DNA from: an uncultured Prochlorococcus sp.
Lineage (GTDB): Bacteria; Cyanobacteriota; Cyanobacteriia; PCC-6307; Cyanobiaceae
Direction of reading: 5' to 3'
Assembly: GCA_902624785.1 (NCBI GenBank)
Contig: CACNYU010000006.1
Coordinates: forward strand, 1 to 48,345
Length of the DNA: 48,345 nt
The position numbers were made by a program, and so were the translations under genes. Shown here piece by piece: positions 1 to 48,345 of this stretch. The notes beneath the pieces were generated by a model. The model saw only the letters and a list, made by a program, of their open reading frames with translations, was not told where the DNA came from and did not search any database. Every line of letters begins with the position of its first letter. The first letter of the stretch is position 1.

Positions 1-125
1 CAATAAAACAATTATCACTACACTTCCACTAATAAATGTATTTGGTTGTTTATGCCATAGCTCTTTAAAAAATATAAGCAAAGATTCAATAAAAAATGCT
101 ATTTGATATAAAGTAATTTATATAT

Positions 126-164
126 AAAAAGAGGGTCTTACCCCTCTAATTTAGGTCAGCTGCA
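126..164 (-). terminator. Hairpin plus T-tract repeat, copy 1 (minus strand)
   Basis: Read on the minus strand this copy has GCAGCTGACCTAAATTA followed by a 6-bp stem AGAGGG/CCCTCT and TTTTT. It matches the repeat found directly before four plus-strand start codons further right, but here no start codon follows, so it looks like a plain intrinsic terminator. The -35-like TTGACA of the other copies is changed to TTTGCA. Confidence 0.6.
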
Positions 165-566
165 AATATGGAAAAAAAAGATCGCTGAATGAAACATAGA
201 AAAACATACTTATAAAATATTTGGAGAAGGTCAATCTGAGAGAGGGGTGGAGTTAATTTAAAAATTTGTAGGATTAAGATGATTAATTCCTCGATTTTTT
301 TAACAATTCATGCAAAGTATTTTTGGACTAATATTATTTAATAGATTTCTCGTAAATTCAATAAGAGGAAAAAATCTCCTAGATTTGTTGTTTTAATTTA
401 ATAGATTACTTTAGAGATTAATTTTATATCTGATATAAATTCTTAATTCTTGTAGGCATTCTTAATACACAATTATTTTTGTTAATTAAAGATAGGGAAA
501 AAAGCTATTAAGAGGAGAATCAGAAAGCCATGAAAAATACCTAGTTAAGATAAGTCATTATTTAGA
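165..566. other. Gene-free AT-rich stretch
   Basis: No open frame of convincing length or composition is seen on either strand between the terminator-like repeat and the end of the helicase gene. The sequence is low-complexity AT-rich DNA with repeated short tttaatagatt motifs. Confidence 0.5.
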
Positions 567-3500
567 CTAGTGGGTCATTATTTGGCAAAGTCTATTTAAT
601 TGTTGAACTTCTTCAACAGAATTAGTCGTACCTACTACCAAATTTGGAGAACCTACAACGATTGAAAGGCATTGAGCTCTACTAATTGCTACATTTAGTC
701 GGTCTGGGTCAAGTATAAATCCAATGCCTCTTGGCGCATTATCAGAATCGCTTGCAGTAAGAGAGTGAATTGAGATAGGTGCTTCCTGTCCTTGAAAACG
801 ATCTACAGTTCCTATTCTGGCTTTACCAGATAATCGATCCTCTAATTTATTTACTTGTAAATTATATGGAGCAGTAATCAAGATTTCATCAGGACCAATA
901 ATGCCTTTAAAAACTGATAATCCTTCATCATTTTTTTGAACTATTTGGTAAGGACAACCCATTAATTTATTTACTAATTCCTCAATTCTGTCTATTTCTT
1001 CTATGCTATCACTGGCATTAGAATAATGCTCTACTTCTTCAAAATACAAGCCTTGTTGTAAGCCTTCCCAAAGAATCTTATTTTCTGATTTAGAAATACA
1101 AGATTTTAGTTCGCCTTCATAAAAAAGCTTAGAAACAACTGATGTCAAAACTGGAGGCATTCTCCAGCTTGTCGCCAAAAAAACACCTCTATCTGCAGAT
1201 ACTACTTTTTCTTCACCCATCAGATAATCTAAGCAACTCAAACTACTATCTCCAGGATGTTTTGCACGATTTGGTTGTGATAACTGATTTTGATCACCAA
1301 CGAGTAAAATATTTCGCGCACAATGGCTCATAAAAAGAAGATTACTCAATGAAACCTGTCCTGCTTCATCAATAACTAAAAGATCATACGGTTTCCCTCC
1401 AAAACGTTCTTTAACTAAACTAAAAACAGTGGCTCCAATAACGTTAGGTTCATTATTAAGGTCACTTTCACGCAGAGTGTGCACTTTTGTTCCACTGAGG
1501 GATAGTTGATCATTTTTTTCACTAGTACCACTACTCAATTTAACTACAAAGGAATTAGTCGAGTAAGATTCTATTTTTCTTTGTACGGATTTAAGCAAAT
1601 TATTAATCGCTTCATGAGTTTGAGAACTTACTATTACTTTCTGATTTTTACCAACTAATTTAGCAATTAGTTCGCCTGTAACAGTGGTTTTGCCTGTTCC
1701 AGGCGGCCCCTGTAATGAAAGAGTGACTCCATCAGTTGCTGATAAAAAATCAGCCATTAATGATGCTGTTTCTACTGGGTCAGCTTTGATCTTTTTATTA
1801 ATCTCTATCAATTCAGGGATGGCCTTTTTTTCTAAAAGATGAACTATTGACTTTGGTAATTTTTTGTTTTTTTCAACCCAACTTTTTGCTTGCCTGACTA
1901 AATCAGGGAGCATACGTTTATATATTTGTTTTGGAAGTGGAATTAAATCACAATATTCTGGTAGTGCACTGATTCCAATATTCTCTAAAGCTTTTTTCTT
2001 GTAAGCACTTACTTTAAGAATTATATTTGCTGAATTATTAGTATCAAACTCGCCTTCCAAATCAAGATTTTTTTTATCATTATTTTTATCTAATTTTTCC
2101 ATAACATTTTTTTGGATGAATTTATCGCCTTTCTTTAATGATTCCGATAAAACAAAATGCATTTTTATTCCTGGTTTTGTAGATAGCTTTAAAGGTTGCT
2201 CTGGTGAAAAAGAATAGATATGACCTTGACTCCTTTTGATAATTTTCTCTCCAATTTTCTCAGCATTAGCAATTACCTCTGTATCCTCGTACCTCTCAGA
2301 AAAAGTCTGGCCCTCTATTCGATCAAAAAATTCCCACCACTCAATTTTGGCTTCCCTTTCATGAAAATCAATCAAGTCAGATAGAAGTTGCTGGTGCTTA
2401 TAACTTAATCCATATGAACCTTCGGCTAATGGATCTTTCAAGGGATTTGGAATCTCTTTCTGCATTGTTTTTGCTAAAACTTCTAAATCTTTTTCAAAAA
2501 TATTTTTAATATCCTCTTCTTTTGATTTTCCCCACTTATTAGGCCGATCAGGAATTTTTAAAGAACTTTTATGCTTAATTAGAAATTCATGAAGTTCCTG
2601 AGTTGACTCACAATCTTTTTTATTATATTCCTCAAGATCTTTGAGTTTCTTACTTTTGGCAATAGATCTTCCTGTTCTTTTAGGCTCATTAGATTTTTGC
2701 CATTCTGCATATTGAATGACCGAGTCAGCTGCCGTATTAATTTCTTCATGGCGTAGATTATCTAAATAGAGCTTTTCTACTTGTTTAATCGAATAACTTT
2801 CCGCTCCTAAAAGTAAACCATTACGAACTATAGGAAAAAGATCAATAAATAATTCTTCCCTTAACCATTGGTCCCAAGTCGTTTTATGAATACCATGAGT
2901 GGTAGCAAGTCTACCTAAGGCAGTCTTCTCGTAGCTGGCATAGTGATACACATGTAGATTAGGATAATCAATACGTCGCTTCTGTACCCATTTTATAAAT
3001 TCATCAAAGGCTAGTTTTTCTTGGCCTAGATCATGAGCCCACCAAGCTTTGAATCTTCTTTCTAATTTTTGGTCTTTTTTTAAAAAATAACAAGCTCCAA
3101 ATAAATACTCTAACTTCTCTCCTGTTACTGGATTTGGGAAACCCTCCATATCAAACCAAATATCTCCTTCATCACATTTGGGCAGCATTGATAATCCTTT
3201 TTCTTGTTCATCTTTACCTTTAATTTCATATGCAGGTCGACCATCAGATTGAGAAGGACGAACCTGTATAGCAGCTTGTTCTTTTAATTTAACAAATATT
3301 TTTTCATCCATCTGGTTTATTATCTGATTTTTTGACGCTTTAGCCAATTCATCAATAGTGGAGATTCCAGAATAAATTAATTTGTTTCTCTGGCTTTGTC
3401 TCATGCCCGCAACAAGAATTAAGTCACGTTTATTCTTAAGTTCTTCGTCTATAAAAGAAGACCAGTGTCCATGATCACCAGGAGAATATTCAGGTTGTTG

Positions 3501-4115
3501 GCTTTCATCAAAATGTTCTATGAATTTTTGATATCTATCACGTAGATTTTTGTACCACATCCAGAAATCATCTAATCGATATCCATTAGGTTCTTTCTCA
3601 AATTTCTTGCCCCCAAGATAAAGCTTAAAATTTTCGGGAAGATATCCAAGAATAGGCTCAAGTAATTCACAATAAGCACAAGCCTGAACTAAATAAATCG
3701 GTTTAGGATGACTTGATAATTTGCATTCAATAGGAATATAACTCCAATCTCCTAATTTAGAAGGCTTATCGATTCGCTGTAGAAGATCGGCAGAACCTCG
3801 CAGGTTATTATTTTGTAAAGAAGCTTGGTGAATGAAATCATATTTTCCATCATGAACTGCATTTAGGGTTTCTTCAAAAGATTCAGCATTCATCTGCCCA
3901 CTAAGCTGCTTGACTTTTTTTCCGTCATTCTTAAGATCTTTTATCAATAGCTGCTCGTGATTATGACCAGATTCAAAAAGTAATTGATCAAGGACATCCT
4001 CCTTAGGCTTGGGAGCTCTCTTAGGATCTATTTTATTTAATTGTTCCCACCATGAACCAATAACAGGACTTCTACTAAATAATGCAAGTTCAGTAGGTGT
4101 AATTTGACGATTCAT
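567..4115 (-). CDS. RecB-like nuclease / RNase H-like / SF1 helicase fusion (TM0106-like)
   Basis: A 1182-residue cytoplasmic nucleic-acid enzyme. The N-terminal PD-(D/E)XK-like part shows D110, E130-C-K132 and a QACAY motif (144-148), the usual RecB-family active-site pattern. A helix-hairpin-like stretch follows near 250, then a DEDD/RNase H-like segment beginning D322-M-E324 and closing with a KKDC motif near 500. The C-terminal third is a UPF1/DNA2-type SF1 helicase: Walker A GPPGTGKT near 800, Walker B VIDEAGQ near 917, GDQNQLSQP, and a C-terminal VDRFQGQE plus LNVAISRA. This order is that of TM0106-type RecB-like nuclease-helicases. Its start overlaps the upstream gene by 4 nt, so the two are probably co-translated. 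Family members act in DNA repair or phage defence; the role here is inferred. Confidence 0.9.
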   Translation of the reverse strand: MNRQITPTELALFSRSPVIGSWWEQLNKIDPKRAPKPKEDVLDQLLFESGHNHEQLLIKDLKNDGKKVKQLSGQMNAESFEETLNAVHDGKYDFIHQASLQNNNLRGSADLLQRIDKPSKLGDWSYIPIECKLSSHPKPIYLVQACAYCELLEPILGYLPENFKLYLGGKKFEKEPNGYRLDDFWMWYKNLRDRYQKFIEHFDESQQPEYSPGDHGHWSSFIDEELKNKRDLILVAGMRQSQRNKLIYSGISTIDELAKASKNQIINQMDEKIFVKLKEQAAIQVRPSQSDGRPAYEIKGKDEQEKGLSMLPKCDEGDIWFDMEGFPNPVTGEKLEYLFGACYFLKKDQKLERRFKAWWAHDLGQEKLAFDEFIKWVQKRRIDYPNLHVYHYASYEKTALGRLATTHGIHKTTWDQWLREELFIDLFPIVRNGLLLGAESYSIKQVEKLYLDNLRHEEINTAADSVIQYAEWQKSNEPKRTGRSIAKSKKLKDLEEYNKKDCESTQELHEFLIKHKSSLKIPDRPNKWGKSKEEDIKNIFEKDLEVLAKTMQKEIPNPLKDPLAEGSYGLSYKHQQLLSDLIDFHEREAKIEWWEFFDRIEGQTFSERYEDTEVIANAEKIGEKIIKRSQGHIYSFSPEQPLKLSTKPGIKMHFVLSESLKKGDKFIQKNVMEKLDKNNDKKNLDLEGEFDTNNSANIILKVSAYKKKALENIGISALPEYCDLIPLPKQIYKRMLPDLVRQAKSWVEKNKKLPKSIVHLLEKKAIPELIEINKKIKADPVETASLMADFLSATDGVTLSLQGPPGTGKTTVTGELIAKLVGKNQKVIVSSQTHEAINNLLKSVQRKIESYSTNSFVVKLSSGTSEKNDQLSLSGTKVHTLRESDLNNEPNVIGATVFSLVKERFGGKPYDLLVIDEAGQVSLSNLLFMSHCARNILLVGDQNQLSQPNRAKHPGDSSLSCLDYLMGEEKVVSADRGVFLATSWRMPPVLTSVVSKLFYEGELKSCISKSENKILWEGLQQGLYFEEVEHYSNASDSIEEIDRIEELVNKLMGCPYQIVQKNDEGLSVFKGIIGPDEILITAPYNLQVNKLEDRLSGKARIGTVDRFQGQEAPISIHSLTASDSDNAPRGIGFILDPDRLNVAISRAQCLSIVVGSPNLVVGTTNSVEEVQQLNRLCQIMTH

Positions 4116-4705
4116 TTATTTAAGTTTTTATTATTGAAAATTAATTCAATTAAATTATGATCTCCATTTTTAATTTGCTTTAATTGTTCTATCGTTATAT
4201 TTCTGAGAGAAATACCAGCCTTTTTATATGCATCTTCTGGATTTGTAAAGATTGATCCTTTCTGAAACTTTACAAGACGTTTATTCTCTTCAGGTAGAAC
4301 AAAATTAAAACGCCCATATATATTCTTATAGCGCTTCAAGACTTCCTCAGCAGGACTTGAAAAAGTGGACCAGTCAAGTTTAAATAATTCTTCTGCTGCA
4401 ACCTTTCTTGGGAAATGATGATCTTTTGTGAGTGTAATTTTTTTAGGGTTGTCAGATTCAAAAAGTTTTTTTAAAGCGTCAATAGATATATCTCCTGTCC
4501 ATAGTTCATTACTCTGAGGTAGATACCAAATAGCTGCTCCTACCATTGTTTCTAAGATCTGTTTATGGTTCTTATTGCACTTATCAGAGAAATAAAAAGA
4601 TTGTTGGCTCATAACCGTTCTAGCTATAACCTCTGATTTATCGAGAATTTTGTTCTTAGAATCTTTATAGGAATTCCCCATTAAACAAAAATTTTTTTGA
4701 TACAA
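4112..4705 (-). CDS. HNH-like protein coupled to the nuclease-helicase
   Basis: 197 residues, basic, no membrane segment. The one recognisable motif is LTKDHHFPRK (residues 92-101), which resembles the first strand of an HNH/His-Me finger nuclease (D-H-x-x-P). The usual downstream Asn/His residues are not obvious, so the family call is tentative. The C-terminal half ends in a region possibly used for protein contacts (AGISLRNITIEQLK). The gene ends inside the start of the nuclease-helicase with an ATGA overlap, which implies one operon and joint function. An internal start at Met9 is also possible. With no confirmed nuclease fold, this could instead be a partner or specificity subunit. Confidence 0.6.
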   Translation of the reverse strand: MYQKNFCLMGNSYKDSKNKILDKSEVIARTVMSQQSFYFSDKCNKNHKQILETMVGAAIWYLPQSNELWTGDISIDALKKLFESDNPKKITLTKDHHFPRKVAAEELFKLDWSTFSSPAEEVLKRYKNIYGRFNFVLPEENKRLVKFQKGSIFTNPEDAYKKAGISLRNITIEQLKQIKNGDHNLIELIFNNKNLNK

Positions 4706-5159
4706 GCTAGAAAAATACTAAAAAATATATCAATGAAATATGTCTTTTCATTAAAGCTCATAATAATTATGTAACAAAGGGTTCATTTAACATAGCACTC
4801 AAAATTTAAAATTTATTTCAGATCTTTTACTTTTATTAGATAAAATTAGGACTAAATTATCTTTATAAACAAAAGATATTGGTTTAAATCTCTCTAATCA
4901 AGGCAGAGTTTCATTGAATCATCTATCAAAGAACTTCAGTGAAGAATTTCCAAATTTTGCGATAATAGAGATTGGAATAAATTCCGTTCTCCAAATAGTA
5001 TTGCAATGTAGATATCTATAGAGGAAGTTGAACTTTTGGGAAACTTTCAGTGAAAAAAAGAGGATGAGACACTAAACATCAAATGCTATTAATTAAGCTC
5101 CACGTTGGGAATCAATCTGCATTGAAAATACTCCTTTGTAAAATCTTTTGCTTTATTAT
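4706..5159. other. Intergenic region without a supported gene
   Basis: About 450 bp of AT-rich DNA between two minus-strand units. Every frame is broken by stops and no tRNA fragment or repeat copy was recognised. A promoter for the 4112-4705 gene is expected near 4710-4760 but no convincing box can be assigned. Confidence 0.4.
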
Positions 5160-5729
5160 CTAATATTCTTTTAAAATAAATTTTTTAGAACTTCCTGAAA
5201 CCTTCATCCAAGCAACACAAGGAGGCTCCTCTAAGCTTGCCTTAAATCGACTTGGATTTAATCCCCCTTTTTCAAAAAAAGTTTGATCTATTCTCGTCCA
5301 ATTCAAATAACCCTTAGCTCTATAACTTTTTAATTCTTTTGAACACCATTCTTCAGCTTCTTTTCTTGAAGATGTAAATGCCTTTGGAACTTCTTTCGAT
5401 GCATAAACAGCGGGCATATATCTAATGATTAAATAAGGAGCAATAGCTTGACCGGCCCATTTATTAAATTCTGTGAGTTGAGCATTTTGATCAAGTTTGA
5501 TGCATCTTTGTAATTCATCATTTTCAGGATTTAAAAAATTAATTAATTTTTTAAACCAATAAAAACTTATCTCTCCAGTAAGTTCAAATTGTCTTATGAG
5601 ACTTCCAATTTTTGAAATATTACTAGCCCCAAGTGAGGAAGCAAGTTGACCAGGTTTAAAACCTTGTTTTATACGTAGACTTTCAAGATATCTAGAGACA
5701 TGAGTGCCTTTCTTTTGATTAATTTTCAT
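5160..5729 (-). CDS. HTH-like conserved hypothetical protein
   Basis: 189 residues. Residues 10-60 (SRYLESLRIKQGFKPGQLA ... LIRQFELTG) look like a compact helix-turn-helix or Xre-like helical domain. The rest is a mixed region with WAGQAIAPYLIIRYMPAVYA and a Trp/Cys-containing C-terminus, without a motif I can name. The start is the ATG at 5729; an in-frame later Met is not needed. Upstream lies an unusually structured, less AT-rich segment (5745-5880) that would form its 5' leader, so expression may be controlled through RNA structure. A DNA-binding role is inferred only from the N-terminus. Confidence 0.6.
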   Translation of the reverse strand: MKINQKKGTHVSRYLESLRIKQGFKPGQLASSLGASNISKIGSLIRQFELTGEISFYWFKKLINFLNPENDELQRCIKLDQNAQLTEFNKWAGQAIAPYLIIRYMPAVYASKEVPKAFTSSRKEAEEWCSKELKSYRAKGYLNWTRIDQTFFEKGGLNPSRFKASLEEPPCVAWMKVSGSSKKFILKEY

Positions 5730-5744
5730 TAAAATTGTAGGTAG

Positions 5745-5880
5745 TGTTCCTGCTCATCAACCCTATTGGGTTTCAGGTTTGACCACCTTGCCTAGCAGGA
5801 ACATACGGCAGGTTGGTGATTGACAATCTCCTGAAGGATTAACGTCAATACTCGGGATGAACGGAGCGTACTCCTACTTT
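5745..5880 (-). ncRNA. Structured RNA candidate (leader of the HTH-like gene)
   Basis: This block stands out from its surroundings by a visibly higher GC content and several nested hairpins. There is a perfect 10-bp inverted repeat TGTTCCTGCT (5745-5754) / AGCAGGAACA (5794-5803) that encloses AACCC-tatt-GGGTT (5759-5772). Small stems also occur at TCCT/AGGA (5829-5838) and GGAG-cgta-CTCC (5863-5874). On the minus strand it lies directly upstream of the start at 5729, so it would form a 5' leader or a separate small RNA. The minus strand also holds a short open frame in the same block, so a peptide is an alternative. Confidence 0.4.
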
Positions 5881-5885
5881 TATTT

Positions 5886-6732
5886 TAGCATGAATATTAT
5901 GGCATGCTTGAATTAATGAGAACCTGAGAATTAGATACAATTTTAAAAATTTAGGTGACAAGTATTTTTTAAGAAAAGTCTGATCTTTAAAAAATAGATA
6001 TCATATGAAATCAAACGAAATAAGATTTTATTTAATATTTACTTAATTGATATTGGATATGAAATTAAAAGAAAGTTTGCATTTGCTACAAAAACAATGA
6101 AAATAAGCATTATGTTTCATCAATTGTAGAGAAGACTTAAATATTAAAAGTTATCTTTAGGTATAGAAGTAAGATATAAGACTTTCTTCTGTTTGTATAT
6201 TATTTTGCTTGCATAATGAGAAATATTTTTAAAGGATGAACCTTTAAAAATAAAGATATATATTAATCAAATCTTTGTAAATAGAATTGAGAAAGGAATT
6301 CTAAATCTTAATAAAAACTTTTTTGTAAGGGAAGAAACAACAACTCGACAAATTGAAACCCCTTAGGATTATCAAAATTACTTAGATCAGAAAATTGATA
6401 AGTAAAATTATAAGAAGAACATAATAATATTAATTTTTTATAAAATTATTATTTATTAAAATTGAACATAATTAATTCTGGATTACTTTTCTTCTCAAAA
6501 GATTAAAAAAAAGGAAGTTGAACCTAACAATTATTAATGGACGATATATGAAGTGTACATAAATTTTAAAAATCCAGAAAGAAAGATTATTATAAATTTA
6601 GACAAACCTGACTGTCATAAAACCACTCTAAATTTAGAGAACAGGATACGAAGTTAAGATAAATATTTATCAATTTTTAGATAATATACTTTATCTATTA
6701 CTTATTTATATTCACCTTTATTTTTATGAAAA
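5886..6732. other. Long gene-poor AT-rich spacer
   Basis: About 850 bp of very AT-rich sequence. I see no sustained frame, no repeat copy and no tRNA piece. It separates the minus-strand left block from the plus-strand small genes and presumably holds promoters that cannot be placed by eye. Confidence 0.4.
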
Positions 6733-6921
6733 ATGACCAACCTAGAAAAATTGAGAATTGAAATCTCAATCAACCAAGCGAAAAGAGATCTCAAAGATAG
6801 ATGGACTGAAATTTCATCAGAATCTAGATCTGCAATCAGAGAGGAATTTGGAGAGTGGATGAATAAATCTTCTTTTAAAGAGGAAGATATTATTTTTCTA
6901 GATTTTTTTAATGATCTTTAA
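6733..6921 (+). CDS. Small hypothetical protein, 62 aa
   Basis: A charged helical 62-residue protein (MTNLEKLRIEISINQAKRDL...) ending in an acidic/hydrophobic tail IIFLDFFNDL. No domain is recognised. The composition (regular Lys/Glu/Ile spacing, no stop interruption in a stop-rich region) supports a real gene of the kind common in Prochlorococcus islands. There is no clear Shine-Dalgarno site. Confidence 0.5.
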   Translation: MTNLEKLRIEISINQAKRDLKDRWTEISSESRSAIREEFGEWMNKSSFKEEDIIFLDFFNDL

Positions 6922-7023
6922 ATTTTTATTATCTTTTAAGAATAAACAAAAAACCTTAAAATACGTCCTTCCCTCAAAATGAGTTCAGAATAATCATTTA
7001 AGTTCAACAATTAATTATCTATC

Positions 7024-7209
7024 ATGGAAAAACTAGAGTATGTCGATTTGATAAAGGTAAATATACCTTCAAAATCGTTTTTAATTATTGGATCCCTTGG
7101 ATCTATCCAGGAAATAAAATGTGAAAGTTCCTCGCAATTTATTAAACATTTAAACTTCATAAAAGAGAATATTAATGAAGATGAAATAAGTTATATGGAT
7201 TTAGATTAA
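7024..7209 (+). CDS. Small hypothetical protein, 61 aa
   Basis: A 61-residue acidic protein (MEKLEYVDLIKVNIPSKSFL...) with the pattern of a small alpha/beta fold and a YMDLD terminus. The family is not recognised. It follows the previous small gene in the same direction after about 100 bp, so co-transcription is possible. Real-gene status rests on composition and length only. Confidence 0.45.
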   Translation: MEKLEYVDLIKVNIPSKSFLIIGSLGSIQEIKCESSSQFIKHLNFIKENINEDEISYMDLD

Positions 7210-7527
7210 ATTCTTTTAAGAGAGAATTATTGATTAATTTTGCTTGTTAGATTTAATCTTTACTGAATATTTATATTTTTTAATGAGAAACTTTCTAAAA
7301 AATGGTAGATTCCACTAAAAAATGCCATAATGAATTATTTTCTTTTTCAAATCAAATTAGTTTTTGTTTTTTTCAGAAAGAGAATATCCTTTAAAATTAG
7401 TTTAGCAATCTAATCAATTTTAATAATTCTTTTCAGCAAAACTCTATAGGAAATTTAACCTCAAGAGATTATAAAAATTATTTTTGTAAATTTATCAAAA
7501 AAACTCTATTTTATAAAAACTCCCATA
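7210..7527. other. Upstream region of the M48 protease gene
   Basis: About 320 bp of AT-rich DNA without a supported gene; it should contain the promoter of the metalloprotease gene, but no box can be assigned with confidence. Confidence 0.35.
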
Positions 7528-8466
7528 ATGAAAACAAACAAAAAAACTAGTCTTAATATAAAAAAGTTCTCAAAATATTTTTTATTAGTTTTTATCTTTG
7601 CTTTATTCTCTAATTACTTTAGAAATAATTCAATCTACTTTATGCCAAGAGAATATAAAAGTATAAAAAAAGTTGTTGATAAAATTGCCCTAAAAAATAA
7701 TCTTGGTGATGAAGATATACTATTCTCTATAGGTAGCGGATCTTATGTGGAATATGAAGCTGAGAAACTAGGCCTATGCAAAAAGGAGGATTGCTATTAT
7801 TTTAAAAATTTAAATCCGTATAAGAAGCATAAAGATTTCAAACAAGTTAATCTTAATGAGCTCTCTAAACAATCATATTTATTTAATTCAATAGAAGCAT
7901 ATGCTTGGAGTGGAGTAGTTTGGCTTAGCAAATCAACCTTCAAAACATATGGAAATAAAACAAATTATCTTGGTTGCATAATTGGTCATGAATTATCTCA
8001 CATAATCTATAACGATCATCTTGAGCAATCTATTAAATTATCAGAAAAAATAAAGGATTTCAAAAATCCTAAAGATAAAGATAATAACCAATTAATAAAT
8101 AATAAAAAAGTAAATAATGAGGAATTAAAAGAAGAAGAGAATACAAAAAAAGATTTATTTGAAAAGTTTTTATCTAGGGAAAGTGAAATAAAAGCAGATC
8201 AAAATGGAGCAAAAATGATGATTAACGCAGGTTATTCTAAAGACACCTGCATTAATTCAATGATATTTCTTACTAAAAGAAATTATTTAGATGCTCATAC
8301 CGAACTTAAAAGTACTCATCCAGGGCATTTAGAACGATATGAATCATTAAAAAACTTTATTGAAACTTATAATAAAGACAAAGAAATGAAGACATTTAAA
8401 CCTTATAAATGGAATTGGAGATATAGTAGAAAATTAAATACTTTAACCTTCTCACCAAGAAAATAA
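7528..8466 (+). CDS. M48-family membrane-anchored metalloprotease
   Basis: 312 residues. An N-terminal hydrophobic segment (FLLVFIFALFSNYF, about residues 18-31) is a signal anchor, placing the catalytic part outside the cytoplasm. The zinc motif is HELSH in GCIIGHELSHIIYNDH (about 150-165), and the third ligand is probably Glu in SRESEIKADQNGAKMM (about 217-232), the spacing and ExxxD arrangement of M48 peptidases. Between them lies a Lys/Asn-rich low-complexity insertion (about residues 176-210). A substrate cannot be told; M48 enzymes usually trim or degrade envelope proteins. It stands alone between a spacer and a decayed zone. Confidence 0.85.
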   Translation: MKTNKKTSLNIKKFSKYFLLVFIFALFSNYFRNNSIYFMPREYKSIKKVVDKIALKNNLGDEDILFSIGSGSYVEYEAEKLGLCKKEDCYYFKNLNPYKKHKDFKQVNLNELSKQSYLFNSIEAYAWSGVVWLSKSTFKTYGNKTNYLGCIIGHELSHIIYNDHLEQSIKLSEKIKDFKNPKDKDNNQLINNKKVNNEELKEEENTKKDLFEKFLSRESEIKADQNGAKMMINAGYSKDTCINSMIFLTKRNYLDAHTELKSTHPGHLERYESLKNFIETYNKDKEMKTFKPYKWNWRYSRKLNTLTFSPRK

Positions 8467-8536
8467 ATATTAATTAAAAAATTTTTTTTTTACATATATA
8501 GTTTTTTTAAGAGTCTAAAATTTTGTTTTAATTAGA

Positions 8537-9138
8537 TTAATCTAGATTTTTAGAATTTAATAAGGCTTCAACACACCTTCTATATTTTCTTCTAAGTTGT
8601 CATCTATAAAGATATTTATTATCCACTATCCTCAGCATTAAGCAATCAATTCTTGGATCATCAGTTTTTATTACTAACCAATTATCGACATAATCCCAAA
8701 TATCATAAACTTTAATCCAAAAAATAGTACCATCTTTATCTTTTGTGTCTTTATCATGTCATGAATAAAACTTATCACTATTAAATTTAAAATCTTCTTT
8801 ATTTGATAAATTTTTTGATTATTTTTTATTTCCACCCATCCTAATAATACTTTTTGGGGTTCATCGAATGAAAGGTCTCCTCTTATGCCGAATAAAAAGT
8901 ATGAATTATTTTTTCTGCCTCAATCATGTAGCCATCTTCCTCATAACTATATATATCAATATCGTTGATAGAAATATTCTGACCAAAAAATTTTTTTTAA
9001 TTTTTTATTGTAAAAACTGTTGAGAAGCTTGTTAATCCAATTATTTACTCCAAGAGATTCTATATCCTCATTTTTTAGAGAGTAATCAAGAAAGCAATAA
9101 TCATGACTAATCTTTAAAAGATTAATTAACATTGCAAA
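8537..9138 (-). pseudogene. Decayed conserved hypothetical gene
   Basis: The minus strand keeps protein-like pieces in changing frames. One is GDLSFDEPQKVLLGWVEIKN; another begins KDKDGTIFWIKVYDIWDYVD and runs, with one TGA, into RRKYRRCVEALLNSKNLD before a stop at 8537-8539. Several frameshifts and stops break the reading. The original family is not recognised. Its order directly downstream of a small intact gene suggests the remains of an operon. Confidence 0.5.
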
Positions 9139-9279
9139 CTAATTAAGAACATAAATATTCCTTGCTGAATTACCATATTTTGCCTTCATTATCTTAATAG
9201 CATGATGTATGGATACAGCTTGAATAGTTTCCTCAACTCTATATCCCTCCAAGAGGGCTGATACTTTAAATGCTTTCAT
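9139..9279 (-). CDS. Small conserved-looking protein, 46 aa
   Basis: Reads MKAFKVSALLEGYRVEETIQ and continues AVSIHHAIKIMKAKYGNSAR to a TAG stop. The strand-helix-strand pattern (short beta start, AVS..HAIKI helix, then a terminal strand) resembles a small protein type common in marine picocyanobacteria, from memory; no function is known to me. It is intact while the downstream gene is decayed. Confidence 0.5.
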   Translation of the reverse strand: MKAFKVSALLEGYRVEETIQAVSIHHAIKIMKAKYGNSARNIYVLN

Positions 9280-9608
9280 TTAAAAACGAATGAATTTATA
9301 TCTAAAATAAATCTTTTAATCATATTTAATTAAAAATTAATAAATTCTTTATTTTAAAATAACTTTAAAAATTTAATAATTTAATCAAGTTGCTCAAGAG
9401 AAGAGTGTAAGGAGTTATCAATAATAATGAAATTAGTAGCCTTTTTATTAAAAAAAGTTTTCTTTTCCCTTCAATAAATTCCGCCTCAATAATCACCCCC
9501 CCTTTCTATTTTTAAGTTTGTTAATCTTTAAAATCATGAAACCAAATCATTTTCTTTACTTAATTTCTCAATTACAAAATCTAATTATTATTTGATTCCT
9601 CAATCTTG

Positions 9609-9869
9609 AAGATTTAAAGCAAAGAATGGAGATAAAAGAAGAATTACCACCATTAAATCATGAAAATAGTGTTGGTCAGGCATTAGGTAGATTCCTTTGA
9701 GAGGAAAAAGTATGGCAACAGTTAAAAAATAGCATTAACAGAACGTCAGCAATCTTTTCCTTATAGTTTTAGACATAGATATTCTTATATCGGTCATAGC
9801 AGACAAAAAGATGATGGAACTTATAGTGCATATAAGCAAATATCAGATTCAATGGTTCACCGACTTTAG
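9609..9869 (+). pseudogene. Tyrosine recombinase C-terminal remnant 1
   Basis: After one frameshift and an in-frame TGA, frame 9735-9869 reads QQSFPYSFRHRYSYIGHSRQ, the conserved Arg-box (FRHR) of phage-type tyrosine recombinases seen in Prochlorococcus tRNA-targeting elements. It then stops before the catalytic Tyr. The upstream part EEKVWQQLKN matches the helix that normally precedes the Arg box. It is a decayed integrase and marks past mobile-element activity. Confidence 0.7.
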
Positions 9870-10311
9870 AAAAATACTAAAGTTGAAATTGGTAAAAACT
9901 GGATTGTTTATAACTCCATAAGAACTGTAAGGCTTCAGGTTGGCAAAAGACCAAATGAGAGAACTTTAAATACTGCTTATAAATAATCAGAAGATACTTG
10001 GATAGATTCCCTAAAAAGAATTACAACTATTCATCAGATTCTTGAAGACTCTAAAGGCAAAAAATAGAATTTAAAACAGCCTATAAAAATTCATCGAGTG
10101 CTAGTCAAAGACTTAAGCTTGATTGGGCTGATTATTTAAACAGCTTTAGAGCATTTAAAAGAACCTTCTAAAAAATATAGTTATCTAGAGCAGTCCGTAT
10201 TCTTTCTCACAATTTACTCACGAGCAATAATAGCAATCTTTTAGATTGTATTTATCTAAATGATATATTAAATAAAAAAAATATTTACTTATATTTTTTC
10301 TCTTAACAAAA
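9870..10311. other. Decayed coding remnants
   Basis: Plus-strand fragments such as KNTKVEIGKNWIVYNSIRTV and SASQRLKLDWADYLNSF look protein-like, but stops and frameshifts break them. They probably belong to the same mobile element as the integrase remnant. No intact gene is present. Confidence 0.4.
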
Positions 10312-13300
10312 ATGGTAAAGAACAGAGATTGGCTTAAGAAAGTAGGAGAATGGTTGATTAACCAATCTACAGAAGAAAATATAAATCAAGCTTCCTATGA
10401 AATACTTGAGAGATTAAATGAAGAGATAAAACAACTTCATCAAGAAAAAGCACAGAATGTCAATAAAAAAGTTTCAAAAGTCAAAGATAAAGAAGAAACT
10501 ATTCATAATGAAAATTTTAAAAAGTCAATTCTTAATGAATTAAATGTTGAGAGGGCTTATAAAATTTTTCTTTTATCATGGGAAGATGAAGGCTTTTCAT
10601 CAAGATATTTTTTAAATGCTAATGATGCAAAAGTTATGCTGGGAAACCTTGACATACAATTCAGGGAAGAGTTAAAAACTTGGTTGTTTAAAAGTTCAAA
10701 TCAAGTTGAGATTATTCATGATATCGAAAAGATTATTAGACGCAGAAGATCTGATGCATCAGACGACATTAATTCCATAAGGGCCTATTCCTATATAAGT
10801 GTTTTACTAAATAAGAATCAATTTGATTTAAAAAAAGAAAAAGAGGAAGTCAAAAAAGGAGATAAAAAAGAAGAACCATTTGAAATATTCCCTGAGATTA
10901 CAAATAAAGAGAATATTCATCCATTTTTTACTGATAGGGAATTAGAAAAGGAACAACATGGGGATTTTAAAAAGGAAGAATGTATTGATAAAGAAAATCC
11001 CAAGAAATTTATCGAAGATAGAGAAATAATTTTTAATGCAACTATTCAACCTCAATATAAATCAGATCAGCATAACTCAGTTCTTTCTAAAGATATACCT
11101 TTGTCTAATTTGAATTTAAGACTCCCTACTTACAACTTATTAAAGAGGGTCAATAAAGAATATATTAGTGATTTAGCAGGAATGAATGAAAATGATTTTC
11201 TTAGTTTGAGAGGTTTTGGCAAAAATAAATTTGAGGATCTAAAGAATGCTCTGAAAAGAGTTGGTATTCAAATACCATTTGAGTTTAAAAATAATTTAGA
11301 AACAAAAGCAAATAAAAATAGAGCAAAAGAAAAAATAGTACCTCTGAAACTTAATTATGAAGATTTTTTCTGGGAAGAATGTACAAAGAAATTTAGAAAA
11401 GAAAAAATAAATGCTGAAAATATTATTAGGATACTTGATGATTTCACAGATTTCACAATTGAAATTAATATCGAGAATTTTGAAATCTTTAATAATAGCA
11501 ATAATATCCAAACAGTCTTTAATTCATTAATTTCAACTTTTAAAATTGATGCTTTAAAAAATTCAATAGAAGAACAAAAGAAAAATTATATTATATCTGT
11601 ATTTTTTAAAAAGTTTATCTTTCATGAAACTCTTGTTGGAGCAAGAAAGTGGGTATTTAAGCTTCAAAAAAAATTTTTAGAGAACACTAATTACTTCGAA
11701 ATAATCTATAAAAGACTGAATAATGAATCTTTAGCTGAGATTGGTAGAGAGTTTGAACTCTCTAGAGAAAGAATTAGACAAATGGAGGCTAAAGTTTTTA
11801 AAATAATAGGTGTTTCATCAAATGATTTTAGGAAGGGTTATGGTAAATGCTTAGATAAAATTAAGAATACAAAAGAAAGCGAAAAAATCGAAGAATACTT
11901 TTCAAACTATCATCATTTACCTTTCCCAGATGAAGAAAATTCTCTTTTAGAAAATAACGAATTTCTTAAAAATATATCAAAAATTAATCCTTTTGAAAGG
12001 CTGGAAATGTATAGAAAATATAACTTAGAGATACCTAAAACAGAATACGATTATCATTACGATTTGATAAATAAGTCAGGGATAGTTGGCTTTGGATATT
12101 GGAATGAATTTAAAAATCTAAAAGAATTTTTGTATAGACACGCAAATATTCTTGGTCAGCCTGATTTAATGCCAAAGATAACAGATACACCTAAAAGGAT
12201 GGCGCCAGTTATTAAAAAATATGGAGGACAAAGTGGTGTAGCAAAAAAAATAGGTCTTCAATATCAAGGACAACTAGTAAATACTGATGGAGGAAGACTT
12301 TATTGGAACGATGAAAGATTATTTAAATTGCTAAATGATGTGAATAAATTCTCAAAACAAAAAGTTGAAATCATGCCAAGTTATGCACAAATAATTGACT
12401 TTTTTAAAGATTCAGATTCTCAAGAATATGAGGATAAAAAACCAGTTTCTGCAATAGCTGCTCTTACCAAAAGTGGAAATTTTTCATGGTTAGAAGTTGC
12501 TCAAAAGTTTAATAAAAAGCATTATTCGGGAAGCACTCAAAGAGTTACTGTTCAATTTATCAAAGCTTTTGTGAGAGATCTTGGCGAGCATTTAACTGTC
12601 TTAAGCCCAGCCGAATTATACGTAGTTTTTAAGGCTCAAGGCATCAATAAAAAAGAACAGGCGAAATTTAGTCGTACTTTTGATGTCTTAATAGACGCCG
12701 TGCAGACAGGTGTAGTCGATAAAAAAGATTTGGAGGACTGGTCAAATAATCTTGACGTCCCTTCAATAAAAGAATTACTTAATCTTGGGAGTGAAGTCAA
12801 ACTTAAAAATTCCAAGGAAGAGAAAGAAAAAAGGTTACTTAAGGGAAGAGCAAATATTCTCAAAAGAGAATATGAGGACTCCAAATCTATAAGATTGAAC
12901 GAGATTCCAAAAGAAGAACTTCAAAATCCTGATCCAGGGAAAACTCTCAGAGCTTTAGATAAAGCAGCAGGAATTTTGGAGGCTACCGAAAAAGATGTTG
13001 AGAGTATTGAATTTTTAAAAGCGAAAGCATCATCAAAACTTTGGGATAGTTGTTTCGCTGCCGTCCATACAGGTAAGGAAGAAACTTTAATTAGAAATCT
13101 TGAATCTAGTAAATTGGGAATTGACACGTACAGCAAAGAAATCCGTAATAAATTTCTTGAAGAATATCATGGTGCAAAAAACTTACTCATTCCAAAATCC
13201 TATAAATTTAGGGATTTGAAGGGAAAAGAGAGGGAGCCAAAGTTAATGCAAAAGCTTGTTTCTTTTAGATTACTAAGAGATAAAAGAATACTTAACCTCA

Positions 13301-14553
13301 GCGGTACTGGAACGGGTAAAACTCTCTCAGCTATATTGGCAGCTCAAGTTTGTAATTCTCAAAGGATATTTATTTCCTGTCCAAATGGAGTAATCGATAG
13401 TTGGATAAGAACTTTTAGATCAGGTTTCCCAGATGCAATACTTCATATAAAGCCTGAAAATTGGTTAATTAATCTGTTTTCAAAAAAAGTAAATGTAGTA
13501 ATAGTAAATCACGAGAGGTTTCAAGATAGATTCTCAGATAATCTTTTAAAATTTTGTACTGATTTTGCCTCAGATATGATCGTGATCGATGAAATACATC
13601 AATCTAAGCAGAGAAAGTTAAATGAATCGAGTCAAAGAAGAAGATTAATAAATGAATTTATTCGTATTTCAATAAACTCAAATCCTGAAACTCGAGTATT
13701 AGGATTATCTGCAACTCCAGTAATTAATAATATTTATGAAGGAAGATCTTTGGTTGAACTTGTAACTCAGGAAACTCTTTTTGATGTAAAAGAAAATGAT
13801 TTTAATTCATGCATGAACCTTTATCAACACTTCATCTTAAATGGAATAAGAATGAATCCAGGAAACTTGCCTAGGACAGAAATTATACCCCAAAATGTTG
13901 ATGCGACAGCTTTGCTACCTGAGATAATTGCATATACAAGAAATGGTTTATATCACCATGTTGAAAGGCTTTTAGTTAAACCAAAATTGAGCGTTTTAAA
14001 CGAGTGTATTAAGAAAGGCGAACGAATAATAATTTTCATAACACAAATCAAAGGGACTTTAATACCAATTACAAATTGGCTCAATAAAAATCAATTTAGT
14101 TTTTCTGTGTATACGGGAGATCATAAAAAAGCAACTGAAGATGGATTTAAAGATTCTCTCGATGAATTTATTAGAGGAGATACAGAGGTTTTGGTGGCGT
14201 CTGTAAAGTGCGTTGGGACTGGAGTTGATGGGCTTCAATCTGTATGTAGTAAAGCTGTATTTTTTCAATTACCTTGGACCTCTACTGAGTTTGAACAATC
14301 CATAGGAAGATTGGATAGAGATGGGACTGAATTTGAATCTGTAAGAGTTTACCTTCCTTTAACCAATATAAATCTGCCGAATGGTGATAGTTGGAGCTGG
14401 TGTCGAAATAAAATGGATAGGATAAGGAGAAAAAAAGATATTGCAAAAGCGGCAGTTGATGGAGAAATACCTGATGAGGATGAAATTTTCACTCCAGCTG
14501 AAGCGAGTAAATACTGGTTGGAATGGCTCAAAAGATTAGATGGTGAGAATTAA
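10312..14553 (+). CDS. Alpha-CTD-like / sigma region 4-like / SNF2-type helicase fusion
   Basis: A 1413-residue protein. The N-terminus (1-250) is Lys/Glu-rich and helical. Residues about 263-325 (LSNLNLRLPTYNLLKRV ... LSLRGFGKNKFEDLKNAL) match the RNA polymerase alpha C-terminal domain pattern. Residues about 468-500 (LAEIGREFELSRERIRQME) are a sigma-70 region 4-type helix-turn-helix. A middle region of unknown type follows. From about 950 there is an SF2/SNF2 helicase: Walker A SGTGTGKT near 997-1004, CPNGVIDSW, DEIH near 1091, GLSATP near 1131, GTGVDGLQ and QSIGRLDRDG near 1329. ATP-driven translocation on DNA is expected from the family; promoter or polymerase targeting is inferred. It stands alone, after a decayed integrase, with no visible operon partner. 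Confidence 0.85.
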   Translation: MVKNRDWLKKVGEWLINQSTEENINQASYEILERLNEEIKQLHQEKAQNVNKKVSKVKDKEETIHNENFKKSILNELNVERAYKIFLLSWEDEGFSSRYFLNANDAKVMLGNLDIQFREELKTWLFKSSNQVEIIHDIEKIIRRRRSDASDDINSIRAYSYISVLLNKNQFDLKKEKEEVKKGDKKEEPFEIFPEITNKENIHPFFTDRELEKEQHGDFKKEECIDKENPKKFIEDREIIFNATIQPQYKSDQHNSVLSKDIPLSNLNLRLPTYNLLKRVNKEYISDLAGMNENDFLSLRGFGKNKFEDLKNALKRVGIQIPFEFKNNLETKANKNRAKEKIVPLKLNYEDFFWEECTKKFRKEKINAENIIRILDDFTDFTIEINIENFEIFNNSNNIQTVFNSLISTFKIDALKNSIEEQKKNYIISVFFKKFIFHETLVGARKWVFKLQKKFLENTNYFEIIYKRLNNESLAEIGREFELSRERIRQMEAKVFKIIGVSSNDFRKGYGKCLDKIKNTKESEKIEEYFSNYHHLPFPDEENSLLENNEFLKNISKINPFERLEMYRKYNLEIPKTEYDYHYDLINKSGIVGFGYWNEFKNLKEFLYRHANILGQPDLMPKITDTPKRMAPVIKKYGGQSGVAKKIGLQYQGQLVNTDGGRLYWNDERLFKLLNDVNKFSKQKVEIMPSYAQIIDFFKDSDSQEYEDKKPVSAIAALTKSGNFSWLEVAQKFNKKHYSGSTQRVTVQFIKAFVRDLGEHLTVLSPAELYVVFKAQGINKKEQAKFSRTFDVLIDAVQTGVVDKKDLEDWSNNLDVPSIKELLNLGSEVKLKNSKEEKEKRLLKGRANILKREYEDSKSIRLNEIPKEELQNPDPGKTLRALDKAAGILEATEKDVESIEFLKAKASSKLWDSCFAAVHTGKEETLIRNLESSKLGIDTYSKEIRNKFLEEYHGAKNLLIPKSYKFRDLKGKEREPKLMQKLVSFRLLRDKRILNLSGTGTGKTLSAILAAQVCNSQRIFISCPNGVIDSWIRTFRSGFPDAILHIKPENWLINLFSKKVNVVIVNHERFQDRFSDNLLKFCTDFASDMIVIDEIHQSKQRKLNESSQRRRLINEFIRISINSNPETRVLGLSATPVINNIYEGRSLVELVTQETLFDVKENDFNSCMNLYQHFILNGIRMNPGNLPRTEIIPQNVDATALLPEIIAYTRNGLYHHVERLLVKPKLSVLNECIKKGERIIIFITQIKGTLIPITNWLNKNQFSFSVYTGDHKKATEDGFKDSLDEFIRGDTEVLVASVKCVGTGVDGLQSVCSKAVFFQLPWTSTEFEQSIGRLDRDGTEFESVRVYLPLTNINLPNGDSWSWCRNKMDRIRRKKDIAKAAVDGEIPDEDEIFTPAEASKYWLEWLKRLDGEN

Positions 14554-14887
14554 AAAATTATCCTGAGTCCGAACCTAACTAATAAAATATTTTTTTAATT
14601 CCTTGTTAACCCTCAATTAGCATATTGGTCTTATTATTTTCCTTATTGTTCCACAAGCAAATAGTTTATCTTGAAAAATATTACATATTTTTCTCATAGT
14701 TGTGATTAATTATTTATATAGTTCTAGGTTATTTAATTTTTTTTAGGTATCATCAATAATTTTAGAGTAATTAAGGTGATCTTGTATTAATACCGAAAAA
14801 AAGGTCGTATGAAAAAATATTTTCGGTGAGGAGGGTTATTACAAACAAATCACACAAAGAACAAATATCTAATCTTTGAGACTCCAA

Positions 14888-14932
14888 TTGGAGCGACAGG
14901 ATTCGAAGCTGAGACCTAGTGCTCAAAAAGAA
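14888..14932 (-). repeat. tRNA-Pro(UGG) 3' fragment, copy 1 (degenerate)
   Basis: The reverse strand of this segment resembles the anticodon loop to the acceptor end of tRNA-Pro, with several substitutions in the T arm and anticodon loop. The 5' half of the tRNA is missing. It is the leftmost and one of the most decayed copies. Confidence 0.75.
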
Positions 14933-15092
14933 CAAAACCTACAAATTGAGATACTCCTTAAATAATACTTGTATTGGTAGAACTTATGAGTCAAAAGATA
15001 GTAATAAAGATAAATCTCAGGATTGTATTTAAGTTATACGAAGACTGTAGTAGATATACAGATAATCGCTAATTAAAAGGTTAGTTAAAAAT

Positions 15093-15827
15093 CTATCTCC
15101 AAGCTCCATAGATAAATCTTCCAATGATTTCTCTAATTGCGTTAGAACTTTTATTTAAAGAAGATGCACTGGGCATCCAGCTTAATGGATTACGTAATGA
15201 AGCAAAAAAACTTTTATTGCTTTTAAAATCTACAGGATATGGTTGAACACTTATCCCTTCACCCTCAAAAACTTTTTTTGCCCTTTTCATGTGAAAGGCA
15301 CTTGTTACTAGAATGACCCTTTTTTGAATTAAGGACGAGTCATTATTAAGTAATTTCTTAATTGCTTTAGCTTCCTGAAGAGTATTATTTACAGGATCTG
15401 TGGTAAATAAATCTTCTTTTGGTAGCCCCATTGAAATAGCTTCCTTAATAAAGACATCTCCTTCTGGAGGTAACTCAGGAGTTAAAGGATTTATTCCTCC
15501 TGTAAAAATCAACCTATTTGATTTATTCGCTTTATAAAGATCAATTCCAGCAAGAAACCTATCTGGGTCGTACCATTCAATTATTTTTGTATCTCCTGGA
15601 GGCAAATGCAATCCTCCACTTAAAACAACTATCCCATCTGAGGGAGCAAGTAAAGAATAATCTAATCTCTTCAATGGATATTCTAATAATCTCCACAAAA
15701 TATCAGAAAACAATCCATTGCTAAAAATAAGTAAGAGAATAAATGCTGAATAAATAAATTTTACTTTTTTTCTAAAAATAAAAACCAATAATAGGATTAA
15801 AACAACCCCCAGTGGAGAGAAAATCAA
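15093..15827 (-). CDS. ElyC/SanA/YdcF family (DUF218) membrane protein
   Basis: 244 residues. One to two N-terminal membrane segments (about 3-18 and 26-40) precede a Rossmann-like DUF218 domain with GIVVLSGG, LIFTGG, a TTDPVNNTLQEA segment and LVTSAFHMKRA, the conserved blocks of YdcF/ElyC proteins. Members affect envelope or peptidoglycan assembly in other bacteria; the reaction is not established. The position 15827 is a TTG start; the frame stays open upstream through LSKLLP, which looks like true N-terminal sequence, but no ATG or GTG is available, so the start is uncertain or has been mutated. The gene is the only cargo between two tRNA-Pro fragments. Confidence 0.8.
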   Translation of the reverse strand: MIFSPLGVVLILLLVFIFRKKVKFIYSAFILLLIFSNGLFSDILWRLLEYPLKRLDYSLLAPSDGIVVLSGGLHLPPGDTKIIEWYDPDRFLAGIDLYKANKSNRLIFTGGINPLTPELPPEGDVFIKEAISMGLPKEDLFTTDPVNNTLQEAKAIKKLLNNDSSLIQKRVILVTSAFHMKRAKKVFEGEGISVQPYPVDFKSNKSFFASLRNPLSWMPSASSLNKSSNAIREIIGRFIYGAWR

Positions 15828-15996
15828 AGGTAATAATTTGCTGAGTAAGTACGTATCTAAAAATATTATCTTAATATATCCTAGTGAAACAGATTGCCAG
15901 TTTTCAAAAATATGTCTAAAGTTAATAAACCTAAGTTAAACAACGACATACAAATAATCGCTATTTAATCACTGCATAGAATACTAAAAACGCAAT

Positions 15997-16042
15997 CGGG
16001 GCGATAGGATTCGAACCTGCGAATTAGTCCTCCCAAAGAACA
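15997..16042 (-). repeat. tRNA-Pro(UGG) 3' fragment, copy 2
   Basis: Acceptor 3' strand and T arm are nearly intact (cggggcgataggattcgaac on plus), whereas the anticodon stem is altered. The 5' half is absent. It bounds the DUF218 cassette on the right and the polysaccharide block on the left. Confidence 0.85.
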
Positions 16043-16329
16043 GTAAGTAATAAAGTCATACTATAGTTCGTTTTTAAGATTTGATTATACTCCACCTAGG
16101 TGCTTGCATACGTTTTAATGTCATAGAGAAATAATAGGTACTTAATTAAAGCCATTTAAATGAAAATTGTAAAAAGTCGCTCTTTCAAAAAATCTTAATA
16201 GTTACTAATTAATTTCATAAGTACACGTTTTATAGTGAATCTCAATTTTGAATAATTATGTTTTTTTTAAAATGAAATCTTCGATAATATTATTAACCTA
16301 AGTATGATTAAATCTAAATAAAATAATCA

Positions 16330-17103
16330 GTGAAAAAACAAAGAGTTGTTTTAATTGTAAACTGCTACAACAGCGATACATTTATTGAGGAAACCTTAAA
16401 TAGTCTTATTAAACAAGATCATCCTGAAGTAAAAATATTGATAGTTGATAATTTATCAACTGATAAAACATTAGAAATTATAAAAAATTATCAGCATTTT
16501 AATAAAAATATAATTTTACATAGATTAAAAAAACATGTACCTTTAGTCGAGGCCAGAATAAAGGCTTTGGCTGTACTTAAAAAAAGTTTCGAATTCGACT
16601 TTTTTGCATTTTGTGACTCAGATGATATATGGGAGAAAAATTGGGTCTCTAAATTATTAACTGTTGGGAATAATTATGATCTTTTATATTCAAATGGATA
16701 TGAATTTATTGAGAATAATTCAATAAAGAAAAATATAAATATCGCAAATTCATCCCTTGAACGTAGAAAATATGATGCTTTCTCAACTAATGTATATTTA
16801 CAATCTTCTCTTTTCTCTAAGAAATTATTAAGAAAGCTCGGTAAAAAATTTATAGATGCCAACCTTACAGTTCATTATGATATTGATTTATTTATAAAAT
16901 TAAAAAGATTGAATATTAATTATATTCATATTTCAGACAGGTTATTTTATTATAGAATTCATGAAAAATCGCTATCAAATAATTTTAAGAAATCATTTGA
17001 AGAGAGGTTATATATTACGAAGAAATATAAATTTCCCTTAATTATATTTTTTGCAAAGTCACTATTTTATAAACTTGGCTTGATAAAATTTTTAAATATT
17101 TGA
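16330..17103 (+). CDS. GT2-family glycosyltransferase
   Basis: 257 residues with a GTG start. The N-terminus VVLIVNCYNSDTFIEETLNS and ILIVDNLSTDKTLEI is the nucleotide-sugar-binding GT-A fold. FCDSDDIW (about 97-104) holds the DxD metal site. Length and lack of transmembrane segments fit a soluble or peripheral transferase that adds a sugar to lipopolysaccharide or capsule at the inner membrane. Donor and acceptor are unknown. It is convergent with the cytidylyltransferase gene and belongs to the surface-polysaccharide block. Confidence 0.85.
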   Translation: MKKQRVVLIVNCYNSDTFIEETLNSLIKQDHPEVKILIVDNLSTDKTLEIIKNYQHFNKNIILHRLKKHVPLVEARIKALAVLKKSFEFDFFAFCDSDDIWEKNWVSKLLTVGNNYDLLYSNGYEFIENNSIKKNINIANSSLERRKYDAFSTNVYLQSSLFSKKLLRKLGKKFIDANLTVHYDIDLFIKLKRLNINYIHISDRLFYYRIHEKSLSNNFKKSFEERLYITKKYKFPLIIFFAKSLFYKLGLIKFLNI

Positions 17104-17153
17104 TTTTGGATTTTTTTTAATTTAAAAAATTTAATTATTATATTCTGACAAAT

Positions 17154-17924
17154 TCATTCACTTGATATCCATGGAGGATCACCTGAATTCCACATTTCGT
17201 CAAGAAAATCTCTATCCCTTTTAGTATCCATACATTGCCAAAAACCTTCATGAAGATATGCCATTAATTGTCCTTTGTTGGTAGCCTCCTCCAAAGGTTC
17301 TTTTTCAAGTACAGTATCGTCGTTTTCAATTAAATCCAACAATCCCGGTTCAAAAATAAAATAACCTCCATTTATCCATCCTGTCTGTACTTGTGGTTTT
17401 TCTTGGAAGGTGGAAACTGAATTATTTTTAATTATTAATTCTCCAAATCTTGCCGTTGGACGAACTGCAGTTATTGTTACAAGTTTTCCATGCTCTTTAT
17501 GAAATTTTAATAGCTTATCTAAATTAATATTTGATAAACCATCTCCATATGTGAGCATACAAGTTTCATTTCCTATATGTTTACAGAGTCTTTTTAACCT
17601 ACCTCCAGTCATAGTTTTTAATCCAGTATTTATTAGATTAACTTTCCAATTAATTTTTTTACTATCATGAATTTCAATAGAACCATCACTTAGATCTGCA
17701 GAGAAATCTGAGTTGATCAAATGATAATTTAAAAAATAATCCTTTATTATATTCGCCTTATAACCAAGTGCTATATAAAAGTCTTCATGCCCATATTGCG
17801 AATAATGATTCATAATATGCCATAAAATTGGTTTATCTCCAATTTCAACCATTGGTTTTGGAATTAAATCTGTGTATTCTGCTAATCTTGTTCCAAAACC
17901 TCCTGCAAGAATTATTACTTTCAT
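17154..17924 (-). CDS. rfbF: Glucose-1-phosphate cytidylyltransferase
   Basis: 256 residues, the normal family length. The signature MKVIILAGGFGTRLAEYTD and LIPKPMVEIGDKPILWHIM form the nucleotidyltransferase active site, and LTYGDGLSNI and EKPQVQTGWINGGYFIFEP are typical RfbF blocks. It makes CDP-glucose from CTP and glucose-1-phosphate, the first step to CDP-dideoxy or CDP-branched sugars. The expected next enzyme, a CDP-glucose 4,6-dehydratase, is not in this window, and an NAD-epimerase remnant lies further right. The pathway here may therefore be incomplete or completed elsewhere. Confidence 0.92.
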   Translation of the reverse strand: MKVIILAGGFGTRLAEYTDLIPKPMVEIGDKPILWHIMNHYSQYGHEDFYIALGYKANIIKDYFLNYHLINSDFSADLSDGSIEIHDSKKINWKVNLINTGLKTMTGGRLKRLCKHIGNETCMLTYGDGLSNINLDKLLKFHKEHGKLVTITAVRPTARFGELIIKNNSVSTFQEKPQVQTGWINGGYFIFEPGLLDLIENDDTVLEKEPLEEATNKGQLMAYLHEGFWQCMDTKRDRDFLDEMWNSGDPPWISSE

Positions 17925-18141
17925 ATAAAATTAACATTTTACTTTAAAAAGAGGAACATTTCAACATCATTAAGGTTATCCCTTTATTTTATATAGAGGA
18001 TAATTAACCTTAAAAAAATTTATTGAAACTTAGAAGAATATTTTAATTTGAAATTACTTTTTTTATCAAAAGTGATAATCTTGAAAAATAATTCAAATAT
18101 TTATAAATTTATTAAAACTGAGCCAAAATATAAATCAAATT

Positions 18142-19269
18142 TTAAAATAACTCATTCAGACTGCTAACAATATATTCAATATCTGATTCACATAAATCAG
18201 GATGCAAAGGTAAGGTTATTAATTTAGGATAGATATTTTCTGTATTTTTTAGGTAATTATTACTTTCAGAATGGTAGAAACTTAATAGATGATTAGGAAA
18301 ATAATGTATACCAGTTTGTATATTTTTCTCTAATAGTTTTTCTCGAAATATATCCCTGTCGTATTTCTCGTTTAGTAAAATTGGAAAAATATGCATTAAT
18401 ACATTATCATAGTCAATTTTTGGCATATCTATATGTATATTATTTGAAAGTAATTTAAAGTAAAGCTTTGAAAAAGTTTTTCTTTTTTTTGAAAATTCTT
18501 CGAATCTCTTAAGTTGTTCAATCCCAATTGCGGCCATTAAATTGCTCATGTGATATCTCCATCCTTGTTTTTTTACATCAAATTCCCAACTTCTTTTTCC
18601 TGAAAATCTATTATCAGTATCCTTTTCTACGCCTAAAAGTCTTGCATCCTTAATCTTATTAATTAGATCTTTATCATTAGTTAGTACACAACCTCCCTCT
18701 CCACTAGTAATATTTTTTATGCCATCAAAACTAAAACAACAAATATCTCCAAAACTACCAATTAATTTATTTTCATGTTTAGTACCAAATGCATGAGCAG
18801 CATCTTCTATTACTCTTAAGTTAAATTCATTTGCAAAATTATAAATCTCATTAAGATTGCCAACACCTCCAGCATAATGAACAGGCATTATTGCTTTTGT
18901 TCTTTTTGTTATACGTTTTTTTGCATCCTCTAAATCTATGGTTAAACTATCAGGATTTATATCACAGAAAACAGGTTTAGCATTTGTTGAAGAAATAGCT
19001 TGAATGCTGGCAACATATGTTAATGACTGGACTAAGACTTCATCTCCACTTTTTAATCCAATTGATTGGAGTGCTAAATGCAAGGCCGCAGTTCCATTTA
19101 CAACGCATACGGCTGGCCTACCAAAAAAATTACTTAATTGATTTTCAAATTCTTTAACTTCTTCGCCCATACCAAGAAATTCATGCTTAAGTACATCTGT
19201 TACTGCATTAATTTCTGAAGACCCAATACATGATTTTGAGAGCCTAATTATTTTTCTTTTAGTTTCCAT
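18142..19269 (-). CDS. DegT/DnrJ/EryC1/StrS-family PLP aminotransferase
   Basis: 375 residues. GRPAVCVVNGTAALHLALQS holds the conserved phosphate-binding Gly-Thr-Ala-Ala. RVIEDAAHAFG gives the cofactor-contacting Asp. The PLP lysine is in SFDGIKNITSGEGG, where HPIK is more usual. The ending SLPLHPDL-like region (LITLPLHPDLCESDIEYIV) is also present. It transfers an amino group to a keto-sugar nucleotide for surface glycans. It lies behind rfbF on the same strand with a gap of about 220 bp, so it may be a separate transcript. Confidence 0.88.
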   Translation of the reverse strand: METKRKIIRLSKSCIGSSEINAVTDVLKHEFLGMGEEVKEFENQLSNFFGRPAVCVVNGTAALHLALQSIGLKSGDEVLVQSLTYVASIQAISSTNAKPVFCDINPDSLTIDLEDAKKRITKRTKAIMPVHYAGGVGNLNEIYNFANEFNLRVIEDAAHAFGTKHENKLIGSFGDICCFSFDGIKNITSGEGGCVLTNDKDLINKIKDARLLGVEKDTDNRFSGKRSWEFDVKKQGWRYHMSNLMAAIGIEQLKRFEEFSKKRKTFSKLYFKLLSNNIHIDMPKIDYDNVLMHIFPILLNEKYDRDIFREKLLEKNIQTGIHYFPNHLLSFYHSESNNYLKNTENIYPKLITLPLHPDLCESDIEYIVSSLNELF

Positions 19270-19541
19270 TAAATAACTATGGATTGTTTAATATTTTTTT
19301 TATATTAATATATCTACTTTATTTCTGATAGAGAGACTTTAAATTTAAAGATCAATAGCATTTTTATTTTTATTCAAAATTATTCATTAATTTGATATTT
19401 AACATATTTGATACTTTTATCAAATATTTAAAAATCTTAAAACAAAAACGATATTTTTAAGAAATATTCTAGATTAGAATTTAATACAATGTATTCAAAT
19501 ATTTAACTAAATTATTTGATAAATTTTAAGAATATATTTTC

Positions 19542-20269
19542 ATGAAAGAATTTTTTTCTAAATTTGAGAAACCATATTGGGAACATAAATTTGGCAAGAT
19601 TAAATTTTCACCTATCACTAGTAAAAAATTAAGTTATTTATTCAGTTACCAACCTTTTTTTTACCAGAAAGCTTATGAGAGTTTTTTAGAATATATAGAA
19701 AAATATGAAGACTACGATGATAGATTCAAGAAAGCGAAAAATGAGACTGCTAAGCAAATCAAGCGATACATAAAAGGAAAAAGAATTTTAAGTTATGGAT
19801 GTGGAACTGCTCATGTTGAAGAAGTAAATTTTCCTGCAGAAGATATCACATTAATGGATTCTGCAAAAATAAAAAAATTTGGTAAAAGAATAATCTATGG
19901 AGAGGAAATTTTAAAATCTTGGAGAGGAGATTGTGTTTTAGGGATACAATTATTTGCATATATGAGTAAATCTCAATTACATAAATTTTTTTCATGCTCC
20001 TTTAATCTTCTAGAAAAAAATGGTCTACTTATAATAACTCATACTCCAAGATCTAATATTATGATAGATATGTGGGATGTTTTAAAAATATAGTCAAAAT
20101 AATTCTATTTATAAAATAAACATATATTTTTTGGTCTTGGAGAAGGTCTGATAAATATTTCGAGAATATAGCTAAAAAACATGGCTTTAAAATTTTATCT
20201 AAAGAAAAATATAAGGTAAATTATGAAAATATAGTTATTTTTCAAAAGATTGAAGAAAAAGTATTATAA
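19542..20269 (+). pseudogene. SAM-dependent methyltransferase, frameshifted
   Basis: The first 183 residues are open and contain a Rossmann methyltransferase core: ILSYGCGTAHVEE as motif I near 90, then ITLMDSAKIKKFG and a weak VLGIQLFAYM. The frame ends at 20093, but further downstream the pieces FWSWRRSDKYFENIAKKHGF and YENIVIFQKIEEKVL continue in a different frame to a TAA at 20267-20269. Such C-termini are normal for this type, so the gene is broken by frameshift(s) in a run of A/T at 20085-20130. It may still make a truncated product. Confidence 0.65.
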
Positions 20270-20289
20270 GCAAATAAGACTTTTATTAT

Positions 20290-20636
20290 AATGGTTGTTA
20301 TTCGAAACTTAGGATATATTATTTTGGTTTTGAGTTTTGCAAAAATATAAAAAACTATTTTGACAAGAGTTGTTTATTAGGTATAGATAATTATTTATTT
20401 TTACAATGTGCTGCCTCTAATAAAAGTCTAAATAATAAATACTATAATGCTCAAAATTTTCTGAAAAAAGAAATATTTCTATAAAGGATCTATCTAATTA
20501 TGATGCAGTAATAGTTATAAAGCAATCTCAAATGATCCTGTTGGAGGGGATTTTGAAGAAGCCACAAAGCAAATAAATTTCAAGGCTAATTGCAAACTAG
20601 CGAAATTTGTTTTAGAAAAAATCCAAAGAGGAATAA
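20290..20636 (+). pseudogene. NAD-dependent sugar epimerase/dehydratase remnant
   Basis: Fragments in shifting frames spell LSNYDAVIVIKAISNDPVGG with a frame slip, then FEEATKQINFKANCKLAKFV. This is the middle of a short-chain NAD-dependent epimerase (the YDAVIHLAAISNDPMG region of sugar epimerases). A degenerate LLGIDNYLF matches the first beta-alpha unit. Stops and frameshifts abolish it. It points to a lost sugar-modification step in this polysaccharide block. Confidence 0.55.
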
Positions 20637-21200
20637 TTAGTTTGTTTTCGTAAGAGACTTAAAAAATTTTGAAAATTCCATTCCTTTTTTGTCTTTTTCA
20701 CTGCAGATATTAATTTTATAGGGTTTAAATTGATTAAGAATCTCTTTAGAAAATGGTGAAACTGATATCTCATTGTCTGGAGAATAATAATTATCGGTCA
20801 AATAAATTACTTCTGTATTATCTTCTAAAGTTAAAAAAGAATGTAAACATCCTCTTGGTACTAATAAAGTTTTATTTATTTTTGAACTAAGCTTTATAGC
20901 ATTTATGCTTCCAAAAGTAGAACTTTCTAATCTGCAATCTATAAATAAATCTATAATTGATCCTTGGCTGCAGAATATTATTTTTGTTTCTGAATAAGTA
21001 CCAGTTTGCATATGTAACCCACGAAATGTTCCTTTAGAAGTATTCTTTGAAACATTTATATTTTTGACATTATTAAAAAAAACTTCTGAGAATTTACGAT
21101 CATCAAATAATCTTCCGAAAGAGCCCCTCAAATCTTCAAATACATTTTCTTTGACAATAATTGAACCCTTAATTGTTGGATTTTCTAAAAAATTATCCAT
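20637..21200 (-). CDS. rfbC: dTDP-4-dehydrorhamnose 3,5-epimerase-like protein
   Basis: 187 residues, the usual RmlC length. FEDLRGSFGRLF, SKGTFRGLHMQ (catalytic His near 63) and LVPRGCLHSFLTLEDNTEVI (second His and barrel core) are the cupin-fold active-site blocks. It probably epimerises a keto-deoxysugar nucleotide used in lipopolysaccharide. The Tyr of the catalytic pair is plausibly in YLTDNYYSPDNE. The rest of the rhamnose pathway is not in the window, so the exact substrate (dTDP- or CDP-sugar) is open. Confidence 0.82.
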   Translation of the reverse strand: MDNFLENPTIKGSIIVKENVFEDLRGSFGRLFDDRKFSEVFFNNVKNINVSKNTSKGTFRGLHMQTGTYSETKIIFCSQGSIIDLFIDCRLESSTFGSINAIKLSSKINKTLLVPRGCLHSFLTLEDNTEVIYLTDNYYSPDNEISVSPFSKEILNQFKPYKINICSEKDKKGMEFSKFFKSLTKTN

Positions 21201-21267
21201 TTCCTAAAAACTTAATTCTTAAATATCTTAAATTATAAAGATCTATCCAAAAGTTTTCTTAACATAT

Positions 21268-21453
21268 ACATGTCGTGGAAAGATGTATCAAAGTCTTGGA
21301 AAGCATAATAAATTAATTAGTGATTTTACTAAGGCTATAAAATTAGATCCGAAATGTATTGATCCATATTTACTTCGAGCAAAATCTTTTATTGAAATAA
21401 CTTATAAAGAGGGTGCATTCAAAAACCGGAATAAATCTTTTGAATTGGGATAA
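21268..21453 (+). pseudogene. TPR protein fragment
   Basis: A short open stretch encodes GKMYQSLGKHNKLISDFTKA and then IKLDPKCIDPYLLRAKSFIE, a clear tetratricopeptide repeat and the start of a second helix pair. It then ends at TAA. There is no start codon in a sensible place, so this is a leftover piece of a longer TPR gene. Confidence 0.55.
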
Positions 21454-21569
21454 TTGCAGACAAAAAAAAGTATTAATTCATATTTCAGCTAATATTGATT
21501 CCTAAGTTACAAGATCTATAAATTTATTATTCCTATATATTTCTAAACTAGAACCTAAACTTTTATTGA

Positions 21570-21613
21570 TTGACAGCTGATCTAAATTAGAGGGATAATT
21601 TCCTCTTTTTTTT
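21570..21613 (+). promoter_or_regulatory. Leader hairpin repeat, copy 2, before pilin gene
   Basis: TTGACAGCTGATCTAAATTA is followed by the stem AGAGG / CCTCT and T8, and the ATG follows at once with no room for a Shine-Dalgarno site. The TTGACA-to-ATG distance is 44 nt. It can be read as an intrinsic terminator/attenuator, or as a -35/-10 pair (GATAAT after 18 nt) giving a very short leader. Confidence 0.6.
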
Positions 21614-22168
21614 ATGGATAAAGGTATAAGAGATAGAAACGATAAAGGCTTTTCCTTAATTGAATTAATAATTGTAATAACAGTTTTATCGATACTTGGC
21701 GCTTTAGCTATTCCTTATTTTGATTCATTAAGAAAAAAAGCAATGATAACAGCAGTAAAAGAAAATATTGAGACAATCGCGAATCAATGTTTAATACAAA
21801 ACATGTTAGATAGGCCAGGCGAATATGGACTTAATTATAGGATGGCTTTTGGATGGAATAATACGAATACCACCTTTAGTAACAATGGAGGAATTGATCT
21901 TGGAAGTATAGGTTATCCTTATTACTTCACTAGTTTGAGTTTTGCAAATCCACTATCTTTGGACTCTAATTGTATAAGTATTACTGCAAGGTCAAGATAT
22001 TTTAATAATACTTCGATAGGGGAATTGCCACACTTTCAAATTTTTTTTAATCCTGGTACGAAGGCATTTGAAAAACTTTGTAAAGTTGATTCTGAAAGAA
22101 CTTTTAATGAGGGAACATGTGATACTCCCCGATGGGTAAACGGAAAATCAAAGAGGAGAATGTGGTGA
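21614..22168 (+). CDS. Type IV pilin-like protein A
   Basis: 184 residues. A short leader ending in Gly is followed by FSLIELIIVITVLSILGA, the class III prepilin signal with Glu at +5, so a PilD-type peptidase should cut after Gly12. The hydrophobic helix would pack in the pilus core. The head contains paired Cys and ELPHFQIFF ... CDTPRW, which align by eye with the head of the 25747 pilin. It starts directly after the hairpin repeat. It is likely a surface or minor pilin; the ligand is unknown. Confidence 0.82.
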   Translation: MDKGIRDRNDKGFSLIELIIVITVLSILGALAIPYFDSLRKKAMITAVKENIETIANQCLIQNMLDRPGEYGLNYRMAFGWNNTNTTFSNNGGIDLGSIGYPYYFTSLSFANPLSLDSNCISITARSRYFNNTSIGELPHFQIFFNPGTKAFEKLCKVDSERTFNEGTCDTPRWVNGKSKRRMW

Positions 22169-22404
22169 ATTTTAAAGTCAAATCACTTCAAAACCCAAAG
22201 AGGTAATCCTTTCTTCTCCACTTCCTTCCTCTTCCAAGCAGGAAGAACTTAATATCATGTGTTGCCATCTTTATCAAATTCTTTACAAAGTGATTTTGCT
22301 TTGATTTCTAAGAAATTAAACTATTTATTCTAAATTTATCAGTCCAGATAAACCATAGGTCAGATAGTGCCTCACAAGTAATTATTATTTAAAACTAAAG
22401 GATA

Positions 22405-22944
22405 CTAAATATTAAAAGATTCCTCTATGAATTCTTTATCAATAATGCAACCATGAGTTCCAAAACCCTCTAGATCATAAGCTAGTTCTCCTAAAGCATA
22501 TCCACAACCATCTTGGAGATCATCGCCTCCATTTTCGTCCATCCACTCTTCAAAAAGTTCTTTATTAAATTCATATCTATCTCCATCTTTATCCATCCAG
22601 TTGCTAATAATTTCTTTTGGACCTTCAAGAATAAAACTTGCTCCAATCCATCTAAAAAGCGGAATTTTTTTTCCTCCTCTGAGTTCTTCGATAAAAGGAT
22701 CATTTAAATATACATCTTCTGTTTCTAGAAACTTGAAACCTCTTTCTTTCAGACTTTCTACGTTATCGATGTGATAATATCCTCCAAAATTCTTAGTAGA
22801 TAAATCTATTGCTTCTTCTTTTTTGCTATTTGAAATCAAATCAATCAACTTATCATAAAAATCTAATTTTGAAATCATATCTATATCTTCATTAACTGGA
22901 TATCCACCTTTGAGGTAACTTTCTAATTTAAGTTTTATATTCAT
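22405..22944 (-). CDS. Acidic hypothetical protein, 179 aa
   Basis: 179 residues, soluble and acidic, with WMDKDGDRYEFN and EEWMDENGGDDLQDGCGYAL that superficially recall Ca-binding loops but lack the EF-hand spacing. No family is recognised. Clean length and codon pattern support a real gene. It is convergent with the pilin gene and followed on the right by a tRNA-Pro fragment. Confidence 0.6.
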   Translation of the reverse strand: MNIKLKLESYLKGGYPVNEDIDMISKLDFYDKLIDLISNSKKEEAIDLSTKNFGGYYHIDNVESLKERGFKFLETEDVYLNDPFIEELRGGKKIPLFRWIGASFILEGPKEIISNWMDKDGDRYEFNKELFEEWMDENGGDDLQDGCGYALGELAYDLEGFGTHGCIIDKEFIEESFNI

Positions 22945-23288
22945 TTTTAATTTATAAAGTTTTTAGTAAGACTATATCATTAATTCTAAAAATTCAGATA
23001 GATTCACTCCTTCAAAAGGATCTTTAAAAGGAGATGTTCAAGTTATAGGCAACCTGCAAAACAAATAAAACGTTAATGGGCGCGCGCAACAAGAGAATAA
23101 TTAAAAAAATTGAAATACTTTTTGGAAGAAGCTTTCAAAAGAGGTTTATTTAGTGATTAACCGTCCACAGTTATACAAGGCTATAGAAGAAAAAATCGTT
23201 ATTTAATCGCTATTTTAGTTATTGAGACTACTGAGAAATAAAAAAGATATTCTGGGTAAATCTCTTTATGAGTTCTTTTTTTATGAGT

Positions 23289-23335
23289 CGGGGCGACAGG
23301 ATTCGAACCTGCGACCTAGTGCTCACAAAACACCA
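23289..23335 (-). repeat. tRNA-Pro(UGG) 3' fragment, copy 3
   Basis: The acceptor end, T arm and variable loop (tcggggcgacaggattcgaa on plus) match the best copy. The anticodon loop carries CTCACAAA instead of CTCCCAAA. The tRNA 5' half is missing. A further conserved segment (cattagcatcactaggtttc) follows, as in copies 5 and 9. Confidence 0.88.
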
Positions 23336-23420
23336 CACGCCCCATTAGCATCACTAGGTTTCTAAGCCATAATTATTTTTAAGCTTGCTCTTACGAAGTT
23401 TGTCATAACAAATTAAGCAA

Positions 23421-23431
23421 TATTTGTCCGC
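23421..23431. repeat. Single 11-bp element, GTC class
   Basis: TATTTGTCCGC lies about 86 bp right of tRNA fragment 3, the same spacing as the paired 11-bp repeats near fragments 4, 5, 8 and 9. Only one unit is recognisable here; the neighbouring one has decayed. Confidence 0.45.
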
Positions 23432-23505
23432 AAAATCTACTAAATTCTTCCTTTATTTAAATTCTAAGAAATAAATAAATTTAAAATTATTAAATATCAA
23501 ATTGC

Positions 23506-24630
23506 TTAATTATTTTCAGAAATTTCTTCAGATAATGAAAGGCTTGTTTTTTTAGCAGTCAATTCTGCAAATTGCTCTCCTTTTTTAATAGTAGTTTTCA
23601 ATTTATTATGAGCTTCATTATAAATAGATACTGTTTGTTTTATTTTTAAACCAATATCATTAAATCTCTTTAAAAAAGCCTCTAAAGCATTATTTAGCTC
23701 ACACGCTTTATTAGATGCTTCTTGAATACCTCTTGTTAAATTTGCTTGTTCAATATTCATAGACAGATTTTGTAAAATTGCAAGAAAACTTGTTGGGAAA
23801 GTGAGAATTATTTTTTTATCAAAAGCATATTCTAGTAATTTTTCATCATGAGCTAATGCCATTGCCAATGCACCTTCAATTGGAATGAACATAATTACAC
23901 CATCTAATACGACTCCTTTATTAGTTTTATTATTTGAATATTTCTTTTTAGAAAGTTCATTAATATGTACTTGTACTTTTTTAACATGATTATCTAAAGC
24001 TAATTTATAAGTCCTCTCATCTTTCGCTTTTAAGGCATCCTGATAACTATCGAGAGGAGCTTTAGAATCAACTATAAACAATCTTTCACCAGGAATTGTT
24101 ATTACACAATCAGGCCTATAAGTCCCATCATTTGTTATTAATGTTACCTGCTCATCAAAATCACAATACCTATTGAGACCTACATATTCCATAGTTCTTC
24201 TAAGTGTCACCTCCCCCCACCTACCTTTTATATTTGGATTGCGTAAAGCATTCGCTAATTCTTTGGCAGCGCTTTCAACATCCTCATTCTTTGTCTTTAA
24301 ATCTCTAGTAGTGGTAGACAAGACCGATAATTTTTCTCTCGATTCATCATTAAGAGTTTTTACTTGTTTGGCTAACTTATCTACTTGTTGATTGAAAGGT
24401 TCAGAAACATTTTCTTTTGTTGCTTTTATTAGTTCTTCCCTTGATTCTTTAAGCATTCTTGAACTTAAGATTTCAAATTGTGTTTTCAAATCATTTTCAA
24501 GTTTTTGTTGAGATTTTAACTTGATAATCAATTCAGTTTCTCTGTTTGTTTTCCAGAAAGATTTAGTCAAAAAGAAACCAGCAAATATTCCCGAAAATAC
24601 TCCAGTTAAAAAAAGTAAAAAACTATTCAT
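23506..24630 (-). CDS. rmuC: RmuC-family DNA recombination protein
   Basis: 374 residues. An N-terminal membrane helix (FLLFLTGVFSGIFAGFFL) is followed by a long coiled coil (about 30-130) and the RmuC core with NIKGRWGEVTLRRTMEYVGL, RPDCVITIPGERLFIVDSKA (the PD-(D/E)XK-like D...DxK residues) and IMFIPIEGALAMAL. Family members limit recombination of inverted repeats in E. coli. That would be relevant in a repeat-rich island, though it may be a core-type gene carried along. It is complete, with the ordinary ATG start. Confidence 0.9.
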   Translation of the reverse strand: MNSFLLFLTGVFSGIFAGFFLTKSFWKTNRETELIIKLKSQQKLENDLKTQFEILSSRMLKESREELIKATKENVSEPFNQQVDKLAKQVKTLNDESREKLSVLSTTTRDLKTKNEDVESAAKELANALRNPNIKGRWGEVTLRRTMEYVGLNRYCDFDEQVTLITNDGTYRPDCVITIPGERLFIVDSKAPLDSYQDALKAKDERTYKLALDNHVKKVQVHINELSKKKYSNNKTNKGVVLDGVIMFIPIEGALAMALAHDEKLLEYAFDKKIILTFPTSFLAILQNLSMNIEQANLTRGIQEASNKACELNNALEAFLKRFNDIGLKIKQTVSIYNEAHNKLKTTIKKGEQFAELTAKKTSLSLSEEISENN

Positions 24631-25037
24631 CCTTTGCTTAAAATTATATTTTTAAATTTTAAATAATCTGATGAAATTTAACCATAATATTATTACCTTT
24701 CTTTTTTCAAAAAAAATCTGATTATCAGCATTAGATAAATTATTAGAGACTTTTTGTTTGAAATTTTAAATCTTCAAGAAATCTGGTTATTAACAGAGAC
24801 TATTTTTTATTATTTCAGTTACTGAATTCCTTACCTTATTAGTTCCAATAATAGGATTATTATTTTTTAGAAATATTTAATATTTGTTTTACAATTTTCT
24901 ATATAGCCGTCTAAATAACCTTTTTTTCTAGTAGTTATATAGAGTTTATCTTCCTTTAGTACCTAATAACTTTTGAGTTTCTTGAAAAATAAACCACATA
25001 GTTAAATAACCCTCCTAATTATTTTTCAAATCGAGTA
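24631..25037. other. Intergenic region without a supported gene
   Basis: About 400 bp of AT-rich DNA between rmuC and the minus-strand pilin gene. No frame, repeat copy or RNA feature is convincing. Confidence 0.4.
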
Positions 25038-25595
25038 TTAGGGATTTTGACCACACATACTTAAGGTATCTCCATTATCGTCATATATTGTTCCAGACCA
25101 TGAAGGACCTTGATAAAAATTATCGCTCTTCCAATGATATATTTGTCCTCCTCTTCTAAGATTTAAACAACCCCAAACTGACCTGTTCATTGATGTTTCC
25201 CCAGTATTATTAAATCTCCAAGCACTCACTCTAAGTTCATCAGGACGCGTATAAAATTCTATTAAATATTGACCTCCAACAATTGGTCTTTGATTACCGC
25301 TACATTGTGAGTTATATAATCTACAACTTTCCAAAACATTGGCATCAATGTAGTTACTGTTTTGAGCAAACTCCTCCCAAGAATTTGGCCATCTTCCTTC
25401 CTCAGAATTAAAAACAAATCCTGATTTTATTGTTGCATCTACATAAGCAATTGCAGCTGCTTGCCTTGCTCTTCTAATAACACCAGTAAAAGCAGGAATA
25501 GCGACTGCGGATAAAATTGAGAGAACCGCAATTACAATTACTAATTCAATCAGAGAAAAGCCATTTTTACTATCATCTTTATTTAATTCAACCAC
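25038..25595 (-). CDS. Type IV pilin-like protein B
   Basis: 185 residues. FSLIELVIVIAVLSILSAVA follows a Gly at the prepilin cleavage site (SKNG). The head differs from the others: QYLIEFYTRPDELRVSAW, Trp-rich and with Cys pairs, ending SMCGQNP. It is divergently arranged with the 25747 pilin (152-bp gap), so the two may share a control region. The helix-coding DNA is close to identical among the pilin genes, while heads vary. It is likely a minor pilin or adhesin-type pilin. Confidence 0.82.
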   Translation of the reverse strand: MVELNKDDSKNGFSLIELVIVIAVLSILSAVAIPAFTGVIRRARQAAAIAYVDATIKSGFVFNSEEGRWPNSWEEFAQNSNYIDANVLESCRLYNSQCSGNQRPIVGGQYLIEFYTRPDELRVSAWRFNNTGETSMNRSVWGCLNLRRGGQIYHWKSDNFYQGPSWSGTIYDDNGDTLSMCGQNP

Positions 25596-25746
25596 TATTA
25601 ATTGAAAGGATCTACTTTATTTTAGTATTCTAAAAAAATATCTACTCAATATTATTTAAAAACCAAATAAATATAAGCTTTAAAAAGTACACCACTATTT
25701 TGCTATAAAAACTGATTACAATTATTGTTAATATAATAGGAAAATT

Positions 25747-26265
25747 TTGAAAAAAGATTTTTCACATAACAGCGGATTCTCTTTAATTGAATTAATAATT
25801 GTTATTGCAGTTCTCTCAATTTTATCTGCAGTAGCCATCCCTTCATTTATCGGCATAAGAAATAGTGCAAAAGTATCTGCAGTTAAAAAATCTCTTGTAA
25901 ACATCCTAAAAGAATGTTTAGTAGCAGAATCAAATTTATCGGGAAATCCAACTTTTAATGATATCGGCGCCTGGGATACAACTAATTCATTTGGGGATAG
26001 CAGAGGATTAAATTTTGGCTTTACTTATGATTCTGACCTTAGTTCTAGCTCTCCAATACAACCTTCTGACTCTTGCTTTAGAATTGCAGCGAAATCAAAT
26101 ACACAGGACATAGGTGGAGTACCTATTCCAGTTCTTCCTCATTTCGAAATATTTTTAGATAGAAGCGATAAATATAAAGTCAAGAAAAATTGTTCCGCTA
26201 GTAATGCAAAGACAATTAATAATAACTTTTGTGATACAAGTGCACCAGAAGGCAGTCAGTGGTGA
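25747..26265 (+). CDS. Type IV pilin-like protein C
   Basis: 172 residues from a TTG start. FSLIELIIVIAVLSILSAVA comes right after a Gly. The head (CFRIAAKS, LPHFEIFLDRSDKYKVKKNC, NNFCDTSAPEGSQW) matches the head of pilin A and also that of the 40906 membrane protein. No ATG lies upstream in frame, so TTG is probably genuine; the 39924 pilin gene also starts with TTG. Confidence 0.82.
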   Translation: MKKDFSHNSGFSLIELIIVIAVLSILSAVAIPSFIGIRNSAKVSAVKKSLVNILKECLVAESNLSGNPTFNDIGAWDTTNSFGDSRGLNFGFTYDSDLSSSSPIQPSDSCFRIAAKSNTQDIGGVPIPVLPHFEIFLDRSDKYKVKKNCSASNAKTINNNFCDTSAPEGSQW

Positions 26266-26314
26266 ATTACCAAAAAATAATTTATAAAGTTGGTCCCAAA
26301 ATTAATCTTGAAAT

Positions 26315-27361
26315 TCAACAAATTGGAACTTCAGCAATACCATAATTATAACCCCAGTAATCATTAGAGTCTTTATTAAAATAATAATCGCGACCAGTAT
26401 TTGGCTCCCTCCACCATGTATTTAACCCACCGTTTCTCTGTGCATGGCCTGATGGATCTTTAATAAGTATATGAAAACCTGATGTTACATTATTATTTTT
26501 GTATTCATCTGGGTAGTTTTCTTGCGAGCCCCCATAAGGCGAACTAAACCCTCTATCCAGAACTTCACCATTGGCAAAACTCAAATTACCAGAGGCATCA
26601 CTTTTGAGTCCTATCCAAGCCCCAGCTCTTTCTCCGTTATTCCAATTAGAGTCTCTTTCAGTTAACTTTTCTGTATATTCATCAATTAAAAATTTGTTTT
26701 CATCAGAGTTATTTGGGGTAGTTAAATTACCTCCTAGCTTTTCTGCATTTTCTTGGGCTTCATCCCATGAAGAGCCTTTTACTAGCGCATATGCTGAACA
26801 ACCTCTTTCTGAATAACTTCCATCCATTACAACCTCAGAATTTTGCTCAATGCTTGCTAATACATTTGCTCTATTAGTTGTGATGAGTTGACTATTTCTT
26901 GAGATATAAGCTTCATTATCATCATCACAAACTAAAGCTAAACACGTTTTAAAATTCTTTCCCTTAATTCCTTTGAAAGAAAAAGTTAATTCTTTATTAG
27001 TCATGGAATATATAAATGTTGGCAACAAATTTGCATTATTAATGTTGGGTTCTAGGGTTATATTTTTATTGCCACATTGAACTTTTCCGCTTGAAGATGA
27101 ATTTAATAATGCTTTATATCCAGAGATATTAACTCGTTGAAAAGAAGAAATATTTGACACGTCAAGAGCACCTGAAATTTCACATTCTTTTTGAATATTT
27201 ATTGCAGATTTTAAAGCAGCAGTTGCTTTAGCCTTTCTTTGAACACAAATAAAAGATGGAATCGCAATCGCACCTAATATTGAAAGTACTGAAATTACGA
27301 CAACCAACTCTATTAAAGAAAATCCAGAATTAGAGGAAGTTAATTTGTTGTCTAATTTCAT
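26315..27361 (-). CDS. Pilin with a C-type-lectin-like C-terminal domain
   Basis: 348 residues from the ATG at 27361; an upstream in-frame ATG at 27388 is less likely because it would lengthen the leader. FSLIELVVVISVLSILGAIA is the prepilin helix. A pilin-like head with Cys pairs spans about 50-165. The C-terminal 160 residues look like a C-type lectin fold: SSWDEAQENAEKLGGNLTTP, AGAWIGLKSD (the WIGL core), NTWWREPNTG and YGIAEVPIC at the end. Such a head would present a ligand-binding or phage-contact surface on a pilus. It is convergent with pilin C. Confidence 0.8.
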   Translation of the reverse strand: MKLDNKLTSSNSGFSLIELVVVISVLSILGAIAIPSFICVQRKAKATAALKSAINIQKECEISGALDVSNISSFQRVNISGYKALLNSSSSGKVQCGNKNITLEPNINNANLLPTFIYSMTNKELTFSFKGIKGKNFKTCLALVCDDDNEAYISRNSQLITTNRANVLASIEQNSEVVMDGSYSERGCSAYALVKGSSWDEAQENAEKLGGNLTTPNNSDENKFLIDEYTEKLTERDSNWNNGERAGAWIGLKSDASGNLSFANGEVLDRGFSSPYGGSQENYPDEYKNNNVTSGFHILIKDPSGHAQRNGGLNTWWREPNTGRDYYFNKDSNDYWGYNYGIAEVPIC

Positions 27362-27526
27362 TAAATTTAGTGAAACTAAAATAAGCATAATTCAAAGAAT
27401 ATTTTTGGTTAGAAAATTTAAAGTTATTTTAAAAATATCTTTAGAGCATACTCTCACTCAAGTTAGGCGTGAAGCAATTATTTGCGAGGATTAGGTATTA
27501 GCTGAGACTTATCGCTATAACAGATC

Positions 27527-27572
27527 AGGGCAACAGGATCCGAACTTGTGACTTAGTGCTCCCAAAGAGCCC
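27527..27572 (-). repeat. tRNA-Pro(UGG) 3' fragment, copy 4
   Basis: About six substitutions relative to the best copy, but the T loop and anticodon loop (ctcccaaag) remain. The flanking segment ttagctgagactt..ctataac on its left is shared with copies 5 and 9, so the repeat extends about 35 bp past the tRNA end. Confidence 0.82.
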
Positions 27573-27656
27573 GCATTATGTAGTAGTTTTTTAAGACTTA
27601 AATTGTGGCAAAAGAATTTCACGAGTAGTTTTAAAAATAATCCAGTTTTATTTTAA

Positions 27657-27678
27657 ATCTTGGGCACTTTTTGGGCAC
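27657..27678. repeat. Tandem 11-bp repeat pair, GGG class, left end
   Basis: ATCTTGGGCAC followed by TTTTTGGGCAC, an exact 11-bp period. It lies about 85 bp right of tRNA fragment 4. The same GGG core occurs at the other end of this short unit (28325-28346). Confidence 0.7.
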
Positions 27679-27728
27679 TAATGAATAATCATTTATGGGT
27701 TTAATTTTTAATTTTATTTTGACTCCTC

Positions 27729-28303
27729 TTAATAGTTAAAATCACCATCTAAGTATCCCTTTGGAGTAAACATTTTCCCATACTTTGAACATTTATTTAG
27801 ATGCGAATTAAGTTCTTCCATTCGAAATGGCGACAAAGTTACTTCATCTACAAATTGCTTTATTAATAGTCTTGAAAACCAAACTACGGGAACTGGAGAA
27901 GGTACGTACGAATTTAGGATGTAACGTTGCTCACTTTGATAATGAAAGTTATAAACAAACAAGTCTCTAAATAAAATACAATTCATTAGATATTTCTCGT
28001 ATCCTTTCTCTAATAGATATTCGCGATGCTTATTTAATGGAAAATCTAAATCATATAATTCATTAATGAATTTAGGACATCACCCTCTTTTGTTCCTCCT
28101 TCTTCTAGATTTTTTATCCCAAGGTCATAACAATTATTAACATTAGCTTCCAATCCCAATACTGAAATTAATTTTCCATCTTTCTTTTCATAAGGAAGAA
28201 TGGGAAGGAAAGCTAAAGCAAGAAGGAAAAACAGTAAAAAGTCTGAGGTATCAATTTCCCCACTCCACCATTTAAATTGAAATTCTTTTAGGAATTTTTT
28301 CAT
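27729..28303 (-). pseudogene. Frameshifted paralogue of the 46516 membrane protein
   Basis: The first part (MKKFLKEFQFKWWSGEIDTS and LALAFLPILPYEKKDGKLIS) and the last part (YLMNCILFRDLFVYN, YVPSPVPVVWFSRLL) match the two halves of the intact 46516-47136 product. A single frameshift near 28048-28058 separates them: the first frame stops at TAG (28046-28048), while the other frame continues YDLDFPLNKHREYLLEKGYE into the second half. The middle is also shorter than in the paralogue. It is the only gene between tRNA fragments 4 and 5. Confidence 0.75.
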
Positions 28304-28324
28304 AATAAAAAACTATAACTTATG

Positions 28325-28346
28325 GGTTTGGTTACATTTTGGGCAC
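28325..28346. repeat. Tandem 11-bp repeat pair, GGG class, right end
   Basis: GGTTTGGTTAC (7 of 11 positions kept) followed by ATTTTGGGCAC, ending 54 bp left of tRNA fragment 5. It matches the GGG class at 27657 and the arrangement at 47156. Confidence 0.55.
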
Positions 28347-28399
28347 TCTAATTTTTAGGTTAAATATATTATTAGCTACAACTTACTGCTTTAACTGAT

Positions 28400-28446
28400 C
28401 GAGGCGACAGGATTCGAACCTGCGACCTAGTGATCCCAAAGCACTT
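28400..28446 (-). repeat. tRNA-Pro(UGG) 3' fragment, copy 5
   Basis: Two differences from the best copy (cgaggcg and gtgatccc). It is followed by a segment shared with copies 3 and 9 (tagcactaagtttccaatcta) and preceded by the conserved ttattagct...taactgat flank. Confidence 0.9.
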
Positions 28447-28529
28447 AACAGCTCTAGCGTAGCACTAAGTTTCCAATCTATGACTATTTTTTCTAAGTTT
28501 TGAGTAGTCTGTCCTGACAACTCAATCAA

Positions 28530-28551
28530 CATTTGTCCACTATTTGTGAAC
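28530..28551. repeat. Tandem 11-bp repeat pair, GTC class
   Basis: CATTTGTCCAC followed by TATTTGTGAAC, period 11, about 85 bp right of tRNA fragment 5. The second unit has two changes in the CAC end. Confidence 0.6.
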
Positions 28552-28619
28552 TTTATATATTTTTGCGAAGGATTTTTATTGATTTCTACGTTAATAATTT
28601 AAAGATATTTAAAACCTTT

Positions 28620-28922
28620 ATGAAAAATTTTTCATTTTTATTTTTGGCATTAGCCTTTTTTATCGCATTACCTTCTTATTCCAATCCAACCTTTGAGAAA
28701 AGTAGTTTTATAAAAATGCGCAAGCGATTTCAAAAGATCGATAAGAATGGAGATGGACTTCTCTCTAAAGGCGAGATGATGGAAGCGCATCGTGATCGTA
28801 TAGATAAACTATTTTTGAATTTTGATAAGAATGGAGATGGTAAGTTATCAAGAAAAGAACTACGAGCAGTTAAACAAGAAATGAAAAAAAGGATATATAA
28901 ATTTAGCAATGAGGGAAAGTAA
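28620..28922 (+). CDS. Secreted EF-hand protein
   Basis: 100 residues from the ATG at 28620, chosen because it opens a normal signal peptide (MKNFSFLFLALAFFIALPSY, cut near SNP). The mature part has two EF-hand loops, DKNGDGLLSKGEM and DKNGDGKLSRKEL, with all calcium-coordinating positions filled. It should bind Ca2+ in the periplasm. Only 3 nt separate its stop from the sigma factor start, so it is the first gene of a three-gene operon and a candidate sensor for the sigma/anti-sigma pair. It starts about 70 bp right of an 11-bp repeat pair. Confidence 0.85.
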   Translation: MKNFSFLFLALAFFIALPSYSNPTFEKSSFIKMRKRFQKIDKNGDGLLSKGEMMEAHRDRIDKLFLNFDKNGDGKLSRKELRAVKQEMKKRIYKFSNEGK

Positions 28923-28925
28923 AGT

Positions 28926-29480
28926 ATGTCTGCGGACCTTAGTTCTTATATGCTCAAAGTGGCAAAGGGTGATAAGGAATCTTTCCGATTCATTGCAAAC
29001 TCTTTGGGATATAAAATGTATGAAACAGCAATTAAGATTTTGGGTTCATCGCATTTTGAGGATGCAGATGATGTAGTACAAATTTCTTTAATTAAAGTAT
29101 GGCAATCAGCTCCTAATTGGGTAAATAAAGGGAGTGTAGAAGGATATATTCATAAAATCGTTTTTTCAACTTGTATGGACTTTTTTAGGAGATATAAAAG
29201 TGCTGAAGAATTTAAAGATAATTATTCCAACTTAGAAATTACAAATAAAAATTACACAACAAGTGAATTAAGAAAAATGCTTTTAAAAAATATTCAAAAA
29301 CTTCCTAAAGAACAGGAAGAAGCCATTTTGCTACATTATTTTTGCGGCTATAAACAGAGAGAAGTCTCTAGGATCTTAAAAAAAAGTGACAAGGCAACTG
29401 AAAGCCTTATTATTCGTGCTCGCAAAAAGTTAAAAACTATTTTGCCAAATAATATTTTGGAGGAATTTTTGTATGTCTAA
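28926..29480 (+). CDS. ECF-type sigma-70 factor
   Basis: 184 residues. Region 2 is seen in FEDADDVVQISLIKVWQS and IHKIVFSTCMDFFRRYK. Region 4 is seen in LPKEQEEAILLHYFCGYKQ and REVSRILKKSDKATESLIIR with the recognition helix. There is no region 3 or 1.1, as in extracytoplasmic-function sigma factors. It is coupled to an EF-hand gene (3-nt gap) and to a downstream one-TM protein whose start overlaps its end by 8 nt. An operon that reads an external signal, possibly calcium, is inferred. Confidence 0.88.
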   Translation: MSADLSSYMLKVAKGDKESFRFIANSLGYKMYETAIKILGSSHFEDADDVVQISLIKVWQSAPNWVNKGSVEGYIHKIVFSTCMDFFRRYKSAEEFKDNYSNLEITNKNYTTSELRKMLLKNIQKLPKEQEEAILLHYFCGYKQREVSRILKKSDKATESLIIRARKKLKTILPNNILEEFLYV

Positions 29481-29733
29481 ATTACAAAAGGAACGTCTTA
29501 ATCAAATGATTGAGAATGCACTTTCTTATAAACAGGAAATTAAAATATTTAAATCTAATTCTTTGCATAAAAGGCTTAAAGACTTAATTCTTAAGCCAAA
29601 CGTTTATGGATTAACTTTTATCTCATTCATTATTTCTTGCATTTTTATTCCTCAAATAGTGATATCTAGGAATATTGTGGATATTAATGAAATTAATGAT
29701 TTCGTGACTTATGGGATTATTGAGGACTTATAG
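29473..29733 (+). CDS. Putative anti-sigma factor, one TM
   Basis: 86 residues. A basic N-terminal cytoplasmic part (about 1-45) precedes one membrane helix (VYGLTFISFIISCIFIPQIV) and a short external tail. The start overlaps the sigma gene by 8 nt. No zinc-type ZAS motif is visible, so the name rests on position, size and topology, which are those of ECF anti-sigma proteins. The acidic tail could contact the EF-hand protein. Confidence 0.6.
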   Translation: MSKLQKERLNQMIENALSYKQEIKIFKSNSLHKRLKDLILKPNVYGLTFISFIISCIFIPQIVISRNIVDINEINDFVTYGIIEDL

Positions 29734-29799
29734 TTTTAAATTCATGTAGTCCTTCAATAGATAAAAAAATAATATTTTTTAAAAATTGATTATCTATTA

Positions 29800-31374
29800 T
29801 TAATCGAAATAATAAGACACTCCTATTGCGGCTCTCCAATCTGAAAACTTTTGGTTTGATTCCCAAATTTTTATTCCATATGAAACTTCAGCCTCAAGCT
29901 TAGACTCACTATCTTTCGTTGGAACTAGTTTTAGGGAACTATCTATTAATAATCCTTGCTGGTTTTGTTCATCAGGTTTAATAGTTATTATTTGATTATT
30001 TTTAATATTAGTAATTCTTGCTGGCTTATTATTTAAATCCCAATCAACAATCCATCCAGCTTTAATTGTTGGAGTTAATATGAATTTCTCATAAACTTTA
30101 GCCTTTTTTGATATGGCAATTGAGATTTCTGTAAGAAGAAAATTATCTTCGTATTCACTGTATTGAAGATTAAAGGGATCACCGCCTGACTCTTTCCATT
30201 CATGATCTATATTATGATTCCAGGTGCCACTTATTTCAGGATTAATGAGAAATCCATTTACCTCTTTTTTTTTGCCAATCGTTAGATCAAAAACGTAAGA
30301 AGTTATGCTCTTATTCCCGCTCGCGGATCCACCTGCAAAGTCACCAACCGGGATAAGTCCGCGATTGTGTTTGCCACTAAAGCTTGTATTACTAAAAAGA
30401 AAATGCGAATAATTTTTTTCTGATTCCTTACCAATAACAATTCCAAAACCATTCCCCTTAGGTTTATATGTTCCTCCTCCTTGATCAAGAAAATCTACTT
30501 TAACAAAACCATTATTTCCAAATATAGAAATAAATTTATTAGAACCAAATTCATAAGTTAGACCAATAAGAAAACCATTATGATCACTTTTCCAATTCCC
30601 ATATTCTCCAAAATTATTAGTATTAAAATCAAAAGGTGAGTTATTTCCACTAAATATTGACGTCCATAATAAAACTTTTTCATTTTTATTATTTATTGAT
30701 TTCTTTTTAACAGCAGTTACGAGGTCGTTCTGATAAGCCTGAATGGCTTTTCCTCCAGTTGCAAATAAACTTTTCGGTAAAAAGTTTAGTGCCATTTTAT
30801 AGTTGTTCTCTCTAGTATTTGATACTTCTAACACTATATCTTTTGCCAACAACTCAATATATTCAGTTGGAATGCCAATATCAGGTATACCATTCTCAGT
30901 TGAGCAGTTGCCTATATACTGTGCCCAATTTTGAACTCTATTATCATCAGTCCAAGTAAATTGACTAGAAGTAGGATTTTTCCATCTGTGATGACGAACC
31001 ATCGTTCTTGTGGGTTGGGTAATTTCATCTGAAAAATATGCAAACCTTATCCAATTGATGGAATTTTGTACAAAATATTTATCAGACCATATCCTTGAAG
31101 CTTTATTATTTTTATTTTCTGTCCAACGATCTCCTCCTTTTTCACCCGTATACCAAGGAGCATCAAGGTGTCCACTATTTAAAGAAAGCTCCTCCCATTT
31201 CCCATTATTCCAACCTACTATTCCGCATGTTAAACCAACGGTGATGTTAGTTTCATTATTCGCAGCTATCGTCTTTTGAAACCCATAACCAGATAAAATA
31301 GAAATTATTAATATAGAAATTAAATTCTTAGATTGACCGCGATTTATAAATGGGAAGAATTTTTTGCTAAACAA
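29800..31374 (-). CDS. Outer-membrane beta-barrel (autotransporter-like) protein
   Basis: 524 residues. A hydrophobic signal (NLISILIISILSGYGF) is followed by an N-terminal domain of about 190 residues with Cys, Trp and Asn (GLTCGIVGWNNGKWEEL). A C-terminal region of alternating strands (GFLIGLTYEFGSNKF ... EAEVSYGIKIWES) ends GVSYYFD, as in outer-membrane barrels. The passenger type is not recognised. It is convergent with the sigma operon and may be a surface antigen or adhesin. Confidence 0.65.
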   Translation of the reverse strand: MFSKKFFPFINRGQSKNLISILIISILSGYGFQKTIAANNETNITVGLTCGIVGWNNGKWEELSLNSGHLDAPWYTGEKGGDRWTENKNNKASRIWSDKYFVQNSINWIRFAYFSDEITQPTRTMVRHHRWKNPTSSQFTWTDDNRVQNWAQYIGNCSTENGIPDIGIPTEYIELLAKDIVLEVSNTRENNYKMALNFLPKSLFATGGKAIQAYQNDLVTAVKKKSINNKNEKVLLWTSIFSGNNSPFDFNTNNFGEYGNWKSDHNGFLIGLTYEFGSNKFISIFGNNGFVKVDFLDQGGGTYKPKGNGFGIVIGKESEKNYSHFLFSNTSFSGKHNRGLIPVGDFAGGSASGNKSITSYVFDLTIGKKKEVNGFLINPEISGTWNHNIDHEWKESGGDPFNLQYSEYEDNFLLTEISIAISKKAKVYEKFILTPTIKAGWIVDWDLNNKPARITNIKNNQIITIKPDEQNQQGLLIDSSLKLVPTKDSESKLEAEVSYGIKIWESNQKFSDWRAAIGVSYYFD

Positions 31375-31476
31375 AATATCTTTTAGAATAACTTTTTAGA
31401 TGCTTATTTATAGATTTTATTAGTATTTTTAAAATTTAGAAGCATAGTTTTAGAAAATAAGATTTTTTATAAATAA

Positions 31477-31560
31477 ATGAAAAAAGGTAAAAAAAGGTGG
31501 AAATGTAAAAAGAAGAAATGCTCTGTTTGGGAAGGTGGGAAATGTATCTGCCATAATTGA
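31477..31560 (+). CDS. Cys-rich basic peptide, 27 aa
   Basis: Reads MKKGKKRWKCKKKKCSVWEG then GKCICHN: four Cys, strongly basic start, no signal peptide. It ends 5 nt before the hairpin repeat of the next gene. It is too short to classify; it could be a small zinc-binding or antimicrobial-type peptide, or chance. Confidence 0.35.
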   Translation: MKKGKKRWKCKKKKCSVWEGGKCICHN

Positions 31561-31565
31561 ATTAG

Positions 31566-31610
31566 TTGACAGCTGATCTAAATTAAAGAGTATAAAAACC
31601 CTCTTTTTTA
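31566..31610 (+). promoter_or_regulatory. Leader hairpin repeat, copy 3
   Basis: TTGACAGCTGATCTAAATTA then a stem AAAGAG / CTCTTT (shifted by one base from the other copies but still paired), a T-tract and AA before the ATG. The TTGACA-to-ATG distance is 45 nt. Confidence 0.6.
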
Positions 31611-32129
31611 ATGTATAGATCCTACGGTGGAGGAAGTTCTTTCGGAAGATTTTTAGTTTTAATACTTCTTTCTTTTCTGTTATTTGCAGGGGGATTATGG
31701 CAATGGTCGTTGGGATTAATAGGATTTTACCTCTTATATAAAATAATTAAATTTGGTTTTGTAGAAAATGAAAAAGATAGATATGCTAAAAAATTACAAG
31801 AGGAGGAAGATTATTTAGATAATTTTGGAGAGGTAAAAGATAAGCCTGACGCAGAAAAGTATGGTTCTCCTCGATATGGTTTTGTTTATTTCATAAGAAA
31901 TAAAGATCTTTATAAAATAGGAATAACCAAAGATTTACTAAATAGGATGAATAGACTAAATCCTGATGAAATTTTAGACTCTGTTCGCTGTAAAAATTAC
32001 AAGGGACTTGAGAAGGCAATTCATAAAAAATTTAAAGAGGAAAGAATACCCCAGACTGAATATTTTAGATTAAATAAGATTCAAGTAAATAATATTCATA
32101 AAATGCTTGTAGAGAATGCCAACAGATGA
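31611..32129 (+). CDS. Membrane-anchored GIY-YIG (T5orf172-like) protein
   Basis: 172 residues. One or two N-terminal membrane segments (FLVLILLSFLLFAGGL, WSLGLIGFYLLYKII) are followed by a charged linker. Residues from about 90 read YGFVYFIRNKDLYKIGITKD, the paired-tyrosine start of a GIY-YIG nuclease domain of the T5orf172/MUG113 kind, with LEKAIHKKFKEERI and EYFRL following. The GIY-YIG fold is normally soluble, so membrane tethering is unusual. Overlap with the next gene is absent (25-bp gap), but the two probably form one transcript with the ubiquitin-barrel gene. Confidence 0.78.
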   Translation: MYRSYGGGSSFGRFLVLILLSFLLFAGGLWQWSLGLIGFYLLYKIIKFGFVENEKDRYAKKLQEEEDYLDNFGEVKDKPDAEKYGSPRYGFVYFIRNKDLYKIGITKDLLNRMNRLNPDEILDSVRCKNYKGLEKAIHKKFKEERIPQTEYFRLNKIQVNNIHKMLVENANR

Positions 32130-32154
32130 AACTCTTACTAATTGTAATTAATTA

Positions 32155-32583
32155 ATGAATAAAACTAACACTTGGTTAATTAGAGTATTTGCTGTTTTTC
32201 TTATTTGTGTTTTCCTTTTTGCATATCTAATAAATATACAAAAGAAACCATCCTTACTCCTTTCAAAACCTAGTATTGAGGATTTGGAATATAAAGCATT
32301 CTTACTCCGTCCAAAACCTAGCATTGAGGATTTGGAATATAAAGCATTAGAGAAGAAAAGGGCAAATTCTGAATTTGCTGCGAATAGAGATTATACGGAC
32401 TATGAAAAATTTGGAAGTATACTTTTTTGCAATGCTTCATTCAATAGTCGTATTGAATCAGCAAACTATTCGAAACAAATGAAATTATATATTTCTGGAA
32501 AAGAAGCAGATTTATCAGAATGGGACACTGCTATAAAAGATTATGAAAACGAAAGATCAAAATGCAGAGACTTTAATCCTTAA
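32155..32583 (+). CDS. Signal-anchored protein with internal tandem repeat
   Basis: 142 residues with one N-terminal membrane helix (IRVFAVFLICVFLFAYLI). Two adjacent 16-residue units share KPSIEDLEYKAF, encoded by a 48-bp DNA duplication. The rest is charged with two Cys. No family is recognised. The stop codon abuts the start of the ubiquitin-barrel gene, so the two are likely translated together. Confidence 0.6.
   Translation: MNKTNTWLIRVFAVFLICVFLFAYLINIQKKPSLLLSKPSIEDLEYKAFLLRPKPSIEDLEYKALEKKRANSEFAANRDYTDYEKFGSILFCNASFNSRIESANYSKQMKLYISGKEADLSEWDTAIKDYENERSKCRDFNP
32254..32349. repeat. 48-bp tandem duplication in coding sequence
   Basis: Two nearly identical 48-bp units (32254-32301 and 32302-32349) in frame within the anchored protein gene. 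The few differences suggest a recent duplication. Confidence 0.8.
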
Positions 32584-33861
<1,278 letters not shown>

Positions 33862-33906
33862 AACCGGGGACTAGTTGTATACATAAATTACTACTTGCAC
33901 CTCTTG

Positions 33907-33952
33907 TTGACAGCTGATCTAAATTAGAGGAGTAGACCCCCTCTTTTTTTCA
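33907..33952 (+). promoter_or_regulatory. Leader hairpin repeat, copy 4
   Basis: TTGACAGCTGATCTAAATTA, then stem AGAGG / CCTCT and T7, then CA and the ATG of a lipoprotein. The distance from TTGACA to ATG is 46 nt. The -10-like hexamer is poor here (TAGACC), which favours the terminator/attenuator reading. Confidence 0.6.
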
Positions 33953-34648
33953 ATGAAAAAATTTTTATTTGGCCTACTATTTCTATTACCTTTATTAATT
34001 TATTGTTCATCCCCAAAAAAGAAAAATTCATTCAATAATTTTTCCAATAATCAGGCAAATAATCAATCAATTAATATAAATAATTTAAGCATTAATCTTT
34101 ATAATTCTGATAAAAAATTAACACCCAAAATAATTCACAATAATGACGGAACCTCTACTTACAGATATATCAAGAAGCCAGGTGAAGGTAAAATTTCATT
34201 AGAAGAGGTTAAAGAAAGAGTTTTATTAGGTCCTAATTACTATAAAAAAGATAGAGAAGATGTAATTAACCTTTTAAAAAGGATTAATGAATTAAAAATT
34301 AATAACAAATTGGATTATATCGAGAGCGGTGCTCTAGGTCTTTGGATTCCGAGTGATGACACCATCGTGATTGATTATCGAGTAGTCGAGATGGGTTCTC
34401 CAACTTTTCTTAATGTATTGAGTCATGAGGCTATACATGTTGCACAAAGTTGTTTTAGTGGTTCTAGAAACAAATACCCTGAAAGGATAGGCCTTCCGCT
34501 TGCGTACTCGACAGAATTAAATTTAAATTTATCTCATAATTTGTACAGCAAGAAATCAGAGGAGGTAATTAAAATAGAGCGTGAAGCCTTCACATACGCA
34601 AAAGAAGAGGGAGTAGCGATTAGGCTCTTAAATGAGTTTTGCAAATAA
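33953..34648 (+). CDS. Lipoprotein with HExxH metallopeptidase motif
   Basis: 231 residues. MKKFLFGLLFLLPLLIYCSS is a lipoprotein signal with the lipobox Cys near 18. An Asn-rich linker follows. NVLSHEAIHVAQSC (about 160-173) carries HEAIH, a zinc-protease motif, and a plausible third ligand is Glu in IEREAFTYAKEEGV. No known family is recognised, but the motif and order are those of gluzincin-like peptidases. It would act on the outer side of the envelope. Hairpin repeat copy 4 lies directly upstream. Confidence 0.7.
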   Translation: MKKFLFGLLFLLPLLIYCSSPKKKNSFNNFSNNQANNQSININNLSINLYNSDKKLTPKIIHNNDGTSTYRYIKKPGEGKISLEEVKERVLLGPNYYKKDREDVINLLKRINELKINNKLDYIESGALGLWIPSDDTIVIDYRVVEMGSPTFLNVLSHEAIHVAQSCFSGSRNKYPERIGLPLAYSTELNLNLSHNLYSKKSEEVIKIEREAFTYAKEEGVAIRLLNEFCK

Positions 34649-34771
34649 ATCTTTTAATACTCAAGTACAGTTTTAAAAATAAAATACTTAATTACTTTTA
34701 TAACAAAGAGGCTTAAAGCTGCACCAAAAACACTCGCATAAACACACTGTGAAAACTTAGTAGAGAAGCAC

Positions 34772-35086
34772 TTAATCACCAAACCTATAATGCTTACGAA
34801 CTGCTTTATGAACAGCCCATATACAATTCATTCCTGCTGGAAAAATTACTAAGTCACCAGCACCAAACTTTACAGGTTTTCCTCCTTCAGGAGTAACGGT
34901 TACTTCACCCTCAAGCAATAAGCAAGTCTCTTTATCGGCATAAGTCCAATCAAAAGAACTTACTTCACAGGTCCATATTGGCCAGCTTTTAATACCTAAT
35001 TCCTCAACAATACTTTCTGGGCAAGGGGAAGTAACTAATATCGACATAAGTAACTCAATCGAATCTGTAATGTTTACAAGTTTCAT
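34772..35086 (-). CDS. Cupin-fold protein (DUF861/Cupin_3-like)
   Basis: 104 residues from the ATG at 35086; an in-frame ATG 12 nt upstream is possible. SKSWPIWTCEVSSFDWTYAD-like N-terminus, CLLLEGEVTVTPEGGKPVKF and GAGDLVIFPAGMNCIWAVHK are the two cupin motifs in Cupin_3 form. Members are small metal-dependent or metal-free sugar or amino-acid enzymes; the reaction is not predictable. It is a single gene on the minus strand between two plus-strand groups. Confidence 0.8.
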   Translation of the reverse strand: MKLVNITDSIELLMSILVTSPCPESIVEELGIKSWPIWTCEVSSFDWTYADKETCLLLEGEVTVTPEGGKPVKFGAGDLVIFPAGMNCIWAVHKAVRKHYRFGD

Positions 35087-35270
35087 TGTAGATATCATTT
35101 AAAATCTTTCCATCAAATGACCAATAGGGTGCTCCGTGGTGCTCCGTGCATAGGACTAGTTCTATATCGAAAGGCTTTAAGGAACTAATTAAATAAACAC
35201 TTATAAGGTTCTTTCGAAGATATACTAATAATATGACCAAAGATGGAAGACCTTATAGGAGATATTTTTA

Positions 35271-35504
35271 GTGAAACGCTTACTACCTCCTCTACTAGCT
35301 TCAAAAGCTTTACCTACTGCTGTTAATGCTGAGGTTGCAGGATATTATCCTGTAGGGATTGAAGACAGAAAGCCATTTGTAGTCCCTATGAAAACCTTAG
35401 AATTATGCGAAGAAGCGGGTAAGAAGTTTGGTGATAATAAAAAATGGTCTCCTAAATTTGCAAATGCTTTTCAGATTACTTATGTACGTTTAAAAGCCAA
35501 GTGA
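35271..35504 (+). CDS. Small secreted protein of the MKRLL signal family
   Basis: 77 residues, GTG start. The signal peptide reads MKRLLPPLLASKALPTAVNA, close to those of the ubiquitin-barrel and 38991 genes at both protein and DNA level. The mature part (EVAGYYPVGIEDRKPFVV ...) has one Cys and no recognised fold. It is likely periplasmic. Confidence 0.6.
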   Translation: MKRLLPPLLASKALPTAVNAEVAGYYPVGIEDRKPFVVPMKTLELCEEAGKKFGDNKKWSPKFANAFQITYVRLKAK

Positions 35505-35509
35505 CATAT

Positions 35510-35602
35510 ATGTATGGCATAGCAATTACTTATGGCCTTGTTAGTTTGATATTGCTTGGTGGGTTTGCATATATTACTTTTAAAATGACCTCCAAGAAAT
35601 AG
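35510..35602 (+). CDS. Single-TM micropeptide, 30 aa
   Basis: MYGIAITYGLVSLILLGGFA followed by YITFKMTSKK: one membrane helix with a basic tail. It begins 5 nt after the secreted protein gene and would be in the same transcript. It resembles small membrane subunits found in cyanobacteria, but no named family is recognised. Confidence 0.45.
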   Translation: MYGIAITYGLVSLILLGGFAYITFKMTSKK

Positions 35603-35662
35603 AGTGAGTAAAACTCATACAACTCCCAAAAAATATATTTGCTATAAAAGTATTCAGGCTCA

Positions 35663-35851
35663 TCATTCAATTCCCTCTGGGATATCCCAAGTAAGTGGTA
35701 TCCCTTTCTTGATTGAGTCCTTTTTCATATCATCCATTTCTTTTCTCAACCTATTGTAATAAGCAAGTTCTTCTGGATCATCAGAGCCAAGACCATAACC
35801 CATGGTTGCGGCCAGATAAATCCTATGCATTCTGTAAGAACTTAAAGTCAT
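35663..35851 (-). CDS. Small hypothetical protein, 62 aa
   Basis: MTLSSYRMHRIYLAATMGYG, then LGSDDPEELAYYNRLRKEMD, with a helical, acidic pattern and an ending LTWDIPEGIE. The composition is protein-like and the frame is free of stops; no domain is known to me. Confidence 0.45.
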   Translation of the reverse strand: MTLSSYRMHRIYLAATMGYGLGSDDPEELAYYNRLRKEMDDMKKDSIKKGIPLTWDIPEGIE

Positions 35852-35991
35852 ACTGAATTCATAAACAATTCGAGGATAATATTGATGTTCAAGTAAAGTT
35901 GATTCAGAGATATAAAATCTAAATTTGGAAATAAATTAATCTTCCCTTAACTTATTCAAGGTATGTTAACCATCAGTTCAAATATTATTTT

Positions 35992-36339
35992 ATGTCTTCA
36001 ACGTTTTATATTGTTCATCATGAATTTAAGGCAGGAAAAGCTGAAAAATGGTGGGAAACAGCTTATGCAGCAATGGCCCCCGGCGGTGGATGGGACGATG
36101 CGGTGGCAGCCAATAAAGAAAAAGGATTTTATAACCATTCTGCAAATGCCGTAACTAAAACTGGCCCTATATATTGTTTTTGGGAAGTAAAAGAAGGTAT
36201 TTCTGCTGAGGAATTTCAGGAGTTTATAGATGGACCTTCTGGCCCAGGGTTTGGACAAGATGCACTTATGAATATCTGTAAACCAATTGATACAGCTTTA
36301 ATGAATGGACAAACACCTTATCAACCAGTCTTTTCTTGA
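35992..36339 (+). CDS. Conserved hypothetical protein, 115 aa
   Basis: Reads STFYIVHHEFKAGKAEKWWE, then a Gly/Ala-rich segment and GPIYCFWEVKEGISAEEFQE ... GPGFGQDALMNICKPIDTAL. The pattern (strand, helix with WW, strand, then a helix) suggests a small dimeric alpha-beta-barrel or ferredoxin-like fold. The function is unknown. It is well formed and surely coding; Pro/Gly-rich stretches are more conserved-looking than those of island genes. Confidence 0.7.
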   Translation: MSSTFYIVHHEFKAGKAEKWWETAYAAMAPGGGWDDAVAANKEKGFYNHSANAVTKTGPIYCFWEVKEGISAEEFQEFIDGPSGPGFGQDALMNICKPIDTALMNGQTPYQPVFS

Positions 36340-36388
36340 TAATTGACATTAGATATAAAATGATTGGTAATTAGTATTACATTGATAA

Positions 36389-36502
36389 ATGAAAGAATTC
36401 TTAGAAAAGTTCTTTGATCTATGCAGGGAATATCAGGAAGAAATACCCCCTAAAAAGATGGCGGAGATATTAAGAGATTATGCTGAGAGGCTTGATGGAT
36501 AA
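36389..36502 (+). CDS. Small protein, 37 aa, upstream of DUF4268 gene
   Basis: MKEFLEKFFDLCREYQEEIP and PKKMAEILRDYAERLDG: a compact helical peptide ending 12 nt before the DUF4268 start. Close spacing suggests one transcript and perhaps joint function. Confidence 0.5.
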   Translation: MKEFLEKFFDLCREYQEEIPPKKMAEILRDYAERLDG

Positions 36503-36514
36503 TAAGTTATATCA

Positions 36515-37426
36515 ATGGACACTAAATTAGGAAAACTTAAAAATGTAAATCTTCGAGAAGCATGGGGCCATGAAGCTCTAGATTTCACTCCTTGGCTTGC
36601 AGATAATCTTGAATATCTATCTAATGAAATAGGAATCCAGTTGGAACTTGAAGGTCAGGAGGTGAAAGTAGAATCTTTTTCGGCAGATATCATTGCTAGA
36701 GATCCTCAGAATGACAGAAGAATTTTAATTGAAAATCAATTAGAACAAACTGATCATACTCACTTAGGACAGATACTTACCTATCTTGCAGGTCTAGAGG
36801 CAGAGGTAATTATATGGGTAGCTAGTAGTTTTAGGGAACCTCATATATCAGCAGTTAAATGGCTTAATGAAAATACGGTAGAACCGTTTGCCTTTTTTGC
36901 TGTTCAAGTAAAAGCAGTTCAAATTGATGACTCATCAATTGCTCCCATGTTTGAAATAGTAGCCAAGCCAAATAGTTGGGATAGAAAAATCAAGAATAAG
37001 GTTAGAACAGTTGGAGAACAAAGCGAATTATCAAAATGGAGATTTGCTTTCTGGCAGAAATTGATTGAAATGTATCCTGATCAAGAAAATTATGAATCTT
37101 TGAAGTCAACTAGCTCTCGTTGGAGAAAAGTTCCCAATTCAAATTTTGTTGTTTCAATTTATTTAGCAAAAAAAAATGTTGGAATATTTATAAGAGGGAT
37201 AAGAAACGCTGACTCGGATGATGTATACAAACAACTCGAACCTCATCAGGATATTTTAGAGAAAGACTTAGGTTCATCAATAGGAGAAGGCGATAAGAAC
37301 AGAGGGGTATTTTTCCATCAAAAATCAGACGGAGATTTAACCAATAACATTAACTGGGAAGATAAAGTTAATTGGCTTACAAAAATGCAAGATTTATATG
37401 TTTCGACGTTAGAGGAAATAATTTAA
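36515..37426 (+). CDS. DUF4268-family protein with PD-(D/E)XK-like N-terminus
   Basis: 303 residues. The N-terminal part contains VESFSADIIARDPQNDRRIL and LIENQLEQTDHTHLGQILTY, which follow the fold of a restriction-endonuclease-like domain (D...ExQ with a trailing Q/Y helix); the second catalytic residue is Gln rather than Lys. WRFAFWQKLIEMYPDQE begins the C-terminal DUF4268 region. Members are often found near defence genes. Whether it cuts DNA is uncertain because of the ENQ variant. Confidence 0.78.
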   Translation: MDTKLGKLKNVNLREAWGHEALDFTPWLADNLEYLSNEIGIQLELEGQEVKVESFSADIIARDPQNDRRILIENQLEQTDHTHLGQILTYLAGLEAEVIIWVASSFREPHISAVKWLNENTVEPFAFFAVQVKAVQIDDSSIAPMFEIVAKPNSWDRKIKNKVRTVGEQSELSKWRFAFWQKLIEMYPDQENYESLKSTSSRWRKVPNSNFVVSIYLAKKNVGIFIRGIRNADSDDVYKQLEPHQDILEKDLGSSIGEGDKNRGVFFHQKSDGDLTNNINWEDKVNWLTKMQDLYVSTLEEII

Positions 37427-37522
37427 ATAAATAAAAATTCAAACTTCTTGTATCGCTGTAGTTAGTTTTTAATTTCCTTGCTATGAATTAATCGAGGCCA
37501 AACCTCTTAAGAGATTAAAAGT

Positions 37523-37550
37523 CCCTTCTTAAAAACCAACTTAAGGAGGG
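37523..37550 (+). promoter_or_regulatory. Hairpin covering a Shine-Dalgarno-like sequence
   Basis: CCCTTCTTAA (37523-37532) can pair with TTAAGGAGGG (37541-37550) over 10 bp with one U-G pair and an 8-nt loop. The right arm contains AAGGAGG, 15 nt before the ATG at 37566. No U-run follows directly, so a simple terminator is less likely than translation control or a leftover. Confidence 0.45.
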
Positions 37551-37565
37551 TATCTCATTTTTAAA

Positions 37566-37754
37566 ATGAATACTTGTAATTCTGCCAACTCAATTAAATT
37601 AGGAAAACTTTTAAAAAGGTTTAAATTAACCCCAAAAAATAAGCAAAAAATAATCCAGGAAGCTCAAAAGGATTATTCAACCTGGTCCAGTCTCGAAAGA
37701 CTTGCAAGAAACTTAGAATTTAAAAACTCATTAGAAAAGAATACACCAAAATGA
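37566..37754 (+). CDS. Small basic protein, 62 aa
   Basis: MNTCNSANSIKLGKLLKRFK, then a helical Lys/Leu-rich part to LEKNTPK. No family is recognised. It is the first gene of a cluster of four short overlapping genes; its TGA overlaps the next ATG (ATGA). Confidence 0.5.
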   Translation: MNTCNSANSIKLGKLLKRFKLTPKNKQKIIQEAQKDYSTWSSLERLARNLEFKNSLEKNTPK

Positions 37755-37864
37755 TATTTCCTCCTGCACAAGTAGTTTTTGGTTTATTGCTTTTATCAAT
37801 AGCTGTAGTACTAATTTGGGATATTAGATATAGCCCATTTGGTGAAGACGAAGACGGAATTTAA
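37751..37864 (+). CDS. Single-TM acidic-tailed peptide, 37 aa
   Basis: MIFPPAQVVFGLLLLSIAVV continues LIWDIRYSPF and an acidic tail GEDEDGI. One membrane helix. The start overlaps the preceding stop by 4 nt. No named family is recognised. Confidence 0.55.
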   Translation: MIFPPAQVVFGLLLLSIAVVLIWDIRYSPFGEDEDGI

Positions 37865-37866
37865 AA

Positions 37867-38040
37867 ATGAAGTTATCTATTAGAGATTTAACAATATCAG
37901 GTATTTTTATAATTATCGCTTCTACTGTGGTTTCTAACCTATTTAGACCAAAGTGGGGAATTATTTACGCTGTAGTTAATCTTATAGTCCTTACTTTATT
38001 TTCTTTATTTAAGGATTCTTGGTCTATCAATAAAAAATAG
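37867..38040 (+). CDS. Two-TM small membrane protein, 57 aa
   Basis: MKLSIRDLTISGIFIIIAST and a second hydrophobic stretch (IIYAVVNLIVLTLFSLF) form a helical hairpin. The start is 2 nt after the previous stop, and its last base is shared with the next start (TAG/GTG). It is translationally coupled in this cluster. Confidence 0.6.
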   Translation: MKLSIRDLTISGIFIIIASTVVSNLFRPKWGIIYAVVNLIVLTLFSLFKDSWSINKK

Positions 38041-38282
38041 TGGAAAAATTTACTCTTATTAACAGGCAAAGAAATAGGATAAAAATATTCAAAAAGTTTA
38101 AAAGTGCTTTGCCACAAGCAGAAGAAGTAATGGAAATTGAATACGCTTGTGTTTATAAGCGATCAAGTAAGCCAGTTATAAAAGGAAGTAGAATTGAGAC
38201 TTTAGAAATAGCTAGAGAAGAATATAAGGAATTACTAGCGGAGGGTTGGATGAAAACTTCTATTTACAATCATTATTTGTAG
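38040..38282 (+). CDS. DUF1651-like small protein
   Basis: 80 residues, GTG start overlapping the previous stop by one base. The C-terminal half (SRIETLEIAREEYKELLAEG then W) resembles the DUF1651 family of picocyanobacterial proteins, from memory. The function is unknown. It is the last gene of the four-gene cluster. Confidence 0.55.
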   Translation: MEKFTLINRQRNRIKIFKKFKSALPQAEEVMEIEYACVYKRSSKPVIKGSRIETLEIAREEYKELLAEGWMKTSIYNHYL

Positions 38283-38313
38283 GCATAATTCAGATCAAAG
38301 TACTTCATAATTA

Positions 38314-38358
38314 TTGACAGCTGATATAAATTAGAGGGTATAACAACCCTCTTTTTTA
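38314..38358 (+). promoter_or_regulatory. Leader hairpin repeat, copy 5
   Basis: TTGACAGCTGATATAAATTA (one base different), stem AGAGGG / CCCTCT, T6, AA, then the ATG at 38359. The TTGACA-to-ATG distance is 45 nt. Confidence 0.6.
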
Positions 38359-38994
38359 ATGGGATTATTTGATTCGATTTTTGGTAAAGAGAAAGTCTGG
38401 CAATATTCAGCAACTCTTAGTATTAATACTCCAAAATATATCCTTGAAAAACATGATGAAGTAGTTAGAAGTAAATCTGAACCAAAGTTACTAGGAGAAC
38501 CTACTGGCCATAACAAATTTGATGGTAATAAACCTTATAACAATCTTGGAATATGGTGTGAAACGACTGACTATGCTTTAGAGGGTGGGTACGATAGTGT
38601 GCCTGATCTCATTGGTGTTCCTACTGAAATTGGAAGACTTAAACAAAAATCTAAGGCTCTGAAAGATTGGATTAGTTACTTAATTGATTTCCGAACTATT
38701 GTCGAGTCTGATATGTCTATAGAAGAAAAGTTATATCAGATTAATGATGTAATGTCACAAAGTTCAGAGGAGTATAAAAGTATTTATAAAAAATTAGTTA
38801 CTCAAGCTAAATTTCCAGATGATTTCTTTAAAAATCAATTATCTACTCTAAATGGAGTTTCTAGTAAAACTGCTGGTTTACTTTGGGATGCTGGTTATCT
38901 TTCACCAGAAGCAGTAAAAAATGCACCAGAAGAGGAATTATTAAAATTAAAAGGTATTGGAAAAGCTTTAGTCAAAAAGATAAAAATTAAATGA
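38359..38994 (+). CDS. Protein with C-terminal helix-hairpin-helix
   Basis: 211 residues. The N-terminal two thirds have no named domain. The C-terminus LNGVSSKTAGLLWDAGYLSP followed by ELLKLKGIGKALVKKIK carries two helix-hairpin-helix units, common in DNA-binding repair or topology proteins. It starts after a copy of the hairpin repeat. Its stop overlaps the start of the secreted protein gene by 4 nt, so the two may be one transcript. Confidence 0.7.
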   Translation: MGLFDSIFGKEKVWQYSATLSINTPKYILEKHDEVVRSKSEPKLLGEPTGHNKFDGNKPYNNLGIWCETTDYALEGGYDSVPDLIGVPTEIGRLKQKSKALKDWISYLIDFRTIVESDMSIEEKLYQINDVMSQSSEEYKSIYKKLVTQAKFPDDFFKNQLSTLNGVSSKTAGLLWDAGYLSPEAVKNAPEEELLKLKGIGKALVKKIKIK

Positions 38995-39317
38995 AACGCT
39001 TACTACTCCCACTACTAGCTGTTATCGCTTTACCTACTGCTGTTAATGCAAATGTAGATCCTAAAGTAGCTGAATTTTGTTTAAAAGCTGCTGATTTTGC
39101 TGGTTGTGTAAAAACAATGACTACAAAATCTTCTGATATTCCAAGTATGAGATTGATTCAAGGTAAAACAGAACTTACTGGTAATAGTTGTCCAAGTGGA
39201 TTCGCTTATGCTGGAGCTGGTAATTGTAGAAGTTTTGAGAGGGCAGGATTTAACGAAATATTGACTGTAGACGCAATTGGATTATGGAGAGCAGGACATG
39301 TCGATAGACCTGTTTAG
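38991..39317 (+). CDS. Secreted Cys-containing protein, interrupted downstream
   Basis: 108 residues to a TAG (39315-39317). MKRLLLPLLAVIALPTAVNA is the shared signal peptide. The mature part holds FCLKAADFAGCVKTM and SCPSGFAYAGAGNCRSF with four Cys. In the same frame, beyond the stop, the text continues HTYYKLGYLTKAVSDPNCPD and runs into the integrase remnant. The TAG therefore looks like a premature stop in a longer secreted protein, or a junction made by insertion. Confidence 0.6.
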   Translation: MKRLLLPLLAVIALPTAVNANVDPKVAEFCLKAADFAGCVKTMTTKSSDIPSMRLIQGKTELTGNSCPSGFAYAGAGNCRSFERAGFNEILTVDAIGLWRAGHVDRPV

Positions 39318-39809
39318 CACACTTATTACAAATTAGGTTATTTAACTAAAGCTGTTTCTGATCCTAATTGTCCCGATAGGGAACCTTATTTATATACTCA
39401 AAAATCGTGTAATGACAAGCCTACACCTCCTTCTTTAAATGAGATAAAAAGGATATTAAGTCTTGTAGGAGTTAGACGAGAAAATAAGGCGAGAATTTGG
39501 AATAACAAGCTTGAAAATATTTATGGCATTCCCAATCTTGCTAGTGATGCTTTAAGAACAAAATTAATTAGAAATAAATTATGGAAAAAATTTAGAAATC
39601 AAGCAGAAAAACAAAAAGAAGAACTAGTGCCTTATGCGTTCCGTCATAGGTTTGCAAAAGTAGCTCATGCAAGACAAGTTGAATTAAATTTAAATGATAA
39701 GGATATAGCTCAAGTAATGGGTCATACAAAAGAGGTACATGCTGCAAATTATGCAAGATTTATACCAGACGATACTTACGATAAATTTGAAAAACAGTTG
39801 GTGGCTTAA
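39318..39809 (+). pseudogene. Tyrosine recombinase C-terminal remnant 2
   Basis: In the same frame as the upstream secreted protein, after its TAG. From about 39435 the residues are integrase-like: LIRNKLWKKFRNQAEKQKEE, PYAFRHRFAKVAHARQVELN (Arg box), DIAQVMGHTKEVHAANYARF (His box and nucleophile Tyr). The domain is complete at its C-terminal end (stop at 39809), but the N-terminal half is missing. A separate start may exist at 39627. It is inactive as a whole integrase. Confidence 0.75.
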
Positions 39810-39821
39810 ATGGGTTAGACG

Positions 39822-39840
39822 CAAAAGTGAACCCAAAAAA
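39822..39840. repeat. Direct repeat left of pilin gene
   Basis: CAAAAGTGAACCCAAAAAA, 13 bp after the integrase remnant stop. It recurs at 40504-40521 with one base missing, and flanks the pilin at 39924-40439. Confidence 0.55.
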
Positions 39841-39923
39841 TTTATAAAACTAAACTATTTTGTAAGATTTATTTCTTAATTCTAAATAGGTATTAATCTA
39901 AGGTTATTAAAAGAATTTATTTA

Positions 39924-40439
39924 TTGAAAAAATCATTCTTCAATTCAAATGAGAAAGGATTTTCTTTAATTGAATTAATTATTGTTATTGGTGTCTTAAC
40001 AATTCTTGGAGTTATAGGATTACCTTTTTTCAAAACAGTAATTAATTCTGCACTATTACAAGTATCTAAAATATCTTTAATTGATTGCTATAAAAATTGC
40101 TTAAATAATCCTGATGAGCCTTTGAGATTGGCAAATATTCCTAAAGTTTCTTATACGTCTTCAAATTGCTCAGGAGAAGTAAAAGCAAATATAAATGAAG
40201 AATGTGAAATCTCAATGAATATGAATAATGGGTTAAAAATAAAATGGCCAGCAACTTATCAGAATTGTATTGATTTTAGAAATAACAATAATCCAGATGA
40301 AGATGAACCTCCAATACCTGTATGTACCGCAGTTCAACCAGGGATTTGTGGACTTCCCCCATGTGGCGACCCTATGTGGGATTGTAGACGAGAGTGTCCA
40401 GAGCAATGGGCTAAGTGCTTATCTGAGAGAGGGGGTTAA
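39924..40439 (+). CDS. Type IV pilin-like protein D
   Basis: 171 residues, TTG start. FSLIELIIVIGVLTILGVIG follows a Gly. The head (SYTSSNCSGEVKANINEECE, then NQNCIDF-like Cys) is the same kind as that of the 47409 pilin. The C-terminus adds a Cys/Pro-rich tail with CGLPPCGDPMWDCRRECP-like spacing, possibly disulfide-bonded. It is flanked by the 39822/40504 direct repeats. Confidence 0.8.
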   Translation: MKKSFFNSNEKGFSLIELIIVIGVLTILGVIGLPFFKTVINSALLQVSKISLIDCYKNCLNNPDEPLRLANIPKVSYTSSNCSGEVKANINEECEISMNMNNGLKIKWPATYQNCIDFRNNNNPDEDEPPIPVCTAVQPGICGLPPCGDPMWDCRRECPEQWAKCLSERGG

Positions 40440-40503
40440 GAATTTAATATATTGTAGATTTTACTGTTAAGACAAAATACTTTGTTATTAGGAGTTATGT
40501 CTC

Positions 40504-40521
40504 CAAAAGTGAACCAAAAAA
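40504..40521. repeat. Direct repeat right of pilin gene
   Basis: CAAAAGTGAACCAAAAAA, matching 39822-39840 with one base missing. It lies between the pilin gene and the 40551 gene. Confidence 0.55.
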
Positions 40522-40550
40522 GTATATACATATTTGCATATATTTAGTCT

Positions 40551-40802
40551 ATGTGGTGTACTTTTACTGAAGCAACTAAGTGCCTAGGATTTAAATCTAG
40601 AAATTCACTTTATCAGCTAGAAAAAAAAGGGGCATTATCACCCTATTTAGAGGTAATAAACGGTCAAAAACACCTTTATATGAAGCAAATTCAAGGTAAA
40701 ACACTAGCTCAGCATATTAGAAACAACTTGACGTCTAATAATTGGATAGAGATTAACGACTATGATCTTAAGTTGTATTTAAAACTCGCTAATTCCAACT
40801 AA
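40551..40802 (+). CDS. Small HTH-like protein, excisionase-like candidate
   Basis: 83 residues. FTEATKCLGFKSRNSLYQLE is a MerR/excisionase-type helix-turn-helix start, and GALSPYLEVINGQKHLYMKQ matches the wing. Size and position beside an integrase remnant suggest a recombination directionality factor, but a small regulator is equally possible. Confidence 0.5.
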   Translation: MWCTFTEATKCLGFKSRNSLYQLEKKGALSPYLEVINGQKHLYMKQIQGKTLAQHIRNNLTSNNWIEINDYDLKLYLKLANSN

Positions 40803-40905
40803 ATTGCCTTATATCAAAATGACAGCGTCATGTTCATATATAGCTGACGCTAAAAAATTTTCGTGCGTATGAACGACCTACAAGCAAACTTCTAGGAAGA
40901 ACCTA

Positions 40906-41517
40906 TTACCAAGTATTTCCTGCATTGCATCCATCATATTTCGAAATGTAATTGCATGTTCTTAAAGCTCTACCCGTATTAATATCATAATCTAATTTTA
41001 AAGTCGCATAATTAGGTAACTCTTTAAGGGGGAAAAGATCAAAAAAGTTTAGATATTTTTTTTTATGCTGGATAGCAATTGCAGCAAAACAGGTATTGGA
41101 ATTTTTTGATGTTTTATGTCGCTCTATTTTGTATATAGGATGGGTTTTATTAAAACTTGATACATCATAAAAATTTGTAGATAATCCATCTCCTTCACGG
41201 ACAACACATTCTTTAATCCCATTAACTAATTGAAGCTTAATAGATGATGGTGCTGGGTGCATTACATCTCCAAAAATATTTATCGATGGTTTATATCTAT
41301 AGTTTGGTTTCCAGGGTATTAATACAACCCCTAAAAGCAACCAAAGTGTCCATCTAGAAGCTGAAGTATTAAAATAGTCGTTAAATTTAATCTTACTAAT
41401 CCAAGATATTATCCAAAAAGCAAAAGGGCTCGTAAACAATCCAAAAGTTCCATAAGTTAAAAAACCAATAAAAGCTGGGATTAAATATAGAAGTTGGTAT
41501 TCTTTTCTTTTAATCAT
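40906..41517 (-). CDS. Membrane protein with pilin-like head but no prepilin signal
   Basis: 203 residues. Two to three N-terminal membrane segments (LLYLIPAFIGFLTYGTFGLF, SPFAFWIISWI, WTLWLLLGVVLIP) replace the usual GFSLIEL helix. The remainder aligns by eye with the head of pilin C: IKLQLVNGIKECVVREGDGL against its VNILKECLV segment, NTCFAAIAIQ against DSCFRIAAKS, and CNAGNTW at the end. It overlaps the upstream gene by one base (TAATG). It is a pilin-head domain on a different anchor, not a standard pilin. Confidence 0.65.
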   Translation of the reverse strand: MIKRKEYQLLYLIPAFIGFLTYGTFGLFTSPFAFWIISWISKIKFNDYFNTSASRWTLWLLLGVVLIPWKPNYRYKPSINIFGDVMHPAPSSIKLQLVNGIKECVVREGDGLSTNFYDVSSFNKTHPIYKIERHKTSKNSNTCFAAIAIQHKKKYLNFFDLFPLKELPNYATLKLDYDINTGRALRTCNYISKYDGCNAGNTW

Positions 41518-41786
41518 TATTCTCTGGATGCTATTAATTTTAAAAGTTCAGTTTGGCGTTCAGAATTTTTATTGACAGAAGATATGCAAGCTAATGCTGA
41601 ACTTGTAGCCAATCCAAAAGCACCTGAGACAAATAAAAAATCAGGTCTTGCATAGGGTTTATTAAATTCGGTCAAAGAGAAAATTATTGTCCCAATAGAG
41701 AAAACAGCTCCAGAAAGGCTAATGAAATCGGTTAACATACTGATTTTAGATTTCTTTTTAGATGCCTCTTCAATTTGCTTTTTCAT
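41517..41786 (-). CDS. Two-TM small protein, 89 aa
   Basis: A basic N-terminus (KKQIEEASKKKSK) and two hydrophobic helices (FISLSGAVFSIGTIIFSL and FLFVSGAFGLATSSALAC) with a short charged tail. Its stop shares a base with the start of the pilin-head protein, so they are coupled and likely interact in the inner membrane. Confidence 0.6.
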   Translation of the reverse strand: MKKQIEEASKKKSKISMLTDFISLSGAVFSIGTIIFSLTEFNKPYARPDFLFVSGAFGLATSSALACISSVNKNSERQTELLKLIASRE

Positions 41787-41940
41787 TTGAATTAATAATT
41801 ATTTCTCTTAATTTAACTTAAAACATTAAAGCCTAATTAAATAAAAATAAATATATACCAAGTATTTCCCCCCACAAAGTATTTAAATAGTAGTGCTAAA
41901 GGAACTAGATCATTTTTCTAATCCTGTAAATGTTACAACG

Positions 41941-41962
41941 GGTTTTAGCACCTCTTTAGCAC
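41941..41962. repeat. Tandem 11-bp repeat pair, TAG class
   Basis: GGTTTTAGCAC followed by CTCTTTAGCAC, period 11, ending about 30 bp left of tRNA fragment 6. The text after it (aagcaaaatagcaatcgctgaga) is shared with the flank of fragment 8. Confidence 0.6.
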
Positions 41963-41991
41963 AAGCAAAATAGCAATCGCTGAGATACGAT

Positions 41992-42036
41992 TCGGGACGT
42001 AGGGATTTGAACCCTAGGCCTAGTGATCCCAAAGCA
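41992..42036 (-). repeat. tRNA-Pro-like 3' fragment, copy 6, with altered T arm
   Basis: The anticodon-loop end matches (tagtgatcccaaagca on plus), but the T arm reads TAGGG/CCCTA instead of GCAGG/CCTGT and the acceptor is CGTCCCGA. The T stem still pairs perfectly, so this is not random decay; a hybrid with another tRNA end is possible. Confidence 0.7.
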
Positions 42037-42200
42037 TCCGCAAGATTAAGTATATACTTAAGACTTATAGCCATATCAGTACATTTAGAGAAAAAGTGTG
42101 GACTAACTCGACAATTAACGAACTAATTTTAGGAAAATTTGAGGAAAAGGTCTTTAGATGAAAAAATATTATTATCTTTGGAGAAAATGATTTGAATTTA

Positions 42201-42791
42201 TTAAAGTAAATCTTTTATTTTTAACATAAGTTTTTCAAATTCTTCATCTGAAGCTTTCGTAGTTTGTTTTATTAGATTTGCTGCTTTATTTGTTCTCAAG
42301 AAAGAAGAATAATTTAATTTTGCCTTCATAAATTTTTTTAAATCTGTGTCATCTGAATTTTCCAATAAATTTGATAGCGCATTCTTATTTTCTTCCCAAA
42401 GGTCAAATGAAGATAAAATTGGTCTACTTGTAGCACCAAGAGTTTGAGCTAATTGATCAGTTCCTGTAGAACCTATAATTCTGAAAATTATAAAGTTCGC
42501 AGAATAAGCGAAGATAGACCAAAAGCTAGTATATTTCCATGAAATTGTATTTATTATGTAAATTAGAAATAGAATTCCTAAGTATTGTAATTTGAAATAT
42601 TGATCAGTATAAAAAATTCTAAAATCACTGTACGTTGAATTAACAGATAACATCCATTTAAATAAATGTTCGGAAACAATTGCCAAAAATAATAAAAATG
42701 GGAGTGGCCATGTTTTGAAAAATATTGTACCTAATATTACTATTAGGAAAGTACATGGGATTAAGATTAGATTAATAAACTGCTTTCTCAT
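42201..42791 (-). CDS. Four-TM membrane protein of the SPFH operon
   Basis: 196 residues. Four hydrophobic segments lie in the first 120 residues (LILIPCTFLIVILGTIFF, PLPFLLFLAIVSEHLFKW, LQYLGILFLIYIINTIS, SIFAYSANFIIFRIIG), followed by a charged cytoplasmic tail with a coiled-coil pattern. Its start overlaps the SPFH gene by 4 nt. No family is recognised. It is probably a partner that holds the SPFH protein at the membrane. Confidence 0.65.
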   Translation of the reverse strand: MRKQFINLILIPCTFLIVILGTIFFKTWPLPFLLFLAIVSEHLFKWMLSVNSTYSDFRIFYTDQYFKLQYLGILFLIYIINTISWKYTSFWSIFAYSANFIIFRIIGSTGTDQLAQTLGATSRPILSSFDLWEENKNALSNLLENSDDTDLKKFMKAKLNYSSFLRTNKAANLIKQTTKASDEEFEKLMLKIKDLL

Positions 42792-43825
42792 AATTCGTCA
42801 ATAATCATTTTCTTTTTTAGATCAAATTCATCTTTTGAAATTAAATCATTTTGAAATAGTTTTTTTAATTCTGAAATTCTTTCTAATGGAGTTTTTTTAT
42901 TACTTTGAATTTCTTGGTCTGTGATGGTGCTAGGGTTATTGCTAGTAACAGAATTAGTATTCATTTGATTAGTAGTTAAATCCATAAATTTACTCCCTAA
43001 ACCTAAACCTGCTCCTAAACCAATACCAGCGCCTGTAAATGCAGAAGAGGTACTGCCCTCATTTTCTGCAAGTTTATCAAGTGTGTTGTAAGTTCTCTCT
43101 GCTCTATATCCTGCCTCAGTTTCTTGAATTGCTTTTCCTTTGACTCTTATTTTTGCACCCTCAGCAAGAGCTTTTGTATATGTAGCAAGTTGTTCATCTT
43201 CAATAGGACTTATGTCTTGAATATAAAAGTCACCTAATATCAACCCATAACTTTCAAAAGTTTCATTTAAATTTATTTTAATTTTTTCTGAAATTTTTTT
43301 TGCCTTTGCAGTTAAACCAAATACGTTCCCTTGAGCTGATTCTTCAGCAATTGCCGATTTTGTATCCCTTTCAATATGAGGCAATAGAAATTCTTTAAGT
43401 GATGTTAGAGAAAATTCAGTGCGAACCCCCACAATTTGTAATAAAAACGCCTGTACATCATTTATTTGAGCTTTATAACTTCCATAACTACCTAATTTTA
43501 TTGGTAACTGAGTTTGCGGATCAAAAATATTAATAGGAGTTCTTGTACCCCATTTGAATTCTGTGAATGCTATTTTATTCAAAAACCAAATTTCAAAAGG
43601 GAATGCTCTCTTTTTATCTTGTATGTAATTTTCTAAAACAGGGATATTAGCAGTCTCAAGTGTATGAGCCCCAGGATCTAAAACAGAAACTAATTTACCT
43701 GAAGCGAGCAGGGCAACTTGTTGGGTTTGGCTAACAATTATTTGCGATCCAAATCTTGGATTTTCATCTTTATATTTCCAAACCAAAAAAGATTTTGGAT
43801 CTAAATTGCATTTTATGACTGCCAT
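42788..43825 (-). CDS. SPFH-domain protein with C-terminal SHOCT motif
   Basis: 345 residues. The N-terminal half (FGSQIIVSQTQQVALLASGK, LDPGAHTLETANIPVLENYI, KWGTRTPINIFDPQTQLPI) is the virion-core/YdjI-type SPFH fold. A helical part (about 160-250) and a Gly-rich low-complexity segment (GAGIGLGAGLGLGSKF) follow. The last 35 residues (TPLERISELKKLFQNDLISK, then DEFDLKKKMIIDEL) are a SHOCT motif. Such proteins form oligomers at membranes. It is in one operon with the four-TM protein and probably with the zinc-ribbon protein upstream. Confidence 0.85.
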   Translation of the reverse strand: MAVIKCNLDPKSFLVWKYKDENPRFGSQIIVSQTQQVALLASGKLVSVLDPGAHTLETANIPVLENYIQDKKRAFPFEIWFLNKIAFTEFKWGTRTPINIFDPQTQLPIKLGSYGSYKAQINDVQAFLLQIVGVRTEFSLTSLKEFLLPHIERDTKSAIAEESAQGNVFGLTAKAKKISEKIKINLNETFESYGLILGDFYIQDISPIEDEQLATYTKALAEGAKIRVKGKAIQETEAGYRAERTYNTLDKLAENEGSTSSAFTGAGIGLGAGLGLGSKFMDLTTNQMNTNSVTSNNPSTITDQEIQSNKKTPLERISELKKLFQNDLISKDEFDLKKKMIIDEL

Positions 43826-43957
43826 TAATTAAATAAAATCACAAATAATATAACTCAATTAGAGATCATTTTGGTATTTTTAAAAACAAATTAGCCATGA
43901 CTAGTAAATTATTTACAAATTTTCTTGAAATATTATCTTTTTTTATCAAAAATGGTT

Positions 43958-44449
43958 TTATGCTTTTAACTCATTTCCACAGTAGGAACATTTATAAGAA
44001 CCCTCTTCAAATACAGCTCCACATTTCTTGCAAAAATTCTCTTTGATATTTAATTGATTCTTATTATTTTTCACTTGTTTTAACGGTTCATTATTCAGGG
44101 AAAATTTTTTCTCTATTAATTTAATCAATTTCTTATATTCACTGGCTTTTTGTCTTTCATTATTAACCAATTTTTTATATTCATTTGCTTTTTGTCTCTC
44201 ATTATCAACCAACTTTTTATATTCATTTTCTTTTTGTCTTTCATTATTGATCCTTTCTAGATTTCTAGCTTTTGTGAGGATTTTAACTCTTCTCCTTTCC
44301 TGGATAATTTTTTTAAGATTAATGGCTACAGCAATTATTATTTTCCAAATTAATTTAATAGATTTATAAATTATAGTCAGTAAAAAATATGCAATTATAA
44401 TAAATGGTCCTACGACCGGCATTAGAAGTATTAAAATTGCCAGAATCAT
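43958..44449 (-). CDS. TM / coiled-coil repeat / zinc-ribbon protein
   Basis: 163 residues. One or two N-terminal membrane helices (ILILLMPVVGPFIIIAYFLL and following) precede a charged coiled coil with three copies of a 14-residue unit (NERQKENEYKKLVD type, about 78-120). CKKCGAV...CSYCGNEL at the end is a zinc ribbon. It lies 132 bp upstream of the SPFH gene on the same strand. A scaffold or adaptor role with the SPFH protein is inferred. Confidence 0.75.
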   Translation of the reverse strand: MILAILILLMPVVGPFIIIAYFLLTIIYKSIKLIWKIIIAVAINLKKIIQERRRVKILTKARNLERINNERQKENEYKKLVDNERQKANEYKKLVNNERQKASEYKKLIKLIEKKFSLNNEPLKQVKNNKNQLNIKENFCKKCGAVFEEGSYKCSYCGNELKA

Positions 44450-44633
44450 TATATATTGCTTAATACATAATTTTTAGTAATTCTAATATATTGAATATTT
44501 ATAATAATAATTTTTTTGCTCGTTCTTTATTTAATAAATCATAAATCAGATTTATTCTTAAAAGTCCTAGACGCATCAAAATAGTAAACAGATATCAATG
44601 AGTAAATATTTCTCGTATTTTTTGCAATAACTT

Positions 44634-44870
44634 TTAATCCTTCCTTTCGATAACATTTTCATTTATCAAGAAGGTTTTGATTTTTTGGATAGGAATCAAA
44701 TGTGGTTTCTCTATGATCCATATTTCTCTATTTTCATCTTTTACAGATAAAAAAAGAAATGTAGAAATTCGCTCATAGGATATCCCCAGTAAATACCTTG
44801 TCTTAGGACTTATTGAGATAAATCCTAAAACCAACATTAATGAAATTAGTTTAAATATAATTTTGATCAT
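44634..44870 (-). CDS. Small membrane-anchored protein, 78 aa
   Basis: An N-terminal hydrophobic helix (IIFKLISLMLVLGFISIS) and a short soluble tail with IWIIEKPHLIPIQKIKTFLI. No family is recognised. It lies upstream of the zinc-ribbon gene on the same strand after a 185-bp gap. Confidence 0.45.
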   Translation of the reverse strand: MIKIIFKLISLMLVLGFISISPKTRYLLGISYERISTFLFLSVKDENREIWIIEKPHLIPIQKIKTFLINENVIERKD

Positions 44871-45213
44871 TATAAAAACTATCTTAAGCGAATATTTGCT
44901 TTATTTTACACAATTCTTCTAGCCTTTTATTCTTTCGAGTTATTGTATATTTATCAACTTATTTAATTTTTTTATTTCATATATACATAAAGTTTTTGTT
45001 ATGTATTTTTATGCTGTATTAGGCAATCTCAATTGAACCTGAATATTTTTTATTTGGATCTCTGTAGTGCGGAATGACATTAGAAGCAAAATAAAAAGCT
45101 CTTTAGAGTCCAGAAATTGAAAAGCTAAAATTAATAAGGTTTTACGCTCAAAATGAATTGATATGAGCAGCAAGTACACAGTAAACAAAGCTCATCATAA
45201 AGGGATTAGATAA
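44871..45213. other. Intergenic region with short decayed frames
   Basis: No intact gene is supported. Some protein-like fragments (LRNDIRSKIKSSLESRN-type) appear on plus with stops. They may be the remains of a small gene upstream of the decayed secreted protein. Confidence 0.35.
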
Positions 45214-45509
45214 ATGAAACGCTTACTAATTCTTATCCCACTATTATTAATATCTGGGTTTAAATATGGTTCGCAATATGTAGCTATGCGAGCCTGCTAA
45301 GAGAATTGGAGCGAAAAAACCTTAAACGCAATATTTCTTAGATGATATTATTATTAAACAAATTCTCTGCATGATATTGGATAGGGAAAAATGGAAAAGA
45401 AGAATTAAAAAAAGATTTGCTCACTAAATCAAGAATTTACTACTTGCTTCGCGGTTCAAGAGTGCTTAATATTCACTGCAGTGAATCTTCTCTTATATAT
45501 AAATATTAA
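45214..45509 (+). pseudogene. Decayed secreted protein of the MKRLL signal family
   Basis: Begins MKRLLILIPLLLISGFKYGS and reaches TAA after 28 residues (QYVAMRAC). Further right, in another frame, GKNGKEELKKDLLTKSRIYY and LLRGSRVLNIHCSESSLIYK remain. The signal-peptide start is shared at DNA level with the genes at 32584, 35271 and 38991. The mature part is broken. Confidence 0.5.
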
Positions 45510-45611
45510 AAGTCACAAATATATAGAATTAAATATCTTAAGCCTCCTTAGAACTGCCCTCTCTCATCTTAAGAAAAGAATAAATATTTATAATCCATTG
45601 CTATGAATGAT

Positions 45612-45656
45612 AGGGGCGACAGCATTCGAACCTGCGACCTAGTACTTCCAAAACAA
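45612..45656 (-). repeat. tRNA-Pro(UGG) 3' fragment, copy 7
   Basis: T arm and acceptor are near-intact (ggggcgacagcattcgaacc on plus); the anticodon loop reads CTTCCAAAAC. It forms the left boundary of a unit only about 440 bp long. Confidence 0.85.
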
Positions 45657-45707
45657 TCGGTCAAGAAATAATCTGAGAGTTAAGATAAAGATTATGGAAA
45701 TCATCAA

Positions 45708-45974
45708 ATGAAAGGTTGTTTAGATATATTCATCAAATCTTCAACATTTTTTGCTTCCTACATTGTTTTTCAAGTAATAATTGGCAACTTAATCTGGGGG
45801 GAACCTCCTTTATCTAACGAAAAGCAATTTAAGGACATGACGAAAGTAGAGCGTTTAGAAGTTTCTCAATACCATGAAAAATTCAAGATCTCTTACTTAA
45901 TATCAGGATTTATCTCACTACCTTTATCAGCAATAAGTACACATCTAATTTTTCGTAATAGGACTAAAAATTGA
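45708..45974 (+). CDS. Two-TM small protein, 88 aa (single-gene unit)
   Basis: MKGCLDIFIKSSTFFASYIV and a second helix (ISYLISGFISLPLSAISTHL) flank a polar loop (NEKQFKDMTKVERLEVSQYH). It is the only gene between tRNA fragments 7 and 8. No family is recognised; small membrane cargo of this kind is typical of phage-defence or stress islands, but that is inference. Confidence 0.6.
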   Translation: MKGCLDIFIKSSTFFASYIVFQVIIGNLIWGEPPLSNEKQFKDMTKVERLEVSQYHEKFKISYLISGFISLPLSAISTHLIFRNRTKN

Positions 45975-45994
45975 TAAGTCTTGAGAAAGAATAT

Positions 45995-46016
45995 ATTTTG
46001 CACACGTTTTGCACAC
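45995..46016. repeat. Tandem 11-bp repeat pair, GCA class
   Basis: ATTTTGCACAC followed by GTTTTGCACAC, exact 11-bp period, ending about 31 bp left of tRNA fragment 8, at the right end of the single-gene unit. No left-end partner is recognised. Confidence 0.65.
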
Positions 46017-46047
46017 AAGCAAAAATGCCAATCGCTGAGAAGCTAGT

Positions 46048-46093
46048 CGGGGCGACAGGAATTGAACCTGCGACCTAGTACTCCCAAAGCACT
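46048..46093 (-). repeat. tRNA-Pro(UGG) 3' fragment, copy 8
   Basis: Two differences from the best copy (aggaattgaacc and agtactccc). The acceptor, variable loop and anticodon loop are intact. Confidence 0.9.
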
Positions 46094-46180
46094 CAGAGCT
46101 TTTAATCTATGACTGAGACTTATGTTTCTATAAGGACTTTAATAGAAAAAAGTATGGACTAATTAAGACTATTCTTTTTA

Positions 46181-46202
46181 ATTATGGGCACTTTTTGGGC
46201 AC
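46181..46202. repeat. Tandem 11-bp repeat pair, GGG class, left end
   Basis: ATTATGGGCAC followed by TTTTTGGGCAC, about 88 bp right of tRNA fragment 8. The same core is at the other end of this unit (47156-47177). Confidence 0.7.
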
Positions 46203-46211
46203 ATTTAAAAT

Positions 46212-46523
46212 TTATTTAACTTTTTCAATAATCATAAGTATGAAAAGGATTATATAAGCAGGAAATAATTTCCTTAATAAATACCCTTTCGTATCAAAGG
46301 CTCTCTTTTGAAAAAGAGAATAAGGAAAAAGATAAAAGATATATGAAAAAGACAATATGATCTCTGGAATTATCGGAAAGAATTTATATGTTAAATCTGA
46401 TAATGAAGTTAAAACGTAGTAAGTAGAGAAACCACCAAATAGGAAAGCTAAAAACTCTTTAATTCTTCTAGAAAAATTATTCATAAAAAACTTTAATTTC
46501 ACTTCTATATCTTTTTTATTCAA
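46212..46523 (-). CDS. Three-TM small protein, 103 aa
   Basis: Three hydrophobic segments (FLAFLFGGFSTYYVLTSL, IILSFSYIFYLFPYSLF, LFPAYIILFILMIIEK) with a basic N-terminus. It overlaps the preceding gene by 8 nt, so the two are coupled. No family is recognised. Confidence 0.6.
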   Translation of the reverse strand: MNKKDIEVKLKFFMNNFSRRIKEFLAFLFGGFSTYYVLTSLSDLTYKFFPIIPEIILSFSYIFYLFPYSLFQKRAFDTKGYLLRKLFPAYIILFILMIIEKVK

Positions 46524-47136
46524 AAGTCAAATCAAGATATTTTTCTGATGGCCAAAGATGCTTAAATTCGCCGCATTTTTTTGAACCTTTCTGAAGCATC
46601 TCAATTGGGAAGTATGGCTTTCCTATTACTTCGAGCATATGGACAATGATAATCCTAAAAAACCATATGGCTGGCACTGGGCTTGGGATATAAAGATAAT
46701 AAAGTCTTTGTAATTCACTATTAAATACGAGATCAGACATTAACATATTTCTTAAAATTAAGCATTGCTTCAAATTTTCACTGTAATTTGTGGTTTCTAG
46801 ATATTTCGCGTATTCTCCAATATCTCCATTTTTATCAATGTATGAACTTATTAAAGCCATAACACTTCCAGAATCGGGCTTATATTTTATTTGCTCAGTG
46901 TTTGAGATATTACTTTCTATCTCTAAATTAGTTATCAAACTAAAATCTGAAAGTCTTAAGTAGAAGTTATTTTCTTTTGCCTCAATTCCCATTACAGAAA
47001 TTAATTGCCCATCTTTTTTCTCATAAGGAAGGATAGGCAAGAAGGCTAAGACAAAAATTATAAAAGGAAGAAGTTTTACTGTATCTATTTCCCAGCTCCA
47101 CCATTTGAGTTGAAATTTTTTGAGGAATTTTTTCAT
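46516..47136 (-). CDS. Membrane-associated protein paralogous to the 27729 pseudogene
   Basis: 206 residues from the ATG at 47136, preferred over the upstream in-frame ATG at 47166 because MKKFLKKF is shared with the paralogue. It has one strong membrane segment (LLPFIIFVLAFLPILPYEKK), then a soluble domain with LISVMGIEAKENN, and a second hydrophobic part YYLYIPSPVPAIWFFRIIIV. No known family. Together with the 103-residue protein it is the cargo of one tRNA-fragment-bounded unit. Confidence 0.65.
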   Translation of the reverse strand: MKKFLKKFQLKWWSWEIDTVKLLPFIIFVLAFLPILPYEKKDGQLISVMGIEAKENNFYLRLSDFSLITNLEIESNISNTEQIKYKPDSGSVMALISSYIDKNGDIGEYAKYLETTNYSENLKQCLILRNMLMSDLVFNSELQRLYYLYIPSPVPAIWFFRIIIVHMLEVIGKPYFPIEMLQKGSKKCGEFKHLWPSEKYLDLTFE

Positions 47137-47155
47137 AGTAAAATTATAACTTATG

Positions 47156-47177
47156 ATTTTTGGCACTTTTTGGGCAC
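47156..47177. repeat. Tandem 11-bp repeat pair, GGG class, right end
   Basis: ATTTTTGGCAC followed by TTTTTGGGCAC, ending 52 bp left of tRNA fragment 9. It matches 46181-46202. Confidence 0.7.
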
Positions 47178-47229
47178 TCTACTTTTTAGATTAAATATAT
47201 TATTAGCTGAGACTTACTGCTATAACTGA

Positions 47230-47276
47230 TCGGGGCGACAGGATTCGAACCTGCGACCTAGTGCTCCCAAAGCACT
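47230..47276 (-). repeat. tRNA-Pro(UGG) 3' fragment, copy 9 (best preserved)
   Basis: The complementary strand reads AGTGC-TTTGGGA-GCACT for the anticodon arm (anticodon TGG), then the intact variable loop, T arm and acceptor to the discriminator A. No 5' half precedes it, so it is not a functional tRNA. Confidence 0.93.
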
Positions 47277-47362
47277 TCCCACCCCATTGCAAGCACTAGC
47301 GTTTCGAACTATATCTGGATTCTTGCTTAATTCTGCGGAATTTGCCTTGTCAAAAAAAGAAG

Positions 47363-47384
47363 TATTTGTCCAATATTTGTCCAC
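47363..47384. repeat. Tandem 11-bp repeat pair, GTC class, left end
   Basis: TATTTGTCCAA followed by TATTTGTCCAC, about 87 bp right of fragment 9. The same core recurs at 48320-48341. Confidence 0.7.
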
Positions 47385-47408
47385 TTTTATTTGAGGGATA
47401 TCGAAACT

Positions 47409-48245
47409 TTAATTACAATCAGCTACTTTATGACCTGCAGTTCTCCAGTACCCTTGAGGGCCTAATCTCCTTACACTTATATTCCCTTGAGGATTTAACC
47501 ATACGTCAAACTGATAGTCACTTTGCGAAGAATTATCCAAGGCATTATTTATTTCGTCTTTTAAATCAGTATTATCATCAAAAAATTCTCCAAAAATGGC
47601 CTCTCCAGAATTTCTTATCTGAAAATTATGATACTTATTACTTGAACTTTGACTATTAGGTAATGAATTAGTTTTTTCTAAGTTGCTCGAATCAGATAAC
47701 CACTTTTGAAGAACACCATATGCATTAGTAAAGTTTTTATCACCTTTTGACATATATTCTGGAAGGATGTCCGATGCATTATTATTACAAGAGGTTCCAG
47801 ACCAAATGACCACCTGATCTCCAGAGTTATTATTACTATCTCCAGTTTCATTACTAGTTTCGCCTGATTCATTATTTAAAGCAGTATTACTTGATGAAGT
47901 ACATTCGTCATAAGAATTATCCCATCCAGTTTTTGCCCCAGTAGACATATCCATTGAAATAGTGCATGAATTATCAATAGTGGCAGTCATTAGACTTGAA
48001 CAATTACTTGATTGAAATGCAACACCAGGAATGTAGGGATTAGAGGGAGAAATATTAGGGTCATTAATACAGCTAGTAAAACTATCTCTAATGTGATTTT
48101 TGGCTGATTCAAATCGAGCCAAATTAATAAGTCTTAAAAAATAAGGTCCGCTTAGTATTGAGAGAATTGCAAGAACAGCAATTACAATAACCAGTTCGAT
48201 TAGTGAAAATCCTTCACTCTTAAAACTTTTAAAAGAATCTCTCAA
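47409..48245 (-). CDS. Type IV pilin-like protein E, long head
   Basis: 278 residues. FSLIELVIVIAVLAILSILS follows a Gly at the prepilin site. The proximal head (GVAFQSSNCSSLMTATIDNS and CTISMDMSTGAKTGW) matches pilin D. An Asn/Ser/Gly-rich linker follows (about 118-145), then a distinct C-terminal domain of about 130 residues ending in KVADCN. The linker plus extra domain suggests an exposed adhesin-like tip. It is bounded left and right by GTC-class 11-bp repeats. Confidence 0.82.
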   Translation of the reverse strand: MRDSFKSFKSEGFSLIELVIVIAVLAILSILSGPYFLRLINLARFESAKNHIRDSFTSCINDPNISPSNPYIPGVAFQSSNCSSLMTATIDNSCTISMDMSTGAKTGWDNSYDECTSSSNTALNNESGETSNETGDSNNNSGDQVVIWSGTSCNNNASDILPEYMSKGDKNFTNAYGVLQKWLSDSSNLEKTNSLPNSQSSSNKYHNFQIRNSGEAIFGEFFDDNTDLKDEINNALDNSSQSDYQFDVWLNPQGNISVRRLGPQGYWRTAGHKVADCN

Positions 48246-48319
48246 TTTGAAGTTTATTTTTTATTTTTATATACCTAATATTGCTAAAAATCTATGTTGG
48301 ATTTAATTATTGAAATAAT

Positions 48320-48341
48320 GATTTGTCCACTTTCTGTCCAC
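48320..48341. repeat. Tandem 11-bp repeat pair, GTC class, right end
   Basis: GATTTGTCCAC followed by TTTCTGTCCAC at the window edge. By analogy with 41941, 45995 and 47156, another tRNA-Pro fragment should lie about 30-55 bp beyond the edge. Confidence 0.65.
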
Positions 48342-48345
48342 TTTA

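What the first reader, a model, noticed from the sequence alone, without database searches (positions are those of the whole stretch)
10312..14553. RNA polymerase alpha-CTD-like and sigma region 4-like modules on an SNF2-type helicase
Two promoter- or polymerase-recognition modules are joined to an ATP-driven DNA translocase in one 1413-residue protein beside a decayed integrase. This suggests a machine that finds promoters or stalled polymerase and remodels or clears DNA. It could be a defence factor acting on phage transcription, or a transcription-coupled factor.
Basis: partly seen in the sequence, partly recalled or inferred. Interest (0 to 1): 0.82.

Follow-up and report, generated by a model that had tools for sequence, protein, structure and literature searches.

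The report
Defence-type DNA motor with promoter-reading head
A Prochlorococcus protein joins two DNA-reading domains borrowed from the transcription machinery (RNA polymerase alpha-CTD and sigma-factor region 4) to a DNA-pumping motor; its relatives sit inside anti-phage defence operons, so it is probably a defence enzyme with a swappable recognition head rather than a transcription factor.

Summary
The intact 1413-aa ORF carries a true RNA polymerase alpha-CTD (residues ~258-320), a true primary-sigma region 4.2 helix-turn-helix (~450-500) and a Swi2/Snf2 ATPase core (~965-1390), confirmed by profiles and, for alpha-CTD and motor, by fold. The host is Prochlorococcus. The motor core belongs to a family found in bacteria, archaea and virus-derived contigs, whose N-terminus is usually an array of DNA-binding repeats (DUF4379, INT_rpt) and whose C-terminus usually carries a methyltransferase that the picocyanobacterial clade lacks. 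Sigma-4-type modules, with or without alpha-CTD, were put on this motor at least twice. The same alpha-CTD/sigma-4/repeat module (36% identical) occurs without the motor, next to MzaC- and MzaD-like genes. Three close relatives lie inside class-1 DISARM operons, upstream of drmA, with DrmD present separately; another lies beside Vsr, a C5 methyltransferase and the PDC-M33 set. The recognition part diverges about five times faster than the motor. Best reading: an anti-mobile-element dsDNA translocase with an exchangeable promoter-type recognition head. Promoter or polymerase targeting is plausible but untested: the sigma helix keeps every -35-reading residue, while this copy's alpha-CTD has lost classic DNA contacts. 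New variant of a known kind.

The parts
10312..14553 (+). alpha-CTD / sigma-4 / repeat / SNF2 translocase gene, 1413 aa
10519..10821 (+). N-terminal helical domain (residues ~70-170), also in relative L022 and in the motor-less Cyanobiaceae module proteins; function unknown
   Evidence: by sequence inspection
11083..11271 (+). RNA polymerase alpha-CTD domain (residues ~258-320)
11659..11811 (+). sigma-70 region 4-like helix-turn-helix (residues ~450-500)
11761..11793 (+). recognition helix SRERIRQMEAK (residues 484-494); matches sigma70 TRERIRQIEAK, all -35-contact residues kept
12082..12531 (+). conserved repeat-like region (residues ~591-740; GGQS.VA..GL..QGQL and MPS..QI motifs) that ends the recognition module where the motor-less copies stop
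12532..13191 (+). helical middle domain (residues ~741-960)
13192..14481 (+). Swi2/Snf2 two-lobed ATPase core (residues ~961-1390)
13303..13323 (+). Walker A GTGTGKT (residues 998-1004)
   Evidence: G, K and T of the loop invariant in 35 family members
13588..13599 (+). Walker B DEIH (residues 1093-1096)
   Evidence: D and E invariant in 35 family members
9602..9806 (+). weak tyrosine-recombinase remnant upstream (PYSFRHRYSYIGH)
14587..14742 (-). remnant of the small secreted-protein gene that lies convergent and downstream of the helicase gene in four other Prochlorococcus loci (L013, L014, L015, L024)

Best explanation
A defence-type (anti-phage / anti-mobile-DNA) double-stranded-DNA translocase. 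The N-terminal half (residues ~70-740: helical domain, alpha-CTD, sigma-4 helix-turn-helix, repeat region) is an exchangeable recognition head that docks on double-stranded DNA, most simply on -35-like, AT-rich promoter-type sequence. Docking would load or license the C-terminal Snf2 motor, which translocates along and remodels the DNA, either blocking its use directly or delivering it to partner enzymes: DISARM in Cyanobium, GIY-YIG or Vsr nucleases or M33 proteins in some Prochlorococcus, none visible next to the window's copy. Shown: domains, intact motor motifs, module exchange, fast divergence of the head, defence neighbours of relatives. Inferred: DNA docking, loading, translocation, defence outcome. 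No nuclease domain was found in the protein, so it is unlikely to cut DNA itself.
For: Domains and folds. Close relatives lie inside DISARM operons: L137 next to drmA (1081 bits against cut-off 950), drmB (561 against 240) and drmC (PADLOC 6.6e-43); L027/L145 with drmD (1022 bits) and drmMI (1215 bits) upstream and the same drmABC downstream; truncated L026 likewise upstream of drmABC. Relative L135/L156 is next to GIY-YIG, Vsr (6.7e-30), PDC-M33A/B/C (1.3e-65, 1.9e-26, 5.8e-27) and a C5 methyltransferase. L136 is next to a type I methyltransferase. The head alone (L131, 36% identical over the module) precedes MzaC-like (294 bits), MzaD-like (81 bits) and GHKL M33A-like genes. Sigma-4 or alpha-CTD modules appear in two or three separate clades of the motor tree. 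Head dN 0.24-0.43 against motor dN 0.07 between the window copy and L013. Patchy presence: 17 of 400 Cyanobiaceae genomes have any part.
Against: The window's own copy has no recognised defence system beside it; its flanks are a RecB-like/helicase gene 6 kb away, an M48 peptidase and surface-sugar genes. The three DISARM cases share 76-97% identical drm genes, so they count as one locus type. Most DISARM loci in this family of cyanobacteria lack it (34 of 400 genomes have a full-scoring drmA). No activity was tested. For the wider motor family the defence enrichment of neighbours is only suggestive (57 PADLOC families hit by 140 neighbours against 13 by 124 control ORFs, control from cyanobacteria only).
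Confidence: 0.62

Rival explanations
1. Promoter- or RNA-polymerase-targeting defence factor: the head mimics the alpha-CTD/sigma-4 pair of holoenzyme, seats on -35/UP DNA of invading genomes or on polymerase there, and the Snf2 motor then strips or blocks the transcription complex.
For: Sigma-4 keeps all -35 contacts (SRERIRQMEAK); the nearest solved sequences are primary sigma factors, including sigma-4 from 3n97, a complex with alpha-CTD on UP/-35 DNA; alpha-CTD DNA contacts are fully kept in relatives L022 and L027; the pair was assembled on this motor in two phyla.
Against: This copy's alpha-CTD has R265P, K298N, S299K; two relatives (L023, L024) have degenerate alpha-CTDs and several have degenerate sigma-4 helices; how self promoters would be spared is unexplained; such domains serve as generic DNA binders elsewhere.
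Confidence: 0.27
2. Host transcription or repair factor: a RapA- or Mfd-like Snf2 protein that recycles or removes stalled host RNA polymerase.
For: Snf2 motor plus polymerase-type domains; a weak RapA-model match in the C-terminal lobe (E 6.6e-5).
Against: Patchy, in 17 of 400 Cyanobiaceae genomes; relatives found in defence operons and in loci with integrase, prim-pol or phage-like genes; head diverges fast; no long match to RapA.
Confidence: 0.08
3. Nucleic-acid modification machine: most relatives join the same motor to a Methyltransf_8 (Rrp8-like) methyltransferase, so the family's ancestral job may be modifying DNA or RNA, and the Prochlorococcus protein is a derived motor-only form.
For: Methyltransferase domain in most family members outside the picocyanobacterial clade.
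Against: Absent from the picocyanobacterial clade and from its flanks; it does not explain the defence neighbourhoods.
Confidence: 0.15

Closest known systems
DISARM (class 1: drmD, drmMI, drmA, drmB, drmC)
   Same: Relatives are encoded inside the operon; both use Snf2-type motors
   Different: DrmD is present as a separate gene; the match to DrmD models is only the C-terminal helicase lobe (34 bits against cut-off 610); the Prochlorococcus copies seen are outside DISARM
MZA system and its sigma-like MzaA
   Same: The alpha-CTD/sigma-4/repeat module occurs as a separate protein at the head of an MzaC/MzaD-like operon
   Different: Sequence match to the MzaA model is only 26 residues of helix-turn-helix; no Z1, MutL or AIPR part in the window
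DpdE / BrxHI / DrmD Snf2-like defence helicases
   Same: Snf2/SF2 motors in DNA-modification-linked defence; weak matches to the C-terminal lobe
   Different: No full-length match; different N-terminal half
PglW (type 2 BREX), BrxL, DndH variant
   Same: Defence proteins carrying an alpha-CTD-like domain or a sigma-like helix-turn-helix (PMC12839542, PMC10853773)
   Different: Kinase, Lon-like or HerA/FtsK partners; not both modules on one Snf2 motor
RapA
   Same: Bacterial Snf2 protein linked to RNA polymerase (own knowledge)
   Different: No alpha-CTD or sigma-4; widespread housekeeping protein where present rather than patchy cargo (own knowledge)

Membership tests
Swi2/Snf2 superfamily 2 translocase | Two-lobed Snf2 ATPase fold | tested here: met
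   INO80 Z 21.1 over 376 residues
Swi2/Snf2 superfamily 2 translocase | Intact Walker A/B and motif VI | tested here: met
   GTGTGKT, DEIH, EQSIGRLDRDG; key residues invariant or nearly so in 35 members
Swi2/Snf2 superfamily 2 translocase | dsDNA-stimulated ATPase / translocation | not testable with these tools
   needs biochemistry
RNA polymerase alpha-CTD domain | alpha-CTD profile and fold | tested here: met
RNA polymerase alpha-CTD domain | 265 determinant for DNA (R265, N268, G296, K298, S299) | tested here: not met
   only N268 and G296 kept in this copy; kept in full in L022 and in the first copy of L027
Sigma-70 region 4 | Profile match | tested here: met
   (profile of six relatives); the single-sequence Pfam match is just below cut-off
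Sigma-70 region 4 | -35-reading residues R584, E585, R588, Q589 | tested here: met
Sigma-70 region 4 | Region 4 fold | tested here: inconclusive
   helices predicted with confidence, but the fold searches were filled by alpha-CTD matches
Sigma factor (complete) | Region 2 (-10 and core binding) | tested here: not met
   no region 2 or 3 match in the protein
DISARM DrmD | DrmD equivalog score | tested here: not met
   33.8 bits against 610; DrmD is a separate gene in L145
DISARM accessory gene | Encoded within a complete DISARM operon | tested here: met
   for the Cyanobium relatives; the window copy is not, and its genome (55% complete) shows no drmA
MZA MzaA | MzaA equivalog score | tested here: not met
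   21 bits against 800
MZA-like system, head module only (L131) | Neighbouring MzaC and MzaD homologues | tested here: met
   family-level matches, below equivalog cut-offs
Defence function | Protection against phage or plasmids | not testable with these tools
   needs a challenge assay

The most novel reading that the evidence does not exclude
A promoter-licensed defence motor: a free-standing copy of the holoenzyme's UP/-35-reading pair (alpha-CTD plus sigma-4) used as an exchangeable targeting head that seats on promoters, or on polymerase at promoters, of invading DNA and fires a Snf2 translocase, with the same head also serving Z1/GHKL (MZA-like) systems and working alongside DISARM.
Probability: 0.27. 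Interest if true: 0.85.

Novelty: new variant of a known kind. Interest (0 to 1): 0.6.

Why it matters
It shows transcription-initiation domains reused as an interchangeable recognition cassette across at least two kinds of defence machinery (DISARM-associated Snf2 motor, MZA-like Z1/GHKL operon), and assembled on the same motor in separate phyla. It offers a concrete, testable answer to what triggers or targets such motors: promoter-type DNA. It also adds an apparently undescribed accessory gene to class-1 DISARM operons in picocyanobacteria, a group with intense phage pressure.

Tried and rejected
DrmD identity: rejected, because a separate DrmD sits in the same operon. Complete sigma factor: no region 2 or 3. 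Search of viral contigs with the window protein alone: no relative; the family alignment found 14 viral-contig loci, none with this head type (L101 has a sigma-4-like helix-turn-helix). Plasmids: only the motor core matched; phages: only short helicase stretches. A class-wide search with the head alignment mainly returned genuine RpoA genes, a positive control for the alpha-CTD but useless for finding further head-bearing proteins. A nearby separate methyltransferase: none. Wider-family neighbourhoods showed no repeated partner gene. The sigma-4 region did not appear in the fold searches, which were filled by alpha-CTD matches, so it rests on sequence and predicted helices. Paper searches for MZA/MzaA and DUF4379 helicases gave nothing on this protein; the HARE-HTH paper is not held. 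Integrase remnant against solved structures: no match.

Full report
OBSERVATION. The ORF at 10312-14553 (+) encodes 1413 residues. Pfam finds RNA_pol_A_CTD at 260-315 (E 1.3e-7), Sigma70_r4 at 465-496 (E 9.2e-5, just under the family cut-off) and DEAD/Helicase_C. The alpha-CTD is stronger in relatives: 6e-16 in Prochlorococcus L022 and two copies at 2e-26 in Cyanobium L027. An AlphaFold model of residues 60-745 (pLDDT 70, seven sequences) gives listed matches that are all RNA polymerase alpha-CTD, Z up to 11.7 and 1.1 A over 61 residues to the Synechococcus alpha-CTD. A profile of the sigma-4 region of six relatives hits only sigma region 4 among the 60 best PDB sequences, best E 6.3e-10. The motor model (pLDDT 77, 35 sequences) is Swi2/Snf2.

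HOST AND FAMILY. The window's genome is Prochlorococcus (same-genus relatives). Using the core alignment, 92 stretches in one-per-species bacterial and archaeal genomes encode relatives of the motor (80 kept), plus 14 in viral contigs. Most have an N-terminal array of DUF4379 treble clefs or INT_rpt repeats and a C-terminal Methyltransf_8 domain. The picocyanobacterial clade lacks the methyltransferase and has the alpha-CTD/sigma-4 head instead. In a tree of the motor, this clade (support 100), the planctomycete pair L031/L038 (99; sigma-4, weak alpha-CTD, one DUF4379, methyltransferase) and a filamentous-cyanobacterial clade (100; sigma-4-like helix-turn-helix, DUF4379, methyltransferase) are separate, so sigma-4-type heads were put on this motor more than once. 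The tree is a quick one with some long branches, including the one leading to the picocyanobacterial clade, so its exact sister group is uncertain.

THE HEAD IS A MODULE. The part up to residue ~736 exists without the motor: in Prochlorococcus G485 (L131, 36% identical over the module, two alpha-CTDs) and as ~645-695-aa proteins in several Cyanobiaceae. In G485 it is the first gene of a run with MzaC-like Z1 (294 bits), MzaD-like PD-(D/E)XK (81 bits), a GHKL ATPase resembling PDC-M33A and a PDC-M33C-like gene. Between the window protein and its closest relative L013, dN of the motor and middle domain is 0.07-0.09 while the head's is 0.24-0.43 (dS is near or past saturation, so these are rough), the pattern expected of a recognition part.

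DEFENCE CONTEXT. In Cyanobium CZS25K the gene order is drmD, drmMI, a DUF262-like gene, an Hsp70-like gene, the relative, drmA, drmB, drmC (supported on L137; the DUF262 and Hsp70 labels are by inspection). L137 and the truncated L026 have the same drmABC block downstream. Other Cyanobiaceae DISARM loci have different genes or small ORFs between drmMI and drmA, so this looks like an accessory slot. In Prochlorococcus G336 the relative is beside GIY-YIG, Vsr, a full PDC-M33A/B/C set, a C5 methyltransferase and a second M33-like set. In G204 it is beside a type I methyltransferase. L014/L023 and L024 lie near integrase, prim-pol or apparent phage-type genes and a GIY-YIG gene. The window copy stands alone; its genome, only 55% complete, shows no drmA. 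In the wider family, nearest neighbours hit 57 PADLOC families (140 proteins) against 13 for 124 control ORFs from cyanobacteria: suggestive only, because the control does not match the phyla.

RESIDUES. The recognition helix SRERIRQMEAK matches sigma70 TRERIRQIEAK in every -35-contact position; the four key residues are invariant in the six aligned heads from two phyla. The alpha-CTD's DNA-contact residues are complete in L022 and in the first alpha-CTD of L027, but this copy has P265, N298 and K299, and L023/L024 are degenerate. Which residues of sigma70 and alpha-CTD touch DNA, and the E. coli reference sequences used, are from established knowledge. So -35-like binding by the sigma-4 part is the better-supported half of the promoter idea.

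MECHANISM. Best reading: an anti-mobile-element dsDNA translocase with an exchangeable recognition head. Shown: domains, intact motor motifs, module exchange, fast head divergence, defence neighbours of relatives. Inferred: DNA docking by the head, licensing of the motor, and the defence outcome. Promoter or polymerase targeting is the main rival or extension (0.27). Host transcription repair is unlikely (0.08).

KNOWN RELATIVES. Defence proteins with an alpha-CTD-like domain (PglW) or a sigma-like helix-turn-helix (BrxL, a DndH variant) are described (PMC12839542, PMC10853773). I found no description of both modules on one Snf2 motor, or of this accessory gene in DISARM, in the library available, which is not the whole literature.

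Noticed in passing
window 32584-33861 (+): 425-aa protein with an apparent signal peptide, then a ubiquitin domain close to the eukaryotic one (residues 20-93, E ~1e-37 to single ubiquitins), then a region with 57-86% relatives in other Prochlorococcus whose matches do not include the ubiquitin part. Either a captured eukaryotic ubiquitin on a secreted barrel-like protein or an assembly chimera.
   Followed up: partly
window 39417-39806 (+): Second, better preserved tyrosine-recombinase C-terminal remnant (E 1e-5), 30 kb from the one beside the helicase gene; the two may bound an old island.
   Followed up: partly
window 21614-27388, 39924-40439, 47412-48245: Six ORFs with the GFSLIELIIVI-type prepilin N-terminus, which looks like many for one 48-kb stretch.
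   Followed up: no
window 567-4115 (-): 1182-aa TM0106-family RecB-like nuclease fused to an IGHMBP2-type helicase, with MkoA-like PADLOC matches; possibly a second defence gene.
   Followed up: no
L124 (Prochlorococcus G521), 934-3915 (+): The same genus also holds a methyltransferase-bearing member of the motor family, on a long branch, without alpha-CTD or sigma-4.
   Followed up: partly
L123, L125, L126, L130: Motor-less head proteins in Cyanobiaceae lie divergent from a recurring gene with an HGDF / LVISAWDG-type start; role unknown.
   Followed up: no
L101-L114: The motor family, mostly with the methyltransferase, occurs in contigs classed as viral, some over 300 kb.
   Followed up: no

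What the first reader, a model, noticed from the sequence alone, without database searches (positions are those of the whole stretch)
28620..29733. EF-hand / ECF sigma / anti-sigma operon, a possible calcium-sensing switch
A periplasmic protein with two full EF-hand loops is coupled by a 3-nt gap to an ECF sigma gene, which overlaps a one-TM protein by 8 nt. This is the layout of sensor-regulated ECF systems, with calcium as the likely ligand, which would be unusual in the streamlined regulation of Prochlorococcus. It could control nearby surface genes.
Basis: partly seen in the sequence, partly recalled or inferred. Interest (0 to 1): 0.72.

Follow-up and report, generated by a model that had tools for sequence, protein, structure and literature searches.

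The report
Mobile EF-hand/ECF sigma/anti-sigma cassette in Prochlorococcus
A few strains of the tiny ocean cyanobacterium Prochlorococcus carry a three-gene switch (a calcium-binding protein of the cell's outer compartment, a specialised transcription factor and its probable membrane inhibitor) that moves around the genome as a unit, appears to turn itself on, and in some strains probably also turns on a secreted protein-cutting enzyme.

Summary
All three genes are under purifying selection. The triplet recurs, always together, in 17 of 200 Prochlorococcus genomes. It was found in no other genus sampled, and it is the only clear ECF sigma in that genus sample. It sits in about 16 different neighbourhoods, often between tRNA-Pro 3' remnants, so it is a mobile island cassette rather than a regulator of its neighbours here. 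A promoter-like motif, GCGAAGGrTTTT-N11/12-CGTTAA, precedes the EF-hand gene in every readable copy (autoregulation). Within ~10 kb of 17 triplets, the only other intergenic sites (three genomes) all precede one gene pair: a secreted glycine-zipper protein and a trypsin-like protease, a candidate regulon. Best reading: a CnrYXH-like membrane switch with an EF-hand protein in the sensor position, resembling Caulobacter CaBP-SigV plus the membrane component missing there. Calcium binding is very likely; calcium concentration as the signal is doubtful, because seawater Ca2+ is nearly constant (own knowledge). Sigma-binding by the TM protein and EF-hand signalling are inferred; the TM protein shows no detectable homology to known anti-sigma factors.

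The parts
28397..28446 (-). 3' fragment of tRNA-Pro (50 nt, 96% identical to the tRNA-Pro 3' end at 47228), likely cassette boundary / attachment-type remnant
   Evidence: blastn of the tRNA-Pro 3' end; same repeats flank the triplet on both sides in L022 and L023
28565..28594 (+). Putative ECF autoregulatory promoter GCGAAGGATTTT-N12-CGTTAA
   Evidence: Conserved upstream of the EF gene in all triplet loci with readable upstream sequence while flanks diverge; 11 of 11 triplet genomes searched carry it; other genomic matches are inside ORFs or at chance level
28620..28922 (+). Secreted/periplasmic EF-hand protein, 100 aa, two canonical loops, N-terminal signal-peptide-like helix
   Evidence: Pfam EF-hand; ligand conservation; helix-loop-helix arrangement in AlphaFold model
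28926..29480 (+). ECF sigma factor, 184 aa (regions 2 and 4)
   Evidence: Pfam, NCBIfam ECF models, PDB ECF matches including CnrH 4cxf E 1.1e-6
29473..29733 (+). Probable single-pass anti-sigma factor, 86 aa: conserved cytosolic helix, TM about 46-64, conserved periplasmic tail
   Evidence: Mean identity 87/44/60/64% over N-helix/linker/TM/tail; helices 3-40, 42-66, 71-85 in a low-to-medium confidence model; hydropathy; no family match

Best explanation
A self-amplifying transmembrane sigma switch carried as a mobile cassette. Shown by sequence: a conserved EF-hand/ECF/one-TM operon behind a conserved promoter-like motif, whose only other matches near triplets precede a secreted glycine-zipper protein/trypsin-like protease pair. 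Inferred: the ECF sigma recognises that motif. Without signal it is held at the membrane by the short TM protein, through its highly conserved N-terminal cytosolic helix. The secreted EF-hand protein, folded around Ca2+, acts on the TM protein's conserved periplasmic tail to control release, in the position CnrX occupies relative to CnrY and CnrH. Released sigma raises its own operon and, where present, the secreted protease pair. Ca2+ is the likely bound ion; whether its concentration is the signal is left open and thought unlikely in seawater. Step confidence (judgement): ECF 0.95; autoregulation 0.85; TM protein as anti-sigma 0.85; protease pair as target 0.7; EF-hand protein signalling to the TM protein 0.55; Ca2+ concentration as signal about 0.15-0.2.
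For: Triplet always together: 17/200 genus genomes with the ECF, 16 with the EF-hand family, the exception being cut by a contig start. Purifying selection on all three genes. EF ligand positions invariant. ECF related to CnrH and to alphaproteobacterial ECFs sitting in ECF/TM/periplasmic-metal-sensor operons, some with EF-hand genes alongside. Conserved promoter motif, specific to the operon among triplet genomes searched. Three extra intergenic motif sites in about 330 kb scanned, all 25-60 nt before the same gene pair; they also share the GCG prefix that was not part of the query. Published precedent: Caulobacter SigV drives cabp, CaBP affects sigV, and the authors postulate a missing membrane component (PMC13171946).
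Against: The TM protein shows no detectable homology to any anti-sigma family or to the alphaproteobacterial TM proteins. No complex was modelled. In Caulobacter, CaBP had little effect on its own promoter, so an EF-hand protein can be an output rather than a sensor. The three target promoters come from genomes that partly share neighbourhood, so they are perhaps two independent cases. The pair is absent from the window, and most other triplet genomes could not be searched for it. The TM protein is the least constrained (dN/dS 0.42).
Confidence: 0.6

Rival explanations
1. The EF-hand protein is an output, not the sensor: a periplasmic Ca2+-binding buffer or chaperone (for example for the co-regulated secreted protease) made when the sigma factor is active; the TM protein alone senses the envelope signal.
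For: The EF-hand gene is the first gene after the autoregulated promoter. In Caulobacter SigV strongly drives cabp while CaBP has minimal effect on the promoter. The candidate co-regulated product is a secreted trypsin-like protease.
Against: The EF-hand gene is never separated from the ECF and TM genes across about 16 contexts, and the TM tail is conserved (64%) as if it had a partner; neither excludes an output role.
Confidence: 0.27
2. Calcium-concentration switch as first proposed: free Ca2+ in the periplasm directly sets sigma activity.
For: Both EF loops canonical and their ligands invariant; Caulobacter cabp and sigV respond to Ca2+ limitation.
Against: Open-ocean Ca2+ is about 10 mM and nearly invariant (own knowledge), so a periplasmic EF-hand should be permanently loaded; no candidate target gene points to calcium homeostasis.
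Confidence: 0.1
3. Self-contained regulatory cassette: the sigma factor essentially drives only its own mobile operon, and the motif before the protease pair reflects shared island ancestry.
For: No further convincing intergenic site in the nine triplet genomes searched; patchy distribution and one decayed copy.
Against: dN/dS well below 1 for all genes; target promoters retained although the proteases have diverged to 41% identity.
Confidence: 0.1

Closest known systems
Caulobacter vibrioides CaBP-SigV (CCNA_02838/CCNA_02837), PMC13171946
   Same: Secreted periplasmic EF-hand protein encoded directly beside an ECF sigma; sigma-dependent expression of the EF-hand gene; the reported -10 of cabp (CGTTCA) resembles the CGTTAA here.
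   Different: Three EF-hands, 133 aa; sigV reported to have its own promoter inside cabp; no cognate membrane protein identified (postulated only). The Prochlorococcus operon has a third gene overlapping the sigma gene. Orthology not tested.
Cupriavidus CnrYXH (CnrY anti-sigma, CnrX periplasmic metal sensor, CnrH ECF)
   Same: Three-gene logic: ECF, very short single-pass membrane protein, periplasmic metal-binding protein (CnrYXH roles from own knowledge); ECF matches CnrH (4cxf, E 1.1e-6).
   Different: The periplasmic protein is an EF-hand protein, not a CnrX-type sensor; no metal efflux genes nearby; TM protein not detectably homologous to any chain in the PDB.
Rhizobial EF-hand / ECF / TM / periplasmic heavy-metal-sensor neighbourhoods (L050 Neorhizobium, L078 Sinorhizobium, L076 Rhizobium)
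   Same: EF-hand gene(s) upstream of an ECF that overlaps or abuts a TM protein gene; the Neorhizobium ECF aligns over nearly full length.
   Different: They carry an additional CnrX-like gene, their TM proteins are longer (135-153 aa), and the one compared is not alignable with the Prochlorococcus one.

Membership tests
ECF (group 4) sigma-70 factors | Sigma70 region 2 and region 4 without regions 1.2/3 | tested here: met
   Sigma70_r2 3.7e-9, r4_2 1.4e-11, 184 aa, no other sigma region; TIGR02937 above its cut-off
ECF (group 4) sigma-70 factors | Own operon preceded by an ECF-type bipartite promoter (GGAA-like -35, CGT-like -10) | tested here: met
   Conserved GCGAAGGrTTTT-N11/12-CGTTAA before the operon in all readable copies; promoter activity itself not tested
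CnrYXH-type metal-responsive system | CnrH-related ECF | tested here: met
   4cxf_A E 1.1e-6, one of several similar ECF matches, so not specific
CnrYXH-type metal-responsive system | Short single-TM anti-sigma homologous to CnrY | tested here: inconclusive
   Size and topology fit; no sequence match in PDB or Pfam
CnrYXH-type metal-responsive system | CnrX-type periplasmic heavy-metal sensor | tested here: not met
   Periplasmic partner is a two-EF-hand protein; no other gene in the cassette
CaBP-SigV circuit | Secreted EF-hand protein gene adjacent to an ECF gene | tested here: met
   Layout; comparison with PMC13171946
CaBP-SigV circuit | Orthology of both proteins to CCNA_02838/CCNA_02837 | not tested
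Anti-sigma factor (functional class) | Binds and inhibits the cognate sigma | not testable with these tools
   Needs an interaction assay; layout, overlap and conserved N-terminal helix are circumstantial
tRNA-targeted island cargo (tycheposon-like) | Flanking tRNA 3' direct repeats and variable location | tested here: met
   tRNA-Pro remnants on both sides in L022, L023, L033, L040; about 16 contexts; not in every genome (G144, G156)
tRNA-targeted island cargo (tycheposon-like) | Cognate tyrosine recombinase and replication/helicase module on the element | not tested
   None lies inside the 1.4-1.5 kb unit; the wider island was not searched for one

The most novel reading that the evidence does not exclude
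A mobile regulatory cassette gives some Prochlorococcus their only ECF pathway: a CnrYXH-like switch whose periplasmic sensor is an EF-hand protein and whose output is a secreted trypsin-like protease plus a glycine-zipper envelope protein. The overlapping TM gene is the kind of membrane link that the Caulobacter CaBP-SigV work lacks.
Probability: 0.4. Interest if true: 0.75.

Novelty: new variant of a known kind. Interest (0 to 1): 0.6.

Why it matters
Prochlorococcus is a textbook case of streamlined regulation, and 14 of its genomes were reported to hold only A.1-family sigma factors (PMC11119718). A dedicated ECF pathway that moves between island sites, with a predicted promoter and a secreted protease as candidate output, would be a portable trait-control module. 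It also supplies a concrete candidate architecture for the unidentified membrane component between a periplasmic EF-hand protein and its ECF factor. MIT 9302 (L028) and MIT 9401 (L040) carry intact copies and are named strains rather than single-cell genomes, so the idea is directly testable.

Tried and rejected
Regulation of the adjacent 29800-31374 gene: rejected (no motif, neighbours vary). Phage origin: no relative in viral contigs; the phage collection gave only remote sigma matches at 32% identity or less. Whole-genome regulon by motif: strict and relaxed patterns gave only the operon; other hits were mostly inside ORFs, with a few intergenic sites that do not precede a plausible shared target. 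One recurring intergenic near-match (TAAGGATTTT..CGATCYTTAA-like, 35 nt before an ORF of the radical-SAM HemN/HemW type by eye, in G144 and G545) lacks the CGTT core and was set aside. Homology of the TM protein to known anti-sigma factors: none by Pfam, PDB or hhalign. XopAW, deiodinase and lanmodulin models match the EF-hand protein only far below their cut-offs, generic EF-hand similarity. The sigma-70-type promoter scan found no more sites than shuffles.

Full report
1. Observation. Pfam supports the first two and knows nothing of the third. The TM protein has a single hydrophobic stretch (46-64) preceded by basic residues, which implies N-terminus inside (inference).

2. Conservation. The ECF was found in 17 of 200 Prochlorococcus genomes (7 of 66 near-complete ones). 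It was absent from the other 58 genera sampled in the family at E <= 1e-25 and the other 141 sampled in the phylum at E <= 1e-18. A scan of one genome for each of 84,980 species by two conserved peptides returned only Prochlorococcus. Every intact copy has the same gene order, and nearly all the same 8-nt overlap. The EF-hand family was found in exactly the same genomes, minus one where the contig begins inside the ECF. G122 holds a decayed ECF with stops. Median dN/dS over 78 pairs: 0.22 (EF), 0.19 (ECF), 0.42 (TM). EF loop positions 1, 5, 9 and 12 are invariant in 15 homologues.

3. The only clear ECF of the genus sample. With Sigma70_r4_2, the 17 strong matches (E < 1e-9) are the triplet ECFs; everything else listed is E >= 1e-6, on ORFs of about 92 or 246 aa that I did not identify. 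A survey found only A.1-family sigma factors in 14 Prochlorococcus (PMC11119718).

4. A mobile cassette. The 1.2-kb flanks of 23 triplet loci fall into 16 upstream and 16 downstream groups. tRNA-Pro 3' remnants lie close to the triplet in many; in L022 and L023 the triplet is alone between two of them, about 1.45 kb apart. In the one-contig genome G109 all seven such repeats lie within 1,049,996-1,064,041, around the triplet at 1,052,154. In the window one remnant lies at 28397-28446 and eight more are scattered on the same strand. In G144 and G156 the triplet lies away from these repeats, so the association is common, not universal.

5. Promoter. Upstream of the EF-hand gene the sequences are largely unrelated except for GCGAAGGrTTTT-N11/12-CGTTAA, ending about 25-30 nt before the ATG. 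It was found in all 11 triplet genomes searched, and elsewhere only as one coding match with a shorter spacer, which also occurs in triplet-free genomes. A looser pattern gave other sites below the reversed-pattern control, all inside ORFs.

6. Candidate regulon. I took about 10 kb on each side of 17 triplets and scanned with up to 3 mismatches. Besides the operon promoters there were three intergenic hits (L129 10613-, L137 16062-, L139 5226+), all 25-60 nt upstream of a secreted ~190-218 aa glycine-zipper protein (PF05433, just below cut-off) followed by a secreted trypsin-like protease (PF00089, 1.2e-5). The sites also share the GCG prefix, which was not part of the pattern. L137 is well diverged (protease 41% identical), yet the motif is kept.

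7. Mechanism. Shown: layout, conservation, motif and its recurrence. Inferred: the TM protein is the anti-sigma. Its 22-residue N-terminal helix is the best conserved part (87% mean identity), the linker is free (44%) and the periplasmic tail is again conserved and helical (64%), as expected of a protein with one partner on each side of the membrane. The EF-hand protein is the obvious periplasmic partner, by analogy with CnrX. I doubt Ca2+ concentration as the signal because seawater Ca2+ is high and constant (own knowledge); a Ca2+-loaded sensor of another envelope cue, or an EF-hand output protein, is at least as likely.

8. Known relatives. Nearest described case: Caulobacter CaBP-SigV (PMC13171946), where SigV drives cabp and the authors postulate an unidentified membrane link. 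Structural logic: CnrYXH (the ECF matches CnrH). Alphaproteobacterial plasmids hold ECF/TM/periplasmic heavy-metal-sensor operons, several with EF-hand genes alongside. Profile comparison finds the sigma factors related but not the TM proteins. I therefore file it as a new variant of ECF/anti-sigma systems, not as a CnrYXH member.

Noticed in passing
window 32584-33861 (+): Secreted protein with a signal-peptide-like start, a strikingly eukaryote-like ubiquitin domain (Pfam 1.3e-28, residues 24-93) and an autotransporter beta-domain (2.6e-26). A ubiquitin on an outer-membrane autotransporter in a cyanobacterium deserves its own examination.
   Followed up: no
window 14887, 15995, 23288, 27523, 28397, 41992, 45609, 46047, 47228 (all - strand): Dispersed 3' tRNA-Pro remnants or near-copies of 45-64 nt, marking the window as a Prochlorococcus genomic island; similar arrays cluster in other triplet genomes.
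   Followed up: partly
window 26315-27388 (-): Prepilin N-methylation motif fused to a C-type-lectin-like domain, next to another prepilin-like ORF at 25747-26265.
   Followed up: no
L129 8534-10640 (-), L137 about 14039-16090 (-), L139 5226-7351 (+): Secreted glycine-zipper protein plus trypsin-like protease pair behind the same promoter motif as the triplet.
   Followed up: partly
L078 442-3417; L050 2025-3869; L076 758-3410: Rhizobial plasmid clusters with EF-hand gene(s), ECF sigma, TM protein and CnrX-like heavy-metal sensor; I found no description of this combination in the papers I could search.
   Followed up: partly
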